From a virus: DNA of 39,244 nucleotides. Shown piece after piece: positions 1-39,244 of this stretch (within the stretch, counting starts at the first letter, position 1; each line of letters begins with the position of its first letter). Under the pieces are notes generated by a model that did not search any database, was not told the DNA's origin, and saw nothing but the letters and a program-made list of their open reading frames with translations. The stretch covers positions 1 to 39,244 of IMG/VR virus record IMGVR_UViG_3300010233_000091; one strand, 5' to 3'. Both the position numbers and the translations under genes were made by a program.

Positions 1-129
1 AACGCCCGCCAACTTTTCCAGCACATCGAAGAAACCTGGGCCAAGCCAATCATCGGCGGCAGGTATTCGGCGCTGCACCCCTACTGGCACGAGCGCGAGG
101 AGAAGAGGAAGGCGAACCAATGCGAATGA
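1..129 (+). CDS. C-terminal fragment of an unidentified protein
   Basis: Frame 1 is open from the first base of the window and stops with TGA at 127-129, giving the last 42 residues of a protein whose start lies outside. The visible part is charged (a HEREEKRK stretch near the end) and has no motif I recognise. Its stop overlaps the start of the next gene by ten bases, the tight packing seen throughout this arm, which supports it being a real upstream gene of the same transcript. Confidence 0.6.
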   Translation, partial: NARQLFQHIEETWAKPIIGGRYSALHPYWHEREEKRKANQCE

Positions 130-590
130 AAAAGCAACGCGGTAATTCCAACCCCACCAGGACCAAGCGAGCCCTCGCAGCCCTGGCCTTTAGCCAAGCA
201 GAGGTTGACGAATGGCTGCTCCAAGCAGAGGAAACGTGGACAGCAGACGGAAATGGTGTCGCTGCATCTGGGGTGGATGTGTCGCCCACGCGCGATATTG
301 CTCATGAATTTGCGAATCTTGTCTCTGATTGGAAAAGTGACACTGAAAACGTATCATCTATTACTCGGATTGTGTCGCATCCCTCCTATCAATCTGTGAT
401 CGAAATCGGCAGACAAAACGAAGATATCGTTCGGCTGATTCTCAGCGAATTCTCAACAAATAATGGATATTGGGCAACAGCTCTTCGCGCAATTATGGGA
501 GAAAATCCTGTAAGTCCAAAGAGTATTGGCGACCCCCAAAAAGTGAAACAGGACTGGCTGGACTGGGGAAAACGAAAAGGCTATTTTTGA
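120..590 (+). CDS. Hypothetical protein, HPxYQ/WLxWG family
   Basis: A 156-residue soluble protein with a basic N-terminus. Three blocks stand out: HPSYQ at 87-91, a YWATALRAIMGENPV stretch at 117-131, and WLDWG at 146-150 just before the end. From memory, this combination (HPAYQ, then a W-rich ALxAITGE block, then AWLxWG) marks a family of unknown function in bacterial chromosomes, often encoded just before a gene like the next one. The ATG sits a short distance after a purine-rich GAGGAGAAGAGGAAG stretch; a second ATG six bases later is possible. The gene ends 15 bases before the next start, so the two are probably co-translated. Function is unknown; the family recognition is by eye only. 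Confidence 0.75.
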   Translation: MRMKKQRGNSNPTRTKRALAALAFSQAEVDEWLLQAEETWTADGNGVAASGVDVSPTRDIAHEFANLVSDWKSDTENVSSITRIVSHPSYQSVIEIGRQNEDIVRLILSEFSTNNGYWATALRAIMGENPVSPKSIGDPQKVKQDWLDWGKRKGYF

Positions 591-605
591 GAGGAAAGTT
601 GACTC

Positions 606-1385
606 ATGCCAGCAGGGTACGCGAAGAATTTCCCCTCAAATTTTCCTCGACTCGGAGCCAATTATCTCAAGAAGAGTAGCGATACTGACCAATACAACTG
701 TATTGCTTGGGCAATGAGTGAATGTCATCGTCCTTGGTGGCCGGGAAGCGAGCCGGCAGGTTACTGGCCTCCCGATCTACCCCACGATGAAACCATCGAT
801 AATTTCGTGGAAGCATTTCGGCGCAAGGGCTACGAACTATGTGCCGGTGCGCATCACGAATGGCTCTTTGAGAAAGTGGCGATTTACGCGGATCTAAAAG
901 GTGTTCCAACTCATGCAGCCAGGCAGCCGTGGCGAGCCTTTCTGGACTTTCATCATCCTTTGAACTTTCCTCTTGCATGGTTTGCAAATAACTGGTACGC
1001 TTCTTTCGTAATGACCGATCCCTCCCCCAAAGAACTCCGTCTCGATACCGCACCCAGCCGCGCTTTCAGTTGGCTTTCCTGGCAGGAGGTCAGTCAACCC
1101 ATCACTGACGAGCGGGGCAGGACGGTTAGGCCAGCGGGGTCGGTTCTTACCGTAAGGTACAGAACAACCGGCCTTGAAATGGAGTTCTGGCCCATCTCAA
1201 TCGACGAAGCTCAACAGCTTTTCAATCCCGGTGCGCGTTATGGGTATTCGATTGGCTCAGCTTTCGCGCAGATCGCGCGCGCCGTCGGCAAGTCGTCGCG
1301 GACAATAAAATCCGGCGAGCGCCAAGCTACCAAAGCTCAGCGCGAGCAACAAGAGAAACAGTCCGGACGGCGGTGGCTGGCATGA
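606..1385 (+). CDS. DUF7689-like protein with an extra C-terminal domain
   Basis: 259 residues. The first ~107 residues carry YNCIAWA (30-36), a YWPP block (53-56), EKVAIYAD (89-96) and PTHAARQ (101-107), the order I recall for the DUF7689-type family of unknown function. In that family the chain normally ends soon after the THAARQ block. Here a different segment of about 150 residues follows, with a VRYRTTGLEMEFWPIS strand region near 184-199 and a basic, glutamine-rich tail. The tail region faintly recalls KTSC-type small domains, but I would not assign it. The start has a good upstream GAGGAAAG. It pairs with the preceding gene as the bacterial relatives do. The fusion or extension is the unusual feature. 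Confidence 0.75.
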   Translation: MPAGYAKNFPSNFPRLGANYLKKSSDTDQYNCIAWAMSECHRPWWPGSEPAGYWPPDLPHDETIDNFVEAFRRKGYELCAGAHHEWLFEKVAIYADLKGVPTHAARQPWRAFLDFHHPLNFPLAWFANNWYASFVMTDPSPKELRLDTAPSRAFSWLSWQEVSQPITDERGRTVRPAGSVLTVRYRTTGLEMEFWPISIDEAQQLFNPGARYGYSIGSAFAQIARAVGKSSRTIKSGERQATKAQREQQEKQSGRRWLA

Positions 1386-1582
1386 TCCGACAAATTGATC
1401 CGATTCTCACTTGCGATCTTTGCGGCAAAAGTCATCTCGATGAGATGGCCACGGTCTATTCGTCACGCGGCTTTGCGGAGGTTAAGCCGTCAGAGTTCGT
1501 TGGCAATCTCAGAGTTCTGGCGGAACTCTGTCATGGATGCTGGAATAAGTTGAATGAGTTTTTGGATGGAAGGGTAGTATGA
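1382..1582 (+). CDS. Small two-CxxC zinc-ribbon protein
   Basis: 66 residues with CDLC at 11-14 and CHGC at 50-53, a spacing that fits a single four-cysteine zinc site. The ATG at 1382 overlaps the previous stop as ATGA, which argues for this start; an in-frame GTG nine bases upstream is an alternative. The last four bases overlap the start of the ATPase gene. Function is unknown. The small acidic fold and position suggest a nucleic-acid- or protein-binding accessory factor, which is inference. Confidence 0.7.
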   Translation: MIRQIDPILTCDLCGKSHLDEMATVYSSRGFAEVKPSEFVGNLRVLAELCHGCWNKLNEFLDGRVV

Positions 1583-3321
1583 CCCCACAACTCAAAATCA
1601 GTGACTCGATCTCTCTGCCGGCTAACGCTGTGACCCAGACTTTCGCCTGCATTGGGCGAAAGGGAGCTGGTAAGACCTACCTTGCGTCCATGCTCGCGGA
1701 ACAGATGCTGGATATTGGAGCGCAGGTTGTTGTTCTGGACCCTGTCGGAAATTGGTTCGGTTTGCGTGTTGCCGCCGATGGAAAATCAAAGGGTAAGGAT
1801 ATTTTTATCGCCGGTGGTGAACGTGGCGATGTTCCTGTTCTTCCTGAATCGGGCGCGCGGTTTGCCCGCTTGGTCGTCGAGCGTAGCGTATCGATGGTTC
1901 TGGATGTGTCTGGTTTCCGGCAGGGAGAGCGCAAGCGGTTTGCTGCGGATTTTGCTGAGGAGTTTTTCCATCTCAAGAAAACTCAGCGTAGCGCTGTTCA
2001 TCTCTTTGTTGAGGAAGCGCAGTTGTTTGTTCCGCAGCGTTGCGGACCTGAAGAAGCCCGTATGCTTGGGGCGTTTGAGAACATCATTCGCCTCGGCAGA
2101 AATTACGGTGTCGGCGCCACACTTATTTCCCAACGACCGCAATCGGTGAACAAAGAGGTTCTTTCCCAGGTCGAGTGTCTTTGTGTTCTGCAGGTCAATG
2201 GCAGCCATGAGCGCAAGGCTTTGGAAGAGTGGGTGCAGGAAGCCGGCGCTGATCGGAAGTTGGTTGGTGAGTTGCCGGGCTTGTCGCAGGGCCAGGGATA
2301 CGTGTGGAGTCCATCGTGGCTCCGGGTCTTCAAGAAGGTAACATTTTCAAAGAAGACTACGTTCGACGCCAGTGCGACTCCCGAAGTCGGTAAGGCAACC
2401 AAGGCCGCTTTACTCACTGCGGTTGATGTTGAAGCTCTCAAAGCTGATCTTCAGTCAGTTATCGCTTCGGCGGAAAAAGACGATCCGAAGATTCTGCGCC
2501 GGAAGATCGCGGAGTTGGAGCGGTCTGTAAGCGCGGTGGCCGATTCGAAGAATGCTGAGGAGATTACTCATCTTCGCGATACGTTGGAAGTCCGGCACCA
2601 GGATGTGATCCGCTTGGGCGCAGCACTCGAAGAGGCTCAGTCAGTAAATAAAGTTCTGCAGGGGTACGTGAAGGCTATTCAAAAGATCCTGGTAGTGGCA
2701 GAGGTTATGCATTCTTTAGAGCCGATGGAGGTCCCGAGGTATAAGCCTGCGGTCTCACGGCCTGTTCAGTCTTGGGATGCTGCGCGATCCGGTCCTCTTC
2801 TTAAAGCGGCTACGATCAAAGCTGAGTCTAACGGCCACTCAAATAATCTCCGCGCCGGCGCGCGTCGTATGCTGGCCTGTCTCTGCCAGTGGTTCCCTTC
2901 CGGTCGTACTGAAAGTCAGGTGGCCGCTCAGGTTCAGATGAAGAAGACCGGAGGCACCTGGGCAGCATATAAGTCGGATCTGCGTAATGGGAGTTATATT
3001 GAAATCCGAGGCGACGGTCTCTGGTACGCTACGGACGAGGGCAGGGATTATCTGGGTGCAGACATCCCCGATACTCCTGCCAGTACCGAAGAGGTTGTCG
3101 CTCTTTGGGGCGCGAAGTTGCGCAAAGGCGCACGAGAGATGTTGGATATTCTCGTCCACCACAAGGGACGAGCAGTTTCCAGAGAACAACTCGGCCAGGC
3201 AGTAAATATGGAGCAGAGCGGCGGCACATTTTCCGCTTATTTGTCGGATTTGAAACAGGCTGGATTGATTGTTGTGGACCGGGATGGTGTGCGCGCTAAC
3301 CAGGAGACATTGATGCTATGA
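1579..3321 (+). CDS. HerA/FtsK-like P-loop ATPase with two C-terminal winged-helix repeats
   Basis: 580 residues. The P-loop GRKGAGKT lies at 26-33 and a Walker B strand ending in FVEEAQ lies near residues 141-147. It is followed by an IIRLGRNYGVGATLISQRPQ segment (residues ~170-190), the sensor/arginine-rich region typical of HerA/DUF87-type DNA-pumping ATPases. A charged, probably coiled-coil stretch spans about 295-375. The C-terminus holds two similar ~65-residue units, near 424-490 and 514-575, each starting LR(A/K)GAR and containing a SGGT(F/W)xAYxSDL core, which read as tandem winged-helix DNA-binding domains. HerA-family ATPases use ATP to move on or remodel DNA. In a phage this one may act in DNA translocation or recombination, but it is clearly separate from the terminase at 12913. 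ATGA overlaps on both sides suggest translational coupling. Confidence 0.85.
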   Translation: MTPQLKISDSISLPANAVTQTFACIGRKGAGKTYLASMLAEQMLDIGAQVVVLDPVGNWFGLRVAADGKSKGKDIFIAGGERGDVPVLPESGARFARLVVERSVSMVLDVSGFRQGERKRFAADFAEEFFHLKKTQRSAVHLFVEEAQLFVPQRCGPEEARMLGAFENIIRLGRNYGVGATLISQRPQSVNKEVLSQVECLCVLQVNGSHERKALEEWVQEAGADRKLVGELPGLSQGQGYVWSPSWLRVFKKVTFSKKTTFDASATPEVGKATKAALLTAVDVEALKADLQSVIASAEKDDPKILRRKIAELERSVSAVADSKNAEEITHLRDTLEVRHQDVIRLGAALEEAQSVNKVLQGYVKAIQKILVVAEVMHSLEPMEVPRYKPAVSRPVQSWDAARSGPLLKAATIKAESNGHSNNLRAGARRMLACLCQWFPSGRTESQVAAQVQMKKTGGTWAAYKSDLRNGSYIEIRGDGLWYATDEGRDYLGADIPDTPASTEEVVALWGAKLRKGAREMLDILVHHKGRAVSREQLGQAVNMEQSGGTFSAYLSDLKQAGLIVVDRDGVRANQETLML

Positions 3322-3458
3322 CCCAAAAACTCACCCCATCCGAGCGCCAGGCTATCTTGAAAAAGCTCAAGCACGGCCCCACTTTGGACCGAGAGAGCCT
3401 GGCCCAACACGCGCTCCGCGTGTACGAAGAAGTTCTGAAGAAGAGGAAAGCCAAATGA
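3318..3458 (+). CDS. 46-residue hypothetical protein
   Basis: A short helical, lysine-rich protein (begins MTQKLTPSERQAILKKL, ends KKRKAK) between two clear genes, sharing ATGA overlaps with both neighbours. The tight phasing at both ends is the main support that it is translated. No domain is recognised. Confidence 0.6.
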   Translation: MTQKLTPSERQAILKKLKHGPTLDRESLAQHALRVYEEVLKKRKAK

Positions 3459-3688
3459 ACGACACCATTTCTATTCCTCAGCACTGTTGGCACAGATACG
3501 GCCAAAATACCGGCGAGGACCAGAATGAAGTCTGCTGTAATTGTGGCGAGAGCTACAACCCTTGCGCTTTGGTTCCACGTTCCGGACACGGACAATTTTC
3601 ACCGGACAAGGGTCGCCCGCCGAAACCCGCGGGGCCATGCAAACCAAAACCGAAATCGCCGTACAACATCAAAGAGGTTTCCAAATAA
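3455..3688 (+). CDS. Small Cys/His protein
   Basis: 77 residues with a CWH motif at 11-13, CCNCG at 27-31 and one more cysteine close behind, followed by a proline- and lysine-rich tail. The order CWH then CxxCG resembles short phage proteins of unknown function that probably bind one zinc ion. The start overlaps the upstream stop (ATGA) and the stop overlaps the next start (TAATG). Confidence 0.65.
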   Translation: MNDTISIPQHCWHRYGQNTGEDQNEVCCNCGESYNPCALVPRSGHGQFSPDKGRPPKPAGPCKPKPKSPYNIKEVSK

Positions 3689-4017
3689 TGCCCCGTCCCC
3701 GTCTCCCCAAAACCCAATGGAACGAAGATTCGATCAGAGTGGAAGTTCGTCCCGCCGGCGTCGTCGACGAACCTGCTAACGTCGAGGTCTTCCAGGCGTG
3801 CCTAGCGGAGATGGGGGCTGTCCGGCTGAGGCTCATGCTCGGATGCTACGGCCCCGGTACGGAGGCCAAACCCAAACCGCGCTATGCTTGGCTCCTGGGA
3901 GAGAGCGCAACCATTCAGTGTCGTGATCTTGAAGTAGCTTCCTGGTTTCGTGAGGAGCTGCTGAAGTGGTTGAAAAATTTAGATGGGGTTAGGCTGGAGG
4001 CAGTGTCAGATGAATAA
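3688..4017 (+). CDS. Hypothetical protein
   Basis: 109 residues. I start it at the ATG at 3688 that overlaps the upstream TAA, although the frame is open further 5'. It has a compact alpha/beta look (LRLMLGCYGPG, then a C-terminal helix with FREELLKWLKNL) but no recognised motif. It overlaps the next start by eight bases. Confidence 0.65.
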   Translation: MPRPRLPKTQWNEDSIRVEVRPAGVVDEPANVEVFQACLAEMGAVRLRLMLGCYGPGTEAKPKPRYAWLLGESATIQCRDLEVASWFREELLKWLKNLDGVRLEAVSDE

Positions 4018-4195
4018 GTCAGGCAGACTTGAAAGGCGCTACCAATTTTATCTTCGCGTCGCCAACGGAAACCGTTTGCGGCGTTTATTGTTCGGAGATA
4101 AATGTCCTGACTTAGCGATAGTCTCACAAAAGTTGGCCAAGGATTTACGCTGCTGGCCGCTCAGGCAGGAGAAGGAGTCGCCAGATGCCCACTGA
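4010..4195 (+). CDS. Small basic hypothetical protein
   Basis: 61 residues, strongly basic in the first half (two LRR-type arginine clusters), starting at the ATG that overlaps the preceding gene's end. Its last eleven bases overlap the following gene. No domain is recognised; the evidence is gene phasing only. Confidence 0.5.
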   Translation: MNKSGRLERRYQFYLRVANGNRLRRLLFGDKCPDLAIVSQKLAKDLRCWPLRQEKESPDAH

Positions 4196-4679
4196 ACAGT
4201 TTCAACGCTACGGAAGTTTCTGGGAACTGCGGGAGGAGTACAGGAAGAACGCTCTCGCCAGTCTCCGGAAGCGTGAAGGGCTTCCGACATCTGAGCATCT
4301 CAAAGGCGCTTTCTACCAGCGTTCCGATGGCTTCTATCGCGAGCCTCCTGGCCGGGAAGTCTCTCTCGACACGACGATGTACCCCAACGGCAACGGCGGC
4401 TTTGTTACTCAGGCCACAGGCACGCGCAAAGGACTCTCGCGTGAAGAGGCTGAGAAGAACTGGGGGCGGTCATCTTTCAAGATCCTCGAAGTTTCGGAAG
4501 ACGGCCGTAAGCTCACCGACGAACTCAACAACCTCAACCGTGACCTCTCCACCTTCCAACAGGCTGAAAGAGTTTCCTACGGACCCGCCAGCGAACAAGC
4601 TCCGGGCTTTTCCCTCAACGGCACTTCAGACGAGGAAGTCGATACCGGGCTGCAGGAGTATTTGAAGAGAGGGAAGTAG
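4185..4679 (+). CDS. Hypothetical protein
   Basis: 164 hydrophilic residues with a charged helical N-terminus, a central glycine-rich part (YPNGNGGF) and an acidic C-terminus. No signal peptide, membrane segment or known motif. The start overlaps the upstream gene by eleven bases, the longest overlap in this arm apart from the first gene pair. Confidence 0.6.
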   Translation: MPTEQFQRYGSFWELREEYRKNALASLRKREGLPTSEHLKGAFYQRSDGFYREPPGREVSLDTTMYPNGNGGFVTQATGTRKGLSREEAEKNWGRSSFKILEVSEDGRKLTDELNNLNRDLSTFQQAERVSYGPASEQAPGFSLNGTSDEEVDTGLQEYLKRGK

Positions 4680-4681
4680 TC

Positions 4682-4912
4682 ATGGCTGACTCAACAATCG
4701 AGCGTGGTGTTCCGATTCCGCCTCGGCAGCACGAGCCTATCGAGCATAGGTATCCAGAACTTTGGGCGCTGCGAGTCGGCGATTCGTTTGTAGCCACGAA
4801 AGCCCCTTTGGGCCTTCACGTTGGAATCGCCATGTTTGGTATAAAGCATAGCCAAAAGCACGAAGTAAGAAAAATGGAGGGTGGCGATTACCGAGTTTGG
4901 AGGACGCAATGA
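4682..4912 (+). CDS. Small phage-type hypothetical protein
   Basis: 76 residues. The pattern IERGVPIPPR, then YPELWALRVGDSFVA, then GGDYRVWRTQ at the end matches short proteins I have seen repeatedly in phage genomes (an N-terminal GVPIP block, a VGDSF block and a terminal RVWR), whose role is unknown. It starts two bases after the upstream stop, and its stop overlaps the next ATG as ATGA. Confidence 0.7.
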   Translation: MADSTIERGVPIPPRQHEPIEHRYPELWALRVGDSFVATKAPLGLHVGIAMFGIKHSQKHEVRKMEGGDYRVWRTQ

Positions 4913-5181
4913 CCACTCTCCCCCAATCCCGTCCCGATCTCGTCCACCCGTTCCAATGCGAGCGCGGTCGGGAGGGAGAGTGCAGTCACTTCTACCAGTG
5001 GATCGGCGGGTTTGTGAAGTGTCTGGCGAAGGAGTCCGATCCGATTCACAAGAACGGGCCGCATGTGTTGACAGCTCCGAACGGCGATCAGGCGTATTGT
5101 AACGGTCCAGGGACATGCAAGCATTGTGCAAAGGGTACACCACCGACGTTTTATCAATGGGAGTCCGAACGTGGTCGCTGA
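4909..5181 (+). CDS. Cysteine-rich hypothetical protein
   Basis: 90 residues with cysteines at FQCERG, GECSHF, KCLAK, YCNGPGTC and KHCAKG, enough for one or two zinc sites. The ATG at 4909 overlaps the previous stop (ATGA) and is preferred over an upstream in-frame TTG. The phrases CSHFYQW and TFYQW look like two short related segments within the protein. Function is unknown. Confidence 0.65.
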   Translation: MTTLPQSRPDLVHPFQCERGREGECSHFYQWIGGFVKCLAKESDPIHKNGPHVLTAPNGDQAYCNGPGTCKHCAKGTPPTFYQWESERGR

Positions 5182-5398
5182 CATCTTCATCTGTCCCGAT
5201 TGCGAGCAGGTCTACGTGGACAAGCCTGACTCCATGTGCGCCTCCTGCACTCAATGGCGCGTGGACAAGTTGACCAGCATCGATCACGGGTATCAAACGT
5301 GGCGGAGCCGAGAAGAAAATCGGCGTATGAGCCCCGGAGCGAGGTTCGGTGAATCGCTGGCGGATATGGTCAAGGCCATGGAACGGAGTCAACGATGA
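5171..5398 (+). CDS. Small zinc-ribbon protein
   Basis: 75 residues from a GTG at 5171 that follows GGGAG at a good distance; starting here puts CPDC close to the N-terminus, with a CASC partner about 18 residues later, a classic four-cysteine ribbon. A longer reading from a GTG at 5126 is possible but has no good ribosome site. The C-terminal half is helical and charged. Overlaps its neighbours at both ends. Confidence 0.65.
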   Translation: MVADIFICPDCEQVYVDKPDSMCASCTQWRVDKLTSIDHGYQTWRSREENRRMSPGARFGESLADMVKAMERSQR

Positions 5399-5634
5399 TC
5401 CGAGTTCCTACGTTGCCTAAGATGCTTTATACGCCAACCGGGTTCTATTGCACTTCTTGCGATTACTATTTTATGCCTGAGTTGGATCGGTCAGGATTAC
5501 CTGACTGTCCTGTCCGGTGGTTGGGGATTCATAAGGTTGAGCGCCCGAATTCTCCACCGTGCGATTGCCCTCTTGAGGGCAAGATGTTTGAGATCGATGT
5601 AACGCAAGTATTTCCAGAAGCCAAAGAGGTTTGA
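5395..5634 (+). CDS. Small zinc-ribbon-like protein
   Basis: 79 residues with CTSC near residue 19, a DCPVRW segment near 37 and CDCPLEG near 56, giving a possible zinc site. It starts with an ATGA overlap. The fourth consecutive cysteine-rich or short gene in this arm; no function can be assigned. Confidence 0.65.
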   Translation: MIRVPTLPKMLYTPTGFYCTSCDYYFMPELDRSGLPDCPVRWLGIHKVERPNSPPCDCPLEGKMFEIDVTQVFPEAKEV

Positions 5635-5636
5635 AA

Positions 5637-6407
5637 TTGAATCAAGAAATCGAATCTGTAAAACCCGCTCTCACCGTGATTCTCGACGACGGCGACTTCA
5701 TCATCAACTCGACCGGCCCGATCGGTAAGCTCATGGCTCAGGCTATTCTCCCTGCGGCTGCGGCGGCGCGCAAAGTCACAATTATCACTGACGGCGAAAT
5801 GAAGGTGATGAAGCGGAATGGGAACGGGGTGGGAAAAGTTATTGATGAAGTGCCTGCAACTGTTAAGCGGGCAGCGGAGGCCGAGAAAAGAGCAAGAACC
5901 GCGCTTTCTTTTAACGACGGCCCCGACATCCAGGATCAATTTGCTGCCGATCTGGAAGCAGGCATCACCGGAGAGATCGCTACCGGCGAGGCTCCCATTC
6001 CAACTCCAGGCCCTAACGCGGCCACCCCTATCCCGTCCCGTCGCAAGCCCCAGATATTCCAGGACGCCGCAGCCCCGCCCGCCCCCGAGCTGGCCGAGGC
6101 TGAGATGGATCGCCTTCTCGCCGAGGCTGCGCAGGCCGAGCGCGATGCCGTTAAGGTCGCCGAGGACATGCGCTTCCAGCGTCAGCAGGCCGTGCAAGAC
6201 GGCCAAGACCAGACCGATCCTGACACACCCACGGAAACGACCAAGCCTACCACGCGCAAGCGCGAGCCGCGCAACCTGGCCACCACAGGCAAGGCCTGCG
6301 GCCGCTGCGGCGGCGGCGGCCAGATCATGGGCGACAGTGGGCACACAGGCGCCTGCCCCGTGTGCATGGGCGCCGGTCAGATAAAAGCGTGGGTTAGGTC
6401 ACGTTGA
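5637..6407 (+). CDS. Hypothetical protein with C-terminal DnaJ-type zinc motif
   Basis: 256 residues. The N-terminal ~60 residues look folded (LTVILDDGDFIINSTGPIG). The middle is a long alanine/glutamate- and proline-rich linker. The last ~40 residues hold CGRCGGGG and CPVCMGAG, a paired CxxCxGxG arrangement like half of a DnaJ zinc-finger region. I place the start at TTG 5637 because AGAGG lies seven bases upstream; a TTG at 5631 is too close to that site. The DnaJ-like element is a zinc-binding module that often contacts nucleic acid or unfolded protein; there is no J domain, so it is not a DnaJ chaperone. Confidence 0.65.
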   Translation: MNQEIESVKPALTVILDDGDFIINSTGPIGKLMAQAILPAAAAARKVTIITDGEMKVMKRNGNGVGKVIDEVPATVKRAAEAEKRARTALSFNDGPDIQDQFAADLEAGITGEIATGEAPIPTPGPNAATPIPSRRKPQIFQDAAAPPAPELAEAEMDRLLAEAAQAERDAVKVAEDMRFQRQQAVQDGQDQTDPDTPTETTKPTTRKREPRNLATTGKACGRCGGGGQIMGDSGHTGACPVCMGAGQIKAWVRSR

Positions 6408-6423
6408 GAAGGTGAGGTAGGAG

Positions 6424-6813
6424 ATGAACGGAATTGAGTGGACCGATTACATTTTGCAACCAGCCCCGCAGAATCTCCTGTGTTTGTTTCGTAGACCCGC
6501 ATGGGGGAATAACATACTCGCTTATGCACGTGACTTTCACCCCGAGTGCAACGCTGTCGATCTCCAGTGGATGTTGACTGGGATTGCGCGGGAGCAGTTG
6601 GAGCGTATGTCTCCCGAGTGCCGTCTACAAGTGATGCCGGAGTTGGGTGTTTTTAGCCAGTGGGCGTGGGCACTCACCGACAGGTATAGTAGGACGGCGG
6701 CTCAGGTGCTTTGGAGTGGGATGCGCGGCGTGAGTCAGTCTACCCAGGAGCAGAGAGATGCGGCTTTTGGAGAACACACATCGGAGAACGCACGAAGCCT
6801 ACTTGGGTTGTAG
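6424..6813 (+). CDS. Hypothetical protein
   Basis: 129 residues rich in tryptophan and aromatic residues, with a strong GAGGTAGGAG site upstream. No motif recognised. Its TAG stop is the first point of a 38-bp sequence that is repeated 402 bp downstream. Confidence 0.65.
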   Translation: MNGIEWTDYILQPAPQNLLCLFRRPAWGNNILAYARDFHPECNAVDLQWMLTGIAREQLERMSPECRLQVMPELGVFSQWAWALTDRYSRTAAQVLWSGMRGVSQSTQEQRDAAFGEHTSENARSLLGL

Positions 6814-6850
6814 TACAGTGAAAATTGCAAACCTATGAACCGAGTCGAGG
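6813..6850 (+). repeat. 38-bp direct repeat, copy 1
   Basis: Begins GTACAGTGAAAATTGC and matches 7215-7252 with a single C/T difference at 6833/7235, exactly 402 bases apart. The copy contains an ATG followed by only six further codons before a stop, whereas the second copy opens a 58-codon gene. Confidence 0.9.
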
Positions 6851-6860
6851 GGAGGTAAAC

Positions 6861-7223
6861 GTGTCGCAAGACGATTATGTCGCAGGTAAGATTCCCTATT
6901 TAGGGGTTTCTTATGACAAGTCTCACACTGTTCGGTTGTCGCATGAGTGGGACAAAATGCCGGAAGGCGAGCTTATGGAATACCTGCGTATTCGGCCAAC
7001 AGCGATTGAAGGCGTCACAACAGGGGGGTCTTTGGTTTGCCACGGTCCCACTCTGAATTTTGTTCGGGAGTTCGGCAAACGAGCAGAAGAAATTCTGATC
7101 AAACGGCGTCTCACTTATACGGTACGGGAAGATGAAGATTCTTTGGAAGAAGGAGGTCCGCGCTGGTGGCGGACCATAACTCTCAACGAACCATACGAAA
7201 TACCAGGAGTTCTGGTACAGTGA
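6861..7223 (+). CDS. Hypothetical protein between two direct repeats
   Basis: 120 residues from the GTG at 6861, chosen because GAGGGGAGG sits just upstream. The product is soluble, with an LVCHGPT block and a C-terminal WWRTI strand, and is not recognised. The gene lies between two copies of a 38-bp direct repeat and its stop falls inside the second copy. This arrangement suggests it entered by a duplication or recombination event that copied the leader and first codons of the following gene. Confidence 0.65.
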   Translation: MSQDDYVAGKIPYLGVSYDKSHTVRLSHEWDKMPEGELMEYLRIRPTAIEGVTTGGSLVCHGPTLNFVREFGKRAEEILIKRRLTYTVREDEDSLEEGGPRWWRTITLNEPYEIPGVLVQ

Positions 7224-7252
7224 AAATTGCAAACTTATGAACCGAGTCGAGG
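7215..7252 (+). repeat. 38-bp direct repeat, copy 2
   Basis: Second copy of the sequence at 6813-6850. It covers the end of the 6861 gene, the ribosome-site region and the first codons (MNRVE) of the gene at 7237. Confidence 0.9.
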
Positions 7253-7413
7253 AGATCGCCGCAGCCATGAATACCCGTCCAGAACCGATGTTTCTGTTCG
7301 GGCTGGTCGAGTTGGCGCATAGCAATTACTGTGGCATTCTGGACGATTTGGTTACAGCGGATCGTCTGGTTTGGGCCGAGCGGCACAATCAAGCGGTTGA
7401 GGAGTCTGCCTGA
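7237..7413 (+). CDS. 58-residue hypothetical protein
   Basis: A short mostly helical protein beginning MNRVEEIAAAMN. Its first codons lie in the 38-bp direct repeat, so the first copy at 6835 looks like a truncated relic of this gene's 5' end. The stop overlaps the next ATG as TGATG. No function recognised. Confidence 0.55.
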   Translation: MNRVEEIAAAMNTRPEPMFLFGLVELAHSNYCGILDDLVTADRLVWAERHNQAVEESA

Positions 7414-8015
7414 TGGCCACTCTCCCGGATTCCCAACTCCCCCATTGCAACAATCCGCAGCATCCCCGTGGCCTGCCCACCAGGATGATCTATCTTCAGA
7501 CCAAGGACCACGCGCATGTTTTCGGCTGCCAGGCGTGCAAGGACGTGAACCGCAAGCTCTCCGTCCGGGTGATGACCGACCAGTTTTTCAAACGGGAGGT
7601 TCGTCGCACTCTTGCGGCGCAAGGTCAGCTTCTCAAAGGCCCGATGCAAAAGCGTAAGCGTTCTTCGTTCGAGATCGGCTTGATGAGGGAGATGGCGCTC
7701 GACGCTGCGCGCCGTAACGAGGTTGCGCGCCGTATCGATTGGGACTCTGAGCATCGGCGGTCGAAAGACGGGAAGTACGAATTGGTCGAGTACAAGGACC
7801 TCGGCAACGGTGCGGTCCGGCTCCAGATGGCGATCGGCGGCCAACTCTGTCCGCAGATGGACGATCATGTCGCGTCGCGTGAAGAGTACCGGACCGAGGA
7901 AGCGTACTGGACTCGGGTAGCGCGAGGCAGCGAGACTATGCTGCATTTGTACGGCGATCCTCGACATCCGTTGACGCCGGAAGAGTCGGCACAGAGGGAA
8001 GGGGAGACATTTTGA
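7413..8015 (+). CDS. Hypothetical protein with N-terminal Cys/His site
   Basis: 200 residues. An N-terminal HCNNPQHPRG block and a later CQACKD give a possible zinc-ribbon over residues ~11-43. A strongly basic central helix region follows (KRKRSS near residue 78) and then a more acidic C-terminus. The composition would suit nucleic-acid binding, but no family is recognised. TGATG overlaps link it to both neighbours. Confidence 0.65.
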   Translation: MATLPDSQLPHCNNPQHPRGLPTRMIYLQTKDHAHVFGCQACKDVNRKLSVRVMTDQFFKREVRRTLAAQGQLLKGPMQKRKRSSFEIGLMREMALDAARRNEVARRIDWDSEHRRSKDGKYELVEYKDLGNGAVRLQMAIGGQLCPQMDDHVASREEYRTEEAYWTRVARGSETMLHLYGDPRHPLTPEESAQREGETF

Positions 8016-8203
8016 TGGCGCGACTATTGAAAAACCACCAAGTTTGGATTGAGGAAGAAGTGGATATTCCTGAAGGACCGCGAATTACAATCTTTGCTCC
8101 TAGAAACAGCAATTACCCAGAGGGTACGTATGTTGATACCATCTGTGTCACGCACGGTCGTTGTTTGGCCGCGCATGGTGATGCCGAAGAATGTTTTTGG
8201 TAA
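8015..8203 (+). CDS. Small hypothetical protein
   Basis: 62 residues starting at the ATG overlapping the previous TGA. It begins MARLLKNHQVWIEEEV and ends with a Cys/His-containing segment (ICVTHGRCLAAHGDAEECFW). It closes the tightly overlapping run; a 73-base gap with a hairpin follows. Confidence 0.55.
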   Translation: MARLLKNHQVWIEEEVDIPEGPRITIFAPRNSNYPEGTYVDTICVTHGRCLAAHGDAEECFW

Positions 8204-8225
8204 AGACGTCGATCAGGCGTGAAGT

Positions 8226-8248
8226 TGAACGACGGAAGGCGTCGTTCA
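8226..8248 (+). promoter_or_regulatory. Intergenic 9-bp hairpin
   Basis: TGAACGACG and CGTCGTTCA form a perfect nine-base-pair stem with a five-base loop (GAAGG) in the gap between two genes. No run of T follows, so it is not a standard intrinsic terminator. It could protect or process the transcript. Confidence 0.5.
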
Positions 8249-8276
8249 CTCAAAAATATATCGGAGATCAGGAATC

Positions 8277-8792
8277 ATGATTCGATCCACTCACACATAC
8301 GCTACCCTCGATGTTAGCCACGCCACGTACATTGAGATCAAAGAAAAGTTGGAAAAGGCCGGATACTCCGATCAGTTCCATGACGACCGCGACGGAGTTG
8401 TCATTGACATGCATGGTATTGCTTTGAAAGATGAAGGAAAGCCAGTGGCGTCTTTTGCCGATCGCAACCATCTTCAAGTTCTTCTTGCCCAGGCCATCAC
8501 TGCGAGGCTCAAGGAAGAAATCGTGGATGACATTTTACCCAAGCCGACCATTGCTGAGTTGGAAAAGTTGATCAATGAAGCGGAAAAGGAAGGTAAGGAA
8601 CTCGGTCAGCTTATGCCCGACGGCAGTCTTGTTCGTTCTCATTCCAAGCCGGTGTTTGCGAGTGATCTTGCCGATGCTGTACTGTCGGCGCTTCAGTCCA
8701 GCGGTTTCAAGATTGCGGTTGATGACAAGGAACCTCGAACTGTTCTCGATGCTCGGCTGATGTGCCGACCGGGCAATGAGCCCTTAGCGTAG
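8277..8792 (+). CDS. Phage hypothetical protein (HxYAxLxVS family)
   Basis: 171 residues with AGGAA upstream of the ATG. The first ~55 residues (HTYATLDVS, YIEIKEKLEKAGY, VIDMHGIALK) match a compact domain I have seen in many phage proteins of unknown role. A helical middle (residues ~75-110) and a C-terminal segment follow. It begins a new transcription segment after the hairpin gap. Confidence 0.7.
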   Translation: MIRSTHTYATLDVSHATYIEIKEKLEKAGYSDQFHDDRDGVVIDMHGIALKDEGKPVASFADRNHLQVLLAQAITARLKEEIVDDILPKPTIAELEKLINEAEKEGKELGQLMPDGSLVRSHSKPVFASDLADAVLSALQSSGFKIAVDDKEPRTVLDARLMCRPGNEPLA

Positions 8793-8823
8793 CTAGTTCA
8801 ACCAGCAATCGAAAGGACCAACA

Positions 8824-9396
8824 ATGTCTCGTCTCGCAGCAGTTCACACCGGTCAGCCAACGCAGGGCGTCGGAGCCGCCCCTAACGGAAAGCACAAGGT
8901 CGTCGCGTCAGCGACGCCTGCGCGCACGATCGACGACTTGGATAAGGAACTGGCGGCTCTTGAACTGCCTCCCCCAACGATCAATCCCCGCTCAGCTCAC
9001 TCGGCAGCCGCGGCGACGGTTACGGCCGCATGGCTGTCGCTCTCAGCGACTGAGCTGGAAGTGCGGAACTATTTCCGTGCGATCGACGTTCGTTCCGGCC
9101 TTGAAGCCCTGGCGAAGATGCGCCACCAGTGCGACCTCGCAGCACAGACCTTGCAGCAGCGGATGGACGACGACAACACTCAGCGGTGCACGGGTTGTGA
9201 CAAGACCCTGGAGCAGGTTCGTAAAACCCAGTGGCTCATGCAGGGCGCCGATGTGGACCCCGATACAGGCGTTCCAATGCCTTACCGCTTTTGCGGTCCG
9301 ATGTGCGTGCGCGAGCGAAATCGCGAGAAGATGTTGCCGCCGGATCAGCGGAACAAATTGCGCGCTGATGGGCTCGAAGAAGGAGAGATTCGGTGA
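8824..9396 (+). CDS. Hypothetical protein with zinc-binding centre
   Basis: 190 residues. A low-complexity N-terminus is followed by a helical part and then CTGC (near residue 122) paired with a later FCGPMC (near 156), consistent with a four-cysteine zinc site. The upstream GAAAGGA is a good ribosome site. It ends four bases into the next gene. Confidence 0.65.
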   Translation: MSRLAAVHTGQPTQGVGAAPNGKHKVVASATPARTIDDLDKELAALELPPPTINPRSAHSAAAATVTAAWLSLSATELEVRNYFRAIDVRSGLEALAKMRHQCDLAAQTLQQRMDDDNTQRCTGCDKTLEQVRKTQWLMQGADVDPDTGVPMPYRFCGPMCVRERNREKMLPPDQRNKLRADGLEEGEIR

Positions 9397-9716
9397 GCCC
9401 CGATCTCCACAACGGACGCATGAAGCGCTTGCAGTCCAAGGTCGAGAAGCTCTCCCTTCAACCGGGCGATTTGCTGATCGTGCGCGACGCCGGCGACATG
9501 TCAGTCTTCCTTGAGATGACAAATCAGGGAATTGGCTTCACCCCATACGCCAACCCGGTCCTGCTGATCCAGGGAGGGCTGGAGAAGGCGACACGACAGG
9601 ATTTGATCGAAGCCCTGTCTGTGATCGACCAGGCAGCGGCCCAGCGCGTTCAGGAATCTGAGTCACGAATCATCACCGATCTGAATGCACCAATTTTGAA
9701 GAGGGTAATCCAATGA
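9393..9716 (+). CDS. Hypothetical protein
   Basis: 107 residues from a GTG whose bases overlap the previous TGA. It has a basic N-terminal helix, a central LQPGDLLIVRDAGD segment and a C-terminal amphipathic helix. No family recognised. It overlaps the chimeric terminase-nuclease gene by four bases. Confidence 0.6.
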   Translation: MSPDLHNGRMKRLQSKVEKLSLQPGDLLIVRDAGDMSVFLEMTNQGIGFTPYANPVLLIQGGLEKATRQDLIEALSVIDQAAAQRVQESESRIITDLNAPILKRVIQ

Positions 9717-10969
9717 CCAACAGCATTCTCAATCCGTTCGTCCCTTGCCACGCTTTGATCTTCCTCGACGACCAGCATCGCATCAGCACCTATTGTATGC
9801 GCGAGCGCGGCCATGCCGACGAGGCCGTGAAGGGATTCCCCGGCGGGCACAACACTATCAACATGGCGCCCGGAATATGCGCTGCGCTGAAGGAGGAAGC
9901 TCATGGCCACGATAATCCCGCGTTCAACATTGAAGAGATGCAGTTTGCGGAGAATTCCGTTGTTACGGACCCTTGGCGCGGGCATTGCGATCTGACTCCA
10001 GATAACGAGCATGGTCAACTGCGCAAATCGATAGATGGGCCTCTCTACCTGTACGAAACTCCGCAGCCCAAGCACCATTACTTCATTGGCGTAGATTCTG
10101 CCCGATGTGAGGAGTTCACGCTGGCGCCGGCCGATTACGCCGCCCTGGGTTGCATCAATGCAGAGACCGGCCATGTGGCGGCCATCTACGCTGCCAGAGT
10201 ATCGCCTGAAGAGTTGTCAAGCATCGCGGCGGCTCTCGGCTTCTACTTCAACTCAGCGATGCTCAACGTCGAGCTGAACAACATTGGATACATCACGATG
10301 CGTGAGCTGCGCGATCATATCCACTATCCCAACCAATATATTTGGAAGGGCCGCGACGACAAAGCATCGGCTTCGGAATCAGGAACCGCTTACGGTTTCG
10401 AAACGAGCGATCGATATAGGCGTATGATGTTCAATCTCTATCGCACCGCGCTTCATCGCCAGGAAGTTGTTCCGAAGGACAAAGCTTTGGTTTCGCAAAT
10501 GAAGAAAGCGAAGATGGAGCTGGGCTGGAGATGGAACGTAGCGGTCGGTCATGATGGTATTTTGATGAGCATCCTACTCGCGTACATTGCGAAAGAACAA
10601 TATCATCCTACTTCATGTCAACCTAAAATCTCTAAGAATGTGCTGATGGCCAAGGAGGAGTTAGAGAATGCTGGTTTCGATCCCGCCCGTGGGCACATCA
10701 TCGCCAATGGAACGCCAGAGGTGCCCCGCAGTTCTGAAAACAGAGAAGGATCGATAATGTCAGATGGGTCTAAGTTTGTTGGTGAAACATGCTGGCCTGT
10801 TGACCCTGCTTACTCTGAGCATGGCGGACACACCATGTTGCTTTGTGAGGATGGACAAGTGCTGCAAATCGTCCATCCCCCTGCTGCTCAGATCGAATAT
10901 GTGAATGTGATCGATCCGATTGTCAGGGAACTTGTGAAGAGCAAGATTCAACTTGAGAAAGGTAAATAG
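9713..10969 (+). CDS. Chimeric protein carrying a second copy of the terminase nuclease domain
   Basis: 418 residues. Residues ~68-329 align end to end with the C-terminal nuclease domain of the large terminase encoded at 12913, at roughly two-thirds identity by eye. The Walker-type ATPase half of the terminase is absent. Two of the acidic nuclease positions are kept (D128 in GVDSAR, E187 in LNVELNN), while the HDD of the terminase reads HDG here (281-282) and GVDSARG has become GVDSARC. The first 67 residues and the last ~90 do not resemble the terminase. An internal ATG at 10757 with AGAAGGA upstream could independently start the last 70 residues, so the fragment may have joined two formerly separate small genes. 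It could be an inactive or regulatory nuclease, or a decaying duplicate. The long intact frame argues for selection. Confidence 0.8.
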   Translation: MTNSILNPFVPCHALIFLDDQHRISTYCMRERGHADEAVKGFPGGHNTINMAPGICAALKEEAHGHDNPAFNIEEMQFAENSVVTDPWRGHCDLTPDNEHGQLRKSIDGPLYLYETPQPKHHYFIGVDSARCEEFTLAPADYAALGCINAETGHVAAIYAARVSPEELSSIAAALGFYFNSAMLNVELNNIGYITMRELRDHIHYPNQYIWKGRDDKASASESGTAYGFETSDRYRRMMFNLYRTALHRQEVVPKDKALVSQMKKAKMELGWRWNVAVGHDGILMSILLAYIAKEQYHPTSCQPKISKNVLMAKEELENAGFDPARGHIIANGTPEVPRSSENREGSIMSDGSKFVGETCWPVDPAYSEHGGHTMLLCEDGQVLQIVHPPAAQIEYVNVIDPIVRELVKSKIQLEKGK

Positions 10970-10971
10970 AT

Positions 10972-11325
10972 ATGGCCAGGCCGCTTAGCCCCATCCACCG
11001 TCCGCTCGATCCGGTGATTGCCGACCTCATCGATTCGGATGAGAACTATCTTGCGCGTGGCCCATCCGGTTCTCAACGTCCTGACAATCCTCTTCCCAAT
11101 TCTCAAGTCTCGCGTATTGCCAGGCTCGCCCAGCTCGATTCCCGTCTCCTTGCAGGCACCTCTCGGTCCCTCGGCCCTGGCGGCGCATCCGCGGCATATT
11201 CAAATGCGGTGCAGAAAGCTCTTGTGGATGAGATGGCCGATCAGTTGCGTGGCGGGACCGGCGAGGCGCGGAGCGAGATCGGCCACTGGGCTGCAGAGAT
11301 TATTGAAGCGTTTAGGGAGGAGTAG
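10972..11325 (+). CDS. Hypothetical protein
   Basis: 117 residues, starting two bases after the chimeric gene. A proline-rich N-terminus is followed by helices (an SRIARLAQLDSRLL segment and a C-terminal EIGHWAAEIIEAF helix). No motif recognised. Confidence 0.6.
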   Translation: MARPLSPIHRPLDPVIADLIDSDENYLARGPSGSQRPDNPLPNSQVSRIARLAQLDSRLLAGTSRSLGPGGASAAYSNAVQKALVDEMADQLRGGTGEARSEIGHWAAEIIEAFREE

Positions 11326-11327
11326 TC

Positions 11328-11630
11328 ATGTGCCAAATTTGTGACAGCTTCAAAAAGCGCACCGGTTATGCCGGTCAAAAGTACGCGGTGTTCTACATCC
11401 GCGATGGTGTCGAGTCCAGGATGGGCTGGCAGAATCAGGCGTCAGGCGGCCTGGAAGACGCCGCCAGGTTAATGCCCGGCGTGACTGCGACACGTGTTGC
11501 TGAGGTCGAGTGTTGCCAGATCGAGTACGGCAAAGAGCACTGCGGCGGCGAGTGTACTTGTCACGTATGTGCGCCCGATCTGGTTGAACGGGATGCGGCT
11601 TTTGCCGCTTTGGAGGACAGTCATGAGTAA
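11328..11630 (+). CDS. Phage hypothetical protein (GWQNQxxGG family)
   Basis: 100 residues with GGGAGGAG upstream. The middle (YIRDGVESRMGWQNQ, then GGLEDAARLMPGV) resembles small proteins common in phage genomes that share a G-W-(Q/T) block and an AARLMP block; their role is not known. The C-terminal third is cysteine-rich (ECCQIEYG, HCGGECTCHVC), probably zinc-binding. Confidence 0.65.
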   Translation: MCQICDSFKKRTGYAGQKYAVFYIRDGVESRMGWQNQASGGLEDAARLMPGVTATRVAEVECCQIEYGKEHCGGECTCHVCAPDLVERDAAFAALEDSHE

Positions 11631-11808
11631 GCGCATTGTGCTGAAAATTACGTTTACACCTAACGGGGTATGGCTTTCTACGTTCGGGAAAAAGCAACTG
11701 CCGATGATAAGTGGGAAAACCATGGACGACAACCCGGAGTTCAAGGCATTTAATTTGGCTCTGCACAAATTTGGAAAGCAGATGATAAAAGCAGGAGTGC
11801 TGGGTTGA
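11623..11808 (+). CDS. Small hypothetical protein
   Basis: 61 basic residues starting at the ATG that overlaps the previous gene by eight bases (begins MSKRIVLKITFTPNG). The stop overlaps the following ATG (TGATG). No function recognised. Confidence 0.55.
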   Translation: MSKRIVLKITFTPNGVWLSTFGKKQLPMISGKTMDDNPEFKAFNLALHKFGKQMIKAGVLG

Positions 11809-12059
11809 TGGACTCCGTATCTCCTGTTCTCACTGAAGTCGAACTCCCCAGCGAGCAAGTGATAGCGCTCGGCCAGGATGAGTTCTATCCGATCATTGTG
11901 GCGCGTGTTGTTCATCCAGGAGGGTTCCTGTCGTCGTTGACTCGATTTCGGTTCAGCGATGCGGAGAGGGAGTTGATAGCGGCGGGCGCGGATCTGATAT
12001 TGGGGGCAGCCGCATCACGGGTCCATGATGCCGATTTCGTTGGAGTTGGCAATGGCTGA
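11808..12059 (+). CDS. Small hypothetical protein
   Basis: 83 residues from the ATG in a TGATG overlap. A central FRFSDAERELIAAGADLIL helix region is the only notable feature. Its end overlaps an 11-codon ORF (12052-12084, MAEEYPVQEK) placed where the next structural gene would be expected to start. That short ORF may be the displaced 5' end of the large terminase gene. Confidence 0.6.
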   Translation: MDSVSPVLTEVELPSEQVIALGQDEFYPIIVARVVHPGGFLSSLTRFRFSDAERELIAAGADLILGAAASRVHDADFVGVGNG

Positions 12060-12126
12060 GGAGTATCCGGTGCAGGAGAAATGAATTATCCAGTAGGAGG
12101 GTAAAAGAGGTATACTAATGGGGTCA

Positions 12127-12170
12127 GGGAGCGTCAACTCCCGGCAAGCCTCATCGCTGAAAGGAGCGAT
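12127..12170 (+). promoter_or_regulatory. Leader hairpins, second one masking the ribosome site of the HNH gene
   Basis: Two stems precede the HNH gene. GGGAG/CTCCC (12127-12131 with 12138-12142) is followed by ATCGCT/AGCGAT (12153-12158 with 12165-12170), whose loop and 3' arm contain the GAAAGGAG ribosome site two to ten bases before the ATG. Such masking would lower translation of the endonuclease, as is known for several phage homing endonucleases. A TATACT at 12111 is a possible -10 element without a clear -35. Confidence 0.5.
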
Positions 12171-12172
12171 TT

Positions 12173-12886
12173 ATGACCCCGCCCAAAGGATACTACAAAG
12201 ACTTAGTCGGCATGGAGTTCAACGCCTGGACCGTGCTTTCTTTTTGTGAACACATCAAAGGTACGACGGTGTGGCTATGTAAGTGCAAATGTGGGGAAGA
12301 GCGCCGCGTCAAAAGTAGTAACCTGCACAACGGAGCTAGCAAACATTGCGGTTGCATGAAGAAGCGCAAAGGATGGATCAAGGGGTATGTTGGTTATATT
12401 CCGTTGACCAAAGGCATGGTGGCCGCCGTTAGCATTCACAGAATAGAAGATTTGCAGCGGTGGAATTGGTATGTGGTGAAGAAAGATGGCAATTACTACG
12501 CATACCGGAACGGCGTTAAAAGCCAGGGGGAGAGCAAAAGAAAAGTGTCTATGGCTCGATACATTCTTGGCATGGACCCGAGTAATAAACACGAGGGGGA
12601 CCACCGGAACCGCCGTACACTCGATAATCGGGATCGCAATCTTCGTCCAGCCACGCACAATCAGAGTCAAGCGAACAAAGGGGTGCGGCGTGACAGTTAC
12701 ACGGGATTCAAAGGCATACGTCGTTGTAAGGCGAAAGGTTCTTTTGTAGGTCGGTTTCAAGTGCGGCTAACGCACATGAGGGTTTGTATGTATTTAGGGA
12801 CGTACGACACAATAGAGGAAGCGGTGAAAATTCGCGATGAAGCGGCTCTAAAATTACACGGAGAGTTTGCCACAACCGGCGAGTAA
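12173..12886 (+). CDS. HNH homing endonuclease with AP2 domain
   Basis: 237 residues. The N-terminal part (DLVGMEFNAWTVLS, CKCKCGEE, then HCGCM) is a zinc-containing element often found on phage HNH/AP2 proteins. A central HNH core follows, with EGDHRNRRTLDNRDRNLR near residue 143 giving H-N-R and a downstream asparagine/histidine (ATHNQSQANK). The C-terminal ~65 residues (TGFKGIRR, YLGTYDTIEEAVKIRDEAA, LHGEFA) match the AP2 DNA-binding domain. Such enzymes cut specific DNA sites and spread their own gene. It sits directly before the large terminase, a common target of phage homing endonucleases, and is more AT-rich than its neighbours, suggesting separate origin. It is translated from its own hairpin-masked site. 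Confidence 0.9.
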   Translation: MTPPKGYYKDLVGMEFNAWTVLSFCEHIKGTTVWLCKCKCGEERRVKSSNLHNGASKHCGCMKKRKGWIKGYVGYIPLTKGMVAAVSIHRIEDLQRWNWYVVKKDGNYYAYRNGVKSQGESKRKVSMARYILGMDPSNKHEGDHRNRRTLDNRDRNLRPATHNQSQANKGVRRDSYTGFKGIRRCKAKGSFVGRFQVRLTHMRVCMYLGTYDTIEEAVKIRDEAALKLHGEFATTGE

Positions 12887-12912
12887 GTAGGAGATTCGTC
12901 ATCCCGCTTCAA

Positions 12913-14712
12913 TTGGACCATGTCGAGAAGTTCTTCCACCGTCTGAACATTAGAGATAGGGATGAAGGAACCTTTGTCCCTTTTACCCTTCGGCCTCAGC
13001 AGCAAGAAGTATTTCAGATGGCCAAGGATCATCTTGCGCGGCGTCGCAGGCTATTTATTATTTTTCTGAAAGCTAGGCGCCTCGGAATTTCTACGATTGC
13101 GACGGGGATCGGTCAAGCTCATTGTATCGCACATCCTGGATCGATGGCTCGTTGCATTGCGCAGAACGCTAAAGTAGCCTCCGCTAATTTTGAAATGGCG
13201 AGCAGCTTCTTCAAAGATTGCCGTGAGCTATACCCAGGCGCAACGAAGCCCACTAAGTCCATCCTAACTTGGCCTCATTCCGACGGCCCCGATTCAACAT
13301 TCGAGCATCACACAGCGGCTACAGTTCACGGTCAGCGCGGACTAACTTCTTCGTTCCTTCATATGACCGAAGCGGCGTTTTATCCATACGAAAATGTCTT
13401 CACGAGTTTGATGAACACTTTAAGTATGGATAAAAATAATATTTGCTTGGTGGAAACGACCGCCAACGGGGTTGAAGGCCCCGGCGAAGCGTACTACCAG
13501 TATTGGGAAGGGGCTATGTCGGGGGAGAACGAGTTCCTTCCTATATTTCTACCATGGTGGGATGATCCCGCATACGTTCTTCCTGAAGAGTTAGCAATGG
13601 ATGCGCCAAGGGATCAGTATGAAAAGTTTTTGATGAAAGGCATCAAACATTGGAAGACAGGAAAAAAAGTCCGTCTCGGTAAGGATCGCATCGCCTGGTT
13701 CCGCGAAACCTTGGCAACCAAGTGCGAAAACGTGCTCGAAAAATGGCGCGCAGAAATGCCGTCTACTCCAGAAGAAGCTTTCGTCGCCACCGGCAACCCC
13801 GCTTTCACTATCGAAGAGATCCAGTTTGCAGAGAATGCCGTGGTGAAGATACCCCCGTTCCGCGGGCGATGCGTTCTCTCAAGCGATCTCAAGCACGGCG
13901 AGCTGCAAAAAGGAACAGATGGCCCGTTGGTGGTGTACGAGACGCCACAAAAACACGCTCACTATTTCGCGGGGGTTGACTCGGCGCGAGGCGAGGAAAA
14001 CACGATGGCGCCGGGCGATTACGCTGCCATCGTGATGTGGAATGCCGAGACAGGAGACCTGGCGGCGAGGTACATGTCTCGCGTAAGCCCAGAGGAGCTT
14101 GCGCCCGTGGCGGCGGCGCTGGGCTACTACTTCAACGGAGCGATGCTCAACGTTGAGCTGAACAACATCGGCTACGTAACCATGCGTGAGCTTCGCGATC
14201 GGCTCTATTATCCGAACCAATATATTTGGAAGGGGCGCGACGATAAAATCATTTCAGGAAAGCAAGGCACAGCTTACGGATTTGAGACTTCTGATCGCTA
14301 CCGGAAGATGATGTTCTCAATGTTCCGCAACTCTCTCTACCGCAAAGAAGTCGTTCCGAAGGATCGTATCTTCGTCGACCAGATGAAAAAGGCGAAGATG
14401 GAAATGGCATGGCGATGGAACGTTGCTGTGGGCCACGATGATGTCCTGATGGCAGGATTTCTTGGATGGATTGCGAAGGAACAAAATCATCAATTTGCTT
14501 GCCAGCATCGTGCGTCCAAGAACGTAATGATGACAAAGGAAGAGTTAGAGAACGCAGGATTTGACAATACCCGCGGTCAGATGCCGCAGTGGATGAAAGA
14601 CCCCCTAGTTACGGGAGCCGGGATGCTGCTCACTAGCGGTAACGACCATCTGCGCAAGTTGGAGATTTATGCCAAAAATAAACAAAAGCAGAATCGTCTC
14701 GAATGGATCTGA
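12913..14712 (+). CDS. terL: Terminase large subunit
   Basis: 599 residues from TTG 12913. It is the ATP-driven motor and nuclease that packages DNA through the portal into the prohead. The adenine-binding/P-loop region reads LKARRLGIST (52-61), the usual variant of this group. A Walker B-like strand ends in MTEA near 151-154, and a coupling motif ETTANG lies near 181-186. The C-terminal RNase H-like nuclease has D356 (GVDSARGEE), E415 (LNVELNN) and D509/D510 (GHDDVLMA). The start is doubtful: TTG 12913 has no ribosome site, whereas AGGAG at 12889-12893 is ideally spaced for an ATC at 12901 in the same frame (ATC CCG CTT CAA TTG). The native start may have been displaced by insertion of the HNH gene. 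Confidence 0.92.
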   Translation: MDHVEKFFHRLNIRDRDEGTFVPFTLRPQQQEVFQMAKDHLARRRRLFIIFLKARRLGISTIATGIGQAHCIAHPGSMARCIAQNAKVASANFEMASSFFKDCRELYPGATKPTKSILTWPHSDGPDSTFEHHTAATVHGQRGLTSSFLHMTEAAFYPYENVFTSLMNTLSMDKNNICLVETTANGVEGPGEAYYQYWEGAMSGENEFLPIFLPWWDDPAYVLPEELAMDAPRDQYEKFLMKGIKHWKTGKKVRLGKDRIAWFRETLATKCENVLEKWRAEMPSTPEEAFVATGNPAFTIEEIQFAENAVVKIPPFRGRCVLSSDLKHGELQKGTDGPLVVYETPQKHAHYFAGVDSARGEENTMAPGDYAAIVMWNAETGDLAARYMSRVSPEELAPVAAALGYYFNGAMLNVELNNIGYVTMRELRDRLYYPNQYIWKGRDDKIISGKQGTAYGFETSDRYRKMMFSMFRNSLYRKEVVPKDRIFVDQMKKAKMEMAWRWNVAVGHDDVLMAGFLGWIAKEQNHQFACQHRASKNVMMTKEELENAGFDNTRGQMPQWMKDPLVTGAGMLLTSGNDHLRKLEIYAKNKQKQNRLEWI

Positions 14713-14724
14713 ACGGAGGTCAAC

Positions 14725-15183
14725 ATGGAAACACTGAAACAGTTGCGCGAAGGGTTCTGGAGAAACACAGCAAAGCGTTGTCCTTGTGAGGAAGATGCGG
14801 TGCTTGGTATTTTCAACGAGTGGGAGTCGATCTGGGTGTTCCGGTGCATTCCAGACAAAGGATTCGTTCCGATCTGTGCATTCAGCACAACTCAAGTTGA
14901 AGCCATTTACGTCAGCGATTTCTCCTGGCTTCCGCGTTTCAATGAGAGCACTTGGCGCACTGATAAGCCAGAAGACGAGGAGCCGGTTGTTGGCGTTCGT
15001 AGAGGCTCTACTGAGCCGGAGATGCTTGTCTACTTCCAAGGGAAGTTTTGGGCGGCCGATATTAAAGACGGCATAGACGAGCATAGTGAAGTTGTCGATT
15101 GCATCAAGTGGATCGATCTTCCTGAGATGCCTGCGCCTCGTACCAAGGCCGCCAAGAAGCGGGCTCTGAAGAACGTCAACTAG
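14725..15183 (+). CDS. Hypothetical protein downstream of terL
   Basis: 152 residues, ATG preceded by GGAGG, 12 bases after terL. Several tryptophan/aromatic clusters (WESIWVFRCIP, WLPRF, FWAADIKDG) suggest a small folded beta-rich protein; the C-terminus is basic (KAAKKRALK). No family recognised. Position suggests a packaging or accessory role, which is inference. Confidence 0.65.
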   Translation: METLKQLREGFWRNTAKRCPCEEDAVLGIFNEWESIWVFRCIPDKGFVPICAFSTTQVEAIYVSDFSWLPRFNESTWRTDKPEDEEPVVGVRRGSTEPEMLVYFQGKFWAADIKDGIDEHSEVVDCIKWIDLPEMPAPRTKAAKKRALKNVN

Positions 15184-15215
15184 CGGAGCGGAGGCAACGG
15201 GGTGGAGAATGACCG

Positions 15216-15716
15216 ATGATCGAGCAAAACAACAGTTCCTTGACGATTTCTTTTCAGAGTCCGGAAGCAGCGACAGCGTTCGCTCAGTTCCTGCAGACGC
15301 TCCTCGTACCAGGAACCTACGCGCCACCTTCCGAGAGCCCTCAACTGGATTCCCCGGCACCCAACTATTCTCGTCACGTCCTGCTGACCCCCGAGCGTCA
15401 GGAGCAACTGTTCAACCAGCGGCAGAACGGCCTGACGGCGCGCCAGCGGATTCAAAATGCCCAGACGACTCTCCGGGACGGCGTGCTGCCGTTCAGCAAA
15501 CCAGGGGAGGTTCCCCGGCCCACCAGCCAGTCGAGCCCGCGGATGAAGGCGCAGCAGGAGGGAGGCTTCGCAGACGGGGCGCCGACCAGCCAGCAGAGGC
15601 CGGGAGTGGAGCCGGGACCGCAAAGAAGTTGGGCGGGGCCAGGAGTGGAGCCGGGCGTCCCAAGAAAGACAAAGCTCCGGCCGGCCCCAAGCTCCCCGCA
15701 GCCATCCAGAAGCTAG
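15216..15716 (+). CDS. Hypothetical protein overlapping the next gene
   Basis: 166 residues. The ATG at 15216 has GGTGGAG eight bases upstream. The first ~130 residues have natural composition (ISFQSPEAATAFAQFLQTLL, then VLLTPERQEQLFNQRQNGL) and GC-biased third positions. The last ~35 residues are proline/arginine-rich and look like an out-of-frame reading of the following gene. The alternative frame from an ATG at 15209 has its ribosome site too close and an arginine/serine-rich unnatural first half. Confidence 0.6.
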   Translation: MIEQNNSSLTISFQSPEAATAFAQFLQTLLVPGTYAPPSESPQLDSPAPNYSRHVLLTPERQEQLFNQRQNGLTARQRIQNAQTTLRDGVLPFSKPGEVPRPTSQSSPRMKAQQEGGFADGAPTSQQRPGVEPGPQRSWAGPGVEPGVPRKTKLRPAPSSPQPSRS

Positions 15717-16162
15717 TCCCCAAATCCGACGAGCCCAAAACACAGCCCAAGCTGATCCCCACCGAAAATGAACGAGCCTCAGCTACCAGACTATTCAGAG
15801 AAATTGGCCAACGGTTCAACGAGAACCGGAAGAAATCGAAGACTGCAGCCTACGCTGGATTCCGGCACGATTTGATGGACAATCTCGACACCCTGGTCAT
15901 GGGCGGCGCGATCGATTTGAAGGAAGCGACTTCGATCATCACCAACCTGGAGCAGTACACCAAAGAGACCGAGGCGGAATCGACTGAGACGCCAGCGACG
16001 ATCCTCGGCAAATGGCTGCGCATGGACGCGGCTGAGATTGCTGGGCTGTCGGTTCCGGCTGAGCCGGAGGTGAGTGAGGAACTGGAAGAGCCTGTGGAAG
16101 AAGATGTGGAAGATGAGGAAAACTCAGGAGAAGAAGTCGAACAGCCGGGGATTTTTATCTGA
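15629..16162 (+). CDS. Putative DNA-binding protein with GAGRPKK motif
   Basis: About 177 residues. The protein-like part begins near the TTG at 15629 (GGARSGAGRPKKDK), a motif resembling the AT-hook-like N-terminus of many phage small terminase subunits. It then has a helical region (ERASATRLFREIGQRF, NLDTLVMGGAIDL) and a very acidic tail (a run of E/D after residue ~150). The frame is open back to 15209, so the start is uncertain; a -1 frameshift from the previous frame would also fuse the two. Its position near terL makes a small-terminase role possible but unproven. It ends 39 bases inside the convergent methyltransferase gene. Confidence 0.5.
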   Translation: MGGARSGAGRPKKDKAPAGPKLPAAIQKLVPKSDEPKTQPKLIPTENERASATRLFREIGQRFNENRKKSKTAAYAGFRHDLMDNLDTLVMGGAIDLKEATSIITNLEQYTKETEAESTETPATILGKWLRMDAAEIAGLSVPAEPEVSEELEEPVEEDVEDEENSGEEVEQPGIFI

Positions 16163-17434
16163 ATTTGGGCAGCACTCCATGTAGGAGGCTATGACTTCCG
16201 CCGCGATCTCCGGGACAATAGAATTACCGTATCCGCGCAGTTTCCCCATTCTTTTGGATATCCCTGTAGCCAGCGGCTGTATTCCGGGTTCAATTGGCCG
16301 GAACTTTTCGTCACGCCCGTGCCACCAGTCGCAACCTGCCCAGAATCCGCGAGTGTAGCCTGCGCCGACAAAGGCTTCCCCCTCGGATGGTTCCATTGTT
16401 GCAATTGAAATTCTTCCGTCGAGGAGTTGCTCTTGTAATCTCTGGCGGCCGGGGTTGCTGCTGCTGCTAAGCGCACTTGCAAGTCCAAACTGGCCGTGTT
16501 CTGGTTCGCTCCCGCTCCGTTCGCATCCGATGCTTGCGGGCTGATGCAGTGGGCCAGTAACGCCAGGGATGCCGCTCCTTCCAGATCCATTCCACCCGTA
16601 TGAGTTGCTGTACTGCGGGAGTTCGGCCCGCCGCTGGGAGTGTTTGGCGTCGGTACTGAGGCTAAAGCTACAATTTTCCTGCTGTAGTCGTTGTTCCCCG
16701 CTTCGTTGTTTCCATTCTGCGCCGGAGTTCCGGTCATCGGCGTCGGCACTGAAGCCAAGCGCGCTTGCACGTCCAGGTGTGAGTTCCCGCCTCCGACCGT
16801 CTTCGTTGTTCGACCACCCGAGCCATCTGAACTCTTTGGGGTAGCCACTGACACCAGCGCTGCCGCCCCCGGCAGCCGATCTGTTCCTTGGCCTGGACCT
16901 CCCTTCGGGCCGTCCTGGCCGCAAGGCGTCGGCACACCAGAATAGACGCTGACGGATGTGCGGAGCCCCGATGCCCGCAGCGCAAAGATCGACCGCTGCT
17001 GTGGTGTAGTTCGACGCTTCCAGGTCAGTTTGAACAAGGTCGAGCCACGCGAGTCCAGCTTTGCTTGCAACCTGCTCTCCAAAAACAGTGCCAGGTCGAA
17101 GCTGTTGGATGAGATGGAAGAAGGCAGGCCATAGGTGCCGCTCATCAGACATCCCGCCGCCTTTGCCTGCCGCGCTGAAAGGCTGGCAGGGACAAGAACC
17201 TGTCCAGAGGGGCCGAGAATCCGGCCATCCGGCAAGGCGCGCGGCGTAGCTCCAGCCGGCGATTCCGCAGAACATGTGTACTTGAGTGTATCCGACAAGA
17301 TCAATGGGGAATACATCTTCGATGCTTCGGTCATCTACGTCTCCTGGGGGGATAAGGCCCTCTTTGATTAGATTCTTCACCCACTCGCAGCAGAATGGAT
17401 CGGAATCATTATAGTAGTTCCAGTTATTAATCAT
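16124..17434 (-). CDS. DNA (cytosine-5) methyltransferase
   Basis: 436 residues on the minus strand, the only clear minus-strand locus here. The protein begins MINNWNYYNDSDPF as do phage members of this group. Motif I reads FCGIAGW (55-61) and motif IV SCPCQPFS has the catalytic cysteine at C83. The motif VI position reads GEQVASK rather than the classical ENV, and motif VIII is HIRQRLFW. The C-terminus has the conserved LRGYGNSIVPEIAAEVI. It transfers a methyl group to cytosine in a specific sequence, probably to protect phage DNA. The region between motif VIII and the C-terminus is long, low in complexity and overlaps a second long frame. An upstream in-frame ATG at 17455 is an alternative start; neither has a clear ribosome site. 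Confidence 0.9.
   Translation of the reverse strand: MINNWNYYNDSDPFCCEWVKNLIKEGLIPPGDVDDRSIEDVFPIDLVGYTQVHMFCGIAGWSYAARLAGWPDSRPLWTGSCPCQPFSAAGKGGGMSDERHLWPAFFHLIQQLRPGTVFGEQVASKAGLAWLDLVQTDLEASNYTTAAVDLCAAGIGAPHIRQRLFWCADALRPGRPEGRSRPRNRSAAGGGSAGVSGYPKEFRWLGWSNNEDGRRRELTPGRASALGFSADADDRNSGAEWKQRSGEQRLQQENCSFSLSTDAKHSQRRAELPQYSNSYGWNGSGRSGIPGVTGPLHQPASIGCERSGSEPEHGQFGLASALSSSSNPGRQRLQEQLLDGRISIATMEPSEGEAFVGAGYTRGFWAGCDWWHGRDEKFRPIEPGIQPLATGISKRMGKLRGYGNSIVPEIAAEVIASYMECCPNSDKNPRLFDFFS
16189..17334 (-). CDS. Overlapping-frame protein inside the methyltransferase gene
   Basis: 381 codons open on the same strand as the methyltransferase, entirely inside it but in another frame. It is not random: the segment STLFKLTWKRRTTP (residues ~99-112) and repeated PTP units (GVPTPCGQ, SVATPKSS, two LASVPTP) recur, and the end reads SRWLQGYPKEWGNCA. 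I recall proteins of this type, with STLFxLTWKxxATP and terminal SRWLxGYPxEWDxC, annotated beside phage methyltransferases. Whether it is translated is unknown; the reading may instead reflect dual constraint on the methyltransferase's variable region. No catalytic motif is visible. Confidence 0.45.
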   Translation of the reverse strand: MTEASKMYSPLILSDTLKYTCSAESPAGATPRALPDGRILGPSGQVLVPASLSARQAKAAGCLMSGTYGLPSSISSNSFDLALFLESRLQAKLDSRGSTLFKLTWKRRTTPQQRSIFALRASGLRTSVSVYSGVPTPCGQDGPKGGPGQGTDRLPGAAALVSVATPKSSDGSGGRTTKTVGGGNSHLDVQARLASVPTPMTGTPAQNGNNEAGNNDYSRKIVALASVPTPNTPSGGPNSRSTATHTGGMDLEGAASLALLAHCISPQASDANGAGANQNTASLDLQVRLAAAATPAARDYKSNSSTEEFQLQQWNHPRGKPLSAQATLADSGQVATGGTGVTKSSGQLNPEYSRWLQGYPKEWGNCADTVILLSRRSRRKS

Positions 17435-17453
17435 AAGTGATATAGTAAAGGAC
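17405..17453. promoter_or_regulatory. AT-rich divergent start region
   Basis: An AT-rich stretch in otherwise GC-rich DNA, between and overlapping the starts of the minus-strand methyltransferase and the plus-strand gene at 17454. TATAGT occurs twice (17410 and 17441 areas), usable as -10 elements for the plus strand. The sequence CATG at 17453-17456 contains an ATG for each strand. A shared divergent promoter is likely but not proven. Confidence 0.4.
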
Positions 17454-17987
17454 ATGCTCAAGTGTGTCCAGTGCAATTTGCCTATGGAAGGCAGTCATTC
17501 TCATAAAAAGTATTGTTCACCTCGGTGCAAGGGCCGATACCGTAAGACGCATGGCGGAGGAAATCTTGCGGATGGGCACCACTGTCGAATGTGTGGGGAA
17601 CTGATACCGTTGGCGCCCGGTCAGGCTAACAAGTGGCTGTGTTCTATTAAATGCATCCGCGCGAGCAACTCCAAATCGGTTCGAGAATTTCATAAGCGCC
17701 GCCCGTTGATGGAGGCTATATATCGCGCACGTACTGTCGAAAAGCGGCATCCGGATTCGAACAACGTCCGGTTCTACAGGAACAATCCTGAAGCGCCAAG
17801 GCAGTGCGAGTCATGCGGGGAGGCTCGTGTCACAGAGATCGCCCATAAACCGGGATTTGACCGTTTTGGTAGTTGGCGCTCTAAAGCAAACACTTGCTGG
17901 CCTGAAATGGTTTGGGTGCTTTGCCCCACATGCCACGTACTTATAGATCGAATGGGGTACTCTCCAGAAGAAATGGGATTGGGCTGA
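17454..17987 (+). CDS. Multi-zinc-finger, HNH-like protein
   Basis: 177 residues with AAAGGA upstream. It contains several cysteine pairs: CVQC at 4-7, CSPRC near 21, CRMC near 46, CSIKC near 62, then CESC near 121 and CPTCH near 160. The C-terminal part (CESCGEARVTEIAHK, then VWVLCPTCHVLIDR) has the cysteine-flanked A-H and C-x-x-C-H layout of HNH nucleases. It is transcribed away from the methyltransferase, and the two probably entered as one cassette. A role as nuclease partner of the methyltransferase is possible but speculative. Confidence 0.65.
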   Translation: MLKCVQCNLPMEGSHSHKKYCSPRCKGRYRKTHGGGNLADGHHCRMCGELIPLAPGQANKWLCSIKCIRASNSKSVREFHKRRPLMEAIYRARTVEKRHPDSNNVRFYRNNPEAPRQCESCGEARVTEIAHKPGFDRFGSWRSKANTCWPEMVWVLCPTCHVLIDRMGYSPEEMGLG

Positions 17988-18012
17988 GTTTATTGCAAAC
18001 TTTCATCTTTGT

Positions 18013-18047
18013 CCAGTGTTATTCCCATTTTCTCCAGTGTTGTGGCA
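18013..18047 (+). promoter_or_regulatory. Paired AGTGTT motif, site 1
   Basis: CCAGTGTTATTCC at 18013-18025 is followed by CCAGTGTTGTGGCA at 18034-18047, in a pyrimidine-rich intergenic stretch about 95 bases before the next gene. The same pair in the same order occurs at 31271-31295, and a single related copy at 22163. Confidence 0.45.
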
Positions 18048-18109
18048 TTTTCTCCCCACAAGCCTCTCACTTCCTTTATCCTCCCATGTAGAACTGCCCG
18101 GAGGCTCAA

Positions 18110-18307
18110 TTGTCCACTGCCCGCGCCAAGTACCAAACGACTGCTCCAGGCCGGTTCGACTCGTCCCTCCCCCAGAATCCACGCAAGGACTACGATTCCG
18201 AGTCTGCCCGGCCTTCCGGCCGCTCCGGTGGCGGTGATTGCCCGACGCCTCATCGCGTGTCGTCTTCAGTGCGCTCGAACAAGAAAAGGAGCCGCACCCG
18301 TGGATGA
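18110..18307 (+). CDS. Small basic hypothetical protein
   Basis: 65 residues from a TTG with a strong GGAGG five bases upstream (begins STARAKYQTTAPGRF after the start residue). It ends in an arginine/lysine-rich tail (NKKRSRTRG). The start is unusual, but the ribosome site and the eight-base overlap with the next gene support it. Unknown function; several neighbours share the basic tail. Confidence 0.5.
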   Translation: MSTARAKYQTTAPGRFDSSLPQNPRKDYDSESARPSGRSGGGDCPTPHRVSSSVRSNKKRSRTRG

Positions 18308-18623
18308 GATGGACGACTCTTCTCCGGAAGTGACGATCTCCCCGGCTGACAACGGCCATGTCGTGCGCTGGCATCAGCGATCCAACAAGAAAGATGAGCC
18401 TGGCCGCACCATCAAGCGCGTAGCGTCGACAACCGATGAAGCCCTCGGCCACGCCAAAGACGCTCTTGGCGGTAGAACCTCCAAAAAGAAATCGAATCGC
18501 GATGGGCAGACCGCTGTGTCTGATACGGGGGATGGTTTGACCTCCCCCGTTGCCCACTCCAGTCATTCCATGCGTGGCCGTTCCGCGCGTCGCCGGCCGG
18601 TGCGTTCTCGCCGTCGCGCTTGA
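18300..18623 (+). CDS. Basic hypothetical protein with Arg-rich tail
   Basis: 107 residues from the GTG at 18300, which follows AAAAGGAG at optimal spacing; longer readings lack a ribosome site. The N-terminal third is acidic (VDEMDDSSPEVT), the rest basic, ending in RGRSARRRPVRSRRRA. The tail resembles nucleic-acid-neutralising protamine-like peptides. It lies just before a virion-region gene. No family recognised. Confidence 0.6.
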   Translation: MDEMDDSSPEVTISPADNGHVVRWHQRSNKKDEPGRTIKRVASTTDEALGHAKDALGGRTSKKKSNRDGQTAVSDTGDGLTSPVAHSSHSMRGRSARRRPVRSRRRA

Positions 18624-18665
18624 TTCAAGCATCACAATAACCGGACCCAAAGGAGGGTCTAATTC

Positions 18666-19451
18666 ATGACCCAGCCTACCGCGCCTTTTGCTTTGACTCC
18701 GTTCAAGCCTCGCGTCGTCATGCCGATTCTTGCTATCCAGTTCCTCGGCGAGCTGGACCCTGCCAGTGATTCGCCCGTTTCGCTTGCCACCGCCCGCGCA
18801 TCGAATCCATCTCGCACTCCAGACACATCGTTGACCGGTACTTTTCTTGGCCTGCCGGTGCGCTTCGAGCCCTACCGCCATATTCAGCACGCGACCATCC
18901 CGGCATCCGTAGCGGCCGTGCTTCATCTTGCTCCCGACACTGTGCCGGCTGTCCTTGTGCCAACTCCCGCTGGCGGCATACCCGCTTTCCCAGGTGACTG
19001 GATCGTTCAGGAGACTGAAGGGGTTTACTCAGTTTGGTCCGACGAGAAGTTTCGCAAGGAATTTGACGTTCCCGATTCGGACGGCTCAGGCACAGGCCGT
19101 TATGGCGCCCACGGTAATTGGACCGAGCACGGCGACGGCACTGATTATCCCAGCGAAGGCGCTTCCTATGGCGTGGCGCAGAATACACCTTTGTCGCCGT
19201 TCGAGCCTTTGGATGAAAATGCGCCGGTTGCCCCGATTGTCCCGGCTTCGCAGGCTTTTGCCGCATCTCCTTCGTCCGACCCACTCGTTCCAGGCTCGTT
19301 CTTTCGCATCCTGCGCGCAGACCAGTCTGTTGACCCTGTGGTGCATGTCGTGAAGGCGATCGACGGCGACCTGGTGGTCTACGAGTCCGACGGCGAGACT
19401 CTGGAAGTTCTCCGCGATCATGTGGTCGCTCAAGCCTCTGACGGTTCATGA
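18666..19451 (+). CDS. Virion-region hypothetical protein with PGDWIV domain
   Basis: 261 residues with AAAGGAGG upstream. The segment FPGDWIVQETEGVYSVWSDE near residues 115-135 matches a short phage domain (PGDWIVT, then a strand, then a small helix) of unknown function. The protein ends with another beta-rich part (VVHVVKAIDGDLVVYES). It probably belongs to the head module by position. Confidence 0.65.
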   Translation: MTQPTAPFALTPFKPRVVMPILAIQFLGELDPASDSPVSLATARASNPSRTPDTSLTGTFLGLPVRFEPYRHIQHATIPASVAAVLHLAPDTVPAVLVPTPAGGIPAFPGDWIVQETEGVYSVWSDEKFRKEFDVPDSDGSGTGRYGAHGNWTEHGDGTDYPSEGASYGVAQNTPLSPFEPLDENAPVAPIVPASQAFAASPSSDPLVPGSFFRILRADQSVDPVVHVVKAIDGDLVVYESDGETLEVLRDHVVAQASDGS

Positions 19452-19478
19452 TATTCTGCAGTAAGGAGATTCGCACGT

Positions 19479-19847
19479 ATGAATCGCTCAATCAGAAACG
19501 TTCTTATAGCCGCGGTATCGTTGTTCTGCACCCTGACGGTGTGGGGCGCAACTCCACGCCTGATCCAGGTTACCCTCGGTTCCGGCGCTACCCAGATCAT
19601 CTCGACTCCCACTTATTTCAGTCAGATGGTGATTCAGGACAATGCCGCGCACAACATCCGTTATGGGGATTCGACGGTAAGTGTCACTACGCCGACGGCT
19701 GTTAATGGAGGCACGGCCGGTAAAGGTATTCTGCTCTACTCCAGCGGAGCGGGCAACGTCGGGACGCTATCGGGGCAGCAGGGCGACGCCAGCCAGTTCT
19801 GGATCGCCGGGACCAGCGGCGATGTCATCGACGTTTTGGTGTGGTAA
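19479..19847 (+). CDS. Small beta-rich protein with signal peptide
   Basis: 122 residues. The N-terminus is a classic signal peptide: basic NRSIRN, a hydrophobic LIAAVSLFCTLTV core and a WGA cleavage site. The mature part (VIQDNAAHNIRYGDSTVS, later GDVIDVLVW) resembles small phage structural proteins seen in capsid or tail modules, though those normally lack export signals. A strong AAGGAG precedes the start. If the signal is used, the protein acts in the envelope or periplasm rather than in the particle. Confidence 0.6.
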   Translation: MNRSIRNVLIAAVSLFCTLTVWGATPRLIQVTLGSGATQIISTPTYFSQMVIQDNAAHNIRYGDSTVSVTTPTAVNGGTAGKGILLYSSGAGNVGTLSGQQGDASQFWIAGTSGDVIDVLVW

Positions 19848-19884
19848 TCGGCGTATCCTGATGCTACGATAGGAGCCAAGTCCG

Positions 19885-20118
19885 ATGGCCAAACTTACGT
19901 CCAAGAAGCGGAATAGCCTGCCCAAGTCCGAGTTCGCCGGGCCTGATCGCTCCTTTCCAATTCCGGACGCAAGTCACGCGAGGAATGCGTTGGCTAGGGT
20001 CGCGAATAAACCGGAAGCCGAAAAAGCTAAGGTTCGCGCCGCAGTCCATCGGAAATTTCCAGGGATAGGCGAAGGCCGGGACAAGAAGACGCGTCGGCGC
20101 AGCCGGTCGAGGGCTTAG
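19885..20118 (+). CDS. Small LPxSxFAxPxRxFPIxD protein
   Basis: 77 residues. The block LPKSEFAGPDRSFPIPD (residues 12-28), followed by HARNALARV and AAVHRKFPG, matches a short motif found in many phage head-region proteins (DUF6582-like, from memory). An arginine/lysine tail (KKTRRRSRSRA) follows. The gene ends directly against the portal start. The role is unknown; a structural or DNA-associated part is plausible. Confidence 0.7.
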   Translation: MAKLTSKKRNSLPKSEFAGPDRSFPIPDASHARNALARVANKPEAEKAKVRAAVHRKFPGIGEGRDKKTRRRSRSRA

Positions 20119-21894
20119 ATGGCGAACGTTTTTCTCATTGCCGGTGCGGCCAAAAAGTCTGCGAAACAAGAGCATATTGACCCCCGCGCCAGGCACGTTG
20201 CCGAATGGCGCGAGGCCAGCGACTCCGCCCGTAATAAAGCCCTGGGAGAAAACTTCGCCAAGGCGGCCGAAGACCTGTATAACCTCGTGGATGCTATGAC
20301 TCCTGGGCCTGTGTATCGGCCCTCCTTAAGTATTCCGATGCTCCAAAGAATAATGCTGGAAGAAGCAAATCAGGTCTCAAATTTATCGCCACGGATGTAC
20401 GTCTTCCCGTCTGCTGGCTCAAGTGACCCTTCTTATTCCGGCGCTCAGCAGGCCGATCCTTCTCTCGCTTCCACTTCCGCCCGTGATCTAGCTAGGGAGG
20501 TTTCTTTACAAGCCCAATGGCAAATCTCCAAGATGAATCTCCACTTGCTGATGGCCGGGCTCACCGCGCGCTATTGTGGCGCCGGGTGGATTGTTGCTGG
20601 GTTTGATCCGGACCTCGGTCGAGCCCGCGGAGGTATGTGGGCGAAGTCGATTGATCCCCGCCTGGTTTTCTTCGATCCCGGCACGGACTACACTTGGAAC
20701 CCTTCATATTCGGGCTGGGTAACATACATGAATTTGGAGGATATTCGGCTCAAGTGGCCGGAAACTTCGAAGGCAATCCAGCCGAAGCATACCAGTGGAG
20801 GTTTTCAGCCATTTTCTGGCGATTCAGGATATGGAATTTCGCAGCCGCCGGGACCGATGAGTTCGATGCCTGGGGCTACCGGTCAGAATGCACGCACGGT
20901 CAGTTCCGAATGGAGGTTGCCAGTCGTTCACTGTTTCTGCCGTGATTACACGCGAGAGACGGTTGAGAAAGAGGACGTGCCCACAACGTCCTTGATCGAT
21001 CCTGAAGTGAGGCTCAAATACCCGCGCGGCCGTTGGTTAGTCGAATGCGAAGGCATAATTCTTCAGGACGGCGACAACCCATACCCGCTGCGCCGTGACA
21101 TCAACGCGCCGAGATTTCCGCTCTTCCCGAACTACATACTCCCCCCTCTCTTCGGCCCCTGGGGAATACCTGTTACCCGCATGACCGAAAATATGCAGCG
21201 TTTGGGGCAGAGGTTCATGTCTCAGACATTTGAGAACGGTCTGCGCATGAACAACGGTGTCTGGTTTATAGACGAAAATGCCGGAATAGATGTTGACGGT
21301 TTTGGCGGTCTGCCTGGCGAAGTCCAAACCATCAAACCGGGTTCACGCGTTCCGCAGGTCGTCACCCCCAACGCTATCGGCGCAGCGTCGCTTCAAGCGG
21401 TCGACAAGCTCTTCTCCATGCAAAATGACGTGCTCGGGTTCTCCACTTCGCGCCAAGGCGACCCCGGCGCCGGCAACGTGTCCACGGATCTGTTCGATTC
21501 AGCGGTGTTGCAGTCGTCAGGGCTGTTGCAGCTCGCTGGACGTTTTTTGAGTGAGACAGCGCAAAGCGTCGGCGAATTCTTCTTTGACTCGATGTGCCGT
21601 TACCAGCAAAAAACCAATCTTCCTTATCGCGGGCCTGAAGGAATTACCATGGCTGCGTGGGCTGGCCAGGTTGACCCAAGCACTTACGATCTCGCTCTCG
21701 ATGACGCCAGTGTGCGCCCACTCAGCGAGGCGATCGTTCGCAAAATTACACCGGATTTGATGTCGAAGGGTATAGTTGGTCCTGAGCGCGGTCTTCGGAC
21801 TCTCGGTTACCCCGACCCCGAGGGAATCGCCCTGGAGCAGCAGACTCAGCAGGCTTTGGCTGCTTTGGCAAAAGTCAGATCAGGGAAAAAATAA
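20119..21894 (+). CDS. Portal protein (putative)
   Basis: 591 residues. Its size, position between terminase and scaffold/capsid genes, and sequence pattern fit a portal: N-terminal helices (ARHVAEWREASDSARNKAL), a central part rich in turns with FDPG and WVTYMNLEDI, and a C-terminal helical region with DVLGFSTSRQGDPGAGNVST. The portal dodecamer forms the DNA channel and binds the terminase. No catalytic motif is expected. The start abuts the previous stop. The family match is by position and general pattern, not by a diagnostic motif. Confidence 0.75.
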   Translation: MANVFLIAGAAKKSAKQEHIDPRARHVAEWREASDSARNKALGENFAKAAEDLYNLVDAMTPGPVYRPSLSIPMLQRIMLEEANQVSNLSPRMYVFPSAGSSDPSYSGAQQADPSLASTSARDLAREVSLQAQWQISKMNLHLLMAGLTARYCGAGWIVAGFDPDLGRARGGMWAKSIDPRLVFFDPGTDYTWNPSYSGWVTYMNLEDIRLKWPETSKAIQPKHTSGGFQPFSGDSGYGISQPPGPMSSMPGATGQNARTVSSEWRLPVVHCFCRDYTRETVEKEDVPTTSLIDPEVRLKYPRGRWLVECEGIILQDGDNPYPLRRDINAPRFPLFPNYILPPLFGPWGIPVTRMTENMQRLGQRFMSQTFENGLRMNNGVWFIDENAGIDVDGFGGLPGEVQTIKPGSRVPQVVTPNAIGAASLQAVDKLFSMQNDVLGFSTSRQGDPGAGNVSTDLFDSAVLQSSGLLQLAGRFLSETAQSVGEFFFDSMCRYQQKTNLPYRGPEGITMAAWAGQVDPSTYDLALDDASVRPLSEAIVRKITPDLMSKGIVGPERGLRTLGYPDPEGIALEQQTQQALAALAKVRSGKK

Positions 21895-22139
21895 TGGGGG
21901 ACGAAAGAATGCAAATAACGGATCGGTCTGCGCCGCCTTCTGTCAGCTCAGTCCCTCCATACAATTGGAGAGGACACTGGTTGACCGTAACGGAGTTTGC
22001 GAGAATGATGGGTCGCGAACCGCGAACCGGCTACAACTGGATCAGGAACGGAACTCTTGCCGAGTTTGGAGTTCCAGTTATGCATTTCCGTAAAGGCAAA
22101 CAGCATTCTGGCCGGACTTTTATTTTGAATATTTATTGA
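21894..22139 (+). CDS. Small helix-turn-helix protein
   Basis: 81 residues. LTVTEFARMMGREPRTGYNWIRNGTL near residues 31-56 is a MerR/excisionase-type helix-turn-helix with a wing. The frame begins at an ATG overlapping the portal's TAA (TAATG). An ATG at 21909 with GGGGGA upstream is an alternative, giving 76 residues. It could be a DNA-binding regulator inside the head operon. It is followed by a 119-base gap holding a repeated motif. Confidence 0.65.
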   Translation: MGDERMQITDRSAPPSVSSVPPYNWRGHWLTVTEFARMMGREPRTGYNWIRNGTLAEFGVPVMHFRKGKQHSGRTFILNIY

Positions 22140-22161
22140 GCCTCTTTTTGTTTCAGTAAGG

Positions 22162-22190
22162 TTAGTGTTATTACCCACCCGCCCATTCTC
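22162..22190 (+). promoter_or_regulatory. AGTGTT motif, site 2
   Basis: TTAGTGTTATTACCC (about 22162-22176) followed by a CCCATTCTCC stretch, similar to site 1 (AGTGTTATTCCCATTTTCTCC). It lies about 95 bases before the first micro-ORF. It lacks the second AGTGTTGTGG half. Confidence 0.35.
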
Positions 22191-22258
22191 CTTCCATTTA
22201 CCTTATTCTTCCATCAATCGCATACCACATCCGTGTTTGTGCGAAAAGGAGAAACACC

Positions 22259-22309
22259 ATGGACTTCAAGAATCGCCGTAAGGGCAAGAAGGAAGGCAAG
22301 CGCCGGTAG
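22259..22309 (+). CDS. 16-residue basic micro-ORF
   Basis: MDFKNRRKGKKEGKRR, preceded by AAAAGGAG at good spacing. Nine of 16 residues are Lys or Arg. It is the first of several tiny ORFs with strong ribosome sites. Too short for homology; translation is inferred only. Confidence 0.4.
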   Translation: MDFKNRRKGKKEGKRR

Positions 22310-22396
22310 TTGGCCGAGAGGATTCGTCCTCTCGTCTCTCTACCTGCGAGCCTCGTTCGTCGCTCCACCAACTCCCAGGAAAGGACCAAATCCCAG

Positions 22397-22525
22397 ATGG
22401 CCGGAACTCCCCAGAAAACAAGCTCCCACGTCGTCAAGGACTTTGGCCAACCCCGGAAGTTTCTGCGCGACATGCGTGCCAAGGCCGCGAAGAACTCTCG
22501 CAAGAGAGCGTCCAAGCGGTCCTGA
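22397..22525 (+). CDS. 42-residue basic protein
   Basis: Begins MAGTPQKTSSHVV and ends AKNSRKRASKRS. AGGAAAGGAC lies upstream. Strongly basic, like its neighbours; no domain. A longer reading of the frame from further upstream is possible but has no ribosome site. Confidence 0.5.
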   Translation: MAGTPQKTSSHVVKDFGQPRKFLRDMRAKAAKNSRKRASKRS

Positions 22526-22669
22526 CTCATCCCGGAGACGGTCGCTGCTGGCCTTCGCGCCCCGTCTTCTTAGCCGCTGAGTGCTGATCGGCGAGGATCA
22601 AGGTTAATCACCTCATCCTTTCCGCTTTCAGTTATGACTCGGCACCCGGAGCGAAGGAGGTACGCATAG

Positions 22670-22723
22670 ATGGCTTCTCGTGGAGGAAGACGAAAGCGTC
22701 AGCGCACCACCGCTCGCAAGTAG
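22670..22723 (+). CDS. 17-residue arginine-rich micro-ORF
   Basis: MASRGGRRKRQRTTARK, following AAGGAGG nine bases upstream. Eight of 17 residues are basic. It directly follows a still shorter ORF ending at 22669. Strong ribosome site is the only support. Confidence 0.4.
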   Translation: MASRGGRRKRQRTTARK

Positions 22724-22833
22724 TAGGGAGCGAAGCGATTTGCTCTCTGCGTTCGGCGGCAGGTGGGTGGGAGTTGGTGGGGGACTAGCCCCGCCTCCCG
22801 CGCCGAAAGCGTTCGTTGCGCAAGACAGGATGC

Positions 22834-22870
22834 GGGCCAGGTGGTAGGCGGTAATCCGGCTACCTGGCCC
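22834..22870 (+). promoter_or_regulatory. Strong GC hairpin before a micro-ORF
   Basis: GGGCCAGGT (22834-22842) pairs perfectly with ACCTGGCCC (22862-22870), with further wobble pairs inside. It precedes the ribosome site AAGGAG of the ORF at 22897. No T-run follows. Confidence 0.5.
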
Positions 22871-22896
22871 GAGTCCCAAAACCAAGGAGACCCGCG

Positions 22897-22968
22897 ATGG
22901 CGATGAAATGCACAAAGATTCTACGGATGACGAAGAAAGTTGACCGGCGCGTAGGCAAGCGCAGCTAG
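22897..22968 (+). CDS. 23-residue basic micro-ORF
   Basis: Begins MAMKCTKILRMTKK and ends RRVGKRS; AAGGAG lies upstream. Basic like the other tiny ORFs of this stretch. Translation is inferred from the ribosome site only. Confidence 0.4.
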   Translation: MAMKCTKILRMTKKVDRRVGKRS

Positions 22969-23032
22969 TTCGAACCCGGATACCCCGGACAGTTCAGCAG
23001 CACCCAATTCAACCCCCTGAAGGAGCACCACA

Positions 23033-23209
23033 ATGGCGAAGATCAAGGAAAGCATGGGAGACACGTTCGACTCCAAGGTTTTGAAGTCTCCACTTACTGT
23101 CGGAAGAACCGGCAACGAGCCTGGTCCCGATGTCCACAACAACCCCATTGCCATGCCCAAAGATCCCCTCGGACTGATTCCCGAAGGTGGACCCAAGCCC
23201 GGCTGGTAA
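23033..23209 (+). CDS. 58-residue hypothetical protein
   Basis: Starts MAKIKESMGDTFDSK after AAGGAG and ends PEGGPKPGW. Unlike the micro-ORFs before it, it is not strongly basic and has proline/glycine-rich ends. Its stop sits about ten bases before the tandem repeat array. Confidence 0.55.
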   Translation: MAKIKESMGDTFDSKVLKSPLTVGRTGNEPGPDVHNNPIAMPKDPLGLIPEGGPKPGW

Positions 23210-23220
23210 GCGGCGGCGAT

Positions 23221-23422
23221 ACAGCGGACGCAGCGAAATCGACAGCGGCGGTACAGCGGACGCAGCGAAATCGACAGCGGCGGTACAGCGGACGCAGCGA
23301 AATCGACAGCGGCGGTACAGCGGACGCAGCGAAATCGACAGCGGCGGTACAGCGGACGCAGCGAAATCGACAGCGGCGGTACAGCGGACGCAGCGAAATC
23401 GACAGCGGCGGTACAGCGGACG
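23221..23422 (+). repeat. Tandem array of a 32-bp unit
   Basis: Six perfect head-to-tail copies of a 32-base unit starting ACAGCGGACGCAGCG, at 23221, 23253, 23285, 23317, 23349 and 23381, plus ten bases of a seventh from 23413. The unit length is not a multiple of three and contains no stop in any frame, so all frames stay open through the array. No spacers separate the copies, so it is not CRISPR. It lies in the gap between two genes of the head module. Confidence 0.95.
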
Positions 23423-23440
23423 AGAAGGACACCTAGCAAG

Positions 23441-23926
23441 ATGGCAGCAGGTAATCCAGCTTTGGCGCAGATGATGGCCCGGCAACTGATCGGCAAACTG
23501 GCCGGCCAAGGCGGTCCTCCTGCCGGACCCGGTGGTCCGATGCCGCCTCCTCCCGGAATGACGGGTCAGGCTGGTCCGGGCGCGATGCCTCCGGGCGGAA
23601 CAGGAGCCCCTGGCTCCTCGCCCCCTACACCTCCTGCTGGTATGCAACTGTCTCAGCAGCTTGCTGAATTGCAGGGTGCTGACCCGGACGCGATTGTCAA
23701 GTCCCTGACGCAGATGAAGTCAATGGCGGTGCAGCACTACACTCGCGCAGCCTTTACTATGCCTGGAGTCACGCGCAATCTCGCCCAGGTCGTCAAGTAT
23801 CTCGACAACTCGATTCAGGAAGCGGAGAAAGCCGCGGCGACTACGGCCGCAGCCGGACCCATCGCCAACAACGCAGCCATCCAGAATCCATCGGCCGCCC
23901 AGTCTAGTCAACCCGGTCCTCAATAA
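23441..23926 (+). CDS. Pro/Gly-rich virion-region protein
   Basis: 161 residues. After a helical N-terminus (PALAQMMARQLIGKLAG), residues ~24-68 are almost only proline, glycine, alanine and methionine. Then comes a helical region (QQLAELQGADPDAIV, VVKYLDNSIQEAEKA) and an alanine-rich tail. Comparable small proteins occur next to phage portal and scaffold genes. A structural or assembly role is likely by position. GAGAAGGA lies about 15 bases before the ATG. Confidence 0.6.
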   Translation: MAAGNPALAQMMARQLIGKLAGQGGPPAGPGGPMPPPPGMTGQAGPGAMPPGGTGAPGSSPPTPPAGMQLSQQLAELQGADPDAIVKSLTQMKSMAVQHYTRAAFTMPGVTRNLAQVVKYLDNSIQEAEKAAATTAAAGPIANNAAIQNPSAAQSSQPGPQ

Positions 23927-23953
23927 TTTCAAAAGGAAAGTGAGCCCTCCCCC

Positions 23954-24922
23954 ATGGCATTGAATGACATTTTGAAGAATGGCAAGTACCCCGACGATAT
24001 GGTGTTGAACCTGCCTGACGGGTCCACGGTCAACGTGGGCGAAATTCGCGCCCTTCCTGCTGCTGAGCGCCAGGCGCTCACATCCCAGATCGAGCAGCGC
24101 ACGAACACCCTCGGTCAGGCAGAACTCGCTTTTGCTGCGAAGTTTCAGCAGGCCGTGCAGGCCGGCTGGATGGCAGAGAACGGCGCGATTGTTCCACCGA
24201 AGCAGCAGACAGTCAAAACTCCTACCGTGGCTGAGATTCGCACTGCTGCTGCTGCCGAACTCGGCGTGGACGAGAACGATCCATATCTCGGTCCCGTGGT
24301 CAAGTTGTTCAAGCAGGAGCTGGCTTCGCGCGACACCAAGTATGCCGAACTTCAAACCAAGCTCGATGCTCTGCCGGGTCAGTTCGACTCGCTCAAGTCC
24401 ACTCTGACCGGCGAACTTGGAAAGGTCACTGGCGTGGTCAATACTTCGGTTGGCCGCTACCTCAACGACACATATCAGCAGCAGTTTGTCGAGGCGACCA
24501 AGGATCTTCCCAAGGGCGTGACCGTGGGCTACGAAGACGCCTACAAGTACGCCTCGGAGCGTCAGCTCAAGGACAAGGACGGATTCCTGCTCATCAACGA
24601 GGCCGTCGATCGACTGACGTGGAAAGAGCGCCAGAAAGCAGAGTTGGCGGCTGAGCGCGCGGACCTGATCGCCAAGACCACTAAAGACATTGAAGAGCAG
24701 AGTCGGATCAAGACCCTGACGCCTCCTCAGTCGCGCAATGCGCTGCACACGGCGCCGGTCAAGGACGGCGAATTCAATCCTTTCAACGAGCGCACCGATT
24801 CCAAGGGCAATAAGGTCAAGGTGGTCAAGTCTTTCGAAGAAGCGATGGGCGAAGCCATGAACGACGACGACGTGCTGAAGTCGGCGCTCTCGACGGCCAG
24901 TTTCGGCGGCGGGGTTCAGTAA
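23954..24922 (+). CDS. Putative scaffold protein
   Basis: 322 residues, charged and mostly helical, without cysteine. It lies immediately before the major capsid gene, the usual place for the scaffold that shapes the prohead. The N-terminus (PDDMVLNLPDGSTVNVGEIRALP) is a small folded start; the middle (~90-250) is long helices with heptad-like patterns; the C-terminus is basic/acidic mixed. The assignment rests on position, length and composition. Confidence 0.6.
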   Translation: MALNDILKNGKYPDDMVLNLPDGSTVNVGEIRALPAAERQALTSQIEQRTNTLGQAELAFAAKFQQAVQAGWMAENGAIVPPKQQTVKTPTVAEIRTAAAAELGVDENDPYLGPVVKLFKQELASRDTKYAELQTKLDALPGQFDSLKSTLTGELGKVTGVVNTSVGRYLNDTYQQQFVEATKDLPKGVTVGYEDAYKYASERQLKDKDGFLLINEAVDRLTWKERQKAELAAERADLIAKTTKDIEEQSRIKTLTPPQSRNALHTAPVKDGEFNPFNERTDSKGNKVKVVKSFEEAMGEAMNDDDVLKSALSTASFGGGVQ

Positions 24923-25025
24923 CTCTCAAGTTTCTCTGAGAAGCGGATAGTCCCCTTCTCTTGTCCTCAACCATCAACCTCGTCGGCGATCCTCCCCCTT
25001 TCGCTCGACCCAGGAGACTCTTCCA

Positions 25026-26012
25026 ATGGCAAATAGCGTGGTTGGACTGGGACTAGCATCGCCGCCGGTGCAGCTTTCGAACACCGTCAATGCGATCTCC
25101 CAGAAGTTCATTGTCCCGGTCCTCGGCGACAACGTGTTCAAACCGAGCCCCGTGTTTTGGGCTCTCACGCGCGAAGGCAAGCGCTTCGGAGCCGGCGAGC
25201 TGATCTTCCCTGAAATCTACCAGGAAGAACTCCCTGGCGGCGCCTACTTCGGCGATCAGCTTCTGGACACCTCGGTTGTGGATTCGGTCCAGCCGGCGAA
25301 CCAGCAGTGGAAGCCGTACCGCCAGCCGGTTGTCATTCCGATCACAGACATCATCCTGAACCGCGGCGGCTCGAACAACCTGGATATCATCCGGGCGAAG
25401 TTCCAGACGGCCAGCGGCTCGTTCCTGCAGAAGCTCTCCCGTGCGTTGTGGCACACCTCGCCGCAGAACACCTCGCTTGATGTGGACGATTTGAACGCGT
25501 GGGTGGTTTCGACGACCAACACCATCGCCGGCATTAATCGTGCCACATCGGCAAACGCCTGGTGGCTGGCTGCAACTCCCGTGGGCGGCGGTTCGGCTGC
25601 CTTGTCTTCGGCGACTGCCGAGCCTGGATACCAGTCCGTTACCTGGGGCTATGATGAGCCCGATCTCTTCGTGATGAATCGGACCTCCTACGCGGCTTTC
25701 AAGAACCAGTTCGTCGCGCAGATCCGCTTTGGCCAGGGGATGCAGGACGACGAGGCCTTGCAGGTCGGCTTCCGCAACCACTTCCTGTTCAACAACGCCG
25801 TGACCGTGGCCGACTACTTTGCGACCGCGAATCAGGCGCTGCTGTTGAACTCGAAGTACATCTTCCCGGTCTTCCACGAGGCGGATTACTTCAACGTCGA
25901 TCCGTTCCTGAAGCCCTCCAACCAGCGCGTTCTGGTTTCATGCATGTACCTGACCTGGAACCTGTCCTGCATCTCGCCGCGCATGAACGTGGCGTTCACT
26001 TCGATCACCTAG
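25026..26012 (+). CDS. Major capsid protein
   Basis: 328 residues. Position after the scaffold, length and composition (balanced, many beta segments, few charges) fit an HK97-fold coat protein of podovirus type. The N-terminal part has LVFxx-type strands (FKPSPVFWALTREGKRF, GAGELIFPEIYQEELPG) and the C-terminus ends in a strand-rich region (LTWNLSCISPRMNVAFTSI). The ATG follows CAGGAG. It would form the icosahedral shell. A double hairpin follows the stop, as often seen after highly expressed capsid genes. Confidence 0.85.
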   Translation: MANSVVGLGLASPPVQLSNTVNAISQKFIVPVLGDNVFKPSPVFWALTREGKRFGAGELIFPEIYQEELPGGAYFGDQLLDTSVVDSVQPANQQWKPYRQPVVIPITDIILNRGGSNNLDIIRAKFQTASGSFLQKLSRALWHTSPQNTSLDVDDLNAWVVSTTNTIAGINRATSANAWWLAATPVGGGSAALSSATAEPGYQSVTWGYDEPDLFVMNRTSYAAFKNQFVAQIRFGQGMQDDEALQVGFRNHFLFNNAVTVADYFATANQALLLNSKYIFPVFHEADYFNVDPFLKPSNQRVLVSCMYLTWNLSCISPRMNVAFTSIT

Positions 26013-26019
26013 CCGAACA

Positions 26020-26068
26020 GAGAGGTGAAGGCAGACTGGGCACGGCCCAGATTCAACTTTCACCTCTC
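26020..26068 (+). promoter_or_regulatory. Two-tier hairpin after the capsid gene
   Basis: GAGAGGTGAA (26020-26029) pairs with TTCACCTCTC (26059-26068), and inside it CTGGGC (26036-26041) pairs with GCCCAG (26045-26050) around an ACG loop. No T-run follows, so it probably stabilises or processes the capsid mRNA rather than ending it. Confidence 0.6.
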
Positions 26069-26088
26069 CTACCCCAAGGAGAATTATC

Positions 26089-26523
26089 ATGGCGCTTCCT
26101 TTCGTCAATTCCGTTGCGCAGTCCATGCCGGGGTTCGGTTCGGCTGCGAATTACGGTGCTGCGACCCAGACCATTACCACCACGGCCGGTCCGACGGCCA
26201 TCGTCATTGCCGCGACATCGACCACACCATCCTCAGGCGGCACACCGTTCAACCTCGACGGCGCGCCCCCGCCCACGCGCGGCAAGTATCACATCCGTTC
26301 GAACACTGTCAATGGCTCGACCACCACGTCGATTACCGTTACGGCGACCGATGGCACAACAACTTTGCTGATCGGCACCGTCACCGCGGCGGCTGGTATC
26401 GCGATGGACGAGACGCGCGAGTTCAATACGGACCTCAACATCACTTCGCTGTCGTTCAACGTCACCCTCGGCGGCTCGACGTTTACGGCTTCGTTCGATA
26501 TTGAAGTCTCGATGACTCCGTAG
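26089..26523 (+). CDS. Small Thr/Ser-rich virion protein
   Basis: 144 residues, rich in threonine, serine and glycine, with alternating beta-strand patterns (TSITVTATDGTTTLLIGTV, FNVTLGGSTFTASFDIEV). Its location after the capsid gene and beta-sandwich-like pattern fit a decoration or head-fibre protein. AAGGAG lies upstream. A terminator follows directly. Confidence 0.65.
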   Translation: MALPFVNSVAQSMPGFGSAANYGAATQTITTTAGPTAIVIAATSTTPSSGGTPFNLDGAPPPTRGKYHIRSNTVNGSTTTSITVTATDGTTTLLIGTVTAAAGIAMDETREFNTDLNITSLSFNVTLGGSTFTASFDIEVSMTP

Positions 26524-26556
26524 TTTTCAACCGGCACCGCCCGCGCGCTGCCTATC

Positions 26557-26594
26557 GGCGGTTGTCCCATTGACCAGGGGGCAACCGCCTTTTT
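26557..26594 (+). terminator. Intrinsic terminator
   Basis: GGCGGTTGTCCC (26557-26568) pairs over twelve positions, with one G-U, with the arm ending CAACCGCC (to 26589), followed by TTTTT at 26590-26594. It ends the capsid transcript or reduces read-through to the next gene, whose ribosome site begins four bases later. Confidence 0.85.
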
Positions 26595-26607
26595 GTTGGA
26601 GGATGAA

Positions 26608-27888
26608 TTGAGCCAATGGAGCCTAGTCGGGGACGCGCTTATGTCCCTTCGGGAACAGGCTGCCGATCCCCCGTCCGCGCTCCCGGCGCCTTCCGGCGTC
26701 GCTGCTGCGGGCACCGGCGGCGGCGCGCTCAATCTCTGGTTCGTCGCAACTCAGTTGACTCCATGGGGAGAGTCTCCGGCTTCTACGGAAGTCACTCTGG
26801 CTACGCAGGCAGTCGGCTCGACCTTCACGATCACTGGTAATTGCTCCTTCGCTGCGACAGCGATCAGGATTTACTTCACTCTCTCCGGTGCCGGTGGTGA
26901 GGACAGGTATTTGCAGGTCTCAACCCAGGCTGGCGGCCAGGGTACTTTTTCGATTTCGTTCACGTTGTCGACTGCGGGGATTACGCAGGGCTTTGCGCCT
27001 TCGCGGTCTTCAGCCTGGCTGCCGGACACGGATGGAACGGCGCTGAGTGCTGCGGCGCTGTACAGATGGATCAATGAGGGGTTGGATGCGACCACTGCTC
27101 TGACTGAAGGTATTCGTGACGTCACCGGAATCCCCTCTACAGCAGGGCAGGCGCAGTACCAAGTGGTGTCAAACTGGCGCAAGTTGACGTCAGGGTTTTT
27201 CGATGCCTGGCCCATAACGATGGGGAGTAAGTTTGATATTTTTCGTCGATCGAATGTTGTTGGAATATCAGGCACTGTGGTTTTGAACCAGGACTCGGTC
27301 GTTCAACAGATCGAGTTGTACCCCCAGTCAAGTCGGACTTCTGGAAACGGCACTTTGAATGGAGTGCTGAGCGCCTCCGCTACGGCCATCCCATACACAC
27401 CCGGCTCTTCGGGATGGGTTCTCGGTTTCGGTTTGGCGATTATCGGGCAGTATCCCGGAGATCCGTCACTTAACGAGCTGGTGTATTACTCTGGTAACGC
27501 TTCCAATTCGCTCTCGCCCGTAACTCGCGGTATGGGCGGAACGGTCGCCCAGGCGTGGCCTTCAGGGACACCGGTTCTTGAAGCCAATATTTATCTGAGC
27601 GGGCTACGTTACCCGCTCCACTATTCGCGGGGCCAATCAACAACTCAATTGAATCTTCCCCCGGCTTGGATTGATGCCTTAAGAGATTATTTGTCAGCTA
27701 GGTTTAAGCAAGCTGAACAAGATGTCGAGGGCGCGCAAGCGGTGCTGAAGCAATTCGAACAGAAGTGTCAAGCGATCAAGGGAAACCGTGAAGTGATGAG
27801 CCCGCGGCAGGTGCAAGTAGGGGGGTCCACTGGCCCCGAAATTTGTTCGGGGGCCGGGGGCTACTTCGGAGGCGTTATACTCCCTTGA
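26608..27888 (+). CDS. Head-tail connector/adaptor-like protein
   Basis: 426 residues from TTG 26608, chosen because GGAGG lies five bases upstream; earlier TTG codons overlap that site. The first part resembles a fibronectin-like beta domain (LWFVATQLTPWGESPAS, TFTITGNCSF, IRIYFTLSG). The middle contains LYRWINEGLDATTALTEGI, a helical pattern seen in phage adaptor proteins. The C-terminus has helices (YLSARFKQAEQDVEGAQAVLKQF) and a glycine-rich end. An adaptor/connector role between portal and tail is inferred from position and from the helical middle. Confidence 0.6.
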   Translation: MSQWSLVGDALMSLREQAADPPSALPAPSGVAAAGTGGGALNLWFVATQLTPWGESPASTEVTLATQAVGSTFTITGNCSFAATAIRIYFTLSGAGGEDRYLQVSTQAGGQGTFSISFTLSTAGITQGFAPSRSSAWLPDTDGTALSAAALYRWINEGLDATTALTEGIRDVTGIPSTAGQAQYQVVSNWRKLTSGFFDAWPITMGSKFDIFRRSNVVGISGTVVLNQDSVVQQIELYPQSSRTSGNGTLNGVLSASATAIPYTPGSSGWVLGFGLAIIGQYPGDPSLNELVYYSGNASNSLSPVTRGMGGTVAQAWPSGTPVLEANIYLSGLRYPLHYSRGQSTTQLNLPPAWIDALRDYLSARFKQAEQDVEGAQAVLKQFEQKCQAIKGNREVMSPRQVQVGGSTGPEICSGAGGYFGGVILP

Positions 27889-28002
27889 ATCAACAACTTA
27901 CGGAAAATACTTAAAGTAAATTGTAGGGGGAAAAAGTTGCTAGTTCAGACCACAATCCGGGTTACAATGGGAGCAGGCTCAACACACTTAGGAGGTGTGC
28001 CG
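27889..28002 (+). promoter_or_regulatory. AT-rich leader of the second HNH gene
   Basis: A gap of 114 bases whose first 50 are markedly AT-rich compared with the flanks, including ATACTTAAAGTAAAT; a TACAAT at 27964 could be a -10 element but no well-spaced -35 is seen. A perfect TTAGGAGG lies just before the ATG of the HNH gene. The composition suggests foreign origin with the gene. Confidence 0.4.
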
Positions 28003-28551
28003 ATGTACCTGCTTGAACAGGAAACCCGCCCCCGCGTCGATGATATTCGATTTATCCCCCTCACACATGGATTATTTGCGAGAGTTTGGGCTCGGCATTA
28101 CGACTGGCTTATGCGATGGAAGTGGTGCGCTCAATGGAACCCCCACACGCGCAGTTTTTACGCTACTAGAAAGGCTTCGGTAGAGGAGCGGAAAAACCGT
28201 TCTACTATAACCATGTCCCGGATGATTCTTGGACTGGAACACGGAGATAAACGCCAAGCCGAACATAAAAGTCACGACACACTGGATAATACCGACGGTC
28301 CCGACGGTAATCTTAGAATCGCCACGGTCAGTCAAAATCAAGGAAATCGTAAAAGGCCTAGTACCAACACCACAGGGCTCAAAGGTGCGAGTGAATGCTG
28401 GCGGCGTGGAAGATTTCTTGGGTATATGGCTCAAATCATATTCCAGGGCCAGTGGATGTACCTTGGTCTTCACCCGACGAAGGAACTTGCGCATGAAGCC
28501 TACTGCGCAAAGGCGCGGGAGCTTCACGGTGAGTTTGCGAGGGCCGGCTAA
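28003..28551 (+). CDS. HNH homing endonuclease with AP2 domain (second copy type)
   Basis: 182 residues from the ATG after AGGAGG; a TTG-initiated extension upstream is not needed. IPLTHGLFARV and DWLMRWKW form the NUMOD-like start. The HNH core has the pattern AEHKSHDTLDNT, then DGNLRIATVSQNQGNR (residues ~86-118). The C-terminal AP2 domain has LKGASECWRRGRFLGYMAQI, MYLGLHPTKELAHEAY and LHGEFA at the end. It shares architecture with the endonuclease at 12173 but lacks that protein's N-terminal zinc element and is clearly divergent. It lies directly before a virion gene, whose ATG follows its stop without a gap. Confidence 0.88.
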   Translation: MYLLEQETRPRVDDIRFIPLTHGLFARVWARHYDWLMRWKWCAQWNPHTRSFYATRKASVEERKNRSTITMSRMILGLEHGDKRQAEHKSHDTLDNTDGPDGNLRIATVSQNQGNRKRPSTNTTGLKGASECWRRGRFLGYMAQIIFQGQWMYLGLHPTKELAHEAYCAKARELHGEFARAG

Positions 28552-31257
28552 ATGGCTTCCAAACCAATCTCGCAAAAGAAATTTTCAAAGCTCGTTGCTT
28601 CCACTGGCTCACTCTCCCAGCCGCCAGGCTCGCTCTCGCGTCTCTCTAATCTTCTTTTCACGACTCGCGGCAGTCTTCAAATTGCTTCCGGCTCGGCTGC
28701 GATCGGCACTCTTCCCTCCCCCTTTCTGTCTGCCCGTGCTCTGGCCATCTTCACGAAGTTCGCATCCGGTAATTATCCGCTCTATGCGGCCCTGGCTACG
28801 CCTCCAGGCGGGTACATTCTTTCTAATCCGCAGAACTTCACTCTTTCTCTCACAGGCTCAACTACGAGCCCGGCCGGTACTTACTACATCGCTATCGTTG
28901 CTCAGGCTACGATCGGCGGCGTTACAGTAACCAGCGGTCCTACGATCGCAAGTATCGTGGCCGCATCGTCGTTCGCGCAGATGAACTTCTCCTGGTCTCC
29001 GGTTGCAAACGCGACCGGATACACGTTTTACTATCTCGGTTCAACTCCAGCGGCAATAGGGCAGACTCTTCTCACCAACGTTCCCGGCGCGCTGGTGGGC
29101 GGGTTTCTGACGACCAATTACAACGGCGCATTTTCAGGGGGATCAACTCCTGTTCCGCAGATCAACTCAAGTGGGCTCGTTCAGCTCATCATTGGCAGTG
29201 TGACGCCTCCCAACAAAACGGTGGTTTTCACCGCGGTCAACTCCACGCCGCTTTCTTCCGCGATCCCTCAGCCCGCGCAACTGGCCCCCGGCGACCCGGC
29301 TTTTGTGTTTGACCCGATCAATACGCAGATGAGCGCTCTCAATCCGGGAACAGTAGGTGGGACCGCAACGGCGACTGCTACTCCTGGCACGTCTGCGTCA
29401 CAGACTACCCTGGTGGCAAGCGCGTGGCCTGCCTCGCCGGTAACATCCGGCCAGGCGATCACGGTGTACGCCGCAGTGAATGGAACCAACTCTCTTCCTG
29501 TCGGCACTTCCGGCGGAGGTTCGATTACCTATCAGTATTCACCCGATGGGGGAACCACACGGCATACATTCGCCGGATATGAAGCCGCGACCCCAAGTTG
29601 GAATACAACGCTCTCTTTCTCGATTCCGGCGTCGCAAATTACAGACCTCTCCAACCTCCAGATTTATATTGTCGCTTCGGCTGGTTCAGGTGGCCCAGGC
29701 AACGTCTCGGTTTCCGGATCTTTAACCTCGGCGTACATTAACTCTTCAATCTCAACATCGTTTTCGCCCTATGGAGGGGTGATTGGCCAGGTCGATGTTA
29801 TTCCTCAACTCGTTCAGTTTGCAGGTCTTGAAATTTTGATCCTGGGTAACGGATATGCGCCTCAGTCGTGCGATCCAACCAAGGTTGCGTCGGCAACCTT
29901 GACTGCCCTCACCAACACGTTCCAGGCGGCATATCCGGCCTGGCAGCCGTCGGTGGACTGGATCGTCGGCGCGCAGGTTACCGATGGCTCCGGAAACTAC
30001 TACACAGCGACGCAGGGGGGGGTTTCTCAAACCCCTGGCCCTCCATCCTGGAATACCGCCCTTGGCTCTGAGACTGCGGATGGGTCGGTTATCTGGACTT
30101 CGAATGGTCCTATCGTTTCAATCACTGCCCCTCGCGGCGCCGCTCATGCCGTTGCCTACGCTGGTTCCCTCTGGCTGGCTAACACGTATCCGACCGACAC
30201 ATCGGATGGGATCGACGGGCCATCCTGCCTGAAGATGTCGGACGCCAACAACCCGAACTCGTGGAATCCGGTCAACACGGCGTTCATCGGCCGCAATGAC
30301 GGTACGCAGATTACCGGGCTGCAGCCGTTTACGATTGCAGCGCTCGGAATCTCCCCAACTGGATCCCTTTGCTTGTTCAAAGAGTTCACTACCTACCAGA
30401 TTATCGGCGTTTTTGGGTCGTCTACTTTCGAGATCCAGCCGGCGCAGACCAATCTGGGTTGCATCGCCGCGCGCTCGATCCAGTTCCTCCCCGGCTTTGG
30501 CGTGGTGCGCTTCGCGCACCTTGGCTTCGCAGTGTTTGACGGGATCAACGACAGACTCATCAGCGAAGATATTCGGCCCTATCTTTTTGGCGGTGTCGAT
30601 TCAGAGGCCGATCTCGTTCCTGTTGACCCAACTTACCTCTACCTCAGCCAGTCGGCCCAGACTGTCTCTCCACCGATGTATTTCTGTGCAATGCCTTTGG
30701 TAGGCGGTAACGGCGCGCTCACCCGCCTGTTCTGCTATGACCTGGTGATGAAGTCCTGGGCAGTCATCGATCTCCCCTGGGCGATTACGACTCTCTCAAC
30801 CAACTCTGCCGGCGAGGGCTACCCCTTGGTTCTCTGCTGCCGCGCCTCGGACGGCTCGATTCAGCGGATGCAGGCTGGTGACGTGAATTGGGACAACGGC
30901 GGAACCGCCCCATCGAATGTGAATTGGTCGATGCGCTCGCCTGATATTTTTGGCGAGGGAAGTAGCCAACGCCTTTTCATCGAAATGGTTACGATTCGGG
31001 GTTACGGAAGCGTAGGAATGGTCGCCTCGATTATTGCAAATTTATGGTTGGATGGAAAAAATATCGGCGCTCAAGCGATCGACGTTGTTCCGCAGGCCGG
31101 GGGAAACCTCTTCGAGATTCGAGTAGCAATTTTCCTGAATGGCTACCGAGCCCATCTCGATCTTTCAGGAAACGGCGGTGGCGCGGCTGGAACGATCGAT
31201 GCTTTGGACTGGTTTGTTACCCCGAAATCAGGCCTGGCGCGGAGGATCATCTCGTGA
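28552..31257 (+). CDS. Large tail/head-closure protein (gp10 or tubular-protein-like)
   Basis: 901 residues, rich in serine, threonine, glycine and beta-strands. An N-terminal block (SKLVASTGSLSQPPGSL, NLLFTTRGSLQIA) resembles the start of podovirus proteins that stabilise packaged DNA or form the tail tube, which fold as beta-propellers. The middle (residues ~75-430) looks like inserted Ig-like domains (TITVTSGPTIASI, QPSVDWIVGAQVTDGSGNYYTA). The last third has APRGAAHAVAYAGSLWLANT, GLQPFTIAALGISPTGSLCLFKEFTTYQI and GFGVVRFAHLGFAVFDGI, typical propeller repeats. It probably closes the head after packaging. The ribosome site lies inside the end of the HNH gene. Confidence 0.65.
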   Translation: MASKPISQKKFSKLVASTGSLSQPPGSLSRLSNLLFTTRGSLQIASGSAAIGTLPSPFLSARALAIFTKFASGNYPLYAALATPPGGYILSNPQNFTLSLTGSTTSPAGTYYIAIVAQATIGGVTVTSGPTIASIVAASSFAQMNFSWSPVANATGYTFYYLGSTPAAIGQTLLTNVPGALVGGFLTTNYNGAFSGGSTPVPQINSSGLVQLIIGSVTPPNKTVVFTAVNSTPLSSAIPQPAQLAPGDPAFVFDPINTQMSALNPGTVGGTATATATPGTSASQTTLVASAWPASPVTSGQAITVYAAVNGTNSLPVGTSGGGSITYQYSPDGGTTRHTFAGYEAATPSWNTTLSFSIPASQITDLSNLQIYIVASAGSGGPGNVSVSGSLTSAYINSSISTSFSPYGGVIGQVDVIPQLVQFAGLEILILGNGYAPQSCDPTKVASATLTALTNTFQAAYPAWQPSVDWIVGAQVTDGSGNYYTATQGGVSQTPGPPSWNTALGSETADGSVIWTSNGPIVSITAPRGAAHAVAYAGSLWLANTYPTDTSDGIDGPSCLKMSDANNPNSWNPVNTAFIGRNDGTQITGLQPFTIAALGISPTGSLCLFKEFTTYQIIGVFGSSTFEIQPAQTNLGCIAARSIQFLPGFGVVRFAHLGFAVFDGINDRLISEDIRPYLFGGVDSEADLVPVDPTYLYLSQSAQTVSPPMYFCAMPLVGGNGALTRLFCYDLVMKSWAVIDLPWAITTLSTNSAGEGYPLVLCCRASDGSIQRMQAGDVNWDNGGTAPSNVNWSMRSPDIFGEGSSQRLFIEMVTIRGYGSVGMVASIIANLWLDGKNIGAQAIDVVPQAGGNLFEIRVAIFLNGYRAHLDLSGNGGGAAGTIDALDWFVTPKSGLARRIIS

Positions 31258-31270
31258 GTATTCAATCTCG

Positions 31271-31295
31271 TCAGTGTTATTCCAGTGTTGTGGTA
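31271..31295 (+). promoter_or_regulatory. Paired AGTGTT motif, site 3
   Basis: TCAGTGTTATTCC (31271-31283) overlaps CCAGTGTTGTGGTA (31282-31295), the same two halves in the same order as at 18013-18047 but closer together. It sits in the gap before the acetyltransferase gene, followed by a pyrimidine-rich stretch as at site 1. The gap from 31258 to 31399 holds no gene I can support. Confidence 0.45.
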
Positions 31296-31399
31296 CTCCC
31301 TCGCTCTTTTCACCCTTCCGCCTACAGTCCCGCTAAACTGGTGCATGAAGCCCTCTTCCCAGGTCAACGTATCCGTGCGGGCGCGAGGGAAGGAGCCGA

Positions 31400-31903
31400 A
31401 TGATCGCTGAAACAGTAGAAGCTGTTGCTGTCGAAGTTACCGTCCTTCCGGTTTCTTACGCCGCGATTCTCGATGACCCTCGTGCTTCCGATTTGCTTCG
31501 TTCCTACGCCAAAGAATGCCTTGTTCCTGACGCTTCTCCGCAGCGGCCTTTGTACGAAGCGATGGAAAAAAGCGGTTCCATTCAATGCTTTGCGGCTTAT
31601 CTGAATGAGACCTTGCTGGTTGGATTTGTGTCGGTCATTTGCACTATCGTTCTTCACGATGGCCACTTTATTGCGGCCATCGAGTCCCTGTTTGCCGATC
31701 CCGCCTATCGCAGCACTGGCGCCGGCTTGATGCTTATCGCGGCTGCCGAGAGGTTCGCGACCGATCGTGGTTGCCGCTGTCTCCTTTCCTCAGCGCGCAT
31801 CGGCAGCGCTCTTGACCTGATTCTTACCCAGCGGGAAGGATACGATGTGACTCATCACCAGCATACCCGCTGGTTGAATGGGTATAAAGGAGGCCGGGAA
31901 TGA
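31400..31903 (+). CDS. GNAT-family N-acetyltransferase
   Basis: 167 residues with GGAAGGAG upstream. The acetyl-CoA site motif is ESLFADPAYRSTGAGLML (95-112), with the R-x-x-G-x-G/A loop in YRSTGAG; helix IAAAERFATDRG and strand CRCLLSS follow, then a GYDVTHHQHTRWL end. These enzymes move an acetyl group from acetyl-CoA to an amine; the substrate is unknown. It stands inside the virion module and overlaps the next gene by four bases (ATGA), so it is co-expressed with structural genes. Similar GNATs occur in this position in other podoviruses. Confidence 0.8.
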   Translation: MIAETVEAVAVEVTVLPVSYAAILDDPRASDLLRSYAKECLVPDASPQRPLYEAMEKSGSIQCFAAYLNETLLVGFVSVICTIVLHDGHFIAAIESLFADPAYRSTGAGLMLIAAAERFATDRGCRCLLSSARIGSALDLILTQREGYDVTHHQHTRWLNGYKGGRE

Positions 31904-32370
31904 ACACTTTAGCCACGCCTCTTTCTTCATCTGATGTTCTGGCCCCGCCTTCTCTTGAAACGCTTGACAAACTGGCTCAGGCTGACGCTTTGATTCGTGC
32001 CTGTCCTCAAGTTGAGATCGTCACGGAACATCTTCTACATGGCGGAATGTACGCACGGACGATTCGTCGCGGTCCCGGCGTCGTCGCAGTCGGCTCTTTG
32101 ATCCTTCGCGCTACGATTTTGATTGTCTCCGGCGATTGCACTTTGTTGGCCAACGGCCATGGGCGCAGATTCTGCGGGTACAATGTGCTTCCTGGATTGG
32201 CTGGCCGGAAGTCTCTCTCGCTTACCCATGGCGATGTGGAGATGACCATGGTTTTTCCGACAAACGCAAAAACTGTGGAAGAGGCTGAAAGAGAAATTTT
32301 TGGCGAGGCTGAGGATCTTATGTCTCGTAAAGAGGGTAATCAAAACCAAGTTACGGTCACCGGTCAATAG
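31900..32370 (+). CDS. Virion-module protein (LLHGGMYARTI family)
   Basis: 156 residues. The block VEIVTEHLLHGGMYARTIRR (residues ~38-57), then VGSLILRATILIVSGDCTL and the MTMVFPT segment at ~116, match a family I recall next to the GNAT gene in podovirus-like genomes. It has a jelly-roll/cupin-like strand pattern. Its role is unknown; a head- or tail-associated factor is plausible. ATGA overlap with the upstream gene. Confidence 0.65.
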   Translation: MNTLATPLSSSDVLAPPSLETLDKLAQADALIRACPQVEIVTEHLLHGGMYARTIRRGPGVVAVGSLILRATILIVSGDCTLLANGHGRRFCGYNVLPGLAGRKSLSLTHGDVEMTMVFPTNAKTVEEAEREIFGEAEDLMSRKEGNQNQVTVTGQ

Positions 32371-32381
32371 GAAAGGCCACC

Positions 32382-32951
32382 TTGTCAGGTACGATTTCAG
32401 CTACAACTGCCGCTCTAATCTCCGCCGCTGTCGGCGCGGCTGGGATCGGCACCGGTGTCTTTGAGTCGGTCAAATCCGGCGATGAACAAGCCGCGGCACA
32501 GGCAGCCAATCAGAAGGCTCTTCTTCAGCAACAGCAGGCCCAGGCGAATCAGGCCAATCTTTCGAAGCAGGAAGCAGTCCTTGGCGCCACAGGCCAGGCG
32601 CAGCAGCAAACCGGAGGTTCGTTGACTGATCCTGGTACTACGGCGCTGACCGATCTGTTGGCCGGCTACCCAGGATTTCAAAATGGATCAGGGACACAAA
32701 CGAATCCTGGTACCGGTACTGGAACCGGAACTGGCACAAGCGGGGTTGGCACTTCCGCTTCTTCAGCTCCCGGTTCAACTCCAGGGTCGGCCGATTCCTC
32801 GAATCCTATCGCAGCGATCCTCGCTGCTCTGCGCGGTCAGAGTGGCGGAGCCGGCGGCTCAGGGACTCCCGGCAACATCTCCGGCGGCAATTGGCAGACG
32901 CAGCCGGCCGCCCCACAAACTCAGTTTGAACTGGCCAACCCGCTGGTCTGA
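32382..32951 (+). CDS. Ejection-type virion protein (small)
   Basis: 189 residues from a TTG with GGAAAGG upstream. A hydrophobic ATTAALISAAVGAAGIGTGV start is followed by a glutamine-rich helix (QKALLQQQQAQANQANL) and then a glycine/serine/threonine repeat region (TGTGTGTGTSG). This pattern is typical of internal virion proteins that enter the cell with the DNA. Assignment is by position and composition. Confidence 0.55.
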   Translation: MSGTISATTAALISAAVGAAGIGTGVFESVKSGDEQAAAQAANQKALLQQQQAQANQANLSKQEAVLGATGQAQQQTGGSLTDPGTTALTDLLAGYPGFQNGSGTQTNPGTGTGTGTGTSGVGTSASSAPGSTPGSADSSNPIAAILAALRGQSGGAGGSGTPGNISGGNWQTQPAAPQTQFELANPLV

Positions 32952-32968
32952 AGAAAAGGAGTCATTCA

Positions 32969-33610
32969 ATGTCCGGCACACTTTCGGCCACTAGCGCATC
33001 CGCTCTCGCTCCCATCCTTCAGGGGCTCAATATCGGCTCGACTGGCTACAACCTCTACAATCAGTACAAAAACCAGCAGTATCAGAACACTTTGCGCGAC
33101 GACGCGCAGAATCCAGCCAAGGTCAATGCGCTGGCCGCCCAATACACTCAGCCACTGAATGCGGGCCTGACTGCCTCGGTCAACAATGCGACGCAGGCTC
33201 AGCTTGCCCAGGCGGGCTTGAGCGAGTCGCCTGCAATTGCTCAGACAGTTGAGGCCCAGGCGATCGCGCCGTACATTGAGCAGAACAAGCAAGCCGGGTA
33301 CGCAGATGCAATCCAGGCGCTCGGCCTTGGCGGCGGTGCGATTCCCCCGGCGTTGCAGCAACAAAATTCACTTTCCGCGTTGGCCAAGGCTTTTGCATCG
33401 CTCCCCAACGGCGCGGTTCGACTCAAGCAGCTTTTGCAGCTATCACAACTCAACCCATCTCCGCAATCGACCCAGCCGCAGTCTCCGGATCTCGGCGATC
33501 AGTTGATTCCGCAACAGCCACTACAGTCACTTGATTTGAGCAGTTTCTACCAGCCGGATTATGCAACAGCAGGTGGTGGAGACGGTAGCAGTTACGCAGA
33601 CTCAGACTAG
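32969..33610 (+). CDS. Ejection-type virion protein
   Basis: 213 residues, alanine- and glutamine-rich. The start (MSGTLSATSASALAPIL) echoes that of the preceding protein (MSGTISATTAALISA), suggesting a common origin. The middle is helical (LTASVNNATQAQLAQAGLSESPAIAQ). A glutamine/proline-rich C-terminus ends the protein. AAAAGGAG precedes the ATG. Probably part of the ejection complex. Confidence 0.55.
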   Translation: MSGTLSATSASALAPILQGLNIGSTGYNLYNQYKNQQYQNTLRDDAQNPAKVNALAAQYTQPLNAGLTASVNNATQAQLAQAGLSESPAIAQTVEAQAIAPYIEQNKQAGYADAIQALGLGGGAIPPALQQQNSLSALAKAFASLPNGAVRLKQLLQLSQLNPSPQSTQPQSPDLGDQLIPQQPLQSLDLSSFYQPDYATAGGGDGSSYADSD

Positions 33611-33625
33611 GAAAGGAAACAGCAC

Positions 33626-35053
33626 TTGGGATTCTGGAATGCGCTCTCGGCTCTTGCTCCAATCGCACCGGCTATGTCGGACGCTCAGGATATCCGCACC
33701 CAGCGTGCGCAGGACGCAGCAAAGTTTGCGCAGGATCAGCAACTGAGGGACGCGCAGTTGACCGCGCAGAAGCTGGCCGCACAGGGAGAGCAGCAAAGAA
33801 TCACCCAAGGCGCGCAGCCAGTAATCATCGGTGATCCTCAGTGGAACCCGACGACCCATTCAAATCAGGTCTTGACCTTCGACAAGAACACCGGCGCATT
33901 GGCCCTCAAGGACGCCCCTGGGGTAGACCCGTCCATTGTGGCCGACGACAAATATCAAGCCGCCAGGTCTGATTACAAAAAGGTCGCTGGTCGTGATCTC
34001 TCGCCGGAAGAAGACAGTTCGATATTTTTTCAAACCCACGGGTATAAGCCACCCACAGCTATGAGGCTTACTGCGCTTCCCGGTGCCGCTGGCCAGCCTC
34101 GCCTTGGCGCTGACGGCAAATCGTATGTCCGGGATATGTTTGACCCTTCAACCGGGCAGACTGTCGAAACGCCGATGCCTGCGGATTATAAACCTCCGCC
34201 GCCGAAGCCTGGTACTCCTCACCCAGGCATAGCCGCCGGCAAAAATGTCTTCGGCTTTTTCAACCCCGGCAAACAACAGTGGCAGGATGCTGCGGGAAAC
34301 GCTCTACCTGATTTCCGGCCGCAGCCATCTTTTGCAGAAACTGGGATGTACGAACCGACGGCCGCTTATAACCCGCAGACGCAGAGCATCGCTTTGGGAA
34401 GTTTTAATCGGCGGACCGGCAATCTGTCTTTTGCGAATAGCGCCGGAGCATCTACCCCTCTACCTCCTGCAATTGCCGCGACCATCGGCAAAGAGTTCTC
34501 TACTGCGCGCGACGCTCAAACACGGCTCCGCGTCATGCAGCAGAATGCGCTACAAGCCTATCAAGGCAATCAGCAGGCGATGGTGTCGCTTTTGATGAAC
34601 CACATCGGCATGACTCTTGGCGCGCAGAAAGGAACCCGAGTCGCCAAGTCGGTGATCGATGAAGCCCGTCAATCCGCGCCATGGGTGGATACGAAACTTG
34701 CAACGATAGGTCACCAAGACGCGAATGGAGATTTTATCTTTGACGGGGCCAAGGGAGGGATCAATCTCACCGGCGAACAAGTTGGACAGATGGTCGATCT
34801 CGCTAAACAGCGCAACGATCTCCAATGGCAGCAAGTCAAGGACACCGGAGCGACTTACGGCGTGGACCTGAGCGGGGCGGTTCAGCAAACGCAGGGTGCG
34901 GCTGCGCCAGGAGCGGGCGGGAAAAATACAGGAGGTGGAGGCAACACCGGTCAATTTGTCGTAATTGACCCCAATAACAAACCCCATCGTTTTGACACTC
35001 AAGCTCAGGCGGATGCTTTTCGCGCACTGCTTAAACCGGCGGCATCTAAATAA
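33626..35053 (+). CDS. Putative internal virion protein
   Basis: 475 residues from a TTG with AGGAAAGGA upstream. A hydrophobic, alanine-rich start (GFWNALSALAPIAPAM) leads into a long charged helix (RTQRAQDAAKFAQDQQLRDA). A repeat-poor central part follows and an IGMTLGAQKGTRVAK helix near 330. The C-terminus ends with QFVVIDPNNKPHRFDTQAQADAF. Composition and position between the other ejection-type genes fit an internal virion protein. Its stop overlaps the next ATG as TAATG. Confidence 0.55.
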   Translation: MGFWNALSALAPIAPAMSDAQDIRTQRAQDAAKFAQDQQLRDAQLTAQKLAAQGEQQRITQGAQPVIIGDPQWNPTTHSNQVLTFDKNTGALALKDAPGVDPSIVADDKYQAARSDYKKVAGRDLSPEEDSSIFFQTHGYKPPTAMRLTALPGAAGQPRLGADGKSYVRDMFDPSTGQTVETPMPADYKPPPPKPGTPHPGIAAGKNVFGFFNPGKQQWQDAAGNALPDFRPQPSFAETGMYEPTAAYNPQTQSIALGSFNRRTGNLSFANSAGASTPLPPAIAATIGKEFSTARDAQTRLRVMQQNALQAYQGNQQAMVSLLMNHIGMTLGAQKGTRVAKSVIDEARQSAPWVDTKLATIGHQDANGDFIFDGAKGGINLTGEQVGQMVDLAKQRNDLQWQQVKDTGATYGVDLSGAVQQTQGAAAPGAGGKNTGGGGNTGQFVVIDPNNKPHRFDTQAQADAFRALLKPAASK

Positions 35054-37677
35054 TGGCTCTTCAAGCGCAAGTCGATTACGACGCCCTGGCCGATAAGGCG
35101 AGAGGGAAGGTCGCTCCTGCGCCTAAGAAAGCGGCCGCCGTCGATTACGATTCGTTGGCGGATCAAGCGAGACAATCTGCTTCTGTGTCTTCCACTTCAA
35201 GCGCCCCCACCGGCCCATCTTATGCCGATCTAACGACTAATTCCGTCGATCCCGCCACCGGTAAGGGCTACGGTCTCTACCGTATGGGCAGTTACGATTT
35301 CAATGAGGGCCAAGTCACCAAACCGGAGATACAGGTTCCTTACAATCGGGTACAAGACGCGGCTGCGGCAGGCTACAAACTCCATCCCGATGAAACCGCT
35401 CGCTACCAGAATGACACCGCGCACAATGGTCGTGTTGCTCACGCGGCCACTTATGTCAAAGATTTGCTTTCACGTATGACGGAGCCGATGGCTGACACCC
35501 CGGTTGAAGGCAACGCATGGCAGAAAGCCAACGCCGCGATGTTTAATGTCGAAAAACTTCCGTTCAATGTCGTCAACCGGACTGCCCGTGGCGTGGTTGG
35601 TCTCCCTCAAGGTGTGATCAAAGGTGCAATCGATTTTACGCAGGGAGACCCCTCCGGCGTCGATCCATTCGCCATGGCTGAGAACTCTTACAAGGGGTGG
35701 CAGCAGGACACAGATACCCTCGGCCCGATGGCCGCGTTGGGAAATCTCGGCGGCGATGCGACCACAATGTACCTGGCTGGAAAAGCCGGTGCGCCGGTTG
35801 CTGAAGCCGGCACCAAAGCTATGTTGGATGTTACCAATCGGGCACGTAACTTCCCGGAAGCAACTATTCGTGCCATGACCAACACAGGTTCGGGTCCGAT
35901 CAAGAAACTCGTCAACGACACTCAGGTCGCAAACGAAGACATTGGCAAAACGAACGTGCTGGCTGACCAAAATCATAAAACTGACACCCAAAACGCTCTG
36001 CACGATCAGCAAGGTAAGGATATCGGCTATCAGCAGGACGTAGCCAGCAAAGCGCAGGAAATAAGCCAGGCAGATCAATCTGAGGCAGCCAGTCTCACTG
36101 CCAGGCAGCGGCTGGTTAATCAGAAAATTGCTGATGCCAATAAAGCTGTTCAAGCGAAGCATCAGGCGGTAGCGCAGCGAGTTCAGGCTGCTAACCAAGC
36201 GGCAGAGAACATGCTCGATCTTCGGCGTCAGCATGAGCAGGCGTATCAGCAAGCTACTGACGCTCACTACACCAAGGAAAACGCTGCTGACGTGCGAGGC
36301 AAAGCGGAAGAGAACTCCGCGTGGTCGGCATGGCGCCAAAAAATAGCAGGAAAAACTCTCGATGGCGGTCAGATTGTAGAACCGCTTCAACGGATTGCTG
36401 CTCTGTCTCCGGAAACTGCTCAGTTTTTGCGCAAACTTCAGGGCTCGCCTGAAGACGCTCCCATGGATTCACTTTACGCACAGGACCGGGCAGCGATTAT
36501 GAAAGCCCAGGGCTACAAAGGCGGGTACTTCGACTATCCAGCTCCGATCAGAGCACAAATCGACCGCATCGCTGCTTCAAGTGGCTTCGAGCCTGATCCA
36601 ATTGACTTCGACCCGCAGGCTGGAAAGCCTATCCCAATCGAGCAGGTGCATCGCGCCTCGTCGATTCTTCAAGGCTACATCCGTGAGGGAAGGTTTAACG
36701 GTAACGGCCCCTTGCGCGGCGAGATGAAGCAGTTGGCTAAAGTGTTGCGTGCGGCTGTGACTCGCGCTTCTGCGGAGGCCGGCGCAGCGCCAGAACTTGA
36801 TTCAGCACGTAATGCCACAATCACTTACCAAGGCGCGTTTGGCCGTGAAATCAAGCCTCAAACTACAGCCCGTACTATTCGTGAAAAACAGATCAATCCG
36901 GAGGCTTTTCAAACGCGCGAGGATGAGGCCAGGCTCGCCAAAACACGCAGTTACGACCCTACTTTGGTCGATTCATATCGACAGGTGAAAGCCGCGCGCG
37001 AGGCTTTGGATAAACTGCCTGACGAAGAATCGCTTCGTAAAAAACTGCGCCAGGTTCCGGCACCTCCAACCGTGGGCGATGCACGCCCTGGGTTTCGCTT
37101 AGTCGAACTTCCCAAGCCCGCTCCCGCGAGGCTCACTTCTGGATCTCCATCTGAGCGCGCAGCGCAGGCAGTCAAGCCGCCTGACAGGTCTAATTTTCCA
37201 GATCGACCGTCGCCCACGCCGAATAAAACTATTTCGGCATCAGATATTGCCGGCGCATATCGCGCTGCCGCAGATACTCGAATTGGTAAAATCGAGAACC
37301 GCGGCCAATGGGCTGCGACTTGGCCTTTATTCCAGGCTGCGCGCGCTCTTTGGGGTGGGCACATCCCTTCCATTCCCACAATGGGCTTGGAGTCGGCAGG
37401 AATGCTCGCCACGGTTAAAGCTACAACGAAGTTGTTGCGCTACCCACCTCTGATTAAGTTTTTGGAGCAGGCCAGGCCGGAAGACCTGGCCTCGATCCCA
37501 CCTGAGCTGCGTGGCGATCTACCCGGCCTGGTCGAACAAGCGAAACAACGCGGGATCAAGGTGTCACCGGCATTGGTCGCAGCGACGGCCGGAGTAGCAG
37601 GACAGCAGAATCGGCAGCCATCTTTCACCCCGGCCCAGGCTATCCAAGCCATGCAGCCGGCAGGAGCGATCCAATGA
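35053..37677 (+). CDS. Large ejection-type protein
   Basis: 874 residues. A DYDALADKARGK / DYDSLADQARQ pair in the first 45 residues is an internal repeat. A mostly helical centre follows (about 290-420) with long glutamine/alanine coiled-coil stretches (KIADANKAVQAKHQAVAQRV, NQAAENMLDLRRQHEQAYQ). The last ~60 residues end in a glutamine-rich tail. Podovirus ejection proteins of this size cross the cell envelope with the DNA. No lysozyme or transglycosylase motif was seen. It overlaps the next gene by four bases (ATGA). Confidence 0.6.
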   Translation: MALQAQVDYDALADKARGKVAPAPKKAAAVDYDSLADQARQSASVSSTSSAPTGPSYADLTTNSVDPATGKGYGLYRMGSYDFNEGQVTKPEIQVPYNRVQDAAAAGYKLHPDETARYQNDTAHNGRVAHAATYVKDLLSRMTEPMADTPVEGNAWQKANAAMFNVEKLPFNVVNRTARGVVGLPQGVIKGAIDFTQGDPSGVDPFAMAENSYKGWQQDTDTLGPMAALGNLGGDATTMYLAGKAGAPVAEAGTKAMLDVTNRARNFPEATIRAMTNTGSGPIKKLVNDTQVANEDIGKTNVLADQNHKTDTQNALHDQQGKDIGYQQDVASKAQEISQADQSEAASLTARQRLVNQKIADANKAVQAKHQAVAQRVQAANQAAENMLDLRRQHEQAYQQATDAHYTKENAADVRGKAEENSAWSAWRQKIAGKTLDGGQIVEPLQRIAALSPETAQFLRKLQGSPEDAPMDSLYAQDRAAIMKAQGYKGGYFDYPAPIRAQIDRIAASSGFEPDPIDFDPQAGKPIPIEQVHRASSILQGYIREGRFNGNGPLRGEMKQLAKVLRAAVTRASAEAGAAPELDSARNATITYQGAFGREIKPQTTARTIREKQINPEAFQTREDEARLAKTRSYDPTLVDSYRQVKAAREALDKLPDEESLRKKLRQVPAPPTVGDARPGFRLVELPKPAPARLTSGSPSERAAQAVKPPDRSNFPDRPSPTPNKTISASDIAGAYRAAADTRIGKIENRGQWAATWPLFQAARALWGGHIPSIPTMGLESAGMLATVKATTKLLRYPPLIKFLEQARPEDLASIPPELRGDLPGLVEQAKQRGIKVSPALVAATAGVAGQQNRQPSFTPAQAIQAMQPAGAIQ

Positions 37678-39244
37678 GAAAGTCCCTTCTATTTTCGCTC
37701 CTTGTCTTTTCTGCTGGCTTCCTTCCGGCTCAGATCCCCTCCGGCTACGTTCAAACCACGGCCACGGTTCCTTCTTTGGCCAACGGTTCCTACGGCGCCG
37801 CGTGGACGAATCTCTCCAGTTCGCCCCAGCTCGCACTCCTTGGCTGTGTCTCGACATTTCAGCAAACAGTCAACGGAAACTTCGATTCTTTCGGCCATTT
37901 TTCAGTTCTTCTCGCTGATGTGGCCCAGATTTGCCCCACACCGTCAACTTGGACATTCACGCTGACATTCTCCTGCTCCACGCCCCCCAACTCAGCTTTC
38001 ACCGTGCAAGTTCCTGTTACTGGCGGCGGTGGCACCGAGGATATCTCTGCCCAGATTACGGCGGCGTTGCCGTCAACTCCGTGCGGCGGAGGCGGTGGGG
38101 GAGGTCATGTAGAAAACGGGCTTGGGGGGCAGCCAGCGGCTTACAGCGGGCCTCTCGGCATAACATCTACCACCGTGGCTCCCGGCGCAGGCCCGATCAC
38201 CATCCCCGGCATAGTAGTCAATTCATCCAGCGCAGCGGCGGCGAATGTTACCGCCATCCAAGCCTGCCTGACCGCCGCATTGAACTGTATCCTCCCGGCA
38301 GGCAAAATCTACATCAACTCGTCGCTGGCCATCAACAGCAGCGGGACCATCCTGCAAGGCGCGGGCGGATACGGGCTGGTGGCTTATGTGGTCAATCCGA
38401 CCATACTCCAATACACCGCGACAAGCGGATGCGCGATCAATCAAAACTTCACAGCCAATGGCGGCATCGGGCAGGGCGTCCAGATTCACGACTTAACCAT
38501 CGTGGGTCCAAACAACGCGCAGAGCGGAAGCTGTAACTCGGCGATCAACCTGACCGGGACTGCGGTGGGGCAATCAACTACCAATTTCGACAAGCTCTAC
38601 AATCTGAACATCTCTGGATTCCCGCAGTGCCTTACTGGCAACGGCGTCGGCAACAGCGATATTTCGGTTTACTGCGTCGGCTCGCTCGCCAACTCGACCG
38701 GCTTGTGGCTGATAGACTTCGAGGGGTTGGGGGGCAACAGCAACAACTTCGATCTGACAGGCGAAGGGGCACCCAACAGCGATAACAACACCATAATCAG
38801 CAGCGCGGCGGGATTTTTCAAACTCGGCTCAAGCGGCAACAGCAACCATATCCGCACCCGCGACGTGGACGGCGTGAATTCCGTTATGTGGCTCGGCAAT
38901 CATGCCCTGGGCGCATACATTTCCGACGCGACAGTCGATATCGGGAATGCTGAGTCATTGCGCGGGCCGCTTGTGACGCTCGACCAGGGCAGCGAAGCCA
39001 TCGTCTCTTATGCGGAGACTCCATCGAATACGGTCTACATGGGGCCATTCTTCCAGTCGTACACGAATGCGCATCTGACACTGTTTGCCAACTCCGGGCC
39101 TAACCTGACTGCCGCACCCATTCTCACCGCAACGCAATCGACGGTGGGCGGCAACTCGCTGACCGGAACGGTCTGCTTCACAGTAGTACCCGCCAATTCC
39201 GCCTATACGGTGCCTGGAGGCAGCGCGACCTATTCCGTCAATCA
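37674..39244 (+). CDS. Tailspike-like beta-helix protein with signal peptide (partial)
   Basis: Open without a stop from the ATG at 37674 to the end of the window, 523 codons visible. The N-terminus is a signal-peptide look-alike: RKS, then LLFSLLVFSAGFLP, then AQ. After a GGGGGGG linker near residue 140 the sequence becomes a ladder of short turns with N, S, G and I/V (ITIPGIVVNSSSAAAANVTAI, SGTILQGAGG, LNISGF, NNFDLTGEG), typical of right-handed beta-helix spikes and pectate-lyase-like domains. Such proteins bind or cut surface polysaccharide. It directly overlaps the ejection gene. The secretion signal is unexpected for a virion protein. Confidence 0.7.
   Translation, partial: MRKSLLFSLLVFSAGFLPAQIPSGYVQTTATVPSLANGSYGAAWTNLSSSPQLALLGCVSTFQQTVNGNFDSFGHFSVLLADVAQICPTPSTWTFTLTFSCSTPPNSAFTVQVPVTGGGGTEDISAQITAALPSTPCGGGGGGGHVENGLGGQPAAYSGPLGITSTTVAPGAGPITIPGIVVNSSSAAAANVTAIQACLTAALNCILPAGKIYINSSLAINSSGTILQGAGGYGLVAYVVNPTILQYTATSGCAINQNFTANGGIGQGVQIHDLTIVGPNNAQSGSCNSAINLTGTAVGQSTTNFDKLYNLNISGFPQCLTGNGVGNSDISVYCVGSLANSTGLWLIDFEGLGGNSNNFDLTGEGAPNSDNNTIISSAAGFFKLGSSGNSNHIRTRDVDGVNSVMWLGNHALGAYISDATVDIGNAESLRGPLVTLDQGSEAIVSYAETPSNTVYMGPFFQSYTNAHLTLFANSGPNLTAAPILTATQSTVGGNSLTGTVCFTVVPANSAYTVPGGSATYSVN

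Follow-up and report, generated by a model that had tools for sequence, protein, structure and literature searches.

A viral contig of 39,244 bases (IMG/VR record IMGVR_UViG_3300010233_000091; the window denotes its full length) contains a single open frame of 418 amino acids at 9713–10969, the central part of which resembles the nuclease half of the large terminase encoded further downstream in the same genome. A terminase nuclease standing apart from a motor raises the questions of where it came from, whether it can still cut DNA, and whether the phage makes use of the frame in which it now lies. A sequence-only reading of this locus had described the frame as a chimera carrying a paralogue or duplicate of the resident nuclease, and had entertained a competent free-standing nuclease and, as another possibility, a duplication driven by a homing endonuclease. 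These proposals are weighed here against alignments, phylogenies, codon models, structure prediction, and comparison with related viral contigs.

Architecture of the chimeric reading frame

Residues 68–329 of the frame aligned with residues 295–557 of the terminase at 12913–14712 with 178 identities in 263 positions (68%, E 7e-128), and the two nucleases were 69% identical over 807 bp at the DNA level, a match that is far beyond chance and agrees with the two-thirds identity judged by eye in the sequence-only reading. The rest of the anatomy given in that reading was also recovered: no match to the terminase motor (codons 1–294) was found anywhere in the frame, both end segments lacked terminase similarity, and the internal ATG at 10757, described as having a ribosome site, is preceded by AGAAGG and lies in frame with the chimera (Table 1). 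GC3 was 81% in the N-terminal piece, 60% in the nuclease, and 46% in the orphan ORF. The left edge of terminase similarity falls between about 9875 and 9913, the fragment starts at about terminase codons 288–295, and the left junction contains small compensating indels. Terminase similarity in a shifted frame upstream of 9894 seemed plausible by eye and was rejected, the ungapped match being no better than shuffles. A scan for promoters and terminators gave no clear excess over shuffles.

Table 1 Features of the chimeric frame and its neighbourhood, in window coordinates
Feature	Coordinates	Strand	Remarks
Small Cys/His protein gene, own stop codon lost	9713..9874	+	Residues 1–53; C12, C28, H34, H46
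Left junction	9875..9913	+	Residues 55–67; only EEA...NPAF is terminase-like (alignment with terminases)
Displaced terminase nuclease module	9914..10699	+	Residues 68–329 = terminase codons 295–557; L003-type lineage
Catalytic Asp D128	10094..10096	+	Kept; aligned with T4 gp17 D401; Asp of GVDSAR
Catalytic Glu E187	10271..10273	+	Kept; aligned with T4 gp17 E458; Glu of VELNN
G282, codon GGT	10556..10558	+	Second Asp of HDD lost; aligned with T4 gp17 D542
Right junction	10700..10756	+	Terminase C-terminal tail absent; weak similarity reaches about 10725 only
Orphan 70-aa ORF	10757..10966	+	Residues 349–418; own ATG and AGAAGG site, in frame with the chimera
Next gene	10972..11325	+	Homologue directly after the small gene in L003, L013, L014, L024, L095
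HNH-AP2 endonuclease gene	12173..12886	+	Directly upstream of the intact terminase; PHROG 99 E 4e-27, AP2 E 2e-4
Intact large terminase	12913..14712	+	Motor and nuclease, HDD kept; PHROG 2 E 6e-22, T4 gp17 profile match

The N-terminal piece is 58–74% identical to stand-alone genes of 52–77 amino acids in ten relatives (L003, L012, L013, L014, L024, L031, L049, L056, L064, and L095), where the genes share the same upstream neighbour and have no nuclease behind them. Across the alignment of this small Cys/His family, Cys12, Cys28, His34, and His46 do not vary, and the piece carries all four in the family's fixed neighbourhood; the earlier suggestion that formerly separate pieces had been joined thus holds, since in relatives the N-terminal piece is a small gene of its own. 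In five of these relatives the small gene is followed directly by the homologue of the next gene (Table 1), an arrangement that marks the empty insertion site, and in L012, L049, and L064 a different small ORF occupies the slot. In L049 the occupant is a separate ORF of 160 amino acids, and the small Cys/His gene itself (L049:1864-2097) has its C-terminal unit, VKGFPGGHN..N.APVAE, duplicated in tandem and in frame. The orphan ORF had no relatives in viral contigs, related records, or phage records, so that the separate search of the three segments suggested in the sequence-only reading yielded relatives of the N-terminal and nuclease segments and none of the C-terminal 70 amino acids.

Elsewhere in the window, a second HNH endonuclease ORF (27937-28551) adjoins head genes and is 34% identical to the HNH ORF upstream of the terminase. 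The ORF at 1579-3321, a candidate third terminase half by the name of its PHROG 2666 match (terminase large subunit), was rejected on its Pfam assignment to DUF87/HerA and is read as a HerA-like ATPase; it bears the Walker A motif GRKGAGKT.

Fold and active site of the displaced nuclease

The predicted model of the copy matched the nucleases of G20c, RB49, and T4 gp17 (Foldseek E 1e-9 for G20c and 7e-9 for T4 gp17), with the nuclease fold confidently predicted over most of residues 70–210. Numbering was checked on T4 gp17, where ATLDCSEG contains D401, YIELNSTG contains E458, and the second Asp of GYHDDLVM is D542, and a profile alignment paired these residues with the GVDSARG, NVELNNIG, and GHDD motifs of the present terminase family. 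In T4 gp17 they constitute the catalytic triad (PMC3012670). The catalytic Asp and Glu are kept in the copy and GHDD has become GHDG, as the sequence-only reading had it; the first Asp of HDD is retained, and Gly at the second position occurs only in the copy, both Asp being present in 33 of the 33 aligned terminases. Several other family-invariant residues are changed as well (G132C, G140A, K250Q, and W291Y). Measured against the features of a functional TerL, the frame has the RNase H-fold nuclease and is without the Walker motor and the complete triad. Because the equivalent of T4 D542 is lost, the displaced nuclease most likely does not cut DNA, and the competent nuclease envisaged earlier fits the alignment poorly.

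Origin of the nuclease module

The nearest relatives of the copy were the nuclease halves of full-length terminases from other uncultured phages, with identities of 87% to L003, 85% to L004-L006, and 80% to L007, versus 68% to the phage's own terminase. In the maximum-likelihood tree of nuclease domains the copy was sister to L003 (bootstrap 96), inside a clade that unites L003, L004, and L005 (support 100), and the resident terminase lay far away. The identities of 85–87% to terminases of other phages and the bootstrap of 96 count in favour of a foreign module: the nuclease comes from a foreign terminase lineage, and its description as a paralogue or duplicate of the resident terminase does not survive the tree. 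The protein branch of the copy was 0.137 long versus 0.020 for L003, and the two are far apart at synonymous sites; two further scans recovered no donor closer than L003, and the true donor is accordingly taken to be unsampled.

No second or free-standing nuclease copy was found in the 27 records searched whole, each of which has one terminase, nor was a free-standing copy present in about 50 related contigs, where, as far as the contig reaches, the motor precedes the nuclease and the two are either contiguous or split by an in-frame intein. To date the free-standing module is confined to this genome, as judged from these 27 records and about 50 contigs, which also contained no orthologue of the same architecture; the long-known separate nuclease family that the sequence-only reading had offered as an alternative thus has no member among them. 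The lack of a second copy elsewhere and the empty site in relatives count in favour of an insertion. Phage records gave only matches below 60% identity, those listed being at 22–24% and to terminases, and the patterns applied to the set of bacterial and archaeal genomes found no prophage with the present terminase nuclease.

Probable exchange of terminase modules, and inteins, in related phages

The motor and nuclease trees of the relatives showed well-supported conflicts: L056 combines an L003-type motor with another nuclease, the motor of L020 groups with those of L021, L022, and L026 and its nuclease with that of L018, and L036 and L012 also change partners between the trees. In most of the triplets analysed, which were hand-picked and not a genome-wide set, the estimated breakpoints lay near terminase codons 282–317, with breakpoints elsewhere in L036, L010, and one L012 triplet. 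This suggests that motor and nuclease halves are traded separately in the present phage group, mostly around the domain boundary, which is about where the displaced fragment starts. L003:5474-7076 and L013:4699-5997 share an identical small gene and similarly scoring neighbours but have terminases of different lineages, which looks like an exchange of the terminase between close relatives.

An intein of ~360 amino acids lies directly after the catalytic motif HDDVL(M) of the nuclease in L014:7119-9998 and also in L024, L030, L032, L033, and L036. A second intein site of this terminase family, in L078:4039-6915, lies where motor and nuclease meet (AEYPA|C...HN|TPSEAF), and the intein there matches LAGLIDADG_3 strongly. 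A reading of these terminase insertions as introns was rejected, their frames being open and LAGLIDADG and intein-splicing domains being present, some weakly. In a survey of mycobacteriophage TerL inteins, all were in the ATPase domain (PMC5050341). The breakpoints near codons 282–317, the start of the displaced fragment, and the L078 intein at the boundary together support a normally exchanged module that is here misplaced. The HNH-AP2 gene upstream of the terminase, traced also in L003:6984-7076, L013, L026-L028, and L035, is complete in some relatives, whereas others retain just a C-terminal remnant, which suggests that a homing endonuclease was gained and decayed at this position in the present phage group.

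Selection on the displaced copy

In a codon model of seven sequences, omega (dN/dS) on the branch of the copy was 0.05 (roughly 0.025–0.09) versus 0.03 for the rest, and equality of the two was retained (p=0.17). Neutrality over the whole branch was rejected (LRT 58.8), which excludes a long neutral history of the copy, and when the model was given a neutral phase at the tip, that phase could occupy at most about 4% of the branch. Terminase-like constraint on the copy has therefore lasted until recently, or continues; selection after displacement is not established by the low omega, as most of the branch may predate that event. Of the 17 private changes of the copy, 5 lay in columns that are otherwise invariant, versus 17 of 203 in the other sequences (Fisher p=0.017; p=0.06 when the column threshold was relaxed). 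These data are best accounted for by a recent displacement together with loosened constraint on the nuclease, the evidence for loosening being modest.

Explanations for the locus

The explanation that we favour and consider probable is that an exchangeable nuclease module was recently inserted at the wrong place, where it is probably dead for cutting and carried as a passenger. With the terminase nuclease half behaving in the present phage group as an exchangeable module, an ancestor would have received an L003-type module, probably from a co-infecting relative, by illegitimate recombination into the small Cys/His gene at its 3' end, a site lying about 3 kb upstream from the terminase, and the resident nuclease would not have been replaced. 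The Cys/His gene has lost its stop codon and now reads through the module and the small ORF as a single frame, and the module has lost a catalytic Asp, other family-invariant residues, and presumably its activity. The module is most likely a recent passenger, with the Cys/His domain, the original gene, still serving its own role and the intact resident terminase performing packaging and cutting. The uniqueness of HDG among the aligned terminases and the private changes in invariant columns count for a dead passenger, and the rejection of a long neutral history, together with the short neutral tip phase, fits a recent event. Against a passenger, the frame is intact across three pieces, a coincidence that we put at roughly 2% for unselected junctions, and the lack of a difference between omega and its background makes continued selection possible. 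A recent event has against it the small compensating indels of the left junction, which hint at some age, and an L003-type donor has against it that no donor was found and that the copy and L003 are distant at synonymous sites.

Alternatively, the dead nuclease may have been domesticated as a regulator that dampens or times cutting by attaching to DNA, to the resident terminase, or to the portal, the Cys/His segment being a further binding part. The intact 418 codons, the confident fold, the two of three catalytic residues kept, and the low omega suit this idea, and the loss of a metal ligand from a retained fold is the expected look of a non-cutting decoy; however, the copy is present in one genome only, conservation after the fusion cannot be demonstrated, several further invariant residues are altered, and the tail is an orphan, and we regard domestication as rather unlikely. 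The more specific proposal that headful cutting, whether by the resident terminase or by that of a competing phage, is regulated or blocked by the Cys/His fusion is somewhat less likely again. A free-standing nuclease still competing with or supplementing terminase cutting could point to its retained D128, E187, and first Asp of HDD, but the residue that it has lost belongs to the T4 triad and both Asp are invariant in all aligned relatives, which makes continued cutting very improbable.

Other explanations concern how the fragment arrived. We think it improbable that metagenome assembly wrongly joined a fragment of another phage's terminase into the contig: there is a single contig and such samples often contain several related phages, but two junctions within one open frame are not expected of such an error, HDG and the other private residues occur in no known donor, and by eye the junctions have no long shared stretch to explain a k-mer join. 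A break made by an HNH or intein endonuclease and repaired with a foreign terminase fragment at the wrong site, or the release of such a fragment by the endonuclease, has a slimmer chance still. This part of the sequence-only reading gains from the HNH-AP2 gene upstream of the terminase here and in many relatives, from the LAGLIDADG inteins of relatives at the catalytic site and, in L078, near the left edge of the fragment, and from reports of phage nuclease genes at boundaries of genetic exchange, including upstream of the terminase (PMC10448857); it is weakened by the lack of any endonuclease gene or remnant at 9713-10969, with no HNH, GIY-YIG, or LAGLIDADG among Pfam and PHROGs hits, and by an insertion site that differs from the location of the endonuclease. 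Duplication of the resident nuclease half in situ would account for two copies about 3 kb apart in one genome, yet because the tree places the copy, with strong support, in the lineage to which it is 87% identical, and not in that of the resident, it too is highly improbable and could be reconciled with the tree only by later replacement of the resident terminase.

Comparison with known systems and implications

The copy shares with the TerL nucleases of T4 gp17, RB49 gp17, G20c, and P74-26 the predicted RNase H fold and two of three catalytic acids, and differs from them in lacking a motor and the third catalytic Asp and in its fusion to unrelated N- and C-terminal pieces. The L003-type terminases, which are 85–87% identical to it over the whole nuclease module, are unlike it in joining motor and nuclease in one full-length protein, in having HDD, and in lying where the terminase is normally encoded (IMG/VR). 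Pham3880 of cluster C1 mycobacteriophages comprises conserved, intein-bearing, terminase-like proteins that keep part of the ATPase domain (PMC5050341); by description only, these and the copy are alike in being terminase-like without a P-loop, whereas the copy is a singleton with no part of an ATPase domain. The internal-start products of T4 gene 17 (NC_000866 annotation) are likewise C-terminal terminase products with a truncated motor, but arise from the same gene by internal initiation and have an intact nuclease.

The copy shows the nuclease half of a terminase apart from its motor. Should the fusion prove to be in use, the packaging nuclease would have a natural decoy that does not cut; otherwise the locus would be a case of illegitimate recombination producing a chimeric reading frame.
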